This document shows, in pieces, positions 1 through 64,000 of a DNA stretch of 64,000 nucleotides; within the stretch, counting starts at the first letter, position 1, and every line of letters begins with the position of its first letter. The position numbers and the translations under genes were made by a program. This DNA is from Rhodovibrio salinarum DSM 9154 (GTDB taxonomy: Bacteria; Pseudomonadota; Alphaproteobacteria; Kiloniellales; Rhodovibrionaceae): assembly GCF_000515255.1 (NCBI RefSeq), contig NZ_KI911559.1, positions 3,228,693 to 3,292,692 of the forward strand, in the 5' to 3' direction. Under the pieces are notes generated by a model. It worked only from the letters and a program-made list of their open reading frames with translations, was not told the DNA's origin and did no database searches.

Positions 1-348
1 CGGCTGCATCCGGGCTGCAGCTTCGAGTTGCATACCCACAACGGGTCGCCTGCGATCAAGGTGCCGACCGACAGCCCCTACCTGCAGGCCGCACGCGATG
101 CCCTGGCCGACGTTTATGGCAAAACCCCCGTCAACATCGGCTCCGGCGGCTCGATCCCGGTGGTGGGCGAGTTCAAGGACGTCCTGAGCATCGACACGCT
201 GCTGATGGGCTTCGGGCTGGACGACGACCGCATGCACAGCCCGAACGAGAAATTCGAGTTGGCCTGCTTCGACAACGGCATGAAAGCGCATGCCGCCCTG
301 CTCGAGCGGATGCGCACCCTCGCCGCCCAACGCGATGCCGCGGAATAG
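1..348 (+). CDS. M20 family metallopeptidase, C-terminal fragment
   Basis: The gene enters from the left edge of the window, so only its last 115 codons are seen and the true start is outside. The reading frame is open from base 1. The fragment has two hallmarks of M20 dipeptidases/deacetylases: a GGSIPVV stretch followed by GEF, and MHSPNEKF, whose histidine is the family's C-terminal metal ligand. The product would be a zinc-dependent peptidase or amidohydrolase acting on dipeptides or acylated amino acids; the substrate cannot be told from this part. It ends at a TAG just before a strong hairpin terminator. The family call is firm, the substrate is not. Confidence 0.85.
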   Translation, partial: RLHPGCSFELHTHNGSPAIKVPTDSPYLQAARDALADVYGKTPVNIGSGGSIPVVGEFKDVLSIDTLLMGFGLDDDRMHSPNEKFELACFDNGMKAHAALLERMRTLAAQRDAAE

Positions 349-370
349 GTAGAGCCCCCAAGCTCTGCCC

Positions 371-405
371 AAGAAAGCCCCGGCGGATACCGCCGGGGCT
401 TTCTT
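371..405. terminator. Bidirectional rho-independent terminator
   Basis: A perfect 16-bp inverted repeat (371-386 with 390-405) has a 3-base loop. The stem has a GC-rich core and A/T-rich flanks (AAGAAAG on the left, CTTTCTT on the right), so it can work on both strands. It lies between the convergent M20 peptidase gene and the small membrane protein gene. Confidence 0.85.
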
Positions 406-408
406 GCT

Positions 409-645
409 TTACGCGCCCGGATGCTCGCCGTCGTTCTGTTGATACTGCGTTTTCGGGGCATAGCGGTAGTTCGGACCGGTCATCGACCAGACCAGCGCGA
501 TCACCCAGCCCACAACCGTCCAGCCGAAAGCGATATTGATGGCAAGGATCGCCATCGCTTTCGGGTGTCCGCGCCAGACCGCCAGGGTAAGCGGCACGAA
601 ATACAGCACGACGAGTACCAGCAGCGTCCAGCCACCCAGATCCAT
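409..645 (-). CDS. Superinfection immunity-like small membrane protein
   Basis: This 78-residue protein has two predicted membrane segments (about residues 5-23 and 31-53) and a short polar tail. The pattern of an LxVVLYFVPxxLA-type first helix followed by NIAFGWTVVGWVIALVW matches the superinfection-immunity (Imm_superinfect) family, named after the phage T4 Imm protein that blocks DNA entry. In bacterial chromosomes the family is common and its role is usually unknown, so a phage-defence function is only a possibility. A GAGG Shine-Dalgarno sequence lies about 10 bases before the ATG. It ends against the shared terminator at 371-405. Confidence 0.75.
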   Translation of the reverse strand: MDLGGWTLLVLVVLYFVPLTLAVWRGHPKAMAILAINIAFGWTVVGWVIALVWSMTGPNYRYAPKTQYQQNDGEHPGA

Positions 646-696
646 GGTTCTTCTACCTCGCTCGTGCGCCCGCCAAGTCAGGCGCTACCATGTCCA

Positions 697-3090
697 TCAT
701 CCAACGCCTCCGGCCCGCCGACCGTCACGGCCGGTGAAGATCAGGCCGAACAGCAGCGACAGCGCCGCACCGACCGCCACCGTGGTGCCCAACTGCGCCA
801 GCATCGGAAACTCAGCGCCGGCCAGGATGGCGAACACGGCCGTGGAGGTGATCGCGCAGATCACCACCGACCGCCGGGCATCGCGGCCATGGATATCGCC
901 CTCCTCGCCCTTCTCGGCGTCGCCGGGGCGTTCGGATTCCGCCGCCTCGCGCAGGAAGATGGCATAGTCCAGGCCAAGCCCGGCAACCACCATCAAGCCC
1001 AGCAGGTGAAACACCGTAATCGAGGTGCCAGCGGCCACCAACACACCGGCCGTCACCAGTACCGAAACGACGACGGCCCCGCTGACCAGCACCACCGGCC
1101 GTGCCCGGCGTAGACCGATCCAAAGCGCGAGCGCGGCCAGCAACCCACCAAAACCGATCCAGGTCAGGGTCTCGGTCCGATAGCCGCGCAGCAGGTCCTC
1201 GGTCTCGGCTTTCAGATCCAGCAGCCGCACGCCTGGAACCTGCGTCTTGGCGAGCGCCTGCTCCAGCCGCGCGGGATCGCGCAGTCCCCGGATAAAAGCG
1301 AAGCCCCGCGCACCATCCTGGGTGTCGACCAACAGATTGGCGACCCGGCTGCGCAACGCCGTGTGTTGCAGGTCGCCGGGCAGGACCGGACCGGCCTGCT
1401 TAGCCGTCGTCAGGTCGTCGACAAACGGATCGAAAGTGCCGGGCTCGAACGGCAGACCATCGGTCGCCTGCGCCAGCCGGTCCTCCAGCACCTCGCGTGC
1501 CGGCAAGGCAGCCAGCCGCTCGGTCTGCCGGTCGCGGCTCGGCAGGTACCGGGCCAGCGTATCGAAGCCGGCCAACACACCGGCCTCGCGCAGACTCCGT
1601 AGGGTCGGCAGCAGCGCCTCCCCGCGCTCCAGCACCTGTTGCGCGTCACCTCCCTGGATCGCCACCAAAAAGCGCGGATTGGTCGCCGCCAGATCCGCCC
1701 GCAACGCCTTATCCGTCGCCTTAAGCTCCTGCGGGGTAGGCGACAGCGCGCGCAAGTCCGCTTCCCACAAGGCATCGCCCTTGGCGCTCATCAGCGCCAG
1801 GCAAGCCAAGGCCAGCACGAGCGCAGGCCAGCGCAGCCGGGCACTTTTATGGTGCCAGGGCGCGATCCAATCCCACACACGCCGGGCCGGCGGCAATTCA
1901 ATCGGTTGCGCCGTCCAGGGCAACGCGTAACGCGTCACCAGTGCTGCCACGACCAGCGCCACCAGGGTGAACAAACCGAGCTGCGCCACCCCGGGGAAGG
2001 AGGAGAAAACCAGCGGGACGAAACCGATTGCGGTGGTCGCCACGCCCAGGCGCAGCGCCGGCCAAATCCGCCGCGCGGTCGCCCAGGGACCATACCGGGG
2101 ACGGGTGTGCGCGAACAGGTGCAGCGGGTAATCGACCGTGACGCCCACCAGCGTCGCCCCGAAGCCCAACGTGGTGACGTGCACCGAGCCAAACACCCCG
2201 GCCACCGCCGCCGCCCCCGCGCCAAAGCCGGCGATCAGCGGCACCGCCGCGGCCAATACGACAGACAGGCGAGAGAAGGCGAGCAGCAGCACGGCCCCGA
2301 CCACCGGCAGCGACAGGGCGAGCAGCCGGCCGGTCTCCGCGTTCACCGCCGCGCGGCCCTTGACGGTGATCACCGGCGGGCCAGCGGTGGTCAGGTGGAT
2401 CGGGCCGTGCTCAGCTTCAACGGCCGCCTTGGCATCGTCGAGCGCGGCCACGACGGCCCGCTGCTGGGCAACATCGAAGCCCTCGCGTTCGGACAGGGCG
2501 ACCAGCACGGCACGCGCGCCTTCCTGGCCGATCCAGACGCCGTTCTGCTTGCGCGGGCCACCGCTGTCGCGCCACAGCTGCGCCACCTCGAGCGTGCGCA
2601 GCGTGGGATCGTCGGCCATCAGGTCCTCGATCACCGGCGAGCCCAGGCCGCGCAGCTCCAGCAGCAGCTCTTCCAGCTTCTGCGACAGCCCCTCGGCGGT
2701 GTAGTCGGCGGGGTCGAGCGGCGGGTTCAGGCGGTAGCGAAACGTCCGGAAGGGGTCGAGCGCACCGGCGTCGAGCGCGAAGCTGCCGTTGATCACCTGG
2801 GCGTAATAGCCGGTGTCCATCAGCGCCGCCTTGTAGGCGCGCGACAGGGTGGCCAGGCGCTCCGGCGTCGCCGTACCGTCGCCCGGCTCAAGCGCGATCA
2901 GCACCGTGCGCCCGGCCGGACCGGAGCGCAGGGCCTGGTTCATGATCGCGAGATCCTCGCTCTGCTGATCCGGCAGCAGAACCGTCAGATCGGCGCGCAG
3001 CGGCAGCAAGGCGAACACCCCGGCCGTTGCCGCCAGCAGCAACGCGACCAGCGCCCCCGCCCGGACGAACGCCTGGATTCCGGCACGCAC
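697..3090 (-). CDS. MMPL/RND family exporter
   Basis: The 797-residue protein has the two-fold RND architecture: one N-terminal membrane helix (about 8-28), a large periplasmic loop to about 245, five helices to about 395, then a second repeat with a helix at about 420, another loop, and five helices ending near 790. This is the MMPL/HAE3 layout, used for moving lipids or hydrophobic molecules from the inner membrane towards the periplasm. The start is GTG, six bases after the stop of the upstream LolA-like gene, so the two are very likely translated together. LolA-like plus MMPL pairs are known from clusters for aryl-polyene or related lipid-linked products, but no biosynthetic enzymes are visible here. 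Family assignment is firm; the cargo is unknown. Confidence 0.85.
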   Translation of the reverse strand: MRAGIQAFVRAGALVALLLAATAGVFALLPLRADLTVLLPDQQSEDLAIMNQALRSGPAGRTVLIALEPGDGTATPERLATLSRAYKAALMDTGYYAQVINGSFALDAGALDPFRTFRYRLNPPLDPADYTAEGLSQKLEELLLELRGLGSPVIEDLMADDPTLRTLEVAQLWRDSGGPRKQNGVWIGQEGARAVLVALSEREGFDVAQQRAVVAALDDAKAAVEAEHGPIHLTTAGPPVITVKGRAAVNAETGRLLALSLPVVGAVLLLAFSRLSVVLAAAVPLIAGFGAGAAAVAGVFGSVHVTTLGFGATLVGVTVDYPLHLFAHTRPRYGPWATARRIWPALRLGVATTAIGFVPLVFSSFPGVAQLGLFTLVALVVAALVTRYALPWTAQPIELPPARRVWDWIAPWHHKSARLRWPALVLALACLALMSAKGDALWEADLRALSPTPQELKATDKALRADLAATNPRFLVAIQGGDAQQVLERGEALLPTLRSLREAGVLAGFDTLARYLPSRDRQTERLAALPAREVLEDRLAQATDGLPFEPGTFDPFVDDLTTAKQAGPVLPGDLQHTALRSRVANLLVDTQDGARGFAFIRGLRDPARLEQALAKTQVPGVRLLDLKAETEDLLRGYRTETLTWIGFGGLLAALALWIGLRRARPVVLVSGAVVVSVLVTAGVLVAAGTSITVFHLLGLMVVAGLGLDYAIFLREAAESERPGDAEKGEEGDIHGRDARRSVVICAITSTAVFAILAGAEFPMLAQLGTTVAVGAALSLLFGLIFTGRDGRRAGGVG

Positions 3091-3096
3091 CCTGCC

Positions 3097-3765
3097 CTAG
3101 GCCCCGGGCCGCAAATGGATGATCCGTCGGCCGCCGTCGCGCAGGCGCACGTCGATCGTGCGCACCTGGCAGGGCGTGTTCCCGCCATCGCCAACCAGGC
3201 CGGGCGCGCCCTGTCCATCGATATCGATATGGGACAAGGTGTAGCCCACATCATCGCCACGCGGATTCAGGCGCATGTCCCAAGCCCCGGCGGCGGCACC
3301 GTCGGGATCGGCGGACAAGCTCACCTTGAACCCGCCCTGAAGGGCCGCCGCATCGCCCTTGAGCAGGGCCCGGACTGCGTCGAAGGTCGCTTTCAGACCC
3401 GGACGTTCAGAGAGGTCGAAGGTGGCGACCTCGTTGCCCGAGGCGTCGAACACGCTCATCCGGTCCCCCTCGACGACCGCGCGCTCGCGCCGCGGCTCCT
3501 CGACGATCTTCTCTAGCCGGCGCGGCGGGACGTAGATCAACCGGCCGGTGCTCTCCAACATCTCGTCGACGCTGGTGACCAGCCGCTCCTCCCGGAACGG
3601 GACCTCGACGCGCCCGTCCTTGGCAAGGCAGCGCGCCAGTGCGTCCAGGTCTGGGCCCCCGTCCTGTGCGTGCGCCGGCACGGTTGCGCCCAGCAGCGCT
3701 CCAGCCGCCAGCCCGCCTGCCAGCAGCGCGCCCGCCAGCCGGCACGACAATGTCGATGCGATCAA
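3097..3765 (-). CDS. LolA-like outer-membrane lipoprotein carrier-related protein
   Basis: The start was set at a TTG at 3765 because AGGGAG sits six bases upstream and a clean signal peptide follows (hydrophobic stretch GALLAGGLAAGALLGAT, then an AHAQ cleavage site); the longer open frame would bury it. The mature part resembles the LolA-related periplasmic carriers that accompany MMPL exporters: a VPFREERLV strand, a GRLIYVPPRRLEKIVEEP strand pair, then DRMSVFDASG. It probably accepts a lipid or lipidated molecule from the MMPL protein encoded six bases downstream. True LolA carries lipoproteins; this subgroup may carry something else. Confidence 0.72.
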   Translation of the reverse strand: MIASTLSCRLAGALLAGGLAAGALLGATVPAHAQDGGPDLDALARCLAKDGRVEVPFREERLVTSVDEMLESTGRLIYVPPRRLEKIVEEPRRERAVVEGDRMSVFDASGNEVATFDLSERPGLKATFDAVRALLKGDAAALQGGFKVSLSADPDGAAAGAWDMRLNPRGDDVGYTLSHIDIDGQGAPGLVGDGGNTPCQVRTIDVRLRDGGRRIIHLRPGA

Positions 3766-4093
3766 TGGAAACTCCCTGATGCGCTGGCCCGGACAGCACC
3801 ACGCCCGGGCTCGCCAAACCGCATCCAAAGTGTGGGGTTCGGGGCCCGGATGTCTAGGGGCAAGCCGCACGCACCGCTACGCGCCTCGCGTCCAGAGCCT
3901 GACGGGAACGCCCCCTCTCGTGTCGTTAGACGCGAGCCGGCCATGGCCAACGCCACTAACGGGCGTGACCTTTCAGGAAAATCAGCTATCCTGCTGTTAA
4001 GAGGCAAAAGCGCCGGGTTCGAACCGACCTTCAGGAAGATTGCGTCCGAGATCAGCATACACCTGACATCCGCACCATCAGGGGAATGACAGC
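3766..4093. other. Intergenic region between divergent genes
   Basis: About 330 bases separate the lolA-like gene (minus strand) from the Tat-type protein gene (plus strand). It must hold divergent promoters, but I could not point to convincing -35/-10 pairs. Open frames across it lack Shine-Dalgarno sequences and family features. Confidence 0.4.
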
Positions 4094-4531
4094 ATGAACC
4101 GACGCAGCTTCGTTCTCGCCGGCGCCGGTACGACCGCCGCCGTCACCTTGTCGGGGGCGGCGATTACCGGGCTTGGCGCCCAAACGAGCATACACACCAC
4201 GCCGCGCACACCGGGCCTCCTGGCCCGCCGACTGGCCAAGAAAGGCGGCACGGGACGCGCGGTGACCCTGACCGGCTGGGCCACGCCCGCGGCTGATGGA
4301 CCCGGCCATTACATCGTGGTTAGCGAGGACGGCCCAGTCGCCGATCCCGCGCACGATCAACCGGCTGCCTGGCCATCACACGCGGTGCGCGTCTACCCGA
4401 CCAATGGTCCGGTTCAGGACGTCTCCGGACCGGTCAAGGTGACGGGGCAACTGTTCACGGGGCGCTTCAGCGACCTTCCGACCGGACGGGCTGCCAGCCG
4501 GGTCATGGTCGGTACGGTGAGTGCCGCCTAA
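4094..4531 (+). CDS. Tat-type exported protein of unknown function
   Basis: This 145-residue protein starts with NRRSFVLAGAG, a twin-arginine motif, followed by a hydrophobic region (AAVTLSGAAITGLGAQ), so it is probably folded in the cytoplasm and exported by Tat. An AGGGGA Shine-Dalgarno sequence lies eight bases before the ATG. The mature part is small and beta-rich with no cofactor-binding motif I recognise; strings such as GRAVTLTGWATP, HYIVVSEDGP and VKVTGQLFTGRF suggest a small beta-barrel. The next gene starts 64 bases later, so the two may share a transcript. Function unknown. Confidence 0.65.
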   Translation: MNRRSFVLAGAGTTAAVTLSGAAITGLGAQTSIHTTPRTPGLLARRLAKKGGTGRAVTLTGWATPAADGPGHYIVVSEDGPVADPAHDQPAAWPSHAVRVYPTNGPVQDVSGPVKVTGQLFTGRFSDLPTGRAASRVMVGTVSAA

Positions 4532-4595
4532 GCAACAGCCTGAATGGCAAGCCCCCGGCGTCCGTCTGGCGGACGCAGTCTGCTGGAGGAAGGGT

Positions 4596-5138
4596 ATGAT
4601 GTTCGCCCGTGCCGACCTGCCGAATGGCCTCTCCTTGCGCCCCACCCAGCCCGGCGACCGCGACTTTGAGAGGATGCTGCACGCCGCCCGCCGCCAGGAC
4701 CTGTGGTGCGCCGAGGCGCCGGTGGACGAGATCCATGGCTTGATCGAGATGCAAGAGCGCGCGCAGATCGCCGGCTACGGAGCACAACGGCCGGAGGCGT
4801 GTTATTACATCATCGAGCGCACCGGCGTGGCCTGCGGTCGGATGGTCATCGACTTCCACGCGGGTGGCTTGCGACTGGTCGATCTCGCCCTGGTTCCAGA
4901 AGCGCAGGGCAAGGGGGTTGCGGAGACGGTTGTGCGGGCGCTGCAAAAGGTCGCCGATAGCATACCCGTAGCCATCACGCTGTGTGTCTTCGTGCAGAAC
5001 GCAGCGGCACTGAAGTGCTACCGTAAACTAGGCTTCCACCCGGCAGACCGGCAGCAAAACGCGGCATTCCTGGAAATGATCTGGCATCCGCTTGCAGTTC
5101 GGCCCGCAGACGGGGCTCCCCTTTCGACGCCGGTGTAG
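4596..5138 (+). CDS. GNAT family N-acetyltransferase
   Basis: The 180-residue product fits one GNAT domain. The acetyl-CoA-binding motif A is seen as LALVPEAQGKGVAETVV, and the motif-B region as NAAALKCYRKLGFHP. The start was set at 4596 because GGAGGAAGG lies directly before the ATGATG pair and the family alignment begins just after it; a longer frame would add 25 residues without a Shine-Dalgarno sequence. The acceptor (small molecule, amino acid or protein N-terminus) cannot be judged from sequence. It is convergent with the DUF6916-like gene. Confidence 0.82.
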   Translation: MMFARADLPNGLSLRPTQPGDRDFERMLHAARRQDLWCAEAPVDEIHGLIEMQERAQIAGYGAQRPEACYYIIERTGVACGRMVIDFHAGGLRLVDLALVPEAQGKGVAETVVRALQKVADSIPVAITLCVFVQNAAALKCYRKLGFHPADRQQNAAFLEMIWHPLAVRPADGAPLSTPV

Positions 5139-5214
5139 CTGCAGCGCGCGTATTCGTTCGGCGCGCGAGATAAAGCCTTCTGGATCGACCAACCTCCATG
5201 TCTCGGGCAAACCC

Positions 5215-5643
5215 TCAATTGAGGATTGCCTGATAATAGATTTGTGGATCGAACGGCCCGTTCGGATTTTGCACAGCGACAAGCAGCATGGGCTCGATCC
5301 GGCCGATCTCACGATGGTGGATCGCATACAGCCCCTGCGGCAAACGCGGCTCCTGAGGTCCGGCGAATAGCAACGAAAAGCCGGTGCGCTTGGCCCAGGA
5401 AGGCGTACTCTCGGGGCATTCGGTAACCTCTATCAACGTGGCCTCGACCGGGTGCGCCCCGGGCGCCTCTCGCTCGACATCAACCAGATCAAGCAGAGTT
5501 AGGACGACTGCGGCACCTTCGTATGGGCGGAACACGTCGGCCGACAACGTTTCCAGCGCAAGCGCGTCCGTGTCGTCGTGCGTTGCCTCGACGCTTCGAT
5601 CCTGCGCGGAAGGCCCGCCCCCGATTGTCGTTCGATCGCCCAT
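5215..5643 (-). CDS. DUF6916-like protein associated with tail-collar genes
   Basis: The start was placed at 5643, where GAGGGGAAGGT precedes the ATG; the longer frame to 5757 has no clear Shine-Dalgarno sequence. The 142-residue product ends in a compact domain: TLLDLVDVERE, then GFSLLFAGPQEPRLPQGLYAIHH, then IEPMLLVAV. A core-forming 'F.l.F.gp....pqG.Y.l.h...g...lfLvP' pattern of this kind is what I associate with the DUF6916 family, found next to phage-tail-collar (MdpB-type) genes. The divergent neighbour at 6042 is exactly such a gene, which supports the call. The N-terminal 40 residues are low in structure. Molecular role unknown. Confidence 0.6.
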   Translation of the reverse strand: MGDRTTIGGGPSAQDRSVEATHDDTDALALETLSADVFRPYEGAAVVLTLLDLVDVEREAPGAHPVEATLIEVTECPESTPSWAKRTGFSLLFAGPQEPRLPQGLYAIHHREIGRIEPMLLVAVQNPNGPFDPQIYYQAILN

Positions 5644-6041
5644 ACCTTCCCCTCTTGGCCCTCTTGACCTGCCGATCATTGGCAATGCTGTTAGCGTGAA
5701 AGACCTGTCCATTTCGCCAGCAGCGTTGGCGCCGTTTCCGCCAGCCAATAAAAACAAGTCTCGCGCGAACTTTCAGTTTGCCTACAACGTCATGCGCGGT
5801 ATATCTTGAATACCACTCGCCTGTCACGAGAAAGCTGAACCTTACCGTCACCCCAGACAATACAGCGCGACCAACGGAAGTCGGATAGGCAGCCGGCTAG
5901 CCTCTCCTGCTTAGATGCGACGAGAGGCTAAGCGCCACCTTCACGCCTCGGTCGATTAATTCCGGCGCCGCCCCCACCAAGGCTATCGCCTGCAACCACA
6001 CAGCAGGACATCAATAGGCATGTTCTAAGGGGAGAAACGCT
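5644..6041. other. Divergent intergenic region
   Basis: Roughly 400 bases separate the divergent DUF6916-like and tail-collar genes and should contain both promoters. I see no gene here: the frames crossing it lack start signals and have codon use unlike the neighbours. Confidence 0.4.
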
Positions 6042-6602
6042 TTGACGGATGTTTATACAGGGCAAATCATTCTGTTCGGCGGCAATTTCACGATTTTGAA
6101 TTTCGCCGAATGTGCCGGCGGCACGCTCACAATACCTCAGAACACCGCACTGTATTCGCTGCTAAGCACGATCTACGGCGGCGACGGAAGATCGACTTTC
6201 AAACTTCCAGACCTGCGCGGACGGGCCCCGGTCCAGACGGGAACGCGGCCAGGCGGCAGCACTTTCTACCAAGGTACCCCCGGCGGGACCGAGAGGGTCG
6301 GCCTCACGGTGGGTCACATGCCACCGCACAACCACGCGGCGCAGATGGCGGGCAACCTGACGGTGTCGTCCGCCAACGGCAGCGTTGCTCCCAGCTCGAA
6401 CACCTACCTTGGGGCCGGGGCTGGCCTCAGCAAGCTCTATACGACCGACACCAGCAGCGGGACCACCAGTGTGAAAGGCCTCGAGAACGCGAGCGTCACC
6501 GTCGATAATACCGGTGGTGGACAGCCAGTAGAAACGATGTCGCCCTATCTTCCGATCCGCTTCCAGATCGCCCTAAGCGGGCTGTACCCCTCACGCAGTT
6601 AG
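6042..6602 (+). CDS. Phage tail-collar domain protein (MdpB-like)
   Basis: This 186-residue protein starts at TTG with AAGGGGAG about eight bases upstream. The N-terminus has the tail-collar signature: GQIILFGGNFTILNFAECAG, then TLYSLLSTIYGGDG-like residues, FKLPDLRGRAPVQTG, and a second block GGTERVGLTVGHMPPHNH. This is the microcystin-dependent-protein (MdpB) family, bacterial relatives of tail-fibre collar domains. The C-terminal half is a repetitive beta-rich segment ending in VETMSPYLPIRFQIALSG, the usual family end. Such proteins are normally a set of two or three with a DUF6916 gene, and may be tail-fibre-like tips of a contractile or surface structure; no sheath or baseplate genes are seen nearby. 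Confidence 0.85.
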   Translation: MTDVYTGQIILFGGNFTILNFAECAGGTLTIPQNTALYSLLSTIYGGDGRSTFKLPDLRGRAPVQTGTRPGGSTFYQGTPGGTERVGLTVGHMPPHNHAAQMAGNLTVSSANGSVAPSSNTYLGAGAGLSKLYTTDTSSGTTSVKGLENASVTVDNTGGGQPVETMSPYLPIRFQIALSGLYPSRS

Positions 6603-6881
6603 AACGGACAGGTCCGCGCACTATGAGGCGTAGACTCTACAGAGCCGTTTTCTGCTGTGCCTTGAACGGCCACAATCGTGCGGATACCGGCATATATGCG
6701 CGAAAGACCAAGCGACAGCACGTCAACATTTCCGCCAATCCAGTTCATCGCCCATCATCAGTGAATCCCAACACCTCGGCGCATTCTGATCACCGGTATC
6801 GCATTTCGTTCGGCCACAGTCTCTTCACGGACAGGATCGGAAAATAATTTTACGTCATTTTAATTCTACTCATGTCATCGC

Positions 6882-9800
6882 ATGGAGCAAGCTGACTTCA
6901 AGACCTGCCGGCGCCGGGCGCCGACCAAAGAGATCGGGACGACGAAGCTCATGACGAAAGTGTTTCGTGATGCCGGGCGCACACTTCCAGCGCAGGTCGC
7001 GTCCCATACGCCAGACGCCCTTGCCGAAACTGACGCGCTGTTTGCCCTGGCCCTTGAGCCCCGCCTGCTGCTGGACGCCGCGGCAGCCGCCACAGCGGCT
7101 GATACGGCTGAAGACGGCGGTGGCAGTGACGGCTCGACAGACACGTCCGCGGTCGACCAGGGGGACGCCCCTCACACCTCTAAGGCCGCAGCCGGCGACG
7201 AACTGGCCGCGCAGACCCTCGCGAAGGGCGCTGGCGAGCTTGTCTTCATCGACACCGGTGTCTCGGGCTGGGAGACGCTGGCCGACGCGGTCGACCCGTC
7301 CGCCGAACTCGTGCTGGTCGACGCGAACGCAGACGGCCTACAGGTCATGGCCGACACGCTGAGCGGCCGTTCCGAGGTACAAGCGGTCCATGTTGTGGGT
7401 CACGGCGCGGTCGGCGCGTTCCAGCTCGGCCGCGCAACGGTCACCACGGAAAGCCTATCAAACTACAGCGCGCAGATCGAAGCCGTGGGCAACGCCCTCT
7501 CCGCTGAGGGCGATATCCTGCTGTACGGCTGCTATGTCGGCGCCGACGGCGCAGGCAGCGCGTTCCTGCAAGCGCTGGCCGACGCGACCGGCGCAGATGT
7601 CTCGGCGTCAGAAGACCTGACTGGCGCATCCAACCTCGGCGGAGACTGGGACCTCGAAGCCGCCGTCGGATCGGTCGAGGCCTCTAGTCTAATCGATTCC
7701 AGTAGCGGGTTCACCGGAACGCTCGCGGTTAGCGACGAAAACTTCGACGGTCGAGGTTTCATCGACGTCACGTCGCCCAGCACCACGATCGGCGACTGGA
7801 TTTTCGGCGCAAGCGCCAGCAACCGAATGGCAACGCCAAGCCAAGCAGAGGCGCCCTACAACCTGAATGTTGACGAGGGCGCGAGCGACCGAAATCTTGT
7901 CTGGAACATCAACGGGCTCAATCTGACGGATTTCTACTTCACCTCTGCCGATGGCAGCGACTTTACCCTCTCTTCTTTCGATTTCGGAGCCGGCTCTGGG
8001 AGTAGCATGTCACTGACGATCTCGGGCCTCCGGGACGGCTCGACCGTTGTCAGTGCCGAAAGCGTCAACCTCTCCTCCTCCGACAGCACCGGCAACATCA
8101 CCTACACGCAAAAGGGCAGCACTAGTGGCGGCGACTATGGCACGCTCACGTTCGGCGCCGCCTTCAACAACGTCGATCGGATCAACTTCTCGTTCAGCGC
8201 GGCCGCAGTTCCCGAGATCGACAACATTACCGTCAGCCTGTCGGACACCACGGCCCCGACGCTGACCTCGATCGAACGGCAGACCCCCAGTACGGGCGTG
8301 ACCAACGCCGACAGCCTGACCTTCCGCGCCACCTTCAGCGAGGGCGTGCAGAACGTCAGCACCGACGACTTCACGGTCTCCGGCGGGTCCACGGCGAGCG
8401 TCACCGGGGTATCGCAGGTTAATGCGACGACTTACGACGTGACGGTCTCGGGCGGGGACCTTGCCGCCTTCGAGGGAACGGTCGGGCTCGACGTCGCCAG
8501 CGGTCAGGACATCGCCGACACAGCCGGCAACGCCTTCGGCGGCGCGGAACCGGCAACCGACGAGACCTATACCCTCGACAACACGGCCCCCAGTCTGAGC
8601 GTGCCCGACCTTGTCACGGCCAGCGACAGCGGCTCGAGTGACAGCGACGACCTCACCAGCGACACCACGCCGACCGTCGAATACACCGCCGAGACCGGTA
8701 CCACCGTCGAAATCGACTGGGACGACGGCAACGGGTTCGTCGCAGCCGGCACCGGCAATGGCAGCGCGCAGCAAGCCACCCTGGCGTCGGCCTACGCCAG
8801 CGACGGCGCCAAGACGATCACCGTGCGCGCGACCGACGGCGCCGGCAACGTCTCCAGCCAAACGCACACCATCACGCTCGATACTCAGGCCCCGACCGTG
8901 GCGACCAACACCGGCGTCAGCGTGAACGAGGGCGGCACGGTGACGGTGGGCAGCAGCGCTCTGGCGGCGAGCGACACCGTGGATACCGACGCCAACCTGG
9001 TGTTCAACCTGACCGGCACGACCCACGGCGCCCTCGCGCTGAACGGGAGCACGCTGTCCAACGGCAACACCTTCACCCAGGCCGACATCGACAACAACCG
9101 TATCACCTTCGTCCACGACGGCAGCGAGACCACATCGGGGAGTTTCGCGTTCACCGTTCAGGATACCGCCGGCAACGTGCTGGGCGGCCAGAGCGCGTCG
9201 GTCTCGGTGACGCTGCAGAATGACAATACGCCGGTCGCGAGCAACGACACCGACACCACGAACGAGAACAGCTCGATCAGCCGCAATGCGGCGAACGGCG
9301 TAATCGATCCCAACGACACCGACGGCGACACGAATGCCAGCCTGAGCGTGACCACGGTCAACAACGGCACGACCAGCGTCGGCGCCGGGGTACAGATCGC
9401 CGGCGACAACGGCGGCCTGTTCACGATCAACGCGGATGGCTCCTACGCCTTCGACCCGAACGGCGAGTTCGACGATCTCGCATCCGGCAGCCGCGCGACG
9501 GCTGTGACCTATACCCTGTCCGACGGGGCGACCAGCGACACCGCGACCCTGACCGTCACGGTCACCGGGCTCAACGACGCGCCGACCCTGACCGGCGGCA
9601 CCGCCACCCTGAGCGGCACGGACGAGAACACGACGTCGGGTGGCACCACGGTCGCCAGCATCCTGACCGATACCGGTTATGCCGATGCCGACACCGGCGC
9701 CAGCAGCGGCATCGCGGTGACGGGGGTGAGTGCGAACGGCACCTGGCAATACTCCACCGACGGCACCGTCTGGACGGCCTTCGGCGCGGTCAACACCTCG

Positions 9801-12800
9801 AGTTCCCTGCTGCTCGGGTCCGGCAGTCAGGTCCGCTACGTGCCCGGCAACACCGGTGAGACGGCGACCTTCGCCTTCCGCGCCTGGGACCAGACCAGCG
9901 GCACCGCCTCGACCAATGGCAGCCCGCAGAGCGCCGATACCTCGGTGATTGGCGGCACGACGGCCTTCTCCACCACAAGCGCCAGTGCCAGCCTGACGGT
10001 GACGGAGATCAACGACGCACCCACGCTGACCGCGAGCGGCCAGAACCCGGCCTTCCAGGAAGGCGACGCCGCGCCGGGGGCGGACCTGTTCTCCGGCGTG
10101 ACCGCCTCGACTGTGGAGAGCGGCCAGAGCTTCTCCGGCCTGAGCCTGACGGTAACCAACCTAGCCGACGGCGCGGGCGAGATCCTGCGCCTGGATGGCT
10201 CGGACGTCGTGTTGACCGACGGCACCAGCGTCACCACCGCGACCAACGGCCTGACCGTCGATGTCTCCGTCACCGGCGGCACCGCGACCGTCAGCTTCAC
10301 CGGGGCCAGCCTGTCGGCCGCAGCCTTGCAGACGCTGGTCGATGGCCTCTCCTACCGCAATACCAGCGACGCCCCGACCACAGGGGCGAACCGACTGGTG
10401 ACGATCACCGGGGTCACGGACAGCGGCGGCACGGCCAACGGCGGCGACGACACCGCCGCGCTCAGCATCGCCTCCACCGTCTCGCTCACGCCCGTCAACG
10501 ATCCGCCCGTCATCGGCAACGTGGACGGCGCCAGCAGCTCGGTCGTCGCCGGGACCGGCAACGCCAATATCGACCTGTTCGATACCGCGACCGTGACCAA
10601 CCCGGACAGCGCCGACTACAACGGCGGCTTCCTGACGATCGCGCAGACCAGCGGCACCACCAACGGCAACTGGGGCCTCGACGGAACGACGGCGACCGCC
10701 GGGGGCGATGGCACGATCGCCGCCGGGGAAACAGTCGCGGTCGGCGGGGTGAGCCTGGGAACCGTCGACGCCACGGCCGACGGCCAAGGCGGCAACGCCC
10801 TGACCATCGCCTTCGACGCGAACGCCACCTCGAGCAACATCCAAACCCTGTTGCAGGCGCTGACCTATGGCGCGCCAAGTGCTCTGGGCGCCCGTACCTT
10901 CGATCTGACCCTGAACGACGCCGACGGCACCGCCAACGGCGGCGATCAGGACACAGCGGTTTCGTTCACCGTCTCCGTCACGCCCAATCCACCGATCATC
11001 GGCAATCTGGACGGCGACAGCGTCACGGTCGCGAACGGCACGGCCATCTCCATCGATGTCGGCGGCAACGCGACCGTGAGTGATGCGGACTCGTCGACCT
11101 TCGACGGCGGCAACCTGACGATCGCGCGGACCTCGGGGCTGTCCGGGGACTTCTCGCTGACCGGCAGCGGCGCGACCGGCGTCAGCTCCGGCCCCAGCTC
11201 CGGGACCGCCGACGGCACGATCGCGGCCAGCGAAACCGTCTATGTCGACGGCGTCTCCGTCGCGACCGTCGCCGTGGGCTCCGACGGTCAGGGCAGCAAC
11301 GACCTGGTGCTCACCTTCAACGCCAACGCCACGCCGGCCCGCGTTCAGAGCCTGATCCACGCGCTGCAGTACAGTTCCTCGGCCGGTGGCAGCCACACCT
11401 TCGATCTGAACGTGAGCGACTCAGCGGCCGGCCCCAGCCAAGCGACCTCGAGCGCCGCCAGCTTCACGGTCGATGTCGACTCCGTGCCAGTGAACACGGT
11501 CCCCGGCGCGCAGACCGCAACCGATGGGCAGGCGCTCGCTCTTGGCGGCATTTCGGTCGCCGACGCGGACAGCGCCAACGTCACCACGACCGTTGCCGTG
11601 CCGGGCGGCGACGGAACCTTCCAGGCAAGCGCCAGCGGCGGCGCCACACTGACGGGTGCCGGCACCAACAGCCTGCAGATCGCTGGGACGGTGGCGGACG
11701 TCAACACCACGCTGGCAAGCCTGACCTACAGCCCGGCGGTCGACGCCACCGGCACACAAACGATCACGGTCACCACCAGCGACGGCTCGAGCGCGCCCGG
11801 CGGACCGAACACCGATGTCGACACGATCACGGTCACCGTCTCCGACCGGCCGACGCTGGCGAACCTGGACGGCGACACCGTGAGCTACAGCGAGCAGGGC
11901 GGTCCGGTCGCGCTTGACGCCGGCGGCGACCTGACACTCGGCGACAACGACAGCGCCACCTTCACCGGCGGCAGCCTGACCTTGGCCTACCAGTCCGGCC
12001 AACAGGCCGAGGACCGGCTGGTGATCGACACCAGCGGCACGGTCACGCTGTCTGCCGGCCAGAGTGCGGGCAGCACGGTTTCCATCGGCGGTACGGCCGT
12101 AGGCACACTCCAGCCTGGCGCGACCGGCGGCTCCGGCGAGGGGATGACGATCACCCTCGGCGCCGGGGCTACCCCGGCGCGCCTCGCAACCCTGATCGGG
12201 GCGATCGGCTATGACAACACGGCTGGCGATACGCCCAGCGCCGGCGACCGCACGATCCGGGTCACGGTGGACGACGGCAGCAGCGCCGGCGCCAGTGACC
12301 CCGCCGACGTGACGGTCCAGGTGACAGCCGTCAACGACGCCCCGACCGCCAGCGGCGTCCCGACGACGCTCACCGCGACCGAGGACGTGGCCAGCAACGT
12401 CGACCTGACCGGCCTGACGCTCGGCGACATCGACGCCGGGGCGAACCCGATCGCGCTCATCCTCAGCGTCGACGCCGGCACGCTGACCGCCGCCTCCGGC
12501 GGGGGTGTCACGGCCGGTGGGACCGGCTCCGACACCCTCACCTTGACCGGCAGCGTTGCCGACCTGAACGCCTTCCTAGGCTCAGCCAGCGCGGTCGCCT
12601 ATACCTCCGCGCCCGACGCCAGCGGCACCGGCGCCGCGACCCTCACCCTGAACGTCAACGACCAAGGCCACAGCGGCAGCGGCGGCGGTGACGTCCTCCT
12701 CGGCAGCGCCAGCATCAACGTCATAGCCGTCAACGACGCGCCGACGGTCGACGCCGCCCCTGTCGACCAGACGGCCACAGAAGACGCAGCGTTCGACTAC

Positions 12801-13811
12801 CAGTTGCCGGCGAATACGTTCGGCGATAGCGACGCAGGCGACACCTTGACGTTGACGGCAGAGTTGGCCGACGGCAGCCCCCTGCCCGGTTGGCTGAGCT
12901 TCGACCCGACGACCCGCACCTTCTCCGGCACGCCCGGCGACGGCGACAGCGGGACGCTGAACGTGGCCGTGACCGCGACGGATGCCACAGGCGAAACCGC
13001 AACGGCTACCTTCGCGCTCGCCGTCGAACCGGGCGGGGACCCGGTGAGCCCAACGGTCACCCCCCTGACCCGCGGGCCGGTGCAGGTGACGGTGATCGAC
13101 ACAGGCGGCGAGACGGTACTCGTCGCAACAAGCAACCAGTCCGTATCTGGCAATGCGCTGGCCGCGATCTTGAACACCTTCGACAAAGGCAACTCCCCGC
13201 TGGCGCAAACCTTCCGGCAGGCTTCCAGCAACGCGTCGGATGTACCCAGCCAGACGCTTCAGACGGCGCTGGGCGACCCCACCACCCGGAGGGCGCTCGC
13301 CGACATCAACGCCCTCAGCGGGGAGGCGTTGATCTTCGATGGCGGCCAGTGGCAGCCGCTGAACCTGGAAACACTGCTGCAGCTGTTTAACGTTGCCGAG
13401 ACATCTGCGGCGAACGATACGCCCAACAGCCCAGTTCAGGACCCCACGCCAACCAACGCGCTTGCCACGTCCAAGCCACCAGCGGCGAACACCGGTGGGG
13501 CTGACAACAGCGCTCCCGCCGGGGACTCGCAAGGACCACTCGCGGCTGGCCGCCTAGCCACCGGCAACGACCATAGCGACGCGGTCCTGGCCACCGCCCG
13601 GGCAACAGCCAAGGCACACTGGCTCGACGCCGCGATCACCGCCCTTGCGGCGGCTGAGCCGCTCGACAGCGGCGCGCCGGAAACAACGCCACAGAGCCAC
13701 TCGACCCCAGGCGCAACTGGCGGTTTCAGCGATCAATTGCGCGCACGCGCCGGCGCATTCGACCGCGAAGCCGCTGCGTTGGCCGACCAGCTCGCCGAAG
13801 TGGCGAGCTAG
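6882..13811 (+). CDS. Giant LEPR-XLL/DUF4347 repeat surface protein
   Basis: The 2309-residue protein has these parts: an N-terminal region with the LEPRLLLDAA motif (residues 58-67, the LEPR-XLL signature of exported giants); an acidic spacer; a DUF4347-like domain (about 118-280) with AVHVVGHGAVG and DILLYGCYVG; a lectin-like stretch (about 285-455); then about 1600 residues of Ig/cadherin/VCBS-like modules. The modules are joined by repeated NDAPT-type linkers and end in a He_PIG-type module with LPGWLSFDPTTRTFSGTPGD. A low-complexity tail of about 250 residues follows. No Sec signal peptide and no RTX nonapeptides are visible. Start could be 6882 or an internal ATG at 6951; neither has a strong Shine-Dalgarno sequence. 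The four following genes form its likely export apparatus. Probable cell-surface or secreted adhesin. Confidence 0.88.
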   Translation: MEQADFKTCRRRAPTKEIGTTKLMTKVFRDAGRTLPAQVASHTPDALAETDALFALALEPRLLLDAAAAATAADTAEDGGGSDGSTDTSAVDQGDAPHTSKAAAGDELAAQTLAKGAGELVFIDTGVSGWETLADAVDPSAELVLVDANADGLQVMADTLSGRSEVQAVHVVGHGAVGAFQLGRATVTTESLSNYSAQIEAVGNALSAEGDILLYGCYVGADGAGSAFLQALADATGADVSASEDLTGASNLGGDWDLEAAVGSVEASSLIDSSSGFTGTLAVSDENFDGRGFIDVTSPSTTIGDWIFGASASNRMATPSQAEAPYNLNVDEGASDRNLVWNINGLNLTDFYFTSADGSDFTLSSFDFGAGSGSSMSLTISGLRDGSTVVSAESVNLSSSDSTGNITYTQKGSTSGGDYGTLTFGAAFNNVDRINFSFSAAAVPEIDNITVSLSDTTAPTLTSIERQTPSTGVTNADSLTFRATFSEGVQNVSTDDFTVSGGSTASVTGVSQVNATTYDVTVSGGDLAAFEGTVGLDVASGQDIADTAGNAFGGAEPATDETYTLDNTAPSLSVPDLVTASDSGSSDSDDLTSDTTPTVEYTAETGTTVEIDWDDGNGFVAAGTGNGSAQQATLASAYASDGAKTITVRATDGAGNVSSQTHTITLDTQAPTVATNTGVSVNEGGTVTVGSSALAASDTVDTDANLVFNLTGTTHGALALNGSTLSNGNTFTQADIDNNRITFVHDGSETTSGSFAFTVQDTAGNVLGGQSASVSVTLQNDNTPVASNDTDTTNENSSISRNAANGVIDPNDTDGDTNASLSVTTVNNGTTSVGAGVQIAGDNGGLFTINADGSYAFDPNGEFDDLASGSRATAVTYTLSDGATSDTATLTVTVTGLNDAPTLTGGTATLSGTDENTTSGGTTVASILTDTGYADADTGASSGIAVTGVSANGTWQYSTDGTVWTAFGAVNTSSSLLLGSGSQVRYVPGNTGETATFAFRAWDQTSGTASTNGSPQSADTSVIGGTTAFSTTSASASLTVTEINDAPTLTASGQNPAFQEGDAAPGADLFSGVTASTVESGQSFSGLSLTVTNLADGAGEILRLDGSDVVLTDGTSVTTATNGLTVDVSVTGGTATVSFTGASLSAAALQTLVDGLSYRNTSDAPTTGANRLVTITGVTDSGGTANGGDDTAALSIASTVSLTPVNDPPVIGNVDGASSSVVAGTGNANIDLFDTATVTNPDSADYNGGFLTIAQTSGTTNGNWGLDGTTATAGGDGTIAAGETVAVGGVSLGTVDATADGQGGNALTIAFDANATSSNIQTLLQALTYGAPSALGARTFDLTLNDADGTANGGDQDTAVSFTVSVTPNPPIIGNLDGDSVTVANGTAISIDVGGNATVSDADSSTFDGGNLTIARTSGLSGDFSLTGSGATGVSSGPSSGTADGTIAASETVYVDGVSVATVAVGSDGQGSNDLVLTFNANATPARVQSLIHALQYSSSAGGSHTFDLNVSDSAAGPSQATSSAASFTVDVDSVPVNTVPGAQTATDGQALALGGISVADADSANVTTTVAVPGGDGTFQASASGGATLTGAGTNSLQIAGTVADVNTTLASLTYSPAVDATGTQTITVTTSDGSSAPGGPNTDVDTITVTVSDRPTLANLDGDTVSYSEQGGPVALDAGGDLTLGDNDSATFTGGSLTLAYQSGQQAEDRLVIDTSGTVTLSAGQSAGSTVSIGGTAVGTLQPGATGGSGEGMTITLGAGATPARLATLIGAIGYDNTAGDTPSAGDRTIRVTVDDGSSAGASDPADVTVQVTAVNDAPTASGVPTTLTATEDVASNVDLTGLTLGDIDAGANPIALILSVDAGTLTAASGGGVTAGGTGSDTLTLTGSVADLNAFLGSASAVAYTSAPDASGTGAATLTLNVNDQGHSGSGGGDVLLGSASINVIAVNDAPTVDAAPVDQTATEDAAFDYQLPANTFGDSDAGDTLTLTAELADGSPLPGWLSFDPTTRTFSGTPGDGDSGTLNVAVTATDATGETATATFALAVEPGGDPVSPTVTPLTRGPVQVTVIDTGGETVLVATSNQSVSGNALAAILNTFDKGNSPLAQTFRQASSNASDVPSQTLQTALGDPTTRRALADINALSGEALIFDGGQWQPLNLETLLQLFNVAETSAANDTPNSPVQDPTPTNALATSKPPAANTGGADNSAPAGDSQGPLAAGRLATGNDHSDAVLATARATAKAHWLDAAITALAAAEPLDSGAPETTPQSHSTPGATGGFSDQLRARAGAFDREAAALADQLAEVAS

Positions 13812-14055
13812 GACAAAAGCACCAAGAGCCACTGCAGACGCTCGCGGGCGCTTCGAATGGCATCGGTAACTTACGGCAACCTTCTTGTGCTGGGTTGGGT
13901 GCCGCACTTGGTTAGAGCAAATGCGTCCGTTGACAGTCCTTGGGTTAAGGTCTTTGAGAAATAAACCCTATATGATTCACCATTCATTTACCCTTAACAT
14001 ACAATATTAATGATATTGAAAACCTGAACGAAAAATCCAACGAGGGTATATACAA
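13812..14055. promoter_or_regulatory. AT-rich leader before the export genes
   Basis: About 240 bases separate the giant gene from the TolC gene. The second half (about 13,960-14,040) is markedly AT-rich for this genome, so a separate promoter for the export genes is plausible. No hairpin terminator was found after the giant gene, so read-through is also possible. Confidence 0.4.
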
Positions 14056-15624
14056 GTGCAGGTTCTGAGCATGGACCGCCGACAAAGACTGCGGTCGGGT
14101 ATTGCGATTGTCGTTTCAGGCGTAATGCTTGGTGCTTGCGCGATCCAACCGGAACCGTTGACGGGGAGCGAAACGCAGGCGCGGATCGAATCGGATCTGC
14201 AGGTGATGTTCTCCGAGCAGGAGCCGATCGACGGCCCGCTGACGCTGTACGAGGCGATGGCCCGGGCGGTGATGTACAACCTCGATCACCGCGTCGAGGT
14301 AATGAACGAAGCGGTCAGTCAGAACCAGCTCAACCTGTCGCGCTATGATCTCCTGCCCCAACTGGTCGCGGAGGCCGGTTACCGCAGCCGCTCCAACGTC
14401 GACGCCTCATCGTCCGAAAACATCGAGACCGGCCAAGAATCCCTCGTCCCGTCGACCTCGCAGGAGCGGGACAGCTTCACCGCCGACCTCAACCTGAGCT
14501 GGAACATCCTCGACTTCGGCGTCAGCTATTTCACCGCCCAGCAGCAGGCTGACCGGGCGATGATCGCGTATGAGCGGCGGCGCAAGGTCCTGCACGGCAT
14601 CATCCAGGACGTTCGCACGTCCTACTGGCGCGCGGTCGCCGCGCAGCGCCTGCAAGACCGCGTCGGACCATTGCTGGAACGCGTGGAGCAGGCACGATCG
14701 GATTCCGAGCGGATCGAGCAGCTGCGCCTGGACAGTCCGCTCAACGCACTGAACTACCAGCGCACCGTGCTCGACGCGAAGCGCCAACTGCAGACGCTGC
14801 GCCAGGAACTCGCGCTCGCCAAGATCGAGCTGGCCACGCTGATGAACCTACCGCCGGATCAGGACTTCACACTGGCGATGCCCGAAGAGGACGTCGTCAT
14901 GGGCGCGCTCGCGCTCGAACCGGCGGAACTGGAAGAACTCGCCCTCGCCTATCGCCCCGAACTGCGGGAGGAGGATTACCAGTCGCGCGTCTCGGCCGCC
15001 GAGACCCGTAAGGCGCTGGTGCGCTTCCTCCCCGGCCTCGAAGTGTTCAGCGGGCTGCACTACGACAGCAACGATTTCCTGGTGAACAACAACTGGGCCG
15101 ACTACGGCGTCCGGGTGTCCTGGAACCTGCTCAACCTGCTCTCGGCCCCGGCACGGCTGGAACGGGCGGAGAGCCGGGAGGAACTCGTGATCGCCCGCCG
15201 GCAGGCGCTGTCGATGGCCGTCCTGACCCAACTGTACGTCTCTTATCGGGGCTATCGGATGGCCGAGGAGGTGTACAGCACCAATCAGGAAGTGGCCGAC
15301 GTCGAAGAACGCATCCTGGAGCAGCTGCGCAGCAGTCAGCAGACGGCGACCGGCGGCGAACTCGCCGTGATCCGGGGTGAACTGAATGCCCTGGTTGCCC
15401 AGCTCCGCCGCGACCTCGCCTTCGCGCGGGCGCAGAACGCGCTGGGCCAGATCTATGTCACCGTCGGCGCCGATCCGCTGCCTGAGACGATCGAAGCGGC
15501 CGAGGTCGGAACCGTGGCCGCCGCGATCCGGGAGACCATGCGCGGCTGGCAGGACGGTGACCTGTTCATGCGCTCAACCCGCATGGATGTCGGCGCCGAA
15601 CAAGGCCTGCCGGATATCAGCTGA
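14056..15624 (+). CDS. TolC family outer-membrane efflux lipoprotein
   Basis: The 522-residue protein begins with a lipoprotein signal (GIAIVVSGVMLGAC, lipobox LGAC, cysteine 28 from the GTG at 14056). An alternative ATG lies at 14071; GAGGG nine bases before the GTG favours the longer form. The mature part has the TolC pattern of long alpha-helices with internal duplication: SQNQLNLSRYDLLPQLVAEA in the first repeat, and VSAAETRKALVRFLPGLEVF in the second, each followed by a membrane strand. It would form the outer-membrane tunnel. With the two HlyD-type genes and the M50/HlyD gene downstream it completes a trans-envelope channel, presumably for the giant protein upstream. Confidence 0.88.
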   Translation: MQVLSMDRRQRLRSGIAIVVSGVMLGACAIQPEPLTGSETQARIESDLQVMFSEQEPIDGPLTLYEAMARAVMYNLDHRVEVMNEAVSQNQLNLSRYDLLPQLVAEAGYRSRSNVDASSSENIETGQESLVPSTSQERDSFTADLNLSWNILDFGVSYFTAQQQADRAMIAYERRRKVLHGIIQDVRTSYWRAVAAQRLQDRVGPLLERVEQARSDSERIEQLRLDSPLNALNYQRTVLDAKRQLQTLRQELALAKIELATLMNLPPDQDFTLAMPEEDVVMGALALEPAELEELALAYRPELREEDYQSRVSAAETRKALVRFLPGLEVFSGLHYDSNDFLVNNNWADYGVRVSWNLLNLLSAPARLERAESREELVIARRQALSMAVLTQLYVSYRGYRMAEEVYSTNQEVADVEERILEQLRSSQQTATGGELAVIRGELNALVAQLRRDLAFARAQNALGQIYVTVGADPLPETIEAAEVGTVAAAIRETMRGWQDGDLFMRSTRMDVGAEQGLPDIS

Positions 15625-15711
15625 CCCGCGCTCGCACCGCCGGCGTGGACCACGTGTCCAGGGCGCGGACACCTATCGCAAGGTAGCGACGATAGCTCTC
15701 AGAGGAACTCC

Positions 15712-16614
15712 ATGCCCGATCGCCGTGCCCGCCCCAAGCCGGTCCCGCTAGGCGCAGGCCTGTTAGCCTTCGTCCTCGCGGCCACATTTGGTCTGGCGGG
15801 GGCCGGCGTTGGCCACGCACAGGAGGCCGCGTCGGAAAGCGCAGGGACGAAGGCGCGGACCTTTGCCGACACCCCCTCGCTGAACCGCCTGCTGGATCCG
15901 GAAGACGGCCGCGTGAGCGCAGATGGGACACTCGGCGCGTACGAGGCCCGCGCGCTGATCGAACCTCGGGCCGAAGCGATCCTATCCAGCGAAATCGGCG
16001 GACGCATTCTGAAGCTCCCGGTCGAAGAGGGCGAACGCTTCGCCAAGGGCGACGTCTTGGTGGCTTTCGATTGCAGCTTCCATCAGGCCGAGTTGCGCGC
16101 GGCGCGCGCCGAGCTGACCCGGGCCCAGCACACGTTGGAGAACAAGGAGCAGCTGGCGCGCCTCAACTCGGTCGGTCAGCTGGAGGTGGCGCTCGCCCGG
16201 GCCGATGTCGCCAAGGCGCAGGCGCAGGTTCAAACCCGGCAGCTCTACATTGACCGGTGCCGCTTGACCGCGCCTTACGACGGCCGGGTCGTCGAACGGC
16301 CTGTGAACGTCTACGAGACCGTCGGCAAGGATCAGGAACTGATGAGCGTGATCGCCGCCGGCGATCTCAAGATTCGCCTGATCGTCCCCTCGCGCTGGCT
16401 CGCCTGGCTGACGGACGGGCAAAGCTTCCAGCTTACGATCGACGAAACCGGCAGCACCCACAGGGCGCAGGTGACCACGATCGGCGCACGCATCGATCCG
16501 GTAAGCCAGACCGTGCCGATCAAGGGCACACTGCGCGATCACGACCGATCCAAGACAGGTCTCCTGCCGGGGATGAGTGGTACGGCTCAGTTCGCGCCAC
16601 CCAGCGACGGTTAG
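15712..16614 (+). CDS. HlyD/RND-type periplasmic adaptor subunit
   Basis: A signal peptide (LGAGLLAFVLAATFGLAGAG, cleaved near GHAQ) is followed by the adaptor fold: a split lipoyl domain (SSEIGGRILKLPVEEGERFAKGDVLVAFD), a short coiled-coil hairpin (about residues 125-175, QAELRAARAELTRAQ onward), return lipoyl strand (CRLTAPYDGRVVE), and a beta-barrel ending in GLLPGMSGTAQF. At 300 residues it is short for the family. AGAGGA lies six bases before the ATG. It would bridge the inner-membrane M50/HlyD protein to TolC. The operon continues 77 bases later. Confidence 0.87.
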   Translation: MPDRRARPKPVPLGAGLLAFVLAATFGLAGAGVGHAQEAASESAGTKARTFADTPSLNRLLDPEDGRVSADGTLGAYEARALIEPRAEAILSSEIGGRILKLPVEEGERFAKGDVLVAFDCSFHQAELRAARAELTRAQHTLENKEQLARLNSVGQLEVALARADVAKAQAQVQTRQLYIDRCRLTAPYDGRVVERPVNVYETVGKDQELMSVIAAGDLKIRLIVPSRWLAWLTDGQSFQLTIDETGSTHRAQVTTIGARIDPVSQTVPIKGTLRDHDRSKTGLLPGMSGTAQFAPPSDG

Positions 16615-16691
16615 GCCAGGACGCCCCTCCGGCTGCGGGTATTTGCCCAGCCGGAAACCGAAAGCCCCCGGGATTACCCGGGAGAGGCCCA

Positions 16692-18032
16692 ATGCAAGCG
16701 ACCGATCCCAAACTCCGCGGCTTTTCCACGTTCCTCCAGCTCGAGCGGTCGGCCCGCCATGCCGAGAGCGTCGAGGCGCTCGGCTTCGTTGCGGTCAACG
16801 AAACACGTCGGCTGCTGAATTTCCGCCAAGCGGTGCTGGCGGCCGGGGGAGAGTCCAGCCGGCCACGCGTGCAGGCCATCTCCGGCGTTTCCGTGCTGGA
16901 GCGCGACGCGCCCTTCGTGCACTGGACCGAAAAGCTGCTGGCCGACCTGGCGGGCGCAACAACCGCGCGCCAGGTCCGGCGGATCGGTCCTGACGATGTC
17001 CCAACCAAGCATCAGGCCGGCTGGACGGAATTCGCCGCCGGGCACGCGCTTTGGGTCCCGCTGATTGCGCCCGATGGCGAGATGCTGGGCGTGCTCTGGC
17101 TAACCCGGGACGCCGCCTGGAGTGATGGTGACCTCGTGCTCGCCGAGCGGTTGGCGGATTGCTACGCCCACGCCTGGCGCGCGCTGGCTGGCCGCAAGGC
17201 GGGCCGGCACACACGACGCTGGCCACGCGTGGCCGCCGCCGTGGCAGGCATCGGTCTGCTGGCCGCGCTCGCGATTCCGGTGCCGCAAAGCGCCCTGGCC
17301 CCGGCCGAAGTCGTGGCGGCCAAGCCACGGGTGGTCGCCGCGCCGATGGACGGGGTGATCGCGCAGGTGCACGTCAGTCCCAACCAGTCGATCGCGCCCG
17401 GGCAAAAGCTTTTCTCCTTCGACGCGACCGAGCTGGAGAGCCAAGCGGCGGTCGCCCGACGCGCCCTGGCAATCGCGGAAGCGGAGCTGCGCCGCGCCAG
17501 TCAGGGCGCATTCGCCGACCGGGAGGAGACCGCCAAGCTGCGCGTTCTGGAAACCAAGCGCGATCTCCGCGCCGCCGAACTTGCGCAGGCGGAGGAACGG
17601 CTGTCACGCGTGACCGTCACTGCCGAACGGCCGGGCGTGGCGATCTTCACCGATCCCAACGAGTGGGTCGGCCGGCCGGTGCGCACGGGTGAACGGGTGA
17701 TGCAGATCGCCGACCCCAACGAGACGCGTCTGCGCATCGACCTGCCCGTCGCCGACGCAATTCAGCTAACCCGGGGCGCGCAGGTCGCGCTGTTCCTGGA
17801 CGTGGCGCCGCTGCAGCGGGTGCCGGCCAAACTGGCCCAGGCAAGCTACGAGGCCGCGAAAACGCCGGACAACATCCTGGCCTACCGCGTCTACGCCGAC
17901 TTCCCGACGGAGCTGCCATCCCAACGGCCCGGTCTTCAGGGGACCGCCAAACTGTACGGCGAAGAGGTGCCGCTGGCGCTCCATCTCTTCCGCAGACCGC
18001 TTGCAAGCGCACGTCAATGGCTGGGGTTATGA
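16692..18032 (+). CDS. GAF-like/HlyD fusion membrane adaptor
   Basis: The start was set at 16692, preceded by GGGAGAGG and followed by the first recognisable domain; the open frame extends further upstream only because it overlaps the previous gene. The 446-residue protein has a cytoplasmic GAF-like N-terminal domain (about 25-165, with GHALWVPLIAPDGEMLGVLWL), one membrane helix (about 178-196), and a HlyD-type periplasmic part: lipoyl strand (MDGVIAQVHVSPNQSIAPGQ), coiled coil with ELRRASQGAFADREET, and return strand (VTVTAERPGVAIF). A cytoplasmic sensor-like domain on an adaptor is unusual for ordinary type I secretion. Its TGA overlaps the next start as ATGA, so translation is coupled. Confidence 0.82.
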   Translation: MQATDPKLRGFSTFLQLERSARHAESVEALGFVAVNETRRLLNFRQAVLAAGGESSRPRVQAISGVSVLERDAPFVHWTEKLLADLAGATTARQVRRIGPDDVPTKHQAGWTEFAAGHALWVPLIAPDGEMLGVLWLTRDAAWSDGDLVLAERLADCYAHAWRALAGRKAGRHTRRWPRVAAAVAGIGLLAALAIPVPQSALAPAEVVAAKPRVVAAPMDGVIAQVHVSPNQSIAPGQKLFSFDATELESQAAVARRALAIAEAELRRASQGAFADREETAKLRVLETKRDLRAAELAQAEERLSRVTVTAERPGVAIFTDPNEWVGRPVRTGERVMQIADPNETRLRIDLPVADAIQLTRGAQVALFLDVAPLQRVPAKLAQASYEAAKTPDNILAYRVYADFPTELPSQRPGLQGTAKLYGEEVPLALHLFRRPLASARQWLGL

Positions 18033-20221
18033 GCCTCGCTGCTGCAGCCCCACGTGCCCAAAGTCCAGCCCCTGGGGCGGGCCAACTGCCCGACGTTCTG
18101 CCACCCCTTCGTCCCGACCTGGAACTCCTGGAGGCCCCGCAGGCCGCCGACGGCAGCCCCAGCTGGACGATCCACGATCCGGTGCGCAACAGCTTTTTCC
18201 GGATCGGCCATACCGCCTTCCAGCTACTCGCCAACTGGGACCTGGGCGACCCCCGGGACGTTCTGGAACGGGTCAACGCCGCCACGCCGGTGCAGGTCGA
18301 CGCGGGCCAGCTGCAGCAACTCCTGCGTTTCCTGTCGGCCAACCAGTTGGTCCAGACAGGCGGCCAACTCGACCTGCAGGATCACCTGCGCCGGCTGGCG
18401 CAGCAGAAGCGCAGTCCCTGGAGCTGGCTGCTGCATCGCTATCTGTTTTTCCGCATCCCGCTGGTACGTCCCGACGGCTTCCTGACCGCGACCCTGCCCC
18501 TGGTGCGCCCACTGATGCGCCGGGGGTTCATGCGGCTGTGCCTGGCCCTCGGCATCATCGGCCTACTGCTGGCGCTCCGCCAATGGGAGACGTTCACCCA
18601 CACCTTTGTCAGCTTTCTGAGCTGGCAAGGCGCGGTGGCGTTCGCAGCAACGCTGGCCGTGACCAAGGTGCCGCACGAATTGGCGCACGGCTACATGGCG
18701 AAAGCCTACGGCTGTCGGGTGCGCACCATGGGGGTCGCCTTCCTGGTGTTCTATCCGGTGCTGTTCACCGATACGACGGACGCCTGGCGCCTGGTGTCGC
18801 GGCGGCAACGGCTGATGATCGGCGCGGCCGGCATGCTGGCGGAGGTGATGCTGGCGTTGCTCGCAACCTTCGCCTGGTCCTTCCTGCCCGACGGGATGCT
18901 GCGCTCGGGTGCGTTCCTGCTGGCGACCGTAACCTGGACCATGACACTGCTGGTGAACCTCAACCCCTTCATGCGGTTCGACGGCTATTACCTGCTGTCC
19001 GATTGGCTAGGGGTACAGAACCTTCAAGCGCGGGGCTTCGCGCTTGGCCGCTGGAAGCTGCGGGAACTTCTGTTCGGTTTCGGCGCGCCGCCACCGGAGC
19101 GGTGGGACCGCCGCACCGGACGTTTGCTACTGCTATACGCGTACAGCACCTGGATCTGGCGGTTCTTCCTGTTCCTTGGGATCGCGATCCTGGTCTACCA
19201 CTTCTTCTTCAAGGTGCTGGGCCTGTTCCTGATGGCGGTCGAGCTGAGTTGGTTTATCGCCCGGCCGATCGCTCAGGAGTTGGCGCAGTGGTGGCAACGG
19301 AGGCGGGCCATGCGCCTGAACCGCAACCTCATCGCAACGCTCGCCGCACTGGCTGGCGTGGTCCTGTTACTCACCTGGCCATGGCAAAGTCGCGTGCCCG
19401 TGCCGGCCGTGCTGCAGGCGGGTCAGCACACTGCCCTGTTCCCGCCCGTGCCCGCGCGTCTGGTCGACATCGCGGCCAGGGATAGCGCCCAGGTTCAACA
19501 GGGGGATCTGCTGTACCGCCTGGACTCGCCGGAGCTGGAACACGCGCTGCGCCAGACCCAAAAGCGCATCGCGCTGGCCGAACAGCTGCTGCGACGTCAG
19601 GCGGCGAGCGCGGAGACACTGGGCCGCCTGACCGTGCTGGAACAGGAGTTGGCCGCCGACCGGACACGGCTGGACGGCCTGCGGGCACAACAAGCGCGGC
19701 TCTCGGTGCGCGCACCGATCGCAGGCAGGTTGAGCGACGTGCCCCCGGAGCTGGCCACCGGACAGTGGATCACGCGCGAGCAGACGCTGGGGCGGATCAT
19801 CGGCACGAGCCCGGCACGCCTGCGCGGCTATGTCCGGGCGCGTGACGTCGCCCGCTTCGAGGCCGGCGCGGCAGGCCGTTTCTACCCTCAGGATCCAGCA
19901 CGCGCGCCGATCGATGTCAGAGTTGGCGCACGCGAAACGGTCAACGCCAGCCGACTGGAAATCCCGTATCTGGCCGCGACCTACGGCGGCGGGATCGAGA
20001 CCGAACGTCGACAGACCCGTGACGCCGCGGCCGAGATCGCCGGCAGCGGTCTGGTGCCGCACACGCCCGTCTACCGCGTCGAGATGGCGCCACGCGCAGA
20101 CCAAGCCGCGCCCGAGCAGGTCGTGCCCGGCACCGTCATGGTCGACGGCACGGGACGCAGCCTGATTGCCCGAGCCTGGCGCAGTGCGGCCGCCGTGCTG
20201 ATCCGGGAAAGCGGTTTCTGA
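18029..20221 (+). CDS. PqqD-like/M50 metalloprotease/HlyD fusion protein
   Basis: Start chosen at 18029, giving an ATGA overlap with the previous stop; an in-frame ATG at 18017 is the alternative. The 730-residue protein has three parts. Residues about 41-112 look like a PqqD/RRE-type winged helix (PSWTIHDPVRNSFFRIGHTA, then a leucine-rich helix). Residues about 165-430 are a membrane M50/site-2 protease core with HELAH (216-220) and NPFMRFDGYY (312-321), i.e. both zinc-site motifs. The C-terminus (about 440-730) is a HlyD-like adaptor with helix, lipoyl strands and coiled coil. It stands where a type I system has its ABC transporter. It could process or recognise the LEPR-XLL region of the giant protein; that is inference. 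Catalytic residues look intact. Confidence 0.83.
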   Translation: MSLAAAAPRAQSPAPGAGQLPDVLPPLRPDLELLEAPQAADGSPSWTIHDPVRNSFFRIGHTAFQLLANWDLGDPRDVLERVNAATPVQVDAGQLQQLLRFLSANQLVQTGGQLDLQDHLRRLAQQKRSPWSWLLHRYLFFRIPLVRPDGFLTATLPLVRPLMRRGFMRLCLALGIIGLLLALRQWETFTHTFVSFLSWQGAVAFAATLAVTKVPHELAHGYMAKAYGCRVRTMGVAFLVFYPVLFTDTTDAWRLVSRRQRLMIGAAGMLAEVMLALLATFAWSFLPDGMLRSGAFLLATVTWTMTLLVNLNPFMRFDGYYLLSDWLGVQNLQARGFALGRWKLRELLFGFGAPPPERWDRRTGRLLLLYAYSTWIWRFFLFLGIAILVYHFFFKVLGLFLMAVELSWFIARPIAQELAQWWQRRRAMRLNRNLIATLAALAGVVLLLTWPWQSRVPVPAVLQAGQHTALFPPVPARLVDIAARDSAQVQQGDLLYRLDSPELEHALRQTQKRIALAEQLLRRQAASAETLGRLTVLEQELAADRTRLDGLRAQQARLSVRAPIAGRLSDVPPELATGQWITREQTLGRIIGTSPARLRGYVRARDVARFEAGAAGRFYPQDPARAPIDVRVGARETVNASRLEIPYLAATYGGGIETERRQTRDAAAEIAGSGLVPHTPVYRVEMAPRADQAAPEQVVPGTVMVDGTGRSLIARAWRSAAAVLIRESGF

Positions 20222-20243
20222 ACGCCAGCGTTACCAGCCACCG

Positions 20244-20402
20244 TCACCGCTTTGCGATAATCCAGACGGCGTGCACGATGCCCGGGATATAGCCAAGCAG
20301 GGTGAGCAGGATGTTGAGCCAGAATTGACCGCCCAGGCCAACCTGGAGGAACACGCCCAACGGTGGGAGTAGGATGGCGAAGATGATGCGAATGATGTCC
20401 AT
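20244..20402 (-). CDS. YqaE/Pmp3 family membrane peptide
   Basis: A 52-residue gene found by reading the reverse strand. The translation begins MDIIRIIFAILLPPLGVFLQ, continues VGLGGQFWLNILLTLLGYIP and ends GIVHAVWIIAKR, a full-length and nearly perfect Pmp3/UPF0057 protein: two membrane helices with the LPPLGVF and LGYIPGIVHA motifs. Members influence membrane potential and salt or cold tolerance in yeast and plants and are stress-induced in bacteria. It lies between the convergent export operon and the same-strand lipid kinase gene. Confidence 0.92.
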   Translation of the reverse strand: MDIIRIIFAILLPPLGVFLQVGLGGQFWLNILLTLLGYIPGIVHAVWIIAKR

Positions 20403-20533
20403 ATTCGTATAGATACGAGCGACCCATCAGGACTGCAAGGCATACCAGAAAGCGTCACACGTCTGATCCAGGCCGTGCGCCTTGTGTCCCGATCGTGCGT
20501 CAACGCCCAAGCACGCGCCGGCTCGCAGCGCCG

Positions 20534-21430
20534 CTAAGGCTCGACCGAGGGCGGCAGACGGACCCAGACCGCATTGCGGTGCAGCTTGAAGGTCGCGGGC
20601 GTGCGACTGACGATCTCACCGTCGGCGTTGACCCGCTTGGGCTTGGCTGGCGTCTCGACGTGGAACTCACGCGCCCGAAGGTTCGTCACACTGCGCCAAG
20701 CATTGTGGGTGCCACGCATAAACGCAGGGAACAGGATCGGCAGGCGCCACAGCGGCTGCGGTTCCAGGCTGTAGAGGTCCAACCGTCCGTCATCGATCGA
20801 GGCGTCGGCGTGCACCCGTACCCCACCGCCATGACGCACCCCGTTGCCGACCGTGAGCTGGATCGAATTCAACGTCACCAGCTCGCCGTCACAGGTCACG
20901 TAGGCGCGGAAATTCCGCCGGGCCCGCGTCAGATCCAGCAATGTCAGCAGATAGCTGAACACCCCGTAGCGCTTCGGACCGGCCTCCAGGCGTTCGGCGA
21001 CGTCGACGCTCAGGCCGATACTGGCGGCGTTATAGAAGGTGTGGCCGTTGACCTCCCCGACGTCGATGTCCTCGAGCCGGCCGGTCCGGGCGAGCTCTGC
21101 CGCCGCGATCAGGTCACGCGGGATGCCCAGCGTACGCGCGAGATCGTTCGCGGTGCCAAGCGGCAGGATCACCATCGGCAGACCGGTCTGCATGAAGGCC
21201 GGCGCGACACTGGACAGCGTGCCATCGCCGCCGCCCACCGCGACCTGGTCGACCTCGTTCGACAGCTCGACGATCCGCATCGCCATCCGGTCGGGATCGT
21301 CCGCAATCTCGCGTATCACCGATCCCGCCGGACCCAAGGCCTGTTCGATCTCATCCAGCTGGTTCTCGAGCTGCGCGGCCTTCGCACGCGGCAGGATCAA
21401 TAGGATCCGCCCGGTTTGCTTCGTCGTCAC
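20534..21430 (-). CDS. Diacylglycerol/sphingosine kinase family lipid kinase (YegS-like)
   Basis: The nucleotide-binding GGGDGT (residues 66-71) and PLGTANDLART (about 88-98) of the DAGK catalytic domain are both present, followed by the second domain (IDVGEVNGHTFYNAASIGLS, then LTVGNGVRHGGG). The start is taken as the GTG at 21430, which has GGGGGAA a few bases upstream and begins MTTKQTGRILLIL, the usual first strand; a longer frame to 21499 is also open. The enzyme phosphorylates a lipid such as diacylglycerol or phosphatidylglycerol; the exact lipid is unknown. Three CGTACGC repeats lie just upstream of the chosen start. Confidence 0.85.
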   Translation of the reverse strand: MTTKQTGRILLILPRAKAAQLENQLDEIEQALGPAGSVIREIADDPDRMAMRIVELSNEVDQVAVGGGDGTLSSVAPAFMQTGLPMVILPLGTANDLARTLGIPRDLIAAAELARTGRLEDIDVGEVNGHTFYNAASIGLSVDVAERLEAGPKRYGVFSYLLTLLDLTRARRNFRAYVTCDGELVTLNSIQLTVGNGVRHGGGVRVHADASIDDGRLDLYSLEPQPLWRLPILFPAFMRGTHNAWRSVTNLRAREFHVETPAKPKRVNADGEIVSRTPATFKLHRNAVWVRLPPSVEP

Positions 21431-21446
21431 GTGGTCGTTCCCCCAC

Positions 21447-21482
21447 CGTACGCCGACACGTACGCACAGACGTACGCGGCTC
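21447..21482. repeat. Three 12-bp tandem repeats with CGTACGC core
   Basis: CGTACG occurs at 21447, 21459 and 21471, exactly 12 bp apart, each followed by C, giving three tandem 12-bp units (CGTACGCCGACA, CGTACGCACAGA, CGTACGCGGCTC). They lie 17-52 bases upstream of the lipid kinase GTG. Palindromic cores at near one helical turn could be an operator. If translation starts at 21499 instead, they encode an arginine/valine repeat. Confidence 0.55.
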
Positions 21483-21912
21483 ATCGTATGCTTGGACACC
21501 TGACTAGCTATACATACGATCGCGGCGCAAAAACCCTAAGGCGACCGCAGCCTCAGAAAACTCACGCACGAGAGAATATAGGCGAGCTGCGCATTCCCAA
21601 CACCGGCCGGCATCCGACCCTGCCTCGTACAACATCAGTATGCCGACCAACCGTACGCCCAACCTGCTGTCAACAGACATGTTCTCGGCACGATCCGCCC
21701 GATCGGAAAGGCAGAACTGTCAACTTGGCGATCGAACGGATTTAGCATGGCCGCCGACACCTACTTGCCAAAGCGCTCAGACGAACACCCAGGACACGGT
21801 ACAAGGCCGTTTCCATGCTAGGCTTGCGCCCAAAAAAGACGCGCAGCTTCTTCCGCAGAACTGCAGATTGTCTTAAGGAGCTTGTTAAAGCCGGGGGATA
21901 TGAAGCGGGGAG
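21483..21912. other. Divergent intergenic region
   Basis: About 430 bases between the lipid kinase gene and the SPOR gene, lower in GC than the flanking genes. Promoters for both must lie here. Short frames in this stretch have no Shine-Dalgarno sequences and no family features. Confidence 0.4.
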
Positions 21913-22659
21913 ATGGAGCGCTTGCGGATGAGGGCGCAACGTCAATCAGGAGCTGATCGGCACACCCACGCGCGTCGGCTGTCAGCCGACCATGCGCTAC
22001 TGGCCAGCGCCTGGCTGCTGGTACTGGCCTGCTGTGGGGGGATCGTGGGCTGGCTGGCCTATGCCGACGCCCCGCCACACCCTCCGGTCATAACCGCGAC
22101 CCTGCACACCGGCGACCTGCCCGCCCCATCACCTCCCAAAGCCGATCTCGTGGACGAGGAGGTCTCTCCCTGGACCCTGCATTTGGCCGCGCAGGACATC
22201 CTGACTTCGTCACCGGACGGCCCGGAGGCCACAAACGACGCTGACGCTGAACCGGAAACGCCGGCCGACACAGCCGAGATCAGCACGCCCCCCATATCCG
22301 ACCTGCAAGTCGCCGCGCGCACGGACGACGCGCAGGGGACCGACGCCGCCAATTCGTCCTCCGCCCCGCCCTTGCCGCCGGCTGTCCCGCAAAGCGATGC
22401 GCCGCGCGTGATCGAAACGACGGAAGCCGGGCGCTACAGCGTTCAAGTCGGGGCATTCAGAGAGATCGAGAATGCGATCGCGCGCGCCCAGCAATTAAGC
22501 CAGGCCGGCTATGACGTGCGCATCGTACACGCCTTCGCCACCCGCAGCCGGCTCTACATGGTCCGGCTGGGGCAATTCGACGCCCGGCCAGCGGCGATGG
22601 CCTATGCCCGCCAGCTGGCTCAAGACGTCAAGGTGGAGACCTGGCCGGTCCGCAATTAG
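21913..22659 (+). CDS. SPOR domain membrane protein
   Basis: The 248-residue protein has a short cytoplasmic N-terminus, one membrane helix (about 29-51, LLASAWLLVLACCGGIVGWL), a long Pro/Ala/Asp-rich periplasmic linker, and a C-terminal SPOR domain (about 172-245) with YSVQVGAFREIENAIARAQQ, YDVRIVHAF and YMVRLGQFDARPAA. SPOR domains bind denuded glycan strands at division sites, so the protein probably acts at the septum or in wall remodelling. An ATG at 21928 with GGAG nine bases upstream is an alternative start. It is convergent with the aminopeptidase gene. Confidence 0.88.
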   Translation: MERLRMRAQRQSGADRHTHARRLSADHALLASAWLLVLACCGGIVGWLAYADAPPHPPVITATLHTGDLPAPSPPKADLVDEEVSPWTLHLAAQDILTSSPDGPEATNDADAEPETPADTAEISTPPISDLQVAARTDDAQGTDAANSSSAPPLPPAVPQSDAPRVIETTEAGRYSVQVGAFREIENAIARAQQLSQAGYDVRIVHAFATRSRLYMVRLGQFDARPAAMAYARQLAQDVKVETWPVRN

Positions 22660-22672
22660 CTTCCAGGCAGCC

Positions 22673-22691
22673 GCATCGACGCTGTCGATGC
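22673..22691. terminator. Hairpin between convergent genes
   Basis: GCATCGAC and GTCGATGC form a perfect 8-bp stem with a 3-base loop in the gap between the SPOR and aminopeptidase genes. There is no T-run on either side, so termination is only likely by position. Confidence 0.4.
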
Positions 22692-22699
22692 CCGTCGGA

Positions 22700-24094
<1,395 letters not shown>

Positions 24095-24227
24095 CGGCTT
24101 GGGCCTCGTGCAGCGGTACGTGCCAAAAGACAGATTGGTTCGGACGCGAACGCGCCCGGAGAGCGGCTTAGCGCAGGACGGGCCAAGGATAAAGCCTGCT
24201 TGCGGGTGGGAAGGATGCGCGCGAAGG

Positions 24228-25334
24228 CTACTCGGTACCGATCAAACCGCGCTCGACATAGTATTTACGCGCGCCCGGATGCAACGGCACCCCAAGGCCA
24301 TCAAGCGCGGTTTCCAGCCGGATGCGTGATCCCTTGGGATGTCCGTTGTCGAGCAGACGGCGGGTGCTTGGATGCCAGAGCGCCTGGGTGATTTCGTAGA
24401 TCGTGTCCGCATCGGCCTCCGCGCCCACCAGCCACTGCGCGCCAACCGCCAGGGTCTCGGTTTGCGGGATATTGCGGTAGGTCCCGGCGGGGATGCCATG
24501 TGCGGCAAAGAAGGGATAGGTACGGTGCAATTGTGCCGCCGGTTCGCCGCGGATCGGCAACAGCGTGATGGGAACGTCGCGCGCCAGATTGGCGATCGCG
24601 TTAGCGGGCGTGCCGGCGACGAAGAAGAAGCCGTCCAACTCGTTGCGCCGCACGGCGTCAGCCGCCTGACCAGCGGGCAGGCTGCTCACCTGCAGATCGT
24701 CCGGCGAAAGACCGTACGCCTTCAAGATCAGTTCGGCGTCGACCCGGGTGCCCGAACCTTCCCGGTCAAGCGAGATTCGCTTGCCCGCAAGGTCGGCGAC
24801 CTCCAGCACGCCCGCATCCCGACGGATCACGAGATGCAGCGCTTCCGGGTAGAGGTTCGCGATCGCGCGCAAGTTGTCCATCGGACCGCGGTCGGCAAAC
24901 AGCCCCTCGCCCTTGTATGCCCAGAAGGCGACATCCGCCTGAACGAAACCGGAATCGAGGCTGCCCTGGTGAATCGCCTGGACGTTGGCGACCGACCCCT
25001 CGGTCGACTGCACCACCGCGATCATCCCCGGCACGCCACAGCTGCCGCCGGTATCGCACGAACGGCTCCCGGGCGGATTGCTGATCGCGTTCGCGATGAT
25101 GCCGCCGATCGGATAGTAGGTCCCGGCAGTACTGGCCGTCCCGATCCGGAAAAAGCGCAGTTGCTCCGCCCCATAGTTCTGGGCCCGCAGCCCCGTGGGC
25201 AGGAACAGGGCACCAGCGGTACCGGCCAGACCCGCAAGCAGATGCAAGCGCCCACGCTCGGGCACACGCCCGTCTCGTGACCCGGTTGCGGACGCGTCGT
25301 GACGATCGCGGCGACGGCCGATGACTCGGATCAC
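24228..25334 (-). CDS. TAXI family TRAP transporter solute-binding protein
   Basis: The start is the GTG at 25334 with GGGAGGT seven bases before it; the longer frame lacks a Shine-Dalgarno sequence. A hydrophobic export signal (LHLLAGLAGTAGALFLPTGL, cleaved near RAQ) leads into the TAXI signature FRIGTASTAGTYYPIGG. The rest follows the family: VQSTEGSVANVQAIHQGSLD, FVQADVAFWAY, and ISLDREGSGTRVDAELIL. It captures a small organic acid or amino acid in the periplasm for a TRAP permease. No permease gene (DctQM type) is adjacent, so its partner lies elsewhere or is lost. The neighbour 127 bases away is another orphan binding protein, divergent. Confidence 0.88.
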   Translation of the reverse strand: MIRVIGRRRDRHDASATGSRDGRVPERGRLHLLAGLAGTAGALFLPTGLRAQNYGAEQLRFFRIGTASTAGTYYPIGGIIANAISNPPGSRSCDTGGSCGVPGMIAVVQSTEGSVANVQAIHQGSLDSGFVQADVAFWAYKGEGLFADRGPMDNLRAIANLYPEALHLVIRRDAGVLEVADLAGKRISLDREGSGTRVDAELILKAYGLSPDDLQVSSLPAGQAADAVRRNELDGFFFVAGTPANAIANLARDVPITLLPIRGEPAAQLHRTYPFFAAHGIPAGTYRNIPQTETLAVGAQWLVGAEADADTIYEITQALWHPSTRRLLDNGHPKGSRIRLETALDGLGVPLHPGARKYYVERGLIGTE

Positions 25335-25461
25335 GGTCTGGACCTCCCAAGACAAGGGTAAGCACGCGCGGACACGAAGCGAAACTGCCATTCGTATAAC
25401 AGCGCCGGCGACAATCTCGACTTTCTAAACCTATCAGGCCTATCCCGGCCCTGCCAGTTGC

Positions 25462-26478
25462 ATGACCGATCCATCGCTTGCCGTAATATCTGGCGAACGA
25501 CATATCGGAACCATGGCATGGCCCCTGCTCTCGCTCAGTTTCCCTTGTCTGTGTCGATGCGCCATCGGACTCGCGGGGCTGCTGTTGGCGCACGCGACTG
25601 TTGTCGGATCGGCGATGGCCGAAAAGATGGAACACGCCGACCTCACCCCCATCCGTGCTGCCTATCCGGCCGCATCTAACACCATCGAGCTGGGCCATAC
25701 CGCTAGCGTGACCGATACCGTGACGGCCGAGATGATCGCCCAGGTGCTCCGCCAGCGTCTGGGCTATCATGTACACTTGGTGCTGGCCGACGTGGCGTTC
25801 CTGTATAGCGCGCTGGGAAACAAGCGGATCGACGTATTCCCGGGCGCCTGGACACCGGACACGCACGCCGTCTTCCTCAAGCGTCTCGAAGGTCGCACCC
25901 AGACACTGGGCACGCTGAGTTACCGCGCCCGGGTCGGCTGGCTGGTCCCGGATACGATACCCGCGACCCAAACCGTGATCGGGCTGGACGACCTGCGCGC
26001 GCCAGCTATCCGGCAACGGTTCGCGGGCCGGATCCATGTCGGGGAGGCCGGCTCCGGCCTCGTGCGTCTGTCCGAACGGGCACGCGCGCTCTATCGCCTC
26101 AAGGACTGGTCGCTCGTCCCGTCAAGCCAGGCGGGCGCAACCTTGGCTCTCAAGCGCGCGGGCAAGCGTGGGGACCCCATCATCGCGACCGGGCGCAAAC
26201 CGCACTGGGTTTTGGGCGCTCTCAATGTACGGTTCTTGGAGGACCCGAAGCGGGCGTTCGGCGGACCACAGCGCATCCGCATCCTCGGCCACCGCACGTT
26301 CACGGCCGACCATCCCTGGGCGGCGCAGGTACTCTCCCGCATCAACCTCCCGCCGGAGCTGCTGCAAAAGCTGGTGACCTCGGCCCACCAGCAAAGCGTT
26401 GATACGGCTGTCGACGCCTTTCTGGCGCAACATGGCAGCCGTGTCAGATACTGGGTCACCGGCCGGATCGGCCGGTAA
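25462..26478 (+). CDS. Glycine betaine/choline-type (OpuAC) substrate-binding protein
   Basis: After a hydrophobic export region (CAIGLAGLLLAHATVVGSAMA) the protein has the OpuAC/ChoX-type binding fold: IELGHTASVTDTVTAEMIAQ, the IDVFPGAWTPD loop, and GRIHVGEAGSGLVRLSE. Aromatic residues in FPGAW and the KPHWVLGA loop fit quaternary-amine recognition. The ATG at 25462 is the longest start; an internal ATG at 25513 is equally possible and would place the signal nearer the N-terminus. There is no ABC permease or ATPase next to it. Likely role: capture of choline or betaine for osmoprotection; substrate not proven. Confidence 0.83.
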   Translation: MTDPSLAVISGERHIGTMAWPLLSLSFPCLCRCAIGLAGLLLAHATVVGSAMAEKMEHADLTPIRAAYPAASNTIELGHTASVTDTVTAEMIAQVLRQRLGYHVHLVLADVAFLYSALGNKRIDVFPGAWTPDTHAVFLKRLEGRTQTLGTLSYRARVGWLVPDTIPATQTVIGLDDLRAPAIRQRFAGRIHVGEAGSGLVRLSERARALYRLKDWSLVPSSQAGATLALKRAGKRGDPIIATGRKPHWVLGALNVRFLEDPKRAFGGPQRIRILGHRTFTADHPWAAQVLSRINLPPELLQKLVTSAHQQSVDTAVDAFLAQHGSRVRYWVTGRIGR

Positions 26479-26644
26479 TCGACCCGCCGCGCGCTTGCGC
26501 AAATTCCCACCAGCCCGTAGACGGGAGATCGGCGCAACGCAGCTACGCGCGCGGCGCGTCGGTCCCACCGCGGCTGCGTGCTATGTGTGATCTCTTGCGC
26601 CGCTTCCCGCCCGCCAACGATCATCCAGTCTGGATATCAAACAG

Positions 26645-27385
26645 ATGTCGAGCAGCGGTCAGGAATCAGCCGAGCCCAAACGCCGTCCAGCACGCGAGCG
26701 GATCGGGTTCGGGCTGGCCGGCATGCGCTATGGGGCGCGCGAGATGGCGGTGCTGGCGGTAACCGCCGTCGGCCCGTTCGCGGTCGCGTTCGGCGTTGCC
26801 GCACAGCAGGGCGGCATGGACGCGCTCGGCGCTGCTTTGATGACCGGGTTGGTATTCGCCGGCGCCTCGCAGTTCGCCGCGCTCGGTCTATGGCAAGAGC
26901 CGCTGCCCGTGTTCTCCATCCTGCTCGCCACCGTGGCGGTGAATTCCCGTTTTCTGCTGATGGGCGCGGCCCTACGGCCGTGGATCGCCCACCTGCCGGG
27001 CTGGAAGGTCTATCCCAGCCTGTTCTTCCTGGTCGATCCCGTTTGGGCGAAATCGCTCAAGGAGTTCGACGACGGGATGGACGATGCCGGATTTATCATC
27101 GGCGCGGGCCTGGTCTTTTGGGTCGTCTGGACCGTGTTCACAATGGCAGGCTACGCACTGGGCGGCGGAATCGGCGATCCGGCCCGCTGGGGCATCGACG
27201 TGCTGATGCCAGCCTTCTTTGCCATCATCCTAACCGGCATGTGGCGCGGGCCAGGCGATGCGTTGCCATGGGGCGTCGCCGCCGCCACCGCACTGATCGC
27301 CGCGCAACTGCTGCCTGGGATGTGGTTCGTCGTCCTGGGCGGAATCGCCGGGGGACTGACCGGGGCGTTGCGCGATGAGCGCTGA
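26645..27385 (+). CDS. azlC: AzlC family branched-chain amino acid exporter, large subunit
   Basis: The 246-residue membrane protein carries the AzlC pattern: GARDMA-like GAREMAVLAVTAVGPFAVAF, then LVFAGASQFAALGLW and VNSRFLLMGAALRPW, with about seven helices. AzlC with AzlD exports branched-chain amino acids or analogues. The downstream azlD-like gene overlaps it by 11 bases, the usual two-subunit arrangement, which strengthens the call. Confidence 0.9.
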   Translation: MSSSGQESAEPKRRPARERIGFGLAGMRYGAREMAVLAVTAVGPFAVAFGVAAQQGGMDALGAALMTGLVFAGASQFAALGLWQEPLPVFSILLATVAVNSRFLLMGAALRPWIAHLPGWKVYPSLFFLVDPVWAKSLKEFDDGMDDAGFIIGAGLVFWVVWTVFTMAGYALGGGIGDPARWGIDVLMPAFFAIILTGMWRGPGDALPWGVAAATALIAAQLLPGMWFVVLGGIAGGLTGALRDER

Positions 27386-27692
27386 AACCTGGGGCCTCGG
27401 CCCCTACGCCGTGATCGGGTTGATGTCGGTGGCAACCTATCTGCTGCGCGCCGGCGGCTTGTTCCTCACCAAGCGGGTGCCCCTAACCCCACGGATCGAG
27501 CGATTTCTGGAATACCTTGCCGGCTCGATCCTGATCTCTTTGGTGGTTGCGCTGGCGATTAAAGGCGGTGTCGTCACCAGCCTGGCCGTACTGACCGCCA
27601 CGGCTGTGGTGCTGCTCACCCGCCGCAGCATTCCGGCGATTTTCGCGGCTGTAACGCTGGCTGCTGGCCTGCGTGGGCTCGGCCTGTTCTAG
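27375..27692 (+). CDS. azlD: AzlD family small subunit
   Basis: This 105-residue protein has four hydrophobic segments and the AzlD features MSVATYLLRAGGLFLTKRV and FLEYLAGSILISLVVALAI. It begins inside the end of azlC (11-base overlap), so its translation is coupled. It is the partner required for export by AzlC. Confidence 0.9.
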   Translation: MSAETWGLGPYAVIGLMSVATYLLRAGGLFLTKRVPLTPRIERFLEYLAGSILISLVVALAIKGGVVTSLAVLTATAVVLLTRRSIPAIFAAVTLAAGLRGLGLF

Positions 27693-27875
27693 CTGGCGCA
27701 CTCAGCACGTACATCCGCTGGCGACATTTCGGCAGCGGCGGATGGCAACAGGCTGCGCACGCTCTGACACGCAAGAGCGGAACTTCTCCCCGCGTTCACC
27801 TGTTGCAAACCGGCGAGCCAACCAAGCGCACGCTGCGCCATGAGCTCACGCAACACGCGGACAGGAGAAACCGAG

Positions 27876-28436
27876 ATGACAGCGCAACACACCGATACGC
27901 TGCCGCCGAGCCAGGAAAGCGACGAGGCCGATCGCAAGCAGCTTGAGATGGCCAAGGCCGAAGGGGCGAAATACAAGGAATCGCTCAACTACATGGTCAG
28001 CGAGGTCGCGCACACTGGCGGCTCCAAACGGGCCGGTGACTATATCGTCGCCTTCGCCCAAGAAGAGGCCGAAGGCATGTACGTCTTCAACGAAGGTGCC
28101 CTCGAGTGGCGGGATCCCGGCGAGGAAAACTGCCATATCGAGGTCGCGGTGCTGGATGCGACCGACCAACGCTTTATCCCTGGTCTGACCATCCACGTGA
28201 CCGTGCGCGCCACCGACGGCGGTCAGGTCGCCTCGTTCCAGGCGCCCTTCCTCTGGCATCCAGGCCTGTATCACTACGGCCGGAACATCCAGGTTCCTGG
28301 CGACGGCACCTACGACCTGCAGATCCACATCGAGGCACCGACCTTCATGCGGCACGACTGGGTGAACGGCAAGCGCTTTGCCGAGCCGGTCACGGTCGCC
28401 TTCGAGAATATCGAAATCAAAACCGGCCAAGATTGA
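27876..28436 (+). CDS. P19/Tp34-like iron-binding family protein without signal peptide
   Basis: The start at 27876 has CAGGAGA eight bases upstream; an open frame to 27840 is not needed. The C-terminal two thirds resemble the periplasmic P19/Tp34 (Fe2+ transport) family: beta-rich, with FLWHPGLYHYGRNIQVPGDG and DLQIHIEAPTFMRHD, which carry the His/Met-type ligands of that fold, and an FNEGALEWRDPGEENCHIEV segment. Unlike P19, no signal peptide is seen: the N-terminus is hydrophilic (MTAQHTDTLPPSQESDEADR). It may therefore act in the cytoplasm, or the resemblance may reflect only the fold. No FTR1 permease is nearby. A strong terminator follows. Confidence 0.7.
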   Translation: MTAQHTDTLPPSQESDEADRKQLEMAKAEGAKYKESLNYMVSEVAHTGGSKRAGDYIVAFAQEEAEGMYVFNEGALEWRDPGEENCHIEVAVLDATDQRFIPGLTIHVTVRATDGGQVASFQAPFLWHPGLYHYGRNIQVPGDGTYDLQIHIEAPTFMRHDWVNGKRFAEPVTVAFENIEIKTGQD

Positions 28437-28462
28437 ACGCAGACCGATCGGCGGCGCCCCAC

Positions 28463-28496
28463 GACAAGGACCGGTACCCTCCCACCGGTCCTTGTC
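28463..28496 (+). terminator. Rho-independent terminator
   Basis: A perfect 13-bp stem (28463-28475 with 28484-28496) and an 8-base loop, followed by CTTC, lies 26 bases after the P19-like gene. Confidence 0.7.
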
Positions 28497-28575
28497 CTTC
28501 TGCGACGGCTAAGTGCGCTCATGCCTATGCAGGTTCGCCAGCGGGCTCAGGGGCCGCCGACACGAGGACGCTCCG

Positions 28576-29178
28576 TCAGAACCGGGCGAAACGGTTAAAC
28601 AGAATGATCAGTTCGTTGTCCGTCCGGCAGTCCATTTTCGCCTTGATGTTGCGGATGTGCGTACGCACGGTCCAAAGCTCACTGCCGCGCTCGTAGGCAA
28701 TCTGCTTGGGCACCAGCCCACTTGCCAGTTTCTTCAGGATATCGAACTCCGCCGGCGACAGATCGAAGGTGTCGATCAACCCCTTCGCACCCGTCTCGGA
28801 AATCTGGCCGAATTCGACCATCATCGCGACAACCTGCTCGTTCGGCCCGGTATCGGTGGACGCGAGCCAGTATTCGTTGATCGTCACGATTTTCAGGATC
28901 ACGCGGTTCAACGACCTGGGATCGAGCAGGGAGGTCACCACTGCTCCCCCGCTCGGCGTGTCGGCATCACAAGCCCGCTCGACCGCACGGGAAATCATTT
29001 GGGTATTTTCGGGATTCTTACAGACGAGATGACCGGCTTTCACCGTTAGCGTATCTTGCGAGGTCAGATAGCTCCCCGCGAACAGGTTCGTGTGCAGGAC
29101 TTCGAGATCTCGGTTCAGCAGGATTACGCTGATCGGCAAATTTTCGATCAGCGCCATCGACGCACTTGGGACGATCAT
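28576..29178 (-). CDS. LuxR-type HTH regulator with PAS-like N-terminus
   Basis: The C-terminal 60 residues of this 200-residue protein form a LuxR/GerE helix-turn-helix: FDLSPAEFDILKKLASGLVP, then KQIAYERGSELWTVRTHIRN and IKAKMDCRTDNELI. The N-terminal half starts ALIENLPISVILLNRDLEVLHTN, which resembles a degenerate PAS domain. It is likely a one-component regulator of an unknown signal. It is transcribed away from the prkA operon, with about 750 bases between, so it may control that operon; this is position-based inference only. Confidence 0.8.
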   Translation of the reverse strand: MIVPSASMALIENLPISVILLNRDLEVLHTNLFAGSYLTSQDTLTVKAGHLVCKNPENTQMISRAVERACDADTPSGGAVVTSLLDPRSLNRVILKIVTINEYWLASTDTGPNEQVVAMMVEFGQISETGAKGLIDTFDLSPAEFDILKKLASGLVPKQIAYERGSELWTVRTHIRNIKAKMDCRTDNELIILFNRFARF

Positions 29179-29930
29179 CCGGCCCCCGGCCCCACTGTTC
29201 GCACCACCTTTCCTCGGACAGCACCGCTTTCGGACCGGATGCGTCCAACGGACAAGCCGGCCTCCCGCTTCGCGCGCGTCATGTTATGTCCCCGTTTTAA
29301 TCTTCAGGTGGGAATTGCAGGCGCCGTCCGTCCCACCTTGTCCGTCGCGACAGTCATGCGCCGGGCATGCGAACTCTCCCGGCCAAGCCTCAGACCTTGC
29401 AGGTCTTATTATACCACATATTTGCGCCCCCTTTGTTGAACGCAAAAGAGGTAAAACCGCACAAGTTCAACTTTCGGTACTCCTGATCCCTTCGACCTTC
29501 AAGGTCAAACTTACAAACATCGATACGAAATTTTGACCAGTGCGGTTAGGCCACAGCAGCCAGGACGGATGCTTTCCGGAAGCCGCGAGATGACGATTAG
29601 GCTCATATCAACCTTCACTTGGTGGCATAATATCTGAACCGAATGCCGCACACCGCGCTTGCCGGGGGGGCCGGCGCCGCCCATCCTTAAAGGAAGGGCC
29701 TGGATTAAACGAACCTTGGCGCCGCGGTGTGCGCCCATCTCTCCCCTAGCTTAGGCACGCACGAGACCGTCGCGCCGGACCAGGAGGACGCCAACCTAGG
29801 AAACATCGTGGCACGCCCCCCGCCCCTTTGCGTGGGCGACCGTGTGAGCCACAATCTTATGTACAAGCCCGCTGTCGCGCACGAATCTTTTAACCGACAG
29901 CCGGATGATCCACGTCGGAGTGAGATCGCG
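29179..29930. promoter_or_regulatory. Long divergent intergenic region before prkA
   Basis: About 750 bases without a supportable gene. The open frames here lack start signals, and the part nearest prkA is only an N-terminal extension of its frame. The stretch must contain the luxR and prkA promoters. I looked for a sigma-54 site, known for yeaG-yeaH in E. coli, and found only a poor match near 29,808 (TGGCACG with the -12 element CCGC rather than TTGC). An unrecognised leader RNA is possible. Confidence 0.4.
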
Positions 29931-31874
29931 ATGAGTCAGAGCCAGGTTTTCGACAATCTTCGTGAACGCTATGGCACGCGTCAGCATGCGGAGATGTCGC
30001 TGCAGGAATACCTCCAACTCTGCGGCCAGGATCCGACGGCCTATTGCAGTGCGGCCGAACGCCTGTTGGAGGCGATCGGCGAGCCTGAGATGCTTGATAC
30101 TTCTAAAGATAGCCGCCTTGGACGCATCTTTCAGAACCGCACGATCCGGCGTTATCCGGCCTTTTCCGACTTCTTCGGCATGGAAGAGACGATCGAGCGG
30201 CTCGTCGCCTTCCTACGACACGCCGCTCAAGGGTTGGAAGAGCGCAAGCAGATCCTCTATCTGCTCGGGCCGGTTGGCGGCGGCAAATCGTCGCTGGCCG
30301 AGCGCATGAAGAAGCTCATGGAAGACCAGCCGATCTACGTTCTCAAGGCTGGCGACCGTACCTCGCCGATCTATGAGAGCCCACTCGGCCTGTTCGATCC
30401 GGACCGCGACGGCCCGAGCCTGGAAAGCGAATACGGCATTCCGATCCGCCGGCTGCCCGGCATGTGTTCCTCCTGGGCGGTCAAACGCCTGGACGAGTTC
30501 GGCGGCGATGTCTCCAAGTTCACCGTCGTGCGCCTGCACCCCTCCAAGCTGCGCCAGATCGCCGTCGCCAAAGCGGAACCGGGCGACGAGAACAATCAGG
30601 ATATCTCCTCGCTGGTCGGCAAGCCCGACATCCGCATGCTGGAGTTCTACAGCCAGGAAGATCCGGATGCCTACTCCTACTCCGGCGCGCTGAACCTGAC
30701 GACCCAGGGCATGCTGGAGTTCGTCGAGATGTTCAAGGCGCCGCAGAAGATGCTGCACCCACTGCTGACGGCGACGCAGGAGCGCAACTACGTCGGCTCG
30801 GAGAACGTCGGCGCCCTGCCCTATCAGGGCATCATCATGGCCCACTCCAACGAAAGCGAGTGGAAGTCCTTCAAGGCCAACCGCAACAACGAGGCCTTCC
30901 TGGACCGGATCAGCCTGATCCGCGTGCCCTACTGCCTGCGCGTCGACGAAGAAGCGAAAATCTACGACAAACTGCTCGCCCAGTCCGAACTCGCCAAGGC
31001 CCCGTGCGCGCCCGGCACGCTCGACATGATGGCGCGCTTCTCCGTGCTCACACGCCTCAAGCCGCACGAGAACTCCTCGCTGTACGCCAAGATGCGCGTC
31101 TACAACGGCGAGGACCTGAAGGGCACCGACCCGCACGCCAAAACGGTGCAGGAGTACCGCGACGCCGCTGGCGTCGACGAGGGCATGGACGGCATGTCCA
31201 CCCGCTTCGCCTACAAGGTGCTCTCGGAGACCTTCAACTTCGACACCTATGAGGTGGCGGCGGACCCGGTGCACCTGATGTACGTGCTGGAGAACGCGAT
31301 CCGGCGCGAACAGCTGGATCAGGAGCGCGAGCAGAAATACATCGCCTTCATCAAGGAGGAACTCGCGCCACGCTATGCCGAGTACATCGGCAAGGAGATC
31401 CAGAAGGCCTATCTGGAAAGCTACGAGGACTACGGCCAGAACCTGTTCGACCGCTACATCGCCTACGCCGATGCCTGGGTCGAGGGACAGGACTACAAGG
31501 ACCCGGATACCGGCCAGATCCTGGACCGCGACGCGCTCGACCGGGAGCTGTCGAAGACCGAGAAGCCGGCGGGCATCCGCAACCCGAAGGACTTCCGCAA
31601 CGAAGTCGTCAAATACGCCCTGCGCCAGCGCGCTCAGCAAGGCGGCACCAACCCGCGCTGGACCTCCTACGAGAAGATCCGCGATGTGATCGAGCAGCGG
31701 ATGTTCTCGCAGATCGAGGAACTGCTGCCGGTGATCTCGTTCGGCAGCAAGCAGGACAGCGAGCAAGCCGGTAAGCACCAGGCCTTCTTGGAGCGGATGG
31801 TTGCCCGCGGCTACACCGAGCGACAGGTCCGCCGCCTGGTCGAATGGTACATGCGCGTGCGGGAGGCCGGCTAG
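29931..31874 (+). CDS. prkA: PrkA family serine protein kinase (AAA+ ATPase)
   Basis: The start at 29931 has GGAGTGAG upstream and gives a 647-residue protein, the normal length for PrkA/YeaG; the frame is open 204 bases further upstream but without start signals. The N-terminal AAA domain has a Walker A loop GPVGGGKS (113-120) and the highly conserved block RLPGMCSSWAVKRLDEFGG. The C-terminal half is the kinase-like PrkA domain. In E. coli and Bacillus it acts in starvation and stress adaptation, and with YeaH. The next two genes are yeaH- and spoVR-like, the classical conserved trio. Confidence 0.95.
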   Translation: MSQSQVFDNLRERYGTRQHAEMSLQEYLQLCGQDPTAYCSAAERLLEAIGEPEMLDTSKDSRLGRIFQNRTIRRYPAFSDFFGMEETIERLVAFLRHAAQGLEERKQILYLLGPVGGGKSSLAERMKKLMEDQPIYVLKAGDRTSPIYESPLGLFDPDRDGPSLESEYGIPIRRLPGMCSSWAVKRLDEFGGDVSKFTVVRLHPSKLRQIAVAKAEPGDENNQDISSLVGKPDIRMLEFYSQEDPDAYSYSGALNLTTQGMLEFVEMFKAPQKMLHPLLTATQERNYVGSENVGALPYQGIIMAHSNESEWKSFKANRNNEAFLDRISLIRVPYCLRVDEEAKIYDKLLAQSELAKAPCAPGTLDMMARFSVLTRLKPHENSSLYAKMRVYNGEDLKGTDPHAKTVQEYRDAAGVDEGMDGMSTRFAYKVLSETFNFDTYEVAADPVHLMYVLENAIRREQLDQEREQKYIAFIKEELAPRYAEYIGKEIQKAYLESYEDYGQNLFDRYIAYADAWVEGQDYKDPDTGQILDRDALDRELSKTEKPAGIRNPKDFRNEVVKYALRQRAQQGGTNPRWTSYEKIRDVIEQRMFSQIEELLPVISFGSKQDSEQAGKHQAFLERMVARGYTERQVRRLVEWYMRVREAG

Positions 31875-31976
31875 GGTGGCGCGCCGGACCGGGCGGCCGT
31901 CCCGCCGGCCCGAGCCCCGGGCCCGACAGGCCCGGGCCGCGCCTGATCCCGCGATGACCGGGAGGTCTTGAGCGCC

Positions 31977-33290
31977 ATGCGGATCATCGATCGCCGGGAG
32001 AACCCCAAGGGTAAGAACCTCGGCAACCGTCAGCGGTTCGTGAACCGGACGCGCACGCAGCTGCGCGAAGCGTTGGCGGAGAACATTCGCCGACGCAGCG
32101 TCTCCGACACCTCCTCCGGCGAGACGGTGACGATCCCCACCGACGGTACGCACGAGCCGGAGTTCAAGCGCGACCCGTCGATCGGCCAGCGCAGCCGCGT
32201 GCTACCAGGCAACAAGGAGTTCCGCGAGGGCGACGAGATTCGCCGGCCGCCCCAGGGCGGTGGCCGCGGGTCCAACGCCAGCGAGGATGGCGAAGGCCAG
32301 GACGACTTCGTCTTCACCCTCTCGCGCGATGAATTCCTCGACCTCTTGTTCGAGGACCTCCGCCTGCCCGACATGGTGAAGCGCGAATTGAAAGCGGAGG
32401 AAGCGGCCAAGCCGAAACGCGCCGGCTTTTCCATGAGCGGGCCGCAGAACCGCCTCAACATGGTCCGCACGATGCGCTACTCGCTGGCCCGGCGGGCCGC
32501 GCTCGGCCGGCCGAAACCGGCCGCGATCGAGGAAATCGAGCGCGAGCTTGAGCGCCTGGAGGCCGGCGAAATCCAGCCTGCGGACGGACGGCCCGCCGAG
32601 GCGCGGATCGAAGAACTGAAGACCCGCCTGGAACAGCTCAAGCGCAAGCGCAGCAAAGTGCCGTACATCGATCCGTACGACCTGCGTTACAACCGCTTCG
32701 AGCACGTTCCCCAGCCGATCGCCCAGGCGGTGATGTTCTGCCTGATGGACGTCTCCGCCTCGATGAACCAGGAGATGAAGGAACTCGCCAAGCGGTTCTT
32801 CATGCTGCTGCACCTGTTCCTGCAGCGGCACTACGACAATGTCCACGTCGTGTTCATCCGGCACACCAACTTCGCCAGCGAGGTCGACGAGGACACCTTC
32901 TTCCACGGCCAGCAAACCGGCGGCACGATCGTCTCCTCGGCGTTGCAGGAGATGCTGCGGGTCGTCGAGGAACGCTATCCGACCTCGTCCTGGAACATCT
33001 ATGTCGCCCAGGCCTCGGATGGCGACGACGTACCGGGCGACGTGAAGCACTGCGTCGAGCTGCTGCGCGAGCAGATTCTGCCGATCACGCAGTACATGGC
33101 CTACGTTGAGATCGATCCTGGCCAGCGCCTGCGCACCGGCTTCGTCGACAGCGACGAGAGCGATCTGTGGCGCGGCTATGAGCCGCTCAGCCAGGGGCAG
33201 GAAAACTTCACAATGCGGCGGATCGGGGAACCGGGCGACATCTATCCGGTGTTCCACGACCTGTTCCGGCAGGAGGAGACGACGTCTTGA
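31977..33290 (+). CDS. yeaH: YeaH/YhbH family protein (DUF444), VWA-type
   Basis: The chosen ATG at 31977 has GGAGG eleven bases upstream; the TTG at 31968 is too close to it. The product has the DUF444 pattern: MRIIDRRENPKGKNLGNRQR at the N-terminus, a charged linker, then a von Willebrand A-like C-terminal domain with the MIDAS start MDVSASM and the HTNFASEVDEDTFFHG loop. It is the partner of PrkA in the stress operon; a direct biochemical function is not established. It starts about 100 bases after prkA and overlaps spoVR. Confidence 0.93.
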   Translation: MRIIDRRENPKGKNLGNRQRFVNRTRTQLREALAENIRRRSVSDTSSGETVTIPTDGTHEPEFKRDPSIGQRSRVLPGNKEFREGDEIRRPPQGGGRGSNASEDGEGQDDFVFTLSRDEFLDLLFEDLRLPDMVKRELKAEEAAKPKRAGFSMSGPQNRLNMVRTMRYSLARRAALGRPKPAAIEEIERELERLEAGEIQPADGRPAEARIEELKTRLEQLKRKRSKVPYIDPYDLRYNRFEHVPQPIAQAVMFCLMDVSASMNQEMKELAKRFFMLLHLFLQRHYDNVHVVFIRHTNFASEVDEDTFFHGQQTGGTIVSSALQEMLRVVEERYPTSSWNIYVAQASDGDDVPGDVKHCVELLREQILPITQYMAYVEIDPGQRLRTGFVDSDESDLWRGYEPLSQGQENFTMRRIGEPGDIYPVFHDLFRQEETTS

Positions 33291-34972
33291 GCACGGACAA
33301 GCCGAAGTCCAGCGGTCGGGGTACCGGCAAGAAAGCCGGCGGCCAGCGCCGCAGCCGGGCCAAGACGGAATCTCAGAAGGCAGGCGCCACGACGACAGGA
33401 TCGCAGAAGCCTGGTGACAGCAAACCTGGCGCCCCCGCGGTCAAGTCCGGCCAACTGCTGTTCGAAGGCGCCGACTGGAACTTCGACACGATCCAGCGCA
33501 CCTATGACGCGATCGAGGAGATCGCGCTGGGGGAGCTCGGCCTGGATCTCTACCCCACCCGGCTGGAAGTCATCACTTCCGAGCAGATGCTGGACGCCTA
33601 CGCCTCCGTAGGCATGCCGGTGATGTATTCCCACTGGTCGTTCGGCAAGCGTTTCGCCCAGCAGGAAACGCTGTACCGCAAGGGGCTGCAGAGCCTGGCG
33701 CTGGAAATCGTAATCAACGCCAACCCCTCGCTCTGCTACATCATGGAAGAGAACACCATGGCGACCCAGGCGACCGTGATCGCCCACGCCGCCATGGGGC
33801 ACAACCACTTCTTCAAGCACAACCAGACCTTCAAGCGCTGGACGGATGCGGACAGCATCCTGGAAGACCTGCGCTATGCCCGCCGACTGGTCGCGGAGTG
33901 CGAGGAATATCACGGCCAGCAGGCGGTCGAGCGGATTCTGGACGCCGCGCACGCGCTCTCCGCTCAAGGTGTCGACCGCGACCGCCGTGGCGATCGGCCG
34001 GACCTCGCCGCCGAACGCCGGCGCGCGCACCAGCAGCGCCATGCCGAGCGGGAAGCGACCGACGACCTGTGGCTGCGCACCGTGCCCAAACCCGCCGGCG
34101 GCCAAGTGCACGAGCCCGAGGACGAGCAGCTGGAAGCGCAGCGCCGTGCGCTCGGCCTGCCCGAGGAAAACCTGCTGTACTTCCTGGAAGCGCACGCGCC
34201 GCTACTGGAGAACTGGCAGCGCGACCTGCTGCAGATGGTGCGCGAGCTGGCCGCCTACTTCGAGCCGCAGCGCCAGACCAAGATGATGAACGAGGGCTGT
34301 GCGACCTGGACCCACTACCAGATCATGAACCGGCTGCGCGACCAGGGCCGGATCGACGAAGGCACGATGCTGGAGTTTCTGCATCTGCACGCCCACGTGA
34401 TCGCGCAGCCCAGCTTCGACGACCGCGGGTTCTCGGGCATGAACCCCTACGCCCTCGGTTTCGCGATGATGCAGGACATCGAGCGCATCTGCACCGACCC
34501 CAGCGAGGAGGACACGGCCTGGTTCCCGCAAATCGCCGGCAACGGCCGCCCGTTCGAGACGCTGCGCGAGGCCTGGGCGGAATTCCGCGACGAAAGCTTC
34601 ATCCTGCAATACCTCTCCCCGCGGCTGATCCGCGAGTTGCGCCTGTTCAAGCTACGCGACGACAGCGCGGAGGATAACTATGTCGTCGAGGCGATCCACG
34701 ACGACGCCGGCTACAAACGCCTGCGCCGCGCGCTCTCGGAAGCGCATGACCCGGTCGCCGCCCAGCCACGGATCGAGGTGGTGGAGGCCAACCTGCGCGG
34801 CGATCGCAAGCTTTACCTGGAACACCGGGTGCAGGATCGCCGCCAGCTGGACGCGATGGAAACCCGCCGCGTGCTGCGGCACATCGCCTTCCTGTGGGGC
34901 TACGACGTCCAGCTCACGGAAGTCGACGCCGATACGGACGAGCGCCTCGCGGTACATAACCCGAAGGACTGA
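33287..34972 (+). CDS. SpoVR family protein
   Basis: The TTG start overlaps the yeaH stop (TTGA), with AGGAGGAG well placed upstream, so translation is coupled. The 561-residue protein has a Lys/Ser/Thr/Gly-rich N-terminal tail of about 55 residues and then the complete SpoVR domain, with VMYSHWSFGKRF, PSLCYIMEENTMATQATVIA, HAAMGHNHFFKHN, and MMNEGCATWTHYQIMNRLRD. The histidine-rich AAMGHNHFFKHN segment is conserved in the family. SpoVR is needed for cortex formation in Bacillus; in Gram-negative bacteria it travels with PrkA and YeaH and its function is unresolved. The charged N-terminal tail is longer than usual. Confidence 0.93.
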   Translation: MSTDKPKSSGRGTGKKAGGQRRSRAKTESQKAGATTTGSQKPGDSKPGAPAVKSGQLLFEGADWNFDTIQRTYDAIEEIALGELGLDLYPTRLEVITSEQMLDAYASVGMPVMYSHWSFGKRFAQQETLYRKGLQSLALEIVINANPSLCYIMEENTMATQATVIAHAAMGHNHFFKHNQTFKRWTDADSILEDLRYARRLVAECEEYHGQQAVERILDAAHALSAQGVDRDRRGDRPDLAAERRRAHQQRHAEREATDDLWLRTVPKPAGGQVHEPEDEQLEAQRRALGLPEENLLYFLEAHAPLLENWQRDLLQMVRELAAYFEPQRQTKMMNEGCATWTHYQIMNRLRDQGRIDEGTMLEFLHLHAHVIAQPSFDDRGFSGMNPYALGFAMMQDIERICTDPSEEDTAWFPQIAGNGRPFETLREAWAEFRDESFILQYLSPRLIRELRLFKLRDDSAEDNYVVEAIHDDAGYKRLRRALSEAHDPVAAQPRIEVVEANLRGDRKLYLEHRVQDRRQLDAMETRRVLRHIAFLWGYDVQLTEVDADTDERLAVHNPKD

Positions 34973-34997
34973 GCGCCGCCGGCGATACGGCGCCCTT
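34973..34997 (+). terminator. Weak terminator after spoVR
   Basis: GCGCCG (34973-34978) can pair with CGGCGC (34988-34993), and CCTTCTT follows. The stem is short, so support is moderate. The next gene is convergent. Confidence 0.4.
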
Positions 34998-35008
34998 CTT
35001 CCGCCAAG

Positions 35009-36328
35009 TCAGAAGCTGACAGAGAGCGTGACCGAGACGATGTCGACGTCGGTGTCGGTCGTCGCTGTGAGGTCGCCGCGGGCCCCGTTGCCGGGGTCGC
35101 CGGCGTCGAGGTCGATGGTGCGCGACGGCATGAACAGGTGCGCGTAGCCGAGCTTCAGGCGGACCCAGCTCTCCGGCGTCCAGTCCACCCCCAGCGACAG
35201 CCACGCCCGGTCGGCGTCGGGGATGCGCGGCGTCAGGGTGTCGTCCGGCGCCGGCGACCAGTCGTAGGCCGCGCCGGCGGACACTGCCAACGCCTCGCTC
35301 GCCCGATAGCGCACGCCCACCGCCGCGAACCAGCCATCGTTCCAATCCTGGCGGGTAATATCGTCGGGCTGGCCCGGGTTGTCGAACGCGACCTCGAGGG
35401 AGTCGAACGTGCTCCAGTCGGTCCACTGCGCCTCGCCAAGCAGTGTCCAGCGCTCCGACACCCGCTGACTCAACCCCATGGAGACCGAGCGCGGCGTGGT
35501 GACGTCCGCGCGCGCATTTGCATCGGGGAACGGCACGCGCGCCGAAAAGTCGGCACCCCCCTCGAGGCTGTGGTCGACGGCGGAGCGATAGGCAACACCG
35601 AGCCGGGTGCCTGCAACCGGCGTCCAAAGTGCGCCGAGGTTGAAGCCCAGCGCCCAATCGTCCGCGTCGACCTCTGCGAATCCATCTCCGCTCGGCGTGA
35701 AAACCGCATTCGACAGAACACCCCGGTAGTACTGCGCCTGAACGCCGGCCCCCAAGGTCAGCGTGTCGCTCGGGCGGAAGGCCAGCATCGGGTTGAGGTT
35801 GTAGGTCGTCACTTCCGTGCCGACGGCATGATACCGGCCCTGCCAGTCGCGGCCGTAATCCGTCTCCAGGCCAAACGGCGCGCTGGCGGAAAAGCCGAGC
35901 GACAGTTTGCCGCCCGCAACCTCCGCATCCAGCGGGATGGCCGCGTAGAGCGCCGGGGCAACCGGATTGGGCATGGCATCGCCGACACGTGCGCGCCCAT
36001 TCGCAGCAGCCCCCGCCGCGTTCGTTCCCCGCGCCTGCGTGATCTCGCTCTGCGGCGCGATCAGGGTCGCGGTGACGCTGGCCGCCGGGGCATCGACCAG
36101 TCCGGCCACGGCTGGGTTGAAAAAAAGGTTCTCAAGACCATGCGCTCCGGCAGTCGCCCCCGCGACAGCGCTTCCTAGAGCCCCCGTACCTTGCTGGCGC
36201 AGTTGGTAGCCGCCCGCCTCGGCCCTGTCCGTGGCAAAAAACAGTGCCAGTATCGATAGGACCAGCGCCTCCCCGGCATTAAGTTTATACCGGTTATGGT
36301 GCCTCCCAACGCCCCCTGTCTTAAACAC
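35009..36328 (-). CDS. FadL/OmpP1 family outer-membrane transporter
   Basis: The 439-residue protein starts with a signal region (GEALVLSILALFFATDRAEA) and the FadL hatch signature GGYQLRQQGTGALGSAVAGATAGA, followed by LENLFFNPAVAGL, the conserved NPA motif. The rest is alternating beta-strands ending in VSVTLSVSF, a C-terminal aromatic typical of outer-membrane barrels. FadL-type barrels let long-chain fatty acids or aromatic hydrocarbons diffuse across the outer membrane. The gene is divergent from the histidine kinase, with 98 bases between, so the two may share control. Confidence 0.9.
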   Translation of the reverse strand: MFKTGGVGRHHNRYKLNAGEALVLSILALFFATDRAEAGGYQLRQQGTGALGSAVAGATAGAHGLENLFFNPAVAGLVDAPAASVTATLIAPQSEITQARGTNAAGAAANGRARVGDAMPNPVAPALYAAIPLDAEVAGGKLSLGFSASAPFGLETDYGRDWQGRYHAVGTEVTTYNLNPMLAFRPSDTLTLGAGVQAQYYRGVLSNAVFTPSGDGFAEVDADDWALGFNLGALWTPVAGTRLGVAYRSAVDHSLEGGADFSARVPFPDANARADVTTPRSVSMGLSQRVSERWTLLGEAQWTDWSTFDSLEVAFDNPGQPDDITRQDWNDGWFAAVGVRYRASEALAVSAGAAYDWSPAPDDTLTPRIPDADRAWLSLGVDWTPESWVRLKLGYAHLFMPSRTIDLDAGDPGNGARGDLTATTDTDVDIVSVTLSVSF

Positions 36329-36426
36329 GTATTTACCCCTCCCCCGCGTTCTTCTCGGGCATCATAGCTAAAGTGGCATGACAATGCTTAAATGGTGGTA
36401 CATTAAAGTGAATTGCCTACACCGTT

Positions 36427-38025
36427 ATGCAGATTAATCTCTTCTTCACACTGTTAACGAACGGTGAACGCCCCCGCGCCTCCGTCGACCACACCGACAC
36501 GGCGCCGACCCTGCAGCCAGAGATGCCCCAGACCCTCCCGCCCGCGGACCACACGGAGACGCCCACGGCAGAGCCCGGCCGGGCGCGAACGCAGGACAGG
36601 GCAACTGCGGCCGTCGAGCAGGAATTAACGATTCGTCGGTTTCCGCCGGTCTTCCTCGATCCGGAAGTGGAAGCCGATTTCCGGCGCGATTTCTTTAACC
36701 GGTCGCGTGCCATCCTACGTGCCGCGCTGTTCCTGGGCGCAGCGATCTATGGAGCGTTCGGGGTCCTGGACCTGCTCGTGGTCGCGCCGGATAAACTGAC
36801 CCCGCTACTTGCGATCCGCTTCCTCGGCGTATGCCCGATATTGATCGCGATGGCCTTGGCGGTGAATACGGCAACCTTCCGCCGGTTCGCGCAGTTGCTG
36901 TTGGGCGGCGGCATGGCGATGGCGGGATTGGGGATCATCGCGATGACCCTGGTGACCGGACCGCCCGTCTCGGGCTGGTACTATGCCGGACTCAGCCTGG
37001 TGATCGTCTATTCAACCAGCGCGATCCGACTGCACTTCTTCGTAGCGGTCGGCGTGACCGTCCTGCTGGCGATCGCCTACGTCCTGGCGACGGTCCTTCT
37101 GAACGATCTTGGCACGGCGATGGTGACGGCGAATACGGCCTTTCTGATCGCCACGGTCGGGGTTGGCCTGCTGTCGAACTACACGGTCGAGCTGTTCGCC
37201 CGGCAGCGCTATGCCCATGAAGACCGGCTCCAGATCGCGATGCGCGAGGCCAACTTCCAGCGCAGTCAGGCCCACGCCGCCAATCAGGCGAAAAGCCAGT
37301 TCCTGGCGACCATGAGCCATGAACTGCGCACGCCCCTGAACGCGGTCATCGGGTTCGCCGAGGTGATCTCGCTGCAGATGTTGGGCAAGATCGATAATTC
37401 GAAATACAGCGATTACGGCGAACACATCCTGAAAAGCGCCCGACACCTGCTGGGCATTCTGGATGACATCCTGGAACTGGCGAAGGCCGACGCCGGTGCC
37501 TTGCGCCTGAACGAAGATGTCGTGGCAATGGACGAGACGCTCGACACCGTCCTGACGTCCGTCAAGCAAGCCGCAGGCGAACGGGGCGTGCGCCTGCAGG
37601 CAAAACCGGTCGACCCGGAGGTCGACCTGCGGGCGGATCCACAGCTGATCCGCCAGTTACTGACCAACCTGCTTACCAATGCGATCAAGTTCTCCAGCGA
37701 GGGCGGCCGGGTCACGGTCACGGCCGGACGTGATCATGAGGGCGGCTACGAAATCACCGTGGCCGACAAGGGAATTGGCATCGACACCACCGACATGGAG
37801 CGGATCTTCGAACCGTTTACCCAGGTGGAATCGGCGTTCGCCCGCGGCCACGGCGGTGCCGGACTGGGTCTGCCACTGGTGAAAAAGATCGTCGACCTCC
37901 ACGCGGGACGGCTCGAGATGAACAGCAAGCTTGGCGCCGGCACCACCGTGCGCATCCGTTTCCCCAGCACCCGCGTGCTTAAACGCGGGGCAACCCCACG
38001 CCCGGCTGACCGGAGATTCAGTTAG
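36427..38025 (+). CDS. Membrane sensor histidine kinase
   Basis: The 532-residue kinase has about six membrane helices (residues 97-250, an MASE-like block with no periplasmic domain), a HisKA domain with the phosphoacceptor His298 in QFLATMSHELRTPLNAVIGF, and a HATPase domain with LLTNLLTNAIKFSSEG (N box), VADKGIGI (G1), RIFEPFTQVE and GGAGLGLPLVKK (G2). A receiver domain is absent and no response-regulator gene is adjacent, so it is an orphan kinase. The first 70 residues are Pro/Thr-rich and cytoplasmic. The ATG has no obvious Shine-Dalgarno sequence, so a later start is possible. Confidence 0.9.
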   Translation: MQINLFFTLLTNGERPRASVDHTDTAPTLQPEMPQTLPPADHTETPTAEPGRARTQDRATAAVEQELTIRRFPPVFLDPEVEADFRRDFFNRSRAILRAALFLGAAIYGAFGVLDLLVVAPDKLTPLLAIRFLGVCPILIAMALAVNTATFRRFAQLLLGGGMAMAGLGIIAMTLVTGPPVSGWYYAGLSLVIVYSTSAIRLHFFVAVGVTVLLAIAYVLATVLLNDLGTAMVTANTAFLIATVGVGLLSNYTVELFARQRYAHEDRLQIAMREANFQRSQAHAANQAKSQFLATMSHELRTPLNAVIGFAEVISLQMLGKIDNSKYSDYGEHILKSARHLLGILDDILELAKADAGALRLNEDVVAMDETLDTVLTSVKQAAGERGVRLQAKPVDPEVDLRADPQLIRQLLTNLLTNAIKFSSEGGRVTVTAGRDHEGGYEITVADKGIGIDTTDMERIFEPFTQVESAFARGHGGAGLGLPLVKKIVDLHAGRLEMNSKLGAGTTVRIRFPSTRVLKRGATPRPADRRFS

Positions 38026-38181
38026 AGCGAGGCTCTCATACGCCTAAGCGAACGAGTGCCTGCGCAACTGGTCATGCGACAGCCCGCGTTCCAGCGCACC
38101 AGAGGCCGGCCAAGCGCTCGACTGGCATCGGTGAGGGCGCCTGCAGCAGATCTGCCCTGCTGAGCGATCGCTTCAAAGGTA

Positions 38182-39996
38182 TCATCCCGCCAGTCTTTGG
38201 ATCGACGCCGACAAGCGTTCAAGACGCTCTTCGTTCTGGGTGATTCGCGTCTGAATGTCGTGGGCGGCCGACTGCGACTTCTGCGCCAGGTTCTTGACCT
38301 CTTGCGCCACCACCGCGAAGCCCCTACCAGCATCGCCAGCCCGCGCCGCCTCAATCGTCGCGTTGAGCGCCAGTAGGTTAGTCTGCTCGGCGATCCCGTT
38401 CACGGCATCCGCCATCCCCGTGATCTCGCGGCTGGACTGCTGCACCTCCCCAAGCGCCGCATCGGTCTCGTTGATCACGCGGCGGCGATCGGTGACATCG
38501 TTGCCGTACATCAGATATTTCGACACCTGACCGTCGACCTCACGAACGGCCGTAAACGATCCATCCAGGACGATAAACTGTCCATCGCCTCTAGGCCATT
38601 CCACTTCGATACGCAGACCAGACTCACCCGCAGCGTCAATGTCAGCCGTCGTGACGAACTCCGTCAGCTCGCAGGCCTGGCTGATGCCACGGCAGCGTTG
38701 ACGCAGAAACTCGTTCATGTCGACCAGCTGTCCGGCCGGGGTCCATTCGGCGATCGCGCTGCATTGACTGATCGATTTCAGCCGCGCGTTGAACTCGACC
38801 TGCTTGGTTTTGGTCGCGGTGATATTGGTTTGGATCGAGATGAAGTTCTCCAGGTTACCCTTGGCATCGAACACAGGATTGATGGCGAGTGAGATCCAGT
38901 AGGGCTGGCCTTGCCGGTCGTAGTTCAGGATTTCCTCATAAAACGGTTGCTGAGCGTTCAGTTTTTCGCGGATCCGGGTCACAGTCTCCGGATCGGTCAG
39001 TTCGCCCTGCAGCAGTTCGCCTGGGCTCTTGCCCTTGGCTTCCGCCGCCGTAAAACCGGTCAGCCGCTCAAAACCTGGGTTGACGTAATGGATGCGCCGA
39101 TCCGGCCCGGTAATGATAACGGAGTTGTCGGTTTCGTTAGCGACCAGCGACAGCAAGCGGAAATCCTCGCGCTGTCGGACTTGTTCGCTCACATCCTTGA
39201 CGAAAGCCGTGTAGAACTTGCGCCCATCGTCGAGTTCGATGCGTGAAAGAGAGAGCTGTCCCCAGAGGACCGATCCGTCCTTGCGGTGAATCTCGACCTC
39301 GCGGCTGGTTCCCACGATCTTGTCCTGCCCGGTCGACCGGTTCGCATTGACGAAGCCATCGTGCCGACCGCGCATTTCAGGGGGAACGAGCAGCTTCACG
39401 TTCTGCCCAAGCACCTCGTCGGCGCTATACCCCCACAAGGCCTCCGCCGCTTTGTTGAAAAAGGTGATGCAGTTCTGGTCATCGATGGTGACGACTGCAT
39501 CGATCGTCTGCTCGAGCGTTTGATTGATCTGCGTCCGCGCCGATCGCTGCTCGCTGACATCCTTGACGAAAGCCGTGTAGACGATCTTGCCGTCCGGCAT
39601 ACGCACCTTGGAAAGCGAAAGGTCGCACCAGACCTTCTGACCGTCCCTACGTTCCAACTGAACTTCGCGGCTGGTCCCGACGATCTTGTCGCGACCTGTC
39701 TCGCGGTTCGCATTCACGAAGCTATCGTGGCGTGCCTGCATCTCACGAGGCACAAGCAGCTTCACGTTCTTGCCAACCACTTCGTCCGCAGCATAGCCCC
39801 ACAGCCGCTCGGCGGCTGCGTTGAAATAGGTGATACAGTTTTCGTGATCGATGCTGACAACCGCGTCGATCGCCTGATCCAACACGGCCCGCAGGTGCTC
39901 ACCGGAATCCGCTTGATACCGGGTTACTCCCGCGCCCTCTTCGTGATTCCGGGATCCGAGATCGCCTTTCAAAAGGCGTATAAGACTTCTAAGCAT
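38182..39996 (-). CDS. PAS-rich chemoreceptor-like protein (soluble MCP)
   Basis: The 604-residue protein carries four PAS-type units: residues about 36-145, 152-265, 275-390 (LOV/PAS with [20 protein letters not shown]), and a degenerate one to about 500. A short methyl-accepting signalling domain follows with the conserved hairpin tip [20 protein letters not shown] and [20 protein letters not shown]. The first two PAS units are nearly the same sequence (both contain NVKLLVP and [10 protein letters not shown]-type blocks), so they arose by tandem duplication. There is no membrane helix, and the helical hairpin is much shorter than in transmembrane receptors, as in soluble aerotaxis-type receptors. 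It could report redox or oxygen to a Che pathway not seen here. Confidence 0.87.
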
Positions 39997-40188
39997 AGCA
40001 GTGCCTGCAGCAACGAACCCGACCGACGTGAGTTTGCCCCATAGGAGTTAACGGCAGGTTTCGAGTCAAATTCGATGCTGGGCACGCACATCGACCGAAG
40101 CGCCCCAGCGCCAGCGCCAGCGACGTTTCGCCCGTTTAGCTGCGGCCCAAACTGGAGAAAGAGATAAAGTCGTCTTCCCCGGTCACGG

Positions 40189-40219
40189 AAAAGGGGCCGC
40201 GGTTCCTGCCCGCGACCCC
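40189..40219 (-). terminator. Rho-independent terminator, minus strand
   Basis: On the minus strand a 10-bp stem (GGGGTCGCGG paired with CCGCGGCCCC, including one G-U pair) has a 7-base loop and is followed by TTTT. It lies 38 bases after the stop of the PilZ-methyltransferase gene. Confidence 0.8.
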
Positions 40220-40256
40220 TCGCCAACGCCGCCCATGTGTCGGCGGGGTGAGACCG

Positions 40257-41726
40257 TCACGCAGCCGGTTTGGTCAAGCGCATCACCACCACGCAGTTGG
40301 TTTCGTCGGAGAACACCTCGCGCTTGGCGTCCGGCACGGTGGCGGCCAAGCGCGCCATGTCTTCCTCGCTACGGTAGATCAAGCTCCAGTCGGCGATAAA
40401 CTCGAGCGGCCACAGGCTGGCCTCGGCACTCCGCTTGACGTTGCCCAGGACAAGCCGTCCGCCTGGGGTCAGGTGCTTATACAGCCGCTCGATCAACTGG
40501 CTGGTACGCCGGTCGGTCAAGTAGTCGATCAGCCCCACCGAGTAGATCAGGTCCTGAGCCGGCATCTGCTCCAGGAACGCGCCGGGGCGCAGCAACTGCA
40601 TGAACGAGGTCCACAAGCAATCGACACGGGCCCGGCCGCCGTGTTGCAGAACCCGCCGCCGGCTTTCCGTATGCGCCAGGTCGAGCGCACGGCGGTCTTG
40701 ATCGATCAGGGTGAAGCGGGTCGATCCCGGCAGGCTGAGCGCGTCGAGATAAGACTGCACCTCCTGCGCCGGGCCGGAGCCAAGCGAGGTGATGTGCGTG
40801 GTGTCCTCGCCGTTCTTATCGAACACACAGTCGGCGATCTCGTCCTTCATCATCAACATGCGGTTGGCGACGAACTCACCAATGAACACGCCCAAGCGGT
40901 GACAGATCTGGTTGTACGCGCCGGTGCCTTCCCACTTGTTGTCGTAGATCTGCTGCATCAGCAGGAAATCGCCCGGATAGCCGAAAGGCTTGTCGTACCC
41001 GCGGTGCCAGATGGGTCCGCCCACCAGCTCTGGGGTCAACACCTCCTCGGTGAATTTCTTGGTCGCGCGTAGCCGGGCGGGATCGTCCATCAGCGGCCAC
41101 AGCATGGCATTCGCCTCGAGCCACAGCTCGCGCCAGCGTGGCACAACCTGTTCCTCGCAAAACTCCAGCATCCGCTGTGTGATCTGCTGATGGTTCGGGC
41201 CGCTGGTATCGATCTTCTCTTCCATGCGCGCCAGTGTCCGGCGGGTATGGCGCAGCAAGGCAACCGTATCGGAGACCAATCGCCGGTATTCCGGCGCCAC
41301 CAAATGCATGTCTGGGGCGGAGTGAAACGCCAAGTCACCACGCAGAACGCTTTCCCAATACTTCTCGACCAGACCGGTCATATCCAGGTGCCGGTCGACC
41401 AGCCGCATGCCGATGGTCGCGCGCCCGGCACTAACCGTGCAGTGACGAATCTCCGCCATCGACGCGTGGATCACCTCGCCCCGCACCGACAACCGAACCG
41501 GCACCCGCTCGCCGATCCGCCGCGACCAATCGCGACTATCGTCACGCCGACAATGATCGACCGCACCGATCCCGCCGATCGACACATCCTGCAGCACGAG
41601 CGGCTGCCCGCCGAGGGTGATATCAGGCACGCCCTGTTGGAATAGGTCCTTCGCAGCGAACCGTTCTGGACGGTAATGGACCAGGTCGCCTTCACCACCC
41701 TTAAGTTGCTCGTAAGTCTGCATCAC
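40257..41726 (-). CDS. PilZ domain/SAM-methyltransferase fusion
   Basis: The N-terminal 115 residues look like a PilZ c-di-GMP-binding domain (RPER near residues 19-22, DVSIGGIG at 47-54 corresponding to DxSxxG). An alpha-helical middle (about 120-300) contains the striking block GGPIWHRGYDKPFGYPGDFL. The C-terminal part is a class I SAM-dependent methyltransferase with motif I LGSGPAQEVQSYL, FTLIDQDRRALDL (acidic loop) and ARVDCLW. Similar methyltransferases are sometimes called EF (3-hydroxypalmitic acid methyl ester) biosynthesis proteins after PhcB-like signals; whether that applies here is unknown. Two CtrA-type boxes lie 156-200 bases upstream. Confidence 0.8.
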   Translation of the reverse strand: MMQTYEQLKGGEGDLVHYRPERFAAKDLFQQGVPDITLGGQPLVLQDVSIGGIGAVDHCRRDDSRDWSRRIGERVPVRLSVRGEVIHASMAEIRHCTVSAGRATIGMRLVDRHLDMTGLVEKYWESVLRGDLAFHSAPDMHLVAPEYRRLVSDTVALLRHTRRTLARMEEKIDTSGPNHQQITQRMLEFCEEQVVPRWRELWLEANAMLWPLMDDPARLRATKKFTEEVLTPELVGGPIWHRGYDKPFGYPGDFLLMQQIYDNKWEGTGAYNQICHRLGVFIGEFVANRMLMMKDEIADCVFDKNGEDTTHITSLGSGPAQEVQSYLDALSLPGSTRFTLIDQDRRALDLAHTESRRRVLQHGGRARVDCLWTSFMQLLRPGAFLEQMPAQDLIYSVGLIDYLTDRRTSQLIERLYKHLTPGGRLVLGNVKRSAEASLWPLEFIADWSLIYRSEEDMARLAATVPDAKREVFSDETNCVVVMRLTKPAA

Positions 41727-41881
41727 TACACCCCTTTGTGCACCACGGTCCTATCGCGGCTTTCATCAATACTAACGAACGCTCCGACTCGCCCCGAATT
41801 CGCCTCCCGGGTCGTCGCGCACAAAGAGAAAGCCCCAAAGAAAATTCGTTTACAATCTAGTAACCTTATTTTTTGTGTGCT

Positions 41882-41896
41882 TTAATATTATGTTAA
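41882..41896. promoter_or_regulatory. CtrA-type box (TTAA-N7-TTAA)
   Basis: TTAA at 41882-41885 and TTAA at 41893-41896 are separated by exactly seven bases, the consensus spacing of the alphaproteobacterial cell-cycle regulator CtrA. It lies upstream of the PilZ-methyltransferase gene on the minus strand. Confidence 0.6.
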
Positions 41897-41910
41897 TTTT
41901 TATTATTTAG

Positions 41911-41926
41911 TTAACATTTAGTTAAC
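41911..41926. promoter_or_regulatory. CtrA-type box (TTAA-N7-TTAAC)
   Basis: A second TTAA-N7-TTAAC match (41911-41914 and 41922-41926) lies within an exact tandem duplication of the 11-mer TTTAGTTAACA (41906-41927). Two sites in 45 bases make chance less likely, although the region is AT-rich. Confidence 0.6.
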
Positions 41927-42679
41927 ACAACTTTGTGATGCTTTATGGGTATGTTAATCTTATAAGTTATGACTGAAAATACAAAATCAAACTAATTTAC
42001 TCGGATAATTACCGTGGGCACGACACGGCATCGGTGTTTCATCCGCTAAGCAAGCCATTTCGCCCCAACAGAGCGCGCAACCCCACCACCCTCGCGTGTA
42101 TGGACCAGACAGTTCACACTGCTTTGAGGATTTTAAGATTCATCATTCTCATCGTAATGAAGCACCGCACCGGGATCGTATTTCCCGGCAACCCTCGACG
42201 GACGAAAACCGCCTGCTTACGGTAGCCCCTGCCGCTGATCACGGACATCTCGTCAGGCGCGTCGAATAGCTCCGTTGAACCGGTTGTTAAGGCGCAATCC
42301 TCAACCAGTTCATCGCGCCGGCTTATCGGGTGAGCCACGAGCGCACCCAATAGGAAGACGAAAACGCGATTCCGTTGCCCCCCGATTCGTCCCTTCAAAA
42401 CCGGATATCGACGGATTAAAACCAGCAGGAAGGCTTTGTGAGCACGTCTCGCTTGCCCAGAAGCATCGACGATCAACCACCCGCTCGTAGGTTCGTCCGG
42501 GATGCGGCGATTCGAATAATAAATTTCCGCCCTCGCCTGCCCGTGGGACGGAAATACCCATTGAAATGGCCACTGAATGCGATAATTAAGGGGGAAGAGG
42601 TAAGCCGGTTCCGAAGGCTCATCAATCCACCTCACAGTTTGTTTGGAAGGCTCCGCGCTTTAAGCGGGTGATGTGCTAA

Positions 42680-43807
42680 ATGTCGAGTAATGGTCTGTCG
42701 TCGAACGCGCAGCCGGCCAGCGGCGATGGCGCGGCTGGGCCCCGTAAACGTAAAATCGATCGCAGCGAATGGCCGAAGCTGTTGGCCCGCCGGCAGGCGG
42801 GTGCCACGCAGGCTCAGATCGCGCAGGACTACGGTGTGAGCCAGGGCACCGTCAGCCAAATCCTGAAACGCGCCCGGGCCGAAGCTGAGGGCCAGCCGGT
42901 TGCCGATCTGGATGGTGAAAGCGCGAAAGAGGCTGAGGGCCCGAGCGAGCCTGCCTCCGTCGCCCAGTCTCCAGCTGCACAGCCGGCGCAATCGCCAGCG
43001 CCAACGAGCCATCAGGCGGCCCCTGCTGCTGGCGATGCACCCGAGAGCGGCCCTGCGAGTACTGCATCGGTGAGTGCGCCCGCCAACGATGCCGCAACGC
43101 CGCGGCGCACCCTGACCACGCGGTCTCGTGCCACGACGGACAGCGTGTCGCCTAGCAGCACGCCGGGCGCTTCGACCGCACCAAGCGTGCCCACCGCCCC
43201 AGCTACCAGCGTTTCTGCGGCAACATCCGATGGCGATGGCCGGAGCAGCCCCAATGCCGGACCAGCGGGCGGCAAAGACGTGGCCGTCGAAGCCGGCCGG
43301 CGCAGTGGGAATCCGCTCGCGGACCGTCTGCGGGAAGCGACCGAGCGATGTGCCCAAATGGTCGATGAGAAAGCCGCGTCCGAATCGCTTTCCTCGGCCG
43401 TGCACGAGGTGCGTCGCGCGCTGGCGGCCATCGAGATCGACGCGGCCAAGCAGAATTCTCCGGCCGCGCAACGCCCGCGCCAGGCGCCGCCAACACGCCC
43501 GAGCCAGTCCTCGGCTGCACCGGCAGCGCAGGCGCAGCAACCTCCGCGCGCGCCCGAACCGCTGGAACCGCCACGCCGCGAACCGGGCGTCGATCCCAAC
43601 AAGGCCGCGGGCCGGGTGAAGTTCTTCAAGCCCGAAAAGGGATTCGGGTTCATCATCCCGGATGATGGCGGCGACGACATCTTCGTCGGTAAGGACACGG
43701 TTCAAGCCGCCGGGATCGACCGCCTCAGCGAGGGCGACCGTGTCCGCTACACCCCGGGACCGGGCGCCAAGGGCCTGGAAGCCAAGACGATCGAACGGAT
43801 CGGCTAG
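42680..43807 (+). CDS. HTH/cold-shock domain fusion protein
   Basis: The 375-residue protein has an N-terminal resolvase/Sigma-like helix-turn-helix (residues about 27-65: DRSEWPKLLARRQAGATQAQ, then IAQDYGVSQGTVSQILKRAR), a low-complexity Ala/Pro/Ser linker of about 240 residues with one short helical block (about 220-260), and a C-terminal cold-shock domain (about 309-375). The latter has GRVKFFKPEKGFGFI (RNP1-type) and GDDIFVGKD (RNP2-type). Cold-shock domains bind single-stranded RNA or DNA; a DNA-binding HTH on the same chain is unusual. The product could be a nucleic-acid chaperone recruited to a DNA site. Two hairpins follow. Confidence 0.87.
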   Translation: MSSNGLSSNAQPASGDGAAGPRKRKIDRSEWPKLLARRQAGATQAQIAQDYGVSQGTVSQILKRARAEAEGQPVADLDGESAKEAEGPSEPASVAQSPAAQPAQSPAPTSHQAAPAAGDAPESGPASTASVSAPANDAATPRRTLTTRSRATTDSVSPSSTPGASTAPSVPTAPATSVSAATSDGDGRSSPNAGPAGGKDVAVEAGRRSGNPLADRLREATERCAQMVDEKAASESLSSAVHEVRRALAAIEIDAAKQNSPAAQRPRQAPPTRPSQSSAAPAAQAQQPPRAPEPLEPPRREPGVDPNKAAGRVKFFKPEKGFGFIIPDDGGDDIFVGKDTVQAAGIDRLSEGDRVRYTPGPGAKGLEAKTIERIG

Positions 43808-43853
43808 AGCAAGACCGGGCAAGCTTGGATCATCTTGCCTGGGGCTCTTGCTC
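43807..43853 (+). terminator. Hairpin after HTH/CSD gene
   Basis: GAGCAAGA at the stop codon pairs with the TCTTGCTC end, with an inner GGCAAG/CTTGCC pair. It has no T-run, so it may protect the 3' end or act with the next terminator. Confidence 0.5.
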
Positions 43854-43883
43854 CAAGGTCGGTGCGATCACGCGCGGTTGCAC

Positions 43884-43925
43884 AACGACCCGGCATCCAG
43901 TCTGGGTGCCGGGTCGTTATATTTT
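43884..43925. terminator. Rho-independent terminator
   Basis: AACGACCCGGCA (43884-43895) pairs perfectly with TGCCGGGTCGTT (43907-43918), and ATATTTT follows. It lies between the convergent HTH/CSD and HhH genes. Confidence 0.8.
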
Positions 43926-43951
43926 GACCAATCGGCTGTCGAAAGCGGCGA

Positions 43952-44506
43952 TCAGCTGTGCTTCTTGGCTTCCGCGATCCAGCCGCGCACGCGCTCCGCG
44001 GTGATCGTCCGCGAGTCCAGGTCCTTGGCCACGCGATCCGCATCCGCGCCAGCCAGATCGGCGAAACTGGTAATGCCGAGTTGGGCCAGCTTGGTCTTCA
44101 TCGCCGGGCCAATCCCCTTGATGTCCGTAATATCCTTTGGGGATGCCGAGCCGCTTGCCGATGTGCTCGACCCCGCGCTCTTGGCTGTATTTTGCGCCCC
44201 ACCCTTGGCCGCCGTCTTCGCGCTGCCACTCTTGGCGGCACCGCTTTTCGTAGCGGAACTCTTGGTCGTCGTACGCTTCGTGCCCGTCGCACCGCGCTTA
44301 CTGGTGGAGGTCTTCTCCGCAGCGGAGCGGCGTTGACCGCTTGACCGGCTTGCCGCACTGCTGCCGTGCGACGTTGCGGATTGATCGGCTACGCCTTGCG
44401 CGCGTGCGGTGCCCTGGGCGGCCTGGCCTTGTTCCTCGTCGGAATCGGAGACCCAGAAGAAGGCCCGCGCCCAGTCAAGCCCCTTGCGCAGGAAGTCGGC
44501 AATCAT
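43952..44506 (-). CDS. Helix-hairpin-helix protein with Ala/Ser/Lys-rich linker
   Basis: The start is taken at 44506, where MIADFLRKGLDW begins and GGGGG lies a few bases upstream. A short amphipathic N-terminus is followed by about 90 residues rich in Ala, Ser, Thr, Lys and Gly (KSGAAKSGSAKTAAKGG-type), then a C-terminal HhH domain (ITDIKGIGPAMKTKLAQLGI, then SFADLAGADADRVAKDLDSR). Such HhH domains bind DNA non-specifically, and the basic linker resembles histone-H1-like tails. Likely a small nucleic-acid-binding protein; function unproven. Confidence 0.75.
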   Translation of the reverse strand: MIADFLRKGLDWARAFFWVSDSDEEQGQAAQGTARAQGVADQSATSHGSSAASRSSGQRRSAAEKTSTSKRGATGTKRTTTKSSATKSGAAKSGSAKTAAKGGAQNTAKSAGSSTSASGSASPKDITDIKGIGPAMKTKLAQLGITSFADLAGADADRVAKDLDSRTITAERVRGWIAEAKKHS

Positions 44507-44715
44507 GATACGCCCCCGTTTAGCGGTCAGTCCCGGCACCGCATTGATGCGCGGCGCTTGCCAGTGTCACGCGAAAACGCGACATGATAAAGTGCAGACG
44601 CATCTATTTCTCATTGTTTAACCGCCATTCGGACGACGCCTGCAATTGATGCGGTAGATCGAGGTCTACTCAGCCGGTTGGCTGGACACATCCTGTTCAG
44701 ACCGCCCACGCAAGC

Positions 44716-45108
44716 TCACTCAGATTTTTGCGCTTCGCACGCCATGCGGCGGGCGGTCTCCACGAGTTGGCGCAACTTGGCCGGCTGACTGATGTCGAAC
44801 CCGGCGTCCGCGCCTAGCTTGACCGCGTACTGCGGATACTCGTCCAACCCATGGGAATAGACGATCAGCCGTTGATTGGGCCACATACGGCGTATATCGC
44901 GCAGGTATTCGAAGCCATCCTTCTCCGGCATCACGACATCGAGCAAGACCACGGTGTAGACGGGCTCAAGCACTTCTGAGGTTGGCCGGTCGCAGGGGTC
45001 CTGCTCACACACCTGCATCCCCTCCAGCTCAAGAGCCGCACGCAGATGCCCCCGTATATGCGGGTTGTCGTCAATTATCAGGACCATTCCTAGCATTTTT
45101 CCAATCAT
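44716..45108 (-). CDS. Single-domain response regulator (receiver)
   Basis: This protein is one CheY-type receiver: VLIIDDNPHIRGHLRAALEL at the N-terminus, the phosphoacceptor aspartate in VVLLDVVMPEKDGFEYL, and the LIVYSHG and GADAGFDISQPAKLRQLV ends (the usual Lys/Thr switch is altered to SHG). Start candidates are 45108, 45096 and 45087; none has a strong Shine-Dalgarno sequence. There is no output domain, so it would act by phosphotransfer or protein contact. No kinase is adjacent; the orphan kinase at 36.4 kb is a possible partner. Confidence 0.83.
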   Translation of the reverse strand: MIGKMLGMVLIIDDNPHIRGHLRAALELEGMQVCEQDPCDRPTSEVLEPVYTVVLLDVVMPEKDGFEYLRDIRRMWPNQRLIVYSHGLDEYPQYAVKLGADAGFDISQPAKLRQLVETARRMACEAQKSE

Positions 45109-45437
45109 ATTTTCAGGTTGAAACCTGCCCCCAAAAATCCATTCATTTATCTTCACCCGAATCACGGGAAAGCAATATCTGACACACCACGCTCACAGAA
45201 CATCAAAATAATTATGATATGCGCACGTCTAATCCAATAAATATTTATATTCACCCCAATGAATCATAAAGAACTGAGAATCACGAAGACCGGACCAAAA
45301 TGACACCCAATATCCAAACCGAATGGGCCTACCGACGGCTATCCGATCAGACTTTCGTTCGAAACACGGGTTGGAAAGGGTGTCGCGCGCCGCTCTGCGT
45401 GGTTGTTCATAACGTCGGGCTTGGCTAGCCTCGTTAG
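45109..45437. other. AT-rich divergent intergenic region
   Basis: About 330 bases between the receiver gene and the riboswitch, AT-rich (about 45,170-45,290). It should contain the promoters of the receiver gene and of the riboswitch transcript. A 75-codon minus-strand frame (45229-45456) lacks family features and overlaps the riboswitch. Confidence 0.4.
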
Positions 45438-45639
45438 CGTCGACGGTTCCCGACAACGGGGATCCGAGGGAAGCCGGTGCAAGGCCGGCGCTGCCCCCGC
45501 AACTGTGATCGGCGAGCCGCCTCCCGCGAACGCCACTGAGGCACGTGTCCTAGAACAGCGCAAGCTGGGGGCCGGACACGACCTTGGGAAGGCAGAGGGG
45601 CGGCAACGACCCGTAAGCCAGGAGACCTGCCGGTCGACG
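45438..45639 (+). ncRNA. Cobalamin (B12) riboswitch
   Basis: The class I cobalamin riboswitch hallmarks are seen in order: GGGAAGCCGGTGCAAGGCCGG, the CTGCCCCCGCAACTGT B12-box-type segment, GCCACTG, and the 3' element AAGCCAGGAGACCTGCCG. The P1 stem is visible as CGTCGACGG at 45438-45446 pairing with CCGGTCGACG at the 3' end. It lies 46 bases before the ATG of the PCuAC-like gene on the same strand, with a CGAGGC/GCCTCG hairpin between, which may be the expression platform. It should reduce expression when adenosylcobalamin is plentiful. Boundaries are approximate. Confidence 0.92.
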
Positions 45640-45685
45640 CAAGCCAATACACACGCGAGGCGGAGGGCCTCGGAAAGGAAAAGAC

Positions 45686-46162
45686 ATGCTGAAGAAATTC
45701 ATCATCGCGGCCGCTTTGACCCTCGCCGCCCTCGCGCCGGCAAGCGCGCACCACGAGGGGGAAGTGACCGCCAAGCACGGCATCAAGGTCAGCCACGGCT
45801 GGACCGTCGCCACCGCGTCGATGTCCGACGGCATCGAGGTCTACATGACCATGTGGAACGAAGGCGAGACGACCGACAAGCTGGTTGGGGCGGAATTGCC
45901 GTTCGCCGACGACGCCGTGATCCAGGCGCAGTCGATTTCCGAAGACGGCGAATTGGAGATGCGCGATCTCAAGGCCGTCAACCTGAAGCCGGGTCAGGCG
46001 ATCACGATGCACCCCCAGGGCGTGCACCTGGTGTTCAACAACGTTCAGCGGGTGCTGCGCGCCGGCGACAGCTTCCACGCGCATCTGGAATTCGCCAAAG
46101 CCGGCGAGGTCGAGGTCGAGATCACCGTCATGGCGCCGGATCACGCCAAGGAAATGATGTAG
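45686..46162 (+). CDS. PCu(A)C-like periplasmic metal chaperone family protein
   Basis: A signal peptide (FIIAAALTLAALAPASA) is cleaved before HHEGEVTAKHGIKVSHGW, leaving a His-rich mature N-terminus. The beta-barrel body follows the PCuAC/DUF461 layout (GIEVYMTMWNEGETTDKLVG, then LKAVNLKPGQAITMHPQGVH, then DSFHAHLEFAKAGEVEVEI). However, the copper ligands of the classical HxM-type site appear altered: where members have EIHEM this protein has VIQAQS, and where they have HLML it has HLVF. It may bind another metal. GGAAAGGA lies seven bases before the ATG. The upstream cobalamin riboswitch suggests a role linked to cobalt or B12. Confidence 0.8.
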   Translation: MLKKFIIAAALTLAALAPASAHHEGEVTAKHGIKVSHGWTVATASMSDGIEVYMTMWNEGETTDKLVGAELPFADDAVIQAQSISEDGELEMRDLKAVNLKPGQAITMHPQGVHLVFNNVQRVLRAGDSFHAHLEFAKAGEVEVEITVMAPDHAKEMM

Positions 46163-46218
46163 ACGTCTCTCCCGGACGCCGGGGCCTTCACGGCTCCGAG
46201 CGATGATCCGTTACCACC

Positions 46219-46262
46219 AAAAAAAACGGGGCGGCACCGATGGGGGCGGTGCCGCCCCGTTT
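46219..46262. terminator. Strong bidirectional terminator
   Basis: A 15-bp perfect stem (46224-46238 with 46248-46262) is preceded by eight A, which read as a T-run on the minus strand. It serves the convergent PCuAC-like and MetX-like genes, ideally for the minus strand. Confidence 0.9.
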
Positions 46263-46335
46263 GCGTTCAAGCGCCACGACGATCACAACGACGGCGGCGC
46301 GGCCGCAAACACGCCAGGTTCCTCGATGGGGCGCG

Positions 46336-47547
46336 CTATTCCCCAACCGTGCGGTTCAGGAAGTCGCGAATCTTCTCTGCCTGGCTCTGGATGTTCAGCA
46401 CCCCGTTCAGGTGTCCCCGATCGCCCGGGATCTGGGCACGCGCCACCGGTGTGCCGTCACTCTCGATCATCTGCTGTGTCTGATCCGCAAGACCGGGGAA
46501 GAACACCAGATCGCCCTGCGCCTGCAGCATCAGGGTCGGGGCGTCGATCGCCTTCAGACCCGCTTCAGGCGTCTCGGCATCGCCGGCGATGAACAGCTGG
46601 TTTGCTTTGACCAGATAAAGGAAGTGATTGGCGTCGGCGGATGACGCGCGGTCCTTGGCCACCTTGTCCAGGGCGGCTTCGACCGCATAGCGATTGTCGA
46701 ACGACTTCGCAGGGTCCGCGTCCTTGGCCGCCCACTTACGTCCAAAGGCTTTCTGCGCCCAGGGCCAGTTCTGGGCGTGCAGGGTCACCGTCTTGAGCGC
46801 GGCGGCCAGACCCGCCTTCGGCCGGTCGCCGCCGTAGTAGTCGCCACCGTTCCAATTCGGATCGAGCCGGATCGGCTGCGCCCAGATATCGAGCCAGCCG
46901 ATCAGGAAGGGGTCGGCGAAACCGTTGCCGATCACTGGAATCACCCGCTCCACCATGTCGGGGTAACGCGCCGCCCAATCGTACGCTTGGAGCGCCCCCA
47001 TCGACGCGCCCATGACCGCATGCACCTTCTCGATCCCGAGATTGGCGAGCAGGCGCCTTTGGACGCGCACGAAGTCCCCGATCTCCACGATCGGGAAGTC
47101 CATGCCGTAGGGCTCGCCTGTCTCTGGATTGATGCTGGCGGGCCCGGTGGTGACCACCTGCGCGCTGCCGACGTTCAGGTTCACGAGCGAGTCGACCGAG
47201 ATCACATAGTACTTGTCGGTATCGATCGGCTTGCCGCTCCCGATGATGCTGTCCCAGTAGCCGCGCGCGCCCTCCTCGCTATAGCGTCCGGCAGCGTGGC
47301 TGGTGCCGGAGAAGAAGTGCGGGATGACGATGACGTTGTCCCGCGCCTCATTAAGGCTGCCATAAGCCTCCCACCCGACACGCACCTCGGGAATCGGCGC
47401 GCCGTTGACGGTGGTGTAGTCCTTCATCGTGAAGGTCTTCTTCTCCACGATCGGCTCGTAGGCTGCCGCCGGCGTACCTCCGGCAACGATCGCGGCCAGC
47501 ATGCTCGCCATGGCAACGCCGCACGTAACGCGAGCGGAAGTCAGCAT
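46336..47547 (-). CDS. Exported MetX-like alpha/beta-hydrolase (putative esterase)
   Basis: The fold and signatures are those of homoserine O-acetyltransferase (MetX): HFFSGTSHAAGRY (oxyanion region), the nucleophile elbow VMGASMGALQAYDW (Ser182), and the C-terminal GDRGHLNGVLN with the catalytic histidine. However, it has a signal peptide (VTCGVAMASMLAAIVAGGTP, cut near AAA), so it acts in the periplasm, where acetyl-CoA is absent. It is therefore better seen as an E22-type MetX-like esterase. AGGGAGG lies before the ATG. Two small membrane protein genes lie directly upstream on the same strand, probably in one transcript; a terminator follows. Confidence 0.87.
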   Translation of the reverse strand: MLTSARVTCGVAMASMLAAIVAGGTPAAAYEPIVEKKTFTMKDYTTVNGAPIPEVRVGWEAYGSLNEARDNVIVIPHFFSGTSHAAGRYSEEGARGYWDSIIGSGKPIDTDKYYVISVDSLVNLNVGSAQVVTTGPASINPETGEPYGMDFPIVEIGDFVRVQRRLLANLGIEKVHAVMGASMGALQAYDWAARYPDMVERVIPVIGNGFADPFLIGWLDIWAQPIRLDPNWNGGDYYGGDRPKAGLAAALKTVTLHAQNWPWAQKAFGRKWAAKDADPAKSFDNRYAVEAALDKVAKDRASSADANHFLYLVKANQLFIAGDAETPEAGLKAIDAPTLMLQAQGDLVFFPGLADQTQQMIESDGTPVARAQIPGDRGHLNGVLNIQSQAEKIRDFLNRTVGE

Positions 47548-47616
47548 ATTCGCCTCCCTGAATGGCGATGGGCGCGCCGTTAGACCCCGGCACGTCGTCC
47601 ACCCGACATCCTTGGA

Positions 47617-47763
47617 TCAGGATGCCGGCGGCTGCTCGTCCTGTGCCGGCGGGTCGACGTCTTCGCGTTGGGCACGGCGGACGGAGATCACCTGCCAGAT
47701 TCCAAATGCCAGCGCGGCACCGGAAAACAGCAGTTCGAACAGGATACCGTAGATCGATGTCAT
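47617..47763 (-). CDS. Small single-pass membrane protein
   Basis: A 48-codon gene found by reading the reverse strand. It starts MTSIYGILFELLFSGAALAF, continues GIWQVISVRRAQREDVDPPA and ends with a short Pro/Gln-rich tail. One membrane helix (about 5-27), then an RR basic patch, then an acidic tail gives an N-out, C-in topology. It sits 27 bases after the 144-residue membrane protein and 69 before the MetX-like gene, so it likely belongs to that operon. I do not recognise a family. Confidence 0.62.
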   Translation of the reverse strand: MTSIYGILFELLFSGAALAFGIWQVISVRRAQREDVDPPAQDEQPPAS

Positions 47764-47790
47764 CTTGAGATACCTAGGGAAACCGATGGG

Positions 47791-48225
47791 TCAGGCGACG
47801 TGGCGCCGGTCCGGCGCGGGGTCCGGATCACCCTCGGCAGGTGCCGTTCCAGCCGGCGTCGCCGCAACCGCCGCCTCCGGCTCGGCGAAACGGTACCGAC
47901 TGTGCCACCACATCCAGGCCCCATAGCCGCCCAGCAGCATCAAGAAACCGACCAGATCGACAATCGTGAAGATCTCCCCGCCAAGCACGACGTAGAAGAA
48001 CACCGCCTTGAGAGCGACAAACACCAGCGCGGCAACGATAAGTGGTGGCATCGCATCGCCCAGGATCGCGATCGAGGAATAGGGGTCGCGGCGTTGCGGC
48101 GTATCGTCGTCCGCCGCGTAACCAAGCGCCACGCGCTCCGCCCGCACGGCTTGGCGCCGGCGCCAGCCCGTGATCAGAAAGGCAACCGCGATCACGGCAA
48201 GCACAAGACCGATCCAGTGGGCCAT
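47791..48225 (-). CDS. Membrane protein of unknown function, three predicted helices
   Basis: The 144-residue protein has predicted helices at about 5-22, 60-80 and 86-107, with a hydrophilic linker (RRRQAVRAERVALGYAADDD) and a Pro/Ala-rich C-terminal tail. No family was recognised. It is the first gene of the likely three-gene unit ending in the MetX-like esterase. Confidence 0.68.
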   Translation of the reverse strand: MAHWIGLVLAVIAVAFLITGWRRRQAVRAERVALGYAADDDTPQRRDPYSSIAILGDAMPPLIVAALVFVALKAVFFYVVLGGEIFTIVDLVGFLMLLGGYGAWMWWHSRYRFAEPEAAVAATPAGTAPAEGDPDPAPDRRHVA

Positions 48226-48504
48226 GGCATCCCTCCCAGTTCTGCTGACTTAATCAGCACTGCCCGCGACGCGCTGGACCATTCCGATGGCCGTCTCTAC
48301 TCAGCGGCGCGAAACGAACGATCAGTCTTCAAGTGGTAAAGACGATAGAACGCTCCGCAGGGCGCGATCAACCAATATGCCCATACACGTCAGACGCGGT
48401 GAAATAGCGCGTGCGACTGCGCCAATCGCGGTTGACGCTTGGCATGGCCCACAAAGCCATCGACACTACTCAGATGATCCTGCCACGGCCGGGGGCTTCC
48501 CGCC

Positions 48505-49236
48505 ATGACGCGCGGCCACACCGATCCGACCCGGACGGACGACGTCGAGGGGCGCCCAGACGGGAGTGCCCACGCGGGCCCGGAGGTCTGGGACGCCAAC
48601 GCCCGTGCCTGGACCCGCGCAGTACGCGAACAGCGGATCGCCAGCCGCGCTGCCGGCACGGATGCCACCCTATTGACCACGCTGACACGCCTGGCGCCTG
48701 GCCGGCTGCTCGACGCCGGGTGCGGCGAAGGCTGGCTGATCCGCGCGCTGCGCCAGCATATGCCCAACTGCTGGGCCCTCGGCATCGACGGGGCGCCGGC
48801 CCTGATCGTCGCAGCCCGGGCAGCCGATCCAAACGGCTGCTACCATCTCCTGACCTACGATGCCCTGGCCGCCCAAGACTGGCGTGCGGACCCGGTACTG
48901 GCTGAACGGCTGGCCGATCCAGTGGATGTCGTGGTCTTCAACTACGCGCTGTTCGACCGCGATATCCGCCCGACGCTGCGCGCGGCGCGTGCGCTGCTCG
49001 CCCCGGGCGGGGCGGTGGTGATCCAGACCTTGCCGCCCTGCGCCTCCGGTGCCGAGGGCTGGCGAACGGAAGAGTTCACGGAATTTGGCGAAGCATCCTG
49101 GGTGCCCATGACCTGGTACGCGCGCTCGCGCGCCGCCTGGGAATCCGCCCTGGCGGACGCCGGCCTCGTATCCCGAACCGAGCAGGCACCCACCCCGGAT
49201 GCCCTGTCGCTACTCTTGGTCGCCCAGGCCATGTGA
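48505..49236 (+). CDS. Class I SAM-dependent methyltransferase
   Basis: Motif I is clear: LLDAGCGEGWLIRALRQ, with a following acidic residue in ALGIDGAPALIVAA, and DVVVFNYALFDRDI (motif IV region) and LLAPGGAVVIQTL (motif V-VI). The 243-residue size fits one Rossmann-like domain with a short disordered N-terminus. The acceptor cannot be inferred. It stands alone on the plus strand, convergent with thiE. Confidence 0.85.
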   Translation: MTRGHTDPTRTDDVEGRPDGSAHAGPEVWDANARAWTRAVREQRIASRAAGTDATLLTTLTRLAPGRLLDAGCGEGWLIRALRQHMPNCWALGIDGAPALIVAARAADPNGCYHLLTYDALAAQDWRADPVLAERLADPVDVVVFNYALFDRDIRPTLRAARALLAPGGAVVIQTLPPCASGAEGWRTEEFTEFGEASWVPMTWYARSRAAWESALADAGLVSRTEQAPTPDALSLLLVAQAM

Positions 49237-49290
49237 GCGGCCCATGTAAGCGTCGGCGGTCTCCGGATCAGTCCCTGCGCGCGCCCCGCG

Positions 49291-49923
49291 CTACGCCAGG
49301 AACCCGGCGCGCAGGTTTCGCGCTGCCAGCCTGGGATCGTCCGCCGCGCAGATGGCGGAGACAACCGCGATGCCCTCGATGCCCGTCCCGCGCAATTGCC
49401 CGAGGTTCGTTTGGTTGATGCCGCCGATCGCCACGGCGGGCAGACCGACCCGACGGCGCAACTTGGCCGCGAAATCCGGGCCGATCGCCTCGCCCGCATC
49501 CGCCTTGGTGCCGGTCGGGAAAACGCTGCCGATGCCGACATAGTCGACGATATCGGGGTTGGCCGTATCCGCCTCCACGCGGTCGGAGACGGACAGGCCG
49601 ATCAGCATATCTTCGCCAACCAACCGGCGGGCGATCGAGGCAGGCATGTCGTCCTGCCCGAGATGCACCCCAGCCGCCCCGGCCGCGAGCGCGACGTCGA
49701 TCCGGTCGTTGACGATCAAAGGCACGCCGCGCGGCTCCAACAGCGCCTTCAGCCGCAACGCATGCTCCAGCAGCACACGGGTATCGGCATCCTTCTCGCG
49801 CAGTTGCACGACCGTCACCCCACCCTCGATCGCGGCGAGCACGACCTCTTCGAACGGGCGCTTGCCGGTATCAGCCGCCCCCATGACGAGGTAGAGGCTC
49901 AAGTCGGGCAGCGTTCGGCTCAT
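49291..49923 (-). CDS. thiE: Thiamine phosphate synthase
   Basis: The start at 49923 overlaps the thiM stop as ATGA and gives a 210-residue TIM-barrel protein; the longer frame is an artefact. ThiE motifs are present: GGVTVVQLREKDADTR, LIVNDRIDVALAAGAAGVHL, GQDDMP, VGIGSVFPTGTKADA and AIGGI. It joins HMP-pyrophosphate and THZ-phosphate to make thiamine phosphate. The thiM-thiE pair without thiC or thiG here points to thiamine salvage. Confidence 0.92.
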   Translation of the reverse strand: MSRTLPDLSLYLVMGAADTGKRPFEEVVLAAIEGGVTVVQLREKDADTRVLLEHALRLKALLEPRGVPLIVNDRIDVALAAGAAGVHLGQDDMPASIARRLVGEDMLIGLSVSDRVEADTANPDIVDYVGIGSVFPTGTKADAGEAIGPDFAAKLRRRVGLPAVAIGGINQTNLGQLRGTGIEGIAVVSAICAADDPRLAARNLRAGFLA

Positions 49924-50726
49924 TGGTCGATACTCGCCATCTCGTTCAAGGTTTCGCTGTCCAGCTGGGTGAAGGCATCCAGCATGCGCATGCGCAAGCT
50001 TCCGGGGCCGTGGGCGTGCTGCGCGGCCAGTTCGCCCGCCACCCCATAGATCGCGATCGCATGCGCGCTCGCGCGTAGCGGCTCCGTGCCGACACCGATA
50101 CATGCGCCCACCAGGCCCGACAGCGCGCAGCCCATGGCGGTGATCTGCGCCATCTCGGGCACACCGTTGGCGACCGCGATCACCCGGCTGCCATCGGTGA
50201 TGTAGTCGACCGAGCCGGTCACCGCGACGATCGCCTGGCTGGCCTGCGCCAGATCGCGCGCGGCATCCAGCGCCTCGGCCGAATCGATCGAGGAATCCAC
50301 GCCCCGCGTCGCGCCGGCACTGGCCGCGTTGGCCAGCGCCACGATTTCCGACCCGTTGCCGCGGATCACGGTCGGCTGCTGCGCGGTCAGGCGCGCGGCC
50401 ACCTCGTTGCGGTAGCGCGTCGCCCCCACCCCGACCGGGTCGAGCACCCAGGGCGTGCCGAGCTCGCTCGCCTTAGCAGCGGCCTGCTCCATCGAGTCCA
50501 CCCAACCGGCGTCCAGCGTCCCGATGTTGATCACCAGCGCGTTCGCCGCCGCCACGACTTCGTCGATCTCCTCGCGCGCGTGCGCCATCACCGGCGAAGC
50601 GCCGACGGCGAGCAGGACGTTCGCGCTCAGGTCCATGGCGACGAGGTTGGTGATCGAATGCACAAGCGGGTTGCGCGTGCGCACCTCGGCCAGCGTGTCG
50701 CAAACGCGCGGCGTGGGCTCGCTCAT
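49920..50726 (-). CDS. thiM: Hydroxyethylthiazole kinase
   Basis: The 268-residue ribokinase-like protein has NVLLAVGASPVMAHA, ALVINIGTLDAGWVDSM, PWVLDPVGVGATRYRNEV and VIRGNGSEI, followed by VTGSVDYITDGSRV and the nucleotide-site AMGCALSGLVGACIG with the characteristic cysteine. It phosphorylates 4-methyl-5-(2-hydroxyethyl)thiazole from salvage. It overlaps thiE by four bases. I looked for a TPP riboswitch upstream and saw no CUGAGA element. Confidence 0.92.
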   Translation of the reverse strand: MSEPTPRVCDTLAEVRTRNPLVHSITNLVAMDLSANVLLAVGASPVMAHAREEIDEVVAAANALVINIGTLDAGWVDSMEQAAAKASELGTPWVLDPVGVGATRYRNEVAARLTAQQPTVIRGNGSEIVALANAASAGATRGVDSSIDSAEALDAARDLAQASQAIVAVTGSVDYITDGSRVIAVANGVPEMAQITAMGCALSGLVGACIGVGTEPLRASAHAIAIYGVAGELAAQHAHGPGSLRMRMLDAFTQLDSETLNEMASIDQ

Positions 50727-50914
50727 CGGCTCTCGTGTCTCTCACTTGTCGGTTAACGCTTTTGCCAGGCGGCGGCGCAAACCATCGCACAGCAGCCGCC
50801 CGGGTCAAGCCACGCAGACGCGCGCTTGGTCCCTTGCACCCGGCCCGTTGCTCCCGGCCGGTCCGCCGGGCTATCACGCCCTGACGACCGCGTGAGCCAG
50901 GAGATCGTTCCCAG

Positions 50915-51601
50915 ATGCCGCACCAGCCGACCGACACCGCCCGCACCACCGCGCGCATCCTGATGGAGATCGGCGCGGTGCTGTTCCGCCCGGACGACCC
51001 GTTCACCTTCACCAGCGGCCGCAAGTCGCCGGTCTACGTCGATTGCCGCAAGATCATCTCCTATCCGCGCGCACGGGCGAAGCTGATGGAGATGGCCGTC
51101 CAGCAGGTGTCGGACGCAGCGGGCTACGAAGCATTCGACGCCGTCGCGGGTGGCGAGACCGCCGGTATCCCGTTTTCCGCCTGGCTGGCCGAGCGGCTGG
51201 GCCTGCCGATGGTCTACGTCCGCAAGAAGCCGAAGGGATTCGGCCGCAACGCCCAGATCGAGGGCGACCTGGCCGAGGGCGCGCGCGTGCTGCTGATGGA
51301 GGATCTGGCGACCGATGGGGGGTCCAAGCTGAACTTCGTCGACGCGCTGGAAACCGCCGGGGCTGAGGTGCGTCACGCCTTCGTGGTCTTCCACTACGGT
51401 ATCTTCCCCGAAGGCATCGCGCAGCTCGACAAACGCGGGGTGCAGCTACACGCGCTCGCCACTTGGTGGGACGCGCTCGCGGTCGCGGAAGAAGATGCCT
51501 ACCTGGATGCGGCCGGGATCGCCGTCGTCGAGCAGTTCCTGCACGCCCCCAACGACTGGTCCGCTGCCCACGGCGGCAAGACCAGCGCGGATGTAACGTA
51601 A
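50915..51601 (+). CDS. pyrE: Orotate phosphoribosyltransferase
   Basis: The 228-residue product has [20 protein letters not shown] near the N-terminus and the PRPP-binding loop [14 protein letters not shown], with [11 protein letters not shown] and an [17 protein letters not shown] block that fit OPRTases. It makes orotidine monophosphate in de novo pyrimidine synthesis. It is divergent from thiM with about 190 bases between. Confidence 0.93.
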
Positions 51602-51694
51602 GGGGTAAGGCGCTACCAAACGCCTGACGTGCCCGGCCACCTGCGTTAGGCTGTCCCACGTGCTTACCACTCCGAAGCTCGCGAGGGCCCCGTC

Positions 51695-53431
51695 ATACGC
51701 CGCCTGGTCTCGCTCACCCTGCGTTATCTCGCCCTAATCGGGCTGCTCACGCTCGCCGCCTGCGACACCGGCACGGGCGATGCCAACCAGCAGGCTGGCG
51801 GTCCTGACCAGCGTACGCTCACGATCGCGATCTCGCAGTTCCCCTCGACCTGGCATCCGATGCTCGATGCCATGCTGGCGAAAAGCTACCTGCACGGTCT
51901 GGCCCGCCGGCCGGTCGTTGCCTACGGCCCGGATTGGGAGCTTCAGTGCATGCTGTGCACCGAACTGCCCACGCTGGAAAACGGTCTGGCCGAACGCGAG
52001 GAGCTGCCGAACGGCGACACCGGGATCGCGGTCACCTACACGCTGAAAGAAGGTTTGAGCTGGGCCGACGGCGAGCCGGTGACCAGCGCCGACATCCGGT
52101 ACGCCTGGCAGGTCGGCAAGCACCCCAAGACCGGCGTCGTCTCGCAGCAGATCTACGCGCGTATCCGCGATATCGAGATCGTCAATGACCGCACCTTCGT
52201 CGTGCACATCGACCGGGTCACTTACGACTACAACGCCACCGTCCCAACGCCCCTGCCCCGCCACATCGACCGCGCGGCGTTCGCGCAGGACCCGGCACAG
52301 TACCGCAACCAGAACGCCTTCGACCGCGACCCGACCGATCCCGGGCTCTACCTGGGACCGTACAGGATGGTCTCGGTCCAGCGCGGCGTGCGCGCGGTCT
52401 ATGAACGCAACCCGCACTGGCCCGGCAAGAAACCGGAATTCGACCGGATCATCGTGCGCGCGATCCAGAACACCGCGGCGATGGAAGCCAACCTTCTGTC
52501 CGGCACGGTCGACATGATCGCGGGCGAAACCGGCATGTCGATCGACCAGGTGCTGGCGCTGGAGACGCGCCATCCCGAACGCCTCCAGTACAAGTACCAG
52601 GCGGGTCTGGTCTACGAGCACATCGAGTTCAATCTGGAGAACCCGATCGTCGGCGACCGGCGGGTGCGTCGCGCACTCGCCTATGGGGCCAACCGGCAGG
52701 CGATCTCCGAACAGCTGTTCGACGGCAAACAGCCGGTGGCCCTGCACAACGTCAACCCGCGCGACCCCGGCTTCACCGACGACGTCCAGCGCTACCCCTA
52801 CGATCCCGAGCGGGCGCGGGCGCTGCTCGACGCGGCGGGCTGGACCAACGACGAACCGGGCCAGACCCGAACCGACGCGAACGGCAAGCCGTTGCGCCTG
52901 ACCATCATGACCACCGCCGGCAACCGCACCCGCGAGCTGGTGCAGCAGGTGCTGCAGAGCGACTGGGACCGGATCGGCGTCGACCTGCAGATCGTCAACG
53001 AGCCGCCGCGGGTGTTCTTCGGCCAGACCGTCTCGGGGCGCGATTGGGATCACATGGCGATGTTCGCCTGGCTGTCCGCGCCGGAGAGCGTGCCGCGCTC
53101 GACCCTGCACTCCGAGCAGATCCCCGAAAAGGGCGAGGTCGGCGGCCAGAACTACAAGGGCTATGCCAACCCGCGGGTCGACGCGCTGATCGACCGAATG
53201 GAACGCGAGCTGGACGATGAAAAGCGCGTGGACCTTTGGCACCAACTGCTCAAGATCTACGCCCGCGACCTGCCCACCCTGCCGCTCTACTGGCGGGCAC
53301 AGGCCTTCGTCCTGCCGCGCTGGCTGACCGGCGTGGAACCGACCGGGCATCAGTACACCACCACCCTGTGGGTCGAGGACTGGGGCGTGCGCGATCCGGA
53401 CGCTACAGATCAAAGCGACGGGGGCGGCTAG
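51695..53431 (+). CDS. Oligopeptide/dipeptide ABC transporter substrate-binding lipoprotein
   Basis: The body is a family-5 binding protein (LTIAISQFPSTWHPMLDAML, then GLSWADGEPVTSADIRYAWQ, RDIEIVNDRTFVVH and RRALAYGANRQAI). The ATG at 51860 would cut off its N-terminus. Reading upstream, the frame is open to a stop near 51646, and a near-perfect lipoprotein signal (RRLVSLTLRYLALIGLLTLA then AC, lipobox LAAC) starts at ATA (51695) with GAGGG seven bases upstream. There is no ATG, GTG or TTG for it; CTG at 51704 is the other option. A rare start, or an ATG-to-ATA mutation, is inferred. Two permease genes follow; no ATPase. Confidence 0.82.
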   Translation: MRRLVSLTLRYLALIGLLTLAACDTGTGDANQQAGGPDQRTLTIAISQFPSTWHPMLDAMLAKSYLHGLARRPVVAYGPDWELQCMLCTELPTLENGLAEREELPNGDTGIAVTYTLKEGLSWADGEPVTSADIRYAWQVGKHPKTGVVSQQIYARIRDIEIVNDRTFVVHIDRVTYDYNATVPTPLPRHIDRAAFAQDPAQYRNQNAFDRDPTDPGLYLGPYRMVSVQRGVRAVYERNPHWPGKKPEFDRIIVRAIQNTAAMEANLLSGTVDMIAGETGMSIDQVLALETRHPERLQYKYQAGLVYEHIEFNLENPIVGDRRVRRALAYGANRQAISEQLFDGKQPVALHNVNPRDPGFTDDVQRYPYDPERARALLDAAGWTNDEPGQTRTDANGKPLRLTIMTTAGNRTRELVQQVLQSDWDRIGVDLQIVNEPPRVFFGQTVSGRDWDHMAMFAWLSAPESVPRSTLHSEQIPEKGEVGGQNYKGYANPRVDALIDRMERELDDEKRVDLWHQLLKIYARDLPTLPLYWRAQAFVLPRWLTGVEPTGHQYTTTLWVEDWGVRDPDATDQSDGGG

Positions 53432-53433
53432 CC

Positions 53434-54387
53434 ATGCTGAGCTACATCGTCCAGCGGCTGGTGCAGACCGCGCTCGTGCTGTTCGTCATGTCGTTCATCA
53501 TCTACGCGATGATCGGTCTGATGCCGGGCGATCCGATCGACCTGATGGTGCAGGCCGATCCGGACCTGACGGCGGCGGACCAGCAGCGGCTGAAGGCGCT
53601 GTACGGCCTCGACCAGCCGTTGACCACGCGCTACTGGAACTGGCTGACCGCCGCGCTGCAAGGCGATTTCGGCTATTCCCGCCTGTTCGCGCAGCCGGTA
53701 CTGGATGTCCTGTGGCCACGGCTGGGCAATACGATCGTCCTGATCGGCTGCGCCTTCCTGCTGTCGCTCGTGATCGCCCTGCCGGCCGGGATCGCCGCGG
53801 CGACACGCCCGCGCAGCCTGCTCGACAACGCGGTCAACCTGGGCGCCTTCGCCGGCATCTCGGTGCCGCCCTTCTGGCTCGCGATCCTGCTCATCATCCT
53901 GTTCGCGGTCACGCTGGAGTGGTTTCCCGCCGGCGGCATGACCGACCCCGGGGAAGGCGGCCTGCTGGACCAGTTGCACCACCTGGCGCTGCCGGTGATC
54001 GCGCTGACGCTGGCGCGCGTGGGCGGGATCATCCGCTACGTCCGCGCCGCGATGATGGAAGCGTTGCGGCAGGACTACATCCGCACCGCCCGGGCGAAGG
54101 GACTGAGCCGCCGGCGCGTGCTGATCTCCCACGCCCTGCGCAACGCGATGATCCCGGTGGTGACGATTCTGGCACTCGACATGGGCATGCTGGTCTCGGG
54201 CGCGCTGATCACCGAGACGATCTTCGGCTGGCTCGGCATGGGCAAGACGGTCTACGACGCCGTGCTTGGCAACGACTACAATCTGGCGCTGATGGGCCTG
54301 CTGTTCGCCACCGCACTCACCCTGCTCGCCAACCTGGCAGCCGACCTGGCCTACGCCTGGCTGGACCCGAGGATCAGCTATGACTGA
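53434..54387 (+). CDS. DppB-type ABC transporter permease
   Basis: The start at 53434 is the natural one, two bases after the binding-protein stop; the longer frame runs through the previous gene. The 317-residue protein opens MLSYIVQRLVQTALVLFVMS, has LKALYGLDQPLTTRYWNWL, and the permease EAA loop in RTARAKGLSRRRVLISHALR (about residues 224-243). It is the first permease of a dipeptide/oligopeptide-type importer. Confidence 0.9.
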   Translation: MLSYIVQRLVQTALVLFVMSFIIYAMIGLMPGDPIDLMVQADPDLTAADQQRLKALYGLDQPLTTRYWNWLTAALQGDFGYSRLFAQPVLDVLWPRLGNTIVLIGCAFLLSLVIALPAGIAAATRPRSLLDNAVNLGAFAGISVPPFWLAILLIILFAVTLEWFPAGGMTDPGEGGLLDQLHHLALPVIALTLARVGGIIRYVRAAMMEALRQDYIRTARAKGLSRRRVLISHALRNAMIPVVTILALDMGMLVSGALITETIFGWLGMGKTVYDAVLGNDYNLALMGLLFATALTLLANLAADLAYAWLDPRISYD

Positions 54388-55351
54388 GCGCGACCCGGCC
54401 ATAACGCCGCCTGGCGAGCTGCGCGCCGGGGCGGCCCGGGCGCTGGAAGCCTCGGCCACGCCCACACAGCTGTTGTGGCGTCGCTTCAAGGGGCATCGCC
54501 TGGCACTTGGCAGCCTGCTGGTGCTGCTGCTGCTCGCGCTGCTGTCCTTCGCCGCGCCGCTGGTCGAGGCATGGAGCGGCCTGTCGGCTACCCGCGTCGA
54601 CCTGATGGCGCGCAATGCCGCCCCCTCGCTCGGCAACCCGCTAGGCACCGACGAGCTGGGCCGCGACCTGCTGATCCGGCTGCTCTACGGCGGTCGGGTC
54701 TCGCTGACGGTCGGGCTGGCCGCGGCCGCGATCTCGGCGGTGATCGGCACGGTGGTCGGGATCGCCGCCGGCTACTACGGCGGCCGGTTCGACGCCGCGC
54801 TGATGCGCTTCACCGACGGCGTGATCTCCCTGCCGCTGCTGCCGCTCTTGATCGTGCTGGCGGCGGTCGACTTCACCAAGCTGGGCCTGCCCGAAGGGCT
54901 GATGACCTCCGAAAGCGCCAGCCTCTACCGCATGATCCTGCTGGTCTCTCTGGTCGGCTGGACGACCGTCGCGCGGCTGGTGCGCGGGGCGACACTGTCG
55001 CTGAAGAGCCGCGAGTTCGTGACCGCCGCCCAGGCGCTGGGCGCCAGCAATGCGCGGGTGATGTGGGTGCACCTGCTGCCCAACGTCGCCTCGCCGATCA
55101 TCGTCTCGACCACCCTGTCGATCGGCAACATCATCCTGCTGGAAAGCGTACTGTCCTTCCTGGGTCTGGGGATCCAGCCGCCGATGGCGAGCTGGGGCAA
55201 CATGCTGACCAACGCCCAGGAACTGATCTATTCCAACCCGATGCTGGCGGTCTGGCCGGGCCTGCTGATCTTCATCACCGTGATCGCCTTCAACTTCCTG
55301 GGCGACGGCCTGCAGGACGCGCTCGACCCGCGCAGCGGGCTGCAGCGGTAG
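54380..55351 (+). CDS. DppC-type ABC transporter permease
   Basis: Starts inside the end of the dppB-type gene (8-base overlap), so it is coupled to it. The 323-residue protein has GTDELGRDLLIRLLYGGRVS, the typical DppC entry, an EAA loop around TAAQALGASNARVMWVHLLP, and FLGLGIQPPMASWGNML at the end. No DppD/DppF ATPase genes follow: the next gene is convergent and unrelated. Confidence 0.9.
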   Translation: MTERDPAITPPGELRAGAARALEASATPTQLLWRRFKGHRLALGSLLVLLLLALLSFAAPLVEAWSGLSATRVDLMARNAAPSLGNPLGTDELGRDLLIRLLYGGRVSLTVGLAAAAISAVIGTVVGIAAGYYGGRFDAALMRFTDGVISLPLLPLLIVLAAVDFTKLGLPEGLMTSESASLYRMILLVSLVGWTTVARLVRGATLSLKSREFVTAAQALGASNARVMWVHLLPNVASPIIVSTTLSIGNIILLESVLSFLGLGIQPPMASWGNMLTNAQELIYSNPMLAVWPGLLIFITVIAFNFLGDGLQDALDPRSGLQR

Positions 55352-55358
55352 GCCAGCC

Positions 55359-57542
55359 TTACAGGATCGCCCAGGTCGTGATCAGCACGCCCCACAGGAC
55401 GATCCCGAACACATGTTGGAACAATGCAATATATCGCACGACGTTGTTCGCGGGATAAAAGCGATTGTAGGCATGGAGGTTGAAGATCGGAACGATCGCG
55501 TCCAGCGAGTACTGAAGGGCTAGCACCCGGGTTGGCCTCAGGTCTTTGTCCACACTGAGGAACCCCGGATAGTTCGACATGTCCTTGGGTTCGAAGTCGG
55601 CGTACCAGAAGCTGGAGCTTGACGGCTTTCCGGCGGTTTCTCCCCACCCATAGCGACGTTGGTACAATGAGGAATAGGCCGCATAGATAATGGCCCCAAC
55701 GAGCCACAAAACAAGCAGGGAAAAGAGGGCCCGTTCCGGTTTGGCGCCATAGCCACCGAACCAAAGCACCGCCGCAAGGGTTTGTTTCGAGATAGAACCA
55801 AAGGCCCATGCCTGATAGTCGGCGTGCTTGGCCTCCTGAAGCTTGTCTCTCGACGCCGCATGATAGCCCTGCTCACGCAAGTAGCCGGCCAGAAAGGTGA
55901 GCGGGTCAACCAGCTCGCCGGTCGGCTGCTCCGCTTCGTCTTCGGCGTGCCACAACGCGTCGGCCCATTCTTCAACGTGCCGCATGCGCTCGCGAGGGTC
56001 TAATGGACCGCGACGATTCCGATCAGACCCAGATGAGTTCTCCGGATCATTATAGGCATCCCTAGGTTCCGGATCGAACAGCGCGTAGCGGAAGCCGCGC
56101 CCGTGCCAGCGCATGCTGCAGTCTTTCGCTTGTTTCCAGTTGATGACGCGGACTTGCGCGGCCGTAAAGTTGAACAAGACGGTTGAATCGTCGGATCTAA
56201 AGCGCCGCGCTGCGGTTGAATCAGGCGAGCACCGCGTTGATTCTTTGATAGGACTAAAACCGAACGGTGGACGCACCCGAAGCTCGCTCTCGGACTCGAC
56301 ACCGGTCAAATCCACGTCGCCATGCCAGATACCATATCCTGCGGTCTGCTTTGGGTCTTCATTTATTTTGACGTCAAGGTGCGGCACCTCGATCTCGCTT
56401 CGCATGGCAAAACGATTGTAACCGAATGTGAGACCATCGACGCCACGTGATGCAGAATTACCCACGAATGTGAACGGACCAAGGACCTTATTATTGTAGA
56501 CAGTGACTTTTTTTGTATCGCCGTTGAACGCCGTATAACCAATCCAGAAACGGCCCTCAACCATATTAGAATTAAAAACTGGGTTCTGGCCAAATACTGC
56601 ATCCCGAATCTGTATTCCTAAAAACTCATTGTCTACAATATATGTCCCATTATTAATTTCTGCTTCATAAATACCAAACACATCAGCGCGGGTACGCCAG
56701 ATTTCTATTTCTCCTTCTATATGGGACCTCCGGATAGAAAATTCCTTAAATTGGCTTTTAAAGATCTGGATACGCCCCTCCAACCGAGTTCCGTTGGCGA
56801 TTATCAGCGACTCATCGAACGTTGCCCCCTCTATCAAAAGCGAGACTGCCCCCGGCCCCTCCTCCCAAAACTTCTGGTTGCCCAGAGGTTTGCGACCGAT
56901 AAAGTCTTGATAGACCGGCCCAGCGCGGATGCGTGTATCAGACAGCATCACCGGAGTGGCTACCCTGATATACTCAAGAACCAGGGGCTCTGGGATCTCC
57001 GCTCCGTGGATCACAAGCCCCCCATTTACGGTCGCAGGCAGGAGATTATCCGTATTCAGCAACGCCACCAACGCCCGTGCAGGTAGATGTCCACGGGACT
57101 GCTTGGCCGCGCCGTCACCCCCACTTCCGGCGTTCTGGCCGAGGTCGACGCGGAGATAGCGTAGTTTGCTTGCCTGCTGCCCTGGACAGCGATCGTCCCG
57201 CCGACACGTTTTTTCGGACGCGACGAATGGCTTTTGCCAAACATCTATAACCCGCTCGCAGAGGGTACGGACCGCCTGCAATTTATCGCCCTGTCCGGCA
57301 GAAGACGCCGTCAATCCTACCAATTGGGTGGCCTCATCCGACATACCAGCGGTCACGGTCAGGCAGTGTTCAACACTGTCGAACGGGCCTTGGTCTTCTT
57401 CAGAGGCTGCGCCCCCTGCCGCTGCATAGGCATCACCAATCACCAAAAACAAAAAGAGCACGACCGCCGCCAGCAGGCACTCCCACGCGCAGAGCGAACC
57501 GAAGGATCTGCGTTGGACATTCGTCCCGTTATCATGAGCCAT
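55359..57542 (-). CDS. Large membrane-anchored protein with probable beta-helix domain
   Basis: The 727-residue protein has one N-terminal helix (about 22-42, probably a signal anchor or signal peptide), a long luminal region with short repeated beta-strand units (LIEGATFDESLIIANGTRLE, RIQIFKSQFKEFSIRRSHIE, GEIEIWRTRADVFGIYEAE), a linker, and two or three C-terminal hydrophobic helices (about 605-630 and 705-726). The repeats suggest a right-handed beta-helix or pentapeptide-like fold. A block before the C-terminal helices (YLREQGYHAASRDKLQEAKH) is also seen in such anchored proteins. AAGGGGG lies before the ATG. Codon use between about 56,300 and 56,900 is more AT-rich than its neighbours, so transfer is possible. 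Function unknown. Confidence 0.7.
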   Translation of the reverse strand: MAHDNGTNVQRRSFGSLCAWECLLAAVVLFLFLVIGDAYAAAGGAASEEDQGPFDSVEHCLTVTAGMSDEATQLVGLTASSAGQGDKLQAVRTLCERVIDVWQKPFVASEKTCRRDDRCPGQQASKLRYLRVDLGQNAGSGGDGAAKQSRGHLPARALVALLNTDNLLPATVNGGLVIHGAEIPEPLVLEYIRVATPVMLSDTRIRAGPVYQDFIGRKPLGNQKFWEEGPGAVSLLIEGATFDESLIIANGTRLEGRIQIFKSQFKEFSIRRSHIEGEIEIWRTRADVFGIYEAEINNGTYIVDNEFLGIQIRDAVFGQNPVFNSNMVEGRFWIGYTAFNGDTKKVTVYNNKVLGPFTFVGNSASRGVDGLTFGYNRFAMRSEIEVPHLDVKINEDPKQTAGYGIWHGDVDLTGVESESELRVRPPFGFSPIKESTRCSPDSTAARRFRSDDSTVLFNFTAAQVRVINWKQAKDCSMRWHGRGFRYALFDPEPRDAYNDPENSSGSDRNRRGPLDPRERMRHVEEWADALWHAEDEAEQPTGELVDPLTFLAGYLREQGYHAASRDKLQEAKHADYQAWAFGSISKQTLAAVLWFGGYGAKPERALFSLLVLWLVGAIIYAAYSSLYQRRYGWGETAGKPSSSSFWYADFEPKDMSNYPGFLSVDKDLRPTRVLALQYSLDAIVPIFNLHAYNRFYPANNVVRYIALFQHVFGIVLWGVLITTWAIL

Positions 57543-57644
57543 GGTATCCCCCTTCCCCCTCGCTAGATATCAGCCGAGGCAGGCTTCTGCGCCGTTCGTG
57601 GCGAGAGGTGGCTTTATTTACGCAGCCTAACGGCTTGCGACCGC

Positions 57645-57803
57645 CTAGCAGCCGGAGCAGCGGTCGCTGGCTTGCGCATGCCCCACCGGGTTCACTCCTT
57701 CAAGCAGGCTGCTTCGGACAGTGTCAGAGCCAAACAATGCGGCTCCGCCGATCAGCACGACCAGGGTCAGGCACGCGATTAGGGTATAGTGCGCGGGTTT
57801 CAT
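57645..57803 (-). CDS. Small membrane peptide with C-terminal CSGC
   Basis: The 52-residue gene starts at 57803 with GGAG nearby upstream. It is one hydrophobic helix (HYTLIACLTLVVLIGGAALF) and a polar tail ending DRCSGC. The final pair of cysteines could bind a metal or form a disulfide. No family recognised; a longer 5' frame has no start signal. Confidence 0.6.
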   Translation of the reverse strand: MKPAHYTLIACLTLVVLIGGAALFGSDTVRSSLLEGVNPVGHAQASDRCSGC

Positions 57804-58021
57804 GGTTTTCTCCCTCACCAAGCACACATCCAAATGCGGAAACATTAATTTATTCGGTCGCCGACCAATCGCAAGCACACTTCAGAGTGGTCGACACCCA
57901 CTTAAGGGAGCCGAATAAGCGAAAAGAACCTGAACGGAATTCGGTCACGCGCACGCATGAAACGCGAATTACCAATAAAACCGGTATGCGCGGAGAAACT
58001 TAACACGGCCCACAGGGCCCG

Positions 58022-58064
58022 GACCCCGCGTCCGGCCAGGACATATCCGGGCCGGACGCGGGTC
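58022..58064. terminator. GC-rich hairpin terminator
   Basis: Left arm 58022-58037 and right arm 58050-58064 form a 15-bp stem with one bulged C. It has no long T-run, and it lies 14 bases after the end of the universal stress protein gene (minus strand). Confidence 0.6.
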
Positions 58065-58078
58065 TCAAGATCGACGGC

Positions 58079-58927
58079 CTAGTGGCTCATCAGCACCGGC
58101 ACGGTCATGTGCTCGAGCATCGTCTCGGTGACGCCGCCCACCACCAGATCACGCAGGCGGGAGTGGGCGTAGCCGCCGATCACCAGCAGGTCGCACCCCT
58201 TGTCGGAGACGCGGGAGAGCAGCGTGTCGCCAGGCTCGATATCGCGGCTTTCCAGGTGCTGGACGTTCACTTTCACGCTGTGGCGCGAGAGATGCAGGCC
58301 GATATCCGCGCCCGGCTCGTCGCCGTGCTTGCCGACCTTCTTCGGATTGACTGAGACGACGTCGACCGACTTCGCCTGCTCCAGCAACGGCAACGCGTCG
58401 TTGACCGCGCGCGTCGCCTCGCGGCCGGCGTCCCAGCCGACCATGATGTTCTGCGCAACCGACAGCACGCCCTTGGTTTCCGGGGCGCCGACGTAAGGCA
58501 CGACCAGCACCGGCCGGCCACAGGAGATCACCACATGCTCGACGATCCGATCGCCGCCGACCGGCGGGTCGTTGGGATCGACCTGGCCCAGGATCACCAA
58601 GTCGGCATAGCGCCCGTGGATCGCCACCACCTCCGGCAGATCGCTGATCCGGGCGCGGGCCTGGCGCGTTTCATAGTTAATGCCGGCGCGCTTGGCCTTT
58701 TTGCCAAACTCCTCCAGCCGGGCCTTGGCACGCTTCTCCTCGCGCTCCTTTTGTTCCTTCTCCAGGGTGGATGGCATGTCCGCCCAACCGGGCAGCTTGT
58801 ACTCACCGATGCAGTAGACGGCCGACAAATGCGCATCGTGCAGGCGCGCCAACTCGATCGCATAGTCCATGCGCTTGGCGCAGGCCTTAGTATCGTCGAT
58901 GTGCAGCAGCAGGTTCTTGAGCGCCAT
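58079..58927 (-). CDS. Tandem universal stress protein (UspA family)
   Basis: The 282-residue protein is two Usp domains: the first starts NLLLHIDDTKACAKRMDYAI and ends near DRIVEHVVISCGRPVLVVP; the second starts AQNIMVGWDAGREATRAVND and ends LVVGGVTETMLEHMTVPVLM. Both keep the ATP-binding G-type glycine pattern near their ends (in the second, LVIGGYAHSRLRDLVVGG). GGGGA lies before the ATG. It probably helps cope with starvation, oxygen limitation or similar stress. Confidence 0.9.
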   Translation of the reverse strand: MALKNLLLHIDDTKACAKRMDYAIELARLHDAHLSAVYCIGEYKLPGWADMPSTLEKEQKEREEKRAKARLEEFGKKAKRAGINYETRQARARISDLPEVVAIHGRYADLVILGQVDPNDPPVGGDRIVEHVVISCGRPVLVVPYVGAPETKGVLSVAQNIMVGWDAGREATRAVNDALPLLEQAKSVDVVSVNPKKVGKHGDEPGADIGLHLSRHSVKVNVQHLESRDIEPGDTLLSRVSDKGCDLLVIGGYAHSRLRDLVVGGVTETMLEHMTVPVLMSH

Positions 58928-59248
58928 CGCCTGGGTCCCCCGATCTCTGATTATGGTGTCTGTGTTGTGGCCTGGCCGCGTCCGGCGCCCGGACGGCGCC
59001 GTAAACTCTTATCCCAGGTCACACGGCAGTCATTGATGGACGTCAAGCCGAAGACGTGTGCCGTCCCGGCAGCCCGCGTCAGGCTAGCAAACGGACCGCC
59101 GCGAAACCACGGGCTGACGCTGTCGGCACGCCACCTTTCGCCTCCAGGAAAACCGCCGGGGCTTTTCTCTCACTTGCCATGGGGCCATATGCCATTTAAA
59201 CGTCCTAAGAGATGTAAATTATATAAATTACGGCACGGAGACGTAGAA
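58928..59248. promoter_or_regulatory. Divergent promoter region before the sulfur genes
   Basis: About 320 bases between the universal stress protein gene and the rhodanese gene. An AT-rich block at about 59,195-59,230 (including TAAATTATATAAATTA) near the rhodanese start is a likely promoter or regulator site. Confidence 0.5.
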
Positions 59249-60184
59249 ATGAGCCTCGTACGCCGCTGGATCGCGCCGATCGCGACGGCTGCCGCGCTCG
59301 CAATCACTGCTGGCAGCGCGCAGGCCGCCGACGACGCACAGCCGCTGGTCGATGCCGCGTGGGTGCACGCACACAAGGACGACCCGAATGTGGTCGTGCT
59401 GGACGTGCGCAACGGCATCACCGGCGATAGCCGTGAGACCTTCGAGGATGGGCATATCCCCGGCGCCGTCTACTCGAACTACAGCACGGCCGGCTGGCGC
59501 ACCACGCAGGACGGCGTCCCCGGCCAGTTGCCGGAAGTCGGCGAGCTCGAGCAGCTCATCGGCAGCCTTGGCATCGACAACGACGACCATGTCGTCGTCG
59601 TGGCCGCGGGAGAGAACGCGCTCGATATGGGCAGCGCCACCCGCGTCTACTGGACCTTCAAGGTGCTGGGGCACGACCAGGTCTCGGTCTTGAACGGCGG
59701 CCACGCGGCCTACGCCCAGCAATACGCGCTGGCCGAGGGCTGGACCGCGCCGGAGCCGGCCGAGTTCGCGGGCGAATTGCAACCGCAGTTGATCGCCGAC
59801 CGCAAGCAGGTAGCAAGCGCCCTGCGCAGCGGCACCGGGCTGATGGACAACCGGCCGCCGGAGCAGTACCGCGGCGAAGCCAAGCACCCCGCCTCCGCCA
59901 AGCCGGGTACCCTGCCGGGCGCGCGCAACGTGCCGCAGAGCCGCCTGACCAATGGCGGCACCTTCGCCAGCAAGGAGCAGATCGCCGAGCTGCTGAAGGA
60001 AGCCGGCCTGGAGCGCGAGGGCGCGCAGATCACTTTCTGCAACACCGGCCACTGGGCCTCGCTCGGCTGGTTCGCAAGCCACGAGATCCTCGGCAACCAG
60101 CAGGCCCGGATGTACGACGGGTCGATGACCGACTGGACCCTGAACGAGGGCGAGGTCGAAGTCGGCGCCGGGCAACGGCAATAG
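59249..60184 (+). CDS. Exported tandem rhodanese (sulfurtransferase)
   Basis: The start at 59249 has GGAG upstream and begins a classical signal peptide (RRWIAPIATAAALAITAGSA, cut after AQA at 26). The upstream part of the open frame is not coding. The mature protein has two rhodanese domains; the first (VVLDVRNGITGDSRETFEDG) lacks the catalytic cysteine, and the second has Cys264 in ITFCNTGHWAS. It transfers sulfane sulfur, for example from thiosulfate or a persulfide, in the periplasm. It starts the sulfur-gene block. Confidence 0.9.
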   Translation: MSLVRRWIAPIATAAALAITAGSAQAADDAQPLVDAAWVHAHKDDPNVVVLDVRNGITGDSRETFEDGHIPGAVYSNYSTAGWRTTQDGVPGQLPEVGELEQLIGSLGIDNDDHVVVVAAGENALDMGSATRVYWTFKVLGHDQVSVLNGGHAAYAQQYALAEGWTAPEPAEFAGELQPQLIADRKQVASALRSGTGLMDNRPPEQYRGEAKHPASAKPGTLPGARNVPQSRLTNGGTFASKEQIAELLKEAGLEREGAQITFCNTGHWASLGWFASHEILGNQQARMYDGSMTDWTLNEGEVEVGAGQRQ

Positions 60185-60236
60185 CCCCGCAGCCCCAAAC
60201 GCCCTCCAGCAACAAAAACCGATAGGAACAATCGTC

Positions 60237-61451
60237 GTGAGTGCCGTCGATACCACTCCAACCGCGCCCAGCCAGACCGGCCATGGCATCCCGCGGATCA
60301 ACCGCACGGTCGTGCTCGCCGCGCTCGCCGCAATGACGGCGATCGGCGCGGTCGTGCTGGATACCGCCGGCGGGCGGATGGGCGTCCTGTTCGTGCTGGG
60401 CGTGCTGCTGGGCGTCAGCCTGTATCACGCCGCCTTCGGTTTCACGGGCAGTTGGCGCAACTTCCTGGCCGAGCGGCGCGGGGCCGGCCTGCGCGCGCAG
60501 ATGGTGATGCTGGGCGTCGCAACCCTGATCTTCCTGCCCCTGCTGGCGAACGGGGAGGTGCTGGGACACGGGGTGTCCGGCGCGGTGCAACCGGCCGGCA
60601 TCTCGGTCATCGTGGGTGCGTTCCTGTTCGGGGTCGGCATGCAGCTCGGCGGGGCCTGCGCCTCCGGCACGCTGTTCACGCTGGGCGGCGGGTCGACTCG
60701 CATGGTGGTGACGCTCGCCTTCTTCATTGTGGGCTCCCTCGCGGGGTCGCTGCACTTCCCCTGGTGGTCCGGCACGCCCGCCCTGGGGCGGATCTCGGTG
60801 TTGAGCGAGTTTGGCCTGATCGGCGCCATCGCGGTCCAGTTCGCCGTGTTCGCCGCGATCTTCTATGCCACCCGCCGACTGGAAATTGCCCGCCACGGCG
60901 AAGCCGCCTCGATCCTGCGCGCGAAGGAGACCGGCGGCATCCGCTGGCTGCAGGGCCCCTGGCCGTTGATCTGGGGCGGCGTGGCGCTCGCCGTGCTGAA
61001 CGGGCTGGTGCTCGCGGTCGGCGGTTTCCCCTGGTCGATCAGCTTCGGCTTCGCGCTGTGGGGCGCGAAGATCGCCAGCGCCCTGGGCGCCGACCTGTCG
61101 CAGACCACCTTCTGGGGCTGGTCGTGGGCGCAGGACGCGCTCAACGCGAGCGTGTTCGCGGACACGATCAGCGTGATGAATTTCGGCATCGTCCTGGGCG
61201 CGCTGCTGGCCGCGGGACTGGCGGGCAAATTCGCACCGGCGCGCCGGATTCCCTGGAAGTCCGCGCTGGCGGCCGCGCTTGGCGGGCTGTTGATGGGCTA
61301 TGGCGCACGCCTCGCCTACGGCTGCAACATCGGCGCCTACTTCTCCGGCATCGCCTCGGGCTCGCTGCACGGCTGGCTCTGGCTGGTCGCCGGCTTGGCC
61401 GGCAACGCGCTCGGCGTCAAGCTGCGCCCCATCTTCGCCATGGGCCGCTAG
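60237..61451 (+). CDS. YeeE/YedE family transporter (TsuA-like)
   Basis: The GTG start has AGGA nine bases upstream. The 404-residue membrane protein is a duplicated YeeE/YedE protein, with the conserved cysteines of thiosulfate carriers in GGACASGTLFTLGGGS and YGCNIGAYFSGIASGS. In TsuA such cysteines pass thiosulfate across the inner membrane. The gene follows the exported rhodanese by 52 bases, so thiosulfate or a related sulfur compound is the likely substrate; this is by analogy. Confidence 0.88.
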   Translation: MSAVDTTPTAPSQTGHGIPRINRTVVLAALAAMTAIGAVVLDTAGGRMGVLFVLGVLLGVSLYHAAFGFTGSWRNFLAERRGAGLRAQMVMLGVATLIFLPLLANGEVLGHGVSGAVQPAGISVIVGAFLFGVGMQLGGACASGTLFTLGGGSTRMVVTLAFFIVGSLAGSLHFPWWSGTPALGRISVLSEFGLIGAIAVQFAVFAAIFYATRRLEIARHGEAASILRAKETGGIRWLQGPWPLIWGGVALAVLNGLVLAVGGFPWSISFGFALWGAKIASALGADLSQTTFWGWSWAQDALNASVFADTISVMNFGIVLGALLAAGLAGKFAPARRIPWKSALAAALGGLLMGYGARLAYGCNIGAYFSGIASGSLHGWLWLVAGLAGNALGVKLRPIFAMGR

Positions 61452-61548
61452 CGGGGAATTCCGGCGGCAGTCCTGGACGTGGACCGCCGCCGGTGCGATA
61501 TGCGGGCGAAAGGTTCCGTCGCTCACGCTCCCGCGAAAGTCCGCCACC

Positions 61549-63063
61549 ATGCACGACGACGACTATCTGACCCCCGAGCAGACGCCCCCCGAGCAGGAGA
61601 TCGAACAGCCGCGCGTGCGCGCGCCGGAGATCGACCGGCCGACGTTGGAGTGGTTCAACGTCGACGGTCCGCTCAAGCTGGCCGACCTGCGCGGTAAGCT
61701 GGTGATCCTGGACTTCTGGGCGGCCTGCTGCATCAACTGCATGCACGTCCTCCCGGCGCTGCGGACGGTCGAGGCGGCCTATCCGGACGAGGTGGTGGTG
61801 ATCGGCGTCCACTCGCCCAAGTTCGCCGCCGAACAGCGCCCGGAAAACGTCCGCAAGGCGATCCAGCGCTACGGCATCACCCATCCGGTCGCCAACGACG
61901 TCAACTTCGAGCTATGGCAGGAATACGCCGTGCGCGCCTGGCCCACGCTGGTGTTCATCGGCCCGGAAGGGCACGTGATGGGCCAGATGTCGGGCGAGCC
62001 GGACGCCGAACGACTGCTCACGGCCGTCTCCGAACTGGTCGAGCAGTGGGACACGCAGGAGCTGCTATCCCCCTCGCCCAGCCCGGGCGCTGAGCAGCCA
62101 CGGCCGGAGGGCGCGTTCGCCTTTCCGGGCAAGCTGAAACCGATCCCCGACGGCGACCAGACCTGGGCCTTGGCCGATGCCGGGCATCACCAGATCGTTG
62201 TGCTGGACGACCAGGGCCATGAGCTGCGCCGTTTCGGGACCGGACAGCCCGGCTTTGCCGACGGCGACGCGAACCGGGCCGCCTTCAACCTGCCCCAGGG
62301 CCTGTGCGCCGACGCGCAGTTCATCTACGTCGCCGATACCGGCAACCATGCGATCCGCCGGATCGAACTGGAGAGCGGCAAAACGATTACCCTCGCCGGC
62401 ACGGGCGAGCGGGGCATGGTGGTCGACGACGACGAGCCGTCACTAGCCGCCGCTCTGGCCTCGCCTTGGGACATCGAGGCCGATGGCGACATCCTCTACA
62501 TCGCCAACGCCGGCACACATCAGCTGTTGCGCCTGGACGTCGAGGCACGCGTGCTACGGCCACTGGCTGGCAACGGCGGCGAGGACATCGTCGACGGCGA
62601 CGCGCTGGACGCCCAACTCGCCCAGCCGAGCGGCCTCGCGCTCGACCGCCGGCAGCAGCTGCTCTACTTCGCGGATTCCGAGACCTCCAGCGTGCGCGTA
62701 CTGGCACTCGGCAACCGCGAGGTCGTGACCCTGGTCGGCGAAGGACTGTTCGACTACGGCTGGGACAACGGCCCGTTCACGATGGCCAAGCTGCAGCACC
62801 CGATGGGCGTGGCGCTGGCGAGCGGCGAGGTACTGGTCGCCGATAGCTACAACCAGAAGGCGCGCGTCCTCGATCTCGCGGCCAAGCGGGTCACCGATCT
62901 GGACGACGGCTTTGACTGCGCCGACGACGCCTGCATCCCACCGGCCGAGCCCGCCGGCATCTGGGCCGATGGCCCGGACCGCGTGCTGCTGTCCGATACC
63001 AACAACCACCGCATCCTGGAATACCTGCGCACCGAACGCCTGTACCGAACCTGGGCGGGATGA
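61549..63063 (+). CDS. Thioredoxin-like/NHL-repeat protein (NHLRC2-like)
   Basis: The start at 61549 gives a 504-residue protein with no signal peptide, so it is cytoplasmic. The N-terminal thioredoxin-like domain (about 30-175) has LVILDFWAACCINCMHVLP, the CCINC motif of NHLRC2 in place of CxxC. The remainder is a six-bladed NHL-type propeller, with repeats such as GLCADAQFIYVADTGNHAIR, IEADGDILYIANAGTHQLLR and GVALASGEVLVADSYNQKAR. The human relative is required for development, but its chemistry is poorly known. Position between YeeE and TauE genes suggests a sulfur or redox role here. Confidence 0.92.
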   Translation: MHDDDYLTPEQTPPEQEIEQPRVRAPEIDRPTLEWFNVDGPLKLADLRGKLVILDFWAACCINCMHVLPALRTVEAAYPDEVVVIGVHSPKFAAEQRPENVRKAIQRYGITHPVANDVNFELWQEYAVRAWPTLVFIGPEGHVMGQMSGEPDAERLLTAVSELVEQWDTQELLSPSPSPGAEQPRPEGAFAFPGKLKPIPDGDQTWALADAGHHQIVVLDDQGHELRRFGTGQPGFADGDANRAAFNLPQGLCADAQFIYVADTGNHAIRRIELESGKTITLAGTGERGMVVDDDEPSLAAALASPWDIEADGDILYIANAGTHQLLRLDVEARVLRPLAGNGGEDIVDGDALDAQLAQPSGLALDRRQQLLYFADSETSSVRVLALGNREVVTLVGEGLFDYGWDNGPFTMAKLQHPMGVALASGEVLVADSYNQKARVLDLAAKRVTDLDDGFDCADDACIPPAEPAGIWADGPDRVLLSDTNNHRILEYLRTERLYRTWAG

Positions 63064-63147
63064 TCGGCCGGGATAACCGGGCGTAGCCCCGTACCAATCC
63101 CGGAACCGAGCTATCCCCAGGCGCGCGGGCATGCTATCGCGCGCGCC

Positions 63148-63882
63148 ATGTTGAACGGGTTGATCGACTCCGCCTTCCCGATCGCCGCTGCGATGGCGAT
63201 CGTCGCGGGCCTCGTGCGCGGTTTTGCCGGCTTCGGTTCGGCGATGCTGCTGGTGCCCTCGCTCTCGGCGCTGTACGGACCACAGGTGGCGATCCCGATG
63301 CTGGGGGTCATGGAACTGGCGGTCGGCGGGCAGTTGCTACCGAAAGCCGCCAAAAGCGCGGAGCCGCATACCGTCGGCTACCTGTCGGCTGGCGCGCTGC
63401 TGGGCATCCCGCTGGGCGCCGTGCTGCTGGTGCTGGTCCCGGCGGAACCGATGCGCTGGGCGATCTCCACGTTGATCCTGGTCGCGGTGGGGCTGCTGGT
63501 GTTCGGCGTCGGGCGCAAGGGGCCGGCGCGACGCAACGGCACCGTACTGACCGGCGGACTATCGGGCCTAACCGCCGGAGCGACTGGCATGGGTGGGCCG
63601 CCCGTGGTGATCTACTTCCTGGCCGGCACCGATGCCGCCGCGTCGATCCGGGCGACCCTGATCTGTTTCTTCCTGTTCACCACCGTCTGGCAAGGCACGG
63701 TCTATATCGCCAACGACCTGCTGACCTGGGAGATCGCGGCCAGGGGCGCCCTGCTCTATCCCGGCTTCGCGCTCGGCGCGGTGGCCGGATCGCGACTGTT
63801 CACCGGCTCCAAGGAACAGACCTACCGCCGGGTCGCCCTGGTCCTGGTCGCGGCAGTCGCCGTGGTCAGCGTGCTGGTCTAA
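63148..63882 (+). CDS. TauE/SafE family sulfite exporter-like membrane protein
   Basis: The 244-residue protein has about eight helices in two repeats, each with the family pattern: VRGFAGFGSAMLLVPSLSAL near the N-terminus and GLTAGATGMGGPPVVIYFLA in the second half. Members export sulfite, sulfoacetate or related anions. It closes the run of sulfur-handling genes, 84 bases after the NHLRC2-like gene. Confidence 0.9.
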   Translation: MLNGLIDSAFPIAAAMAIVAGLVRGFAGFGSAMLLVPSLSALYGPQVAIPMLGVMELAVGGQLLPKAAKSAEPHTVGYLSAGALLGIPLGAVLLVLVPAEPMRWAISTLILVAVGLLVFGVGRKGPARRNGTVLTGGLSGLTAGATGMGGPPVVIYFLAGTDAAASIRATLICFFLFTTVWQGTVYIANDLLTWEIAARGALLYPGFALGAVAGSRLFTGSKEQTYRRVALVLVAAVAVVSVLV

Positions 63883-64000
63883 CGAGTCCCCCACAGGACG
63901 TGACACCCGGCCGACAGATCGGTTAGAGGGGCGAGCTTGCATCTCACCCGGTCCGTTAGCCAAAGGCATGCACAACAACCCTTACCTGTCCGTCGTAAGC
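63883..64000. other. Right edge, no gene recognised
   Basis: The last 118 bases show no start codon with good context and no RNA gene. Confidence 0.5.

Follow-up and report, generated by a model that had tools for sequence, protein, structure and literature searches.

In the genome of Rhodovibrio salinarum DSM 9154, a full-length cobalamin riboswitch precedes a gene for a small protein of the PCuAC fold, and the protein belongs to a clade that has lost the Cu(I) ligands of the PCu(A)C copper chaperones and gained histidines. In our judgement there is about an even chance that the clade protein is exported, repressed by B12, and serves B12 synthesis by capturing a divalent metal, most likely Co2+. 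The parts are of known kinds; as far as found, the combination of a B12 switch with a ligand-exchanged PCuAC protein is new. The source genome is a single contig of 4.18 Mb, and the whole stretch of DNA analysed, 64,000 nucleotides in length, is called the window. The features concerned are listed below in window coordinates.

45427..45649, + strand: cobalamin riboswitch aptamer RF00174, full length (cmscan)
45656..45672, + strand: hairpin CGAGGC-GGAGG-GCCTCG between the aptamer and the ribosome binding site (conserved place and loop)
45674..45679, + strand: AAAGGA, Shine-Dalgarno-like, 1 nt 3' of the hairpin (sequence; putative role)
45686..46162, + strand: PCuAC-fold protein, 158 aa, with predicted signal peptide (PF04314, 76 bits)
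45686..45748, + strand: predicted signal peptide, residues 1-21, cleavage after ASA (A-x-A rule, by eye)
45749..45754, + strand: codons of His22 and His23, predicted first two mature residues, invariant in the clade (16/16)
45794..45796, + strand: codon of His37 (S-H-x-W), invariant, aligned with the HPW His of PmoF1/PmoF2 (16/16; PDB alignments)
45827..45829, + strand: codon of Asp48; His in the other 15 clade members and in 0/100 other PCuAC rows (alignment)
46025..46033, + strand: codons of H114-L-V116, where canonical PCuACs have the HxM copper ligands (alignment)
46224..46262, no strand assigned: GC-rich terminator-like hairpin between this gene and the convergent one downstream (consensus match only)

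The preliminary description of this DNA had proposed a riboswitch in front of a PCu(A)C-like protein. According to the covariance-model scan (cmscan), RF00174 matches with 101.1 bits against a cut-off of 31.5 (E 4e-24) over model positions 1-189, and this is the single Rfam match of the whole window at the gathering threshold (45427-45649, + strand). The gap to the gene had been given as 46 bases, a value that depends on the chosen end of P1; counted from the end of the Rfam match, the spacer before the ATG is 36 nt. The gene runs from the ATG at 45686 to the stop at 46162, and the protein matches PF04314 (PCuAC) with 76 bits against a cut-off of 29.4 (E 2.6e-21), so that the family assignment also holds. 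All 13 members in alignment A3 match PF04314 at E<=0.001. The protein begins with Lys-Lys and a hydrophobic stretch, followed by ASA|HH, and Ala21 is invariant across the 13 members of A3. The predicted mature protein therefore starts with His-His-Glu-Gly-Glu (ASA|HHEGE) by the A-x-A rule. The gene stands alone. According to the translations, a response-regulator-like ORF lies upstream on the opposite strand, and an alpha/beta-hydrolase-like ORF lies downstream in convergent orientation. No Sco gene was noticed near the gene in the same part of the window.

Relatives were searched for with the window protein against 58 relatives, and with alignment A1 against the genome contigs (best 80 of 431 loci). 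The contig scan with the single window protein gave no relative, whereas the scan with A1 did. Profiles of the clade were then run against 61 genomes of the own order, 385 of the class and 398 of the phylum, and also against the order of G075 (17 genomes), the family of G291 (31) and the order of G483 (397). Sixteen distinct members with the mature AHH start were obtained, from at least three orders of alphaproteobacteria: the window protein and those of Rhodovibrio sodomensis (L046), G006, G019 (Fodinicurvata fenggangensis), G023, G027, G013, G483 (Salinarimonas ramus), G482 (Fulvimarina pelagi), G075, G291, G479, G480, G689, G591 and G614. At the cut used, the clade is infrequent in the even draws (5/385 in the class, 3/398 in the phylum and 4/397 in the order of G483, with at most nine candidates per genome scored), and it was found in 6/61 genomes of the own order, where members were told by a gap in E-values and by their sequences. 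The 398 phylum genomes, a thin sample outside the class, gave only three members that were already known. The R. sodomensis protein is 78% identical to that of the window and has similar neighbours; it is the nearest named relative among the best 80 of 431 loci.

In a tree of 116 PCuAC rows (112 different; the 100 non-clade rows include duplicates), the 16 members form one group with support of 97/70, recovered in 96% of the bootstrap trees. In the tree as drawn, the clade adjoins (85/89) a second PCuAC from the window's own genome, which has a long branch and is also without HxM; it is encoded on the - strand (L044 6283-6759), at none of the seven riboswitch sites of this genome. A canonical PCuAC near Sco1 is retained in the same genome, and it is fused to a Cu/Zn superoxide dismutase domain (L045 7204-8202, + strand).

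RF00174 was detected by cmscan directly upstream of the gene in 14 of the 16 clade members. Chance occurrence of the riboswitch at the window gene is ruled out, since these relatives share it. Within 900 nt upstream, a B12 box with zero or one mismatch was found at 5/6 clade loci and, with fewer than two mismatches, at 0/74 non-clade PCuAC loci, where both sets come from the best 80 of 431 loci, some of the 74 are near copies of one another, and some non-clade PCuACs end longer ORFs whose start may not be reached by 900 nt. The nearest non-clade locus is L094, with two mismatches in the box; at L028, which encodes a protein identical to that of L094, no riboswitch was found by cmscan. RF00174 is likewise absent by cmscan from 15 non-clade loci of the order and from L124, L075, L102 and L057. 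Thus the search for other PCuAC genes behind B12 riboswitches, suggested at the outset, gave 14/16 within the clade and 0/74 outside it by the B12-box scan. In G006, the match that heads the clade gene is the single RF00174 match of the genome. The gene neighbourhoods vary among the clade members; since the surroundings differ, riboswitch and gene have stayed together, and the link of the clade gene to B12 control is kept across several families and orders.

The leader between aptamer and start codon has a common anatomy. A hairpin of 5-7 bp with the loop GG[ACT]GG is present at the same position in 11 of the 14 riboswitch-linked members; three of its five inner stem pairs vary, with both sides changing, and in most members a Shine-Dalgarno-like stretch follows it. 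In L010, L011 and L158, where the spacers are 120-127 nt, this hairpin was not found in the scan (an apparent hairpin in L010 is spurious and was excluded from the set of 11). No terminator-like site was found on the + strand between the aptamer and the start codon. In other cobalamin riboswitches, P13/L13 docks with L5 when B12 is bound. The hairpin 45656..45672, which we take to be the equivalent and name P13/L13, is probably this element of the expression platform. As the hairpin precedes the start codon in 11/14 members and would dock with L5 as P13/L13 does, the anatomy suggests that B12 control of the clade gene is translational repression. The window riboswitch itself would bind adenosylcobalamin and repress the gene.

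The ligand residues of the clade differ from those of the family. The Cu(I) ligand His80 is present in 99 of 100 other PCuAC rows, Met92 in 99, His114 in 100 and Met116 in 99; at the same positions the clade has His80 in 0/16, Met92 in 4/16, His114 in 3/16 and Met116 in 1/16. The HxM motif is accordingly found in 0/16 clade members against 99/100 other rows. In the window protein, Gln80 stands for His, Leu90 for Met and Val116 for Met, and His114 and Met92 are kept. The altered copper ligands of the preliminary description are thus a property of the clade, as none of the four positions is conserved over the 16 members. The clade does not have the H...M...HxM set of Cu(I) ligands of a functional PCu(A)C chaperone. 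Other residues are gained or fixed. His22 and His37 are present in 16/16 members (71/100 and 68/100 in the other rows). His23 is present in 16/16 against 2/100 elsewhere, together with an inserted G-[ED], and His48 in 15/16 against 0/100. The window protein is the sole member with Asp at 48; the R. sodomensis protein has His. Position 131 is His in 9/16 members, and the mature protein of every member is free of cysteine. The mature N-terminus had been called His-rich; His22 and His23 are indeed invariant, but 'two N-terminal histidines' describes it better. Because the Cu(I) ligands are lost, His23 and His48 are gained and His22 and His37 are invariant, the ligands thus appear to have shifted from soft His and Met, which suit Cu(I), to His (with Asp) and a free N-terminus, which would suit a divalent ion.

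The mature window protein was modelled with AlphaFold2 using 50 aligned sequences (pLDDT 91.5, pTM 0.83). The best Foldseek hit of the model is Cu-bound PmoF1 (6p1e_B, E 5.2e-11, TM 0.89 by target), followed by PmoF2, and the first 11 hits are PCuAC-type copper chaperones. PmoF1 is also the first PDB sequence match of the single window protein; with the clade profile, the PCu(A)C chains 9rez and 9rf0 lie slightly above PmoF1. The clade therefore shares with the PCu(A)C family (PF04314) the Pfam domain over the cut-off, the fold and the predicted export, but it is without the conserved H, M, H and M ligands of Cu(I), and it has the N-terminal HHxG[ED], His48 and the B12 riboswitch. With PmoF1 and PmoF2 (6p16, 6p17, 6p1e, 6p1f and 6p1g) it shares the mature N-terminal His and the His of HxW. 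The PmoF-type requirement of a His at mature position 1 and a second His is seen as an invariant pair in the clade, on the basis of the predicted cleavage site. The 6p1f chain starts with His and has the HPW His at position 12, so that its pair is at 1 and 12, whereas the clade pair is at mature 1 and 16. The clade also adds a second N-terminal His and His48.

These likenesses bear on the choice of metal. The clade protein might be a Cu(II) histidine-brace protein like PmoF1, which under B12 shortage would clear periplasmic copper that competes with cobalt at the importers, or whose copper would serve a process that replaces a B12-dependent one. PmoF1 is the best match both by Foldseek and by single-sequence PDB search, His1 and the HxW His are both kept, and the same genome has a plastocyanin/azurin-type gene in the downstream part of a riboswitch-headed operon. 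The copper site of PmoF1 is a histidine brace, a type of site that mainly holds copper (PMC10952591, excerpts). The clade, however, gained His23 and His48, which are absent or nearly absent in other PCuACs, and it is tied to a B12 riboswitch, so that we regard this alternative as unlikely, though worth keeping in view. Nor is a copper enzyme known to us that takes the place of a B12 enzyme here. Against the cobalt reading, the closest solved structures bind copper, and histidine braces often prefer Cu2+ or Ni2+.

The cobalt reading is set in the B12 regulon of the organism. Seven RF00174 sites over the cut-off are present in the own genome. Downstream of the other sites are a Peripla_BP_2 ABC operon, CbtB with CbtA, CobU with a CobW-domain protein, a TonB-dependent receptor, HupE, and one short unnamed ORF. 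The short ORF (- strand, 1114-1572) stands alone behind RF00174 (L003 1501-1689), just after an azurin-type gene. In another riboswitch-headed run (L043 9222-12530, C1 near 3,899,000-3,902,600), genes for Peripla_BP_2, an apparent permease and an ABC ATPase are followed at the end by a plastocyanin/azurin-type gene (PF00127), another fold of copper type close to the B12 regulon. HupE and CbtAB have the same riboswitch class as the clade gene, and both are behind riboswitches in the own genome; they are membrane transporters, whereas the clade protein is predicted to be soluble and periplasmic. CobW supplies cobalt for B12 synthesis (PMC7689651, excerpts), but it is an intracellular GTPase of unrelated fold.

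The occurrence of CobN, the cobalt-inserting chelatase subunit, and of HupE was compared between carriers and non-carriers of the clade gene. The non-carriers are 48 of the 55 in the order, without G032, G036, G040, G043, G058, G059 and G060, six of which are less than 90% complete. CobN was matched in 13/13 searchable riboswitch carriers, 11 of them over the cut-off; the matches in G479 and G480 are fragments in incomplete assemblies. Among the non-carriers 45/48 match, 43/48 over the cut-off, and the count in carriers is therefore not special (Fisher p 0.48). CobN as a specific partner of the clade protein is ruled out by the same 45/48. HupE (PF04955, E<=0.001) was found in 11/13 riboswitch carriers and 21/48 non-carriers (Fisher p 0.009), in 11/15 against 21/48 when the two riboswitch-less carriers are included (p 0.043), and in 10/13 against 14/48 at E<1e-20, a cut chosen after seeing the table (p 0.0026); all these p values are too small, as the genomes are related and non-independent and different orders are compared. 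HupE was not found in G075 and G480, and G689 gave a weak match only. The predicted first mature residue of HupE is His in 23/23 loci read (L193-L215), four of which have His-His; these are 23 of 30 loci, the other seven being a fragment or weak matches. A perfect B12 box lies upstream of five HupE genes of non-carriers.

Published work connects these gene types with cobalt. The classes of genes behind cobalamin riboswitches are B12 synthesis, B12 transport, cobalt transport and isozymes of B12-dependent enzymes (PMC3766115, excerpts). Since the clade protein would be a soluble, B12-repressed metal catcher, the cobalt class among these fits it best. HupE moves cobalt in a cyanobacterium, and some HupE genes are controlled by B12 riboswitches (PMC7689651, excerpts). 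According to the available text of PMC12537917, exported His1 proteins are binders of Ni2+, Co2+ or Cu2+ that show little or no enzymatic activity, and where His1 domains are fused to HupE/UreJ-2, the authors propose metal capture for the permease. The two tested domains of the fused kind favoured Cu2+, and Co2+ made Ang-1 slightly less stable (same excerpts). The HupE/UreJ-2 of that work is Pfam 13795, and the family searched here is PF04955. The clade protein is like anglerase Ang-1/Ang-2 and DUF4198/DUF6702, as described in the same text, in being an exported domain with His1 and proposed metal catching. It differs from the Ang-1/Ang-2 domains fused to HupE/UreJ-2 in being separate and soluble, with the PCuAC fold and a B12 riboswitch; no transmembrane fusion was seen, PF04314 being the sole family at E<=0.001 in P0001.

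On this basis the cobalt idea of the preliminary description is plausible, and a mechanism can be outlined. When adenosylcobalamin is plentiful, the leader RNA would fold so as to keep the hairpin by the ribosome binding site in place and translation shut off, as its anatomy suggests. When B12 is short, the protein would be made and exported, and cleavage of the signal peptide would expose His1-His2. Together with the His at mature position 16 and the His (Asp in the window protein) at mature position 27, His1-His2 may form a nitrogen/oxygen site for a divalent ion. This putative site, with ligands taken from conservation, would stand in for the lost His/Met site of Cu(I). Co2+ caught in the periplasm would raise the supply to inner-membrane importers, for example HupE or CbtAB, and with more cobalt at hand CobN could insert it. 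In its full form, the proposal is a dedicated extracytoplasmic cobalt-capture protein under direct control of a B12 riboswitch, built on a PCuAC scaffold whose Cu(I) site is swapped for an N-terminal four-His site (three His and Asp in the window protein), and a soluble counterpart of the HupE-fused metal-catching domains. To this form we give somewhat less than an even chance.

In place of cobalt, the protein could handle nickel or zinc, and the B12 switch would report on a shared uptake of nickel and cobalt. In some bacteria HupE/UreJ has a link to nickel uptake (PMC7689651, excerpts), and DUF4198 and DUF6702 with His1 prefer Ni2+ (PMC12537917, excerpts). Control by a B12 riboswitch, however, points to cobalt or corrinoids, and no nickel gene adjoining the clade gene was noticed in the members read. 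We therefore consider nickel or zinc improbable. Against the cobalt reading itself, the members read show no cobalt transport gene beside the clade gene; what comes closest among metal-type genes is that of an ABC-3 permease in Salinarimonas, convergent and about 1 kb downstream. Methane oxidation genes near a clade gene were not seen either.

Two carriers, the sister genomes G013 and G027, keep the clade gene without the riboswitch. No cobalamin match was found in their flanks by cmscan at E up to 5 (L012 and L013), by which a hidden riboswitch is ruled out, and G027 is also without RF00174 in scans at the gathering threshold (L050; L041 7000-9700). CobN was not matched in either genome, and HupE was found in 0/2. 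A single event may account for the lack of both riboswitch and CobN in these sisters. Since both keep the gene without riboswitch, CobN and HupE, the function of the clade cannot depend wholly on B12 synthesis. Their retention of the gene would also suit a general periplasmic factor, whose B12 link, though the riboswitch is active, would be an accident of one ancestor inherited by all. The link nevertheless persists along long branches and in varied neighbourhoods, and the two losses are in sister genomes without a CobN match; an accident of this kind is thus hardly probable.

Least probable of all is that the protein binds corrinoids in the periplasm and helps B12 salvage, an idea of the preliminary description without specific support: a BtuF-like ABC operon and the gene of a TonB-dependent receptor do lie behind riboswitches in the same genome, but the modelled small beta fold is like that of metal-binding PCuAC, the conserved N-terminal His pair is typical of metal chelation, and no btu gene adjoining the clade gene was noticed in the members read.

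A B12 riboswitch before a PCuAC gene is not named among the open-access PMC papers listed, in part the top matches of long lists, and the ligand exchange of the clade was likewise not met there; no open-access paper was found with both PCuAC and cobalamin. The clade would bear on how scarce cobalt is captured outside the cytoplasm and steered to B12 synthesis against competing copper and nickel, and it offers a natural experiment on a change of metal site in a copper chaperone fold. Since the protein is small and soluble, shows a clear ligand exchange and is under a B12 riboswitch, it is amenable to purification and testing, and it is available from the named strains Rhodovibrio sodomensis, Fodinicurvata fenggangensis, Salinarimonas ramus and Fulvimarina pelagi. 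In F. pelagi, the gene of the B12-switched protein is convergent to an apparent canonical PCuAC gene (L053 4995-6319). In G480, a gene of the chromate-transporter family (PF02417) follows that of the B12-switched protein on the same strand (L161 1504-3202).
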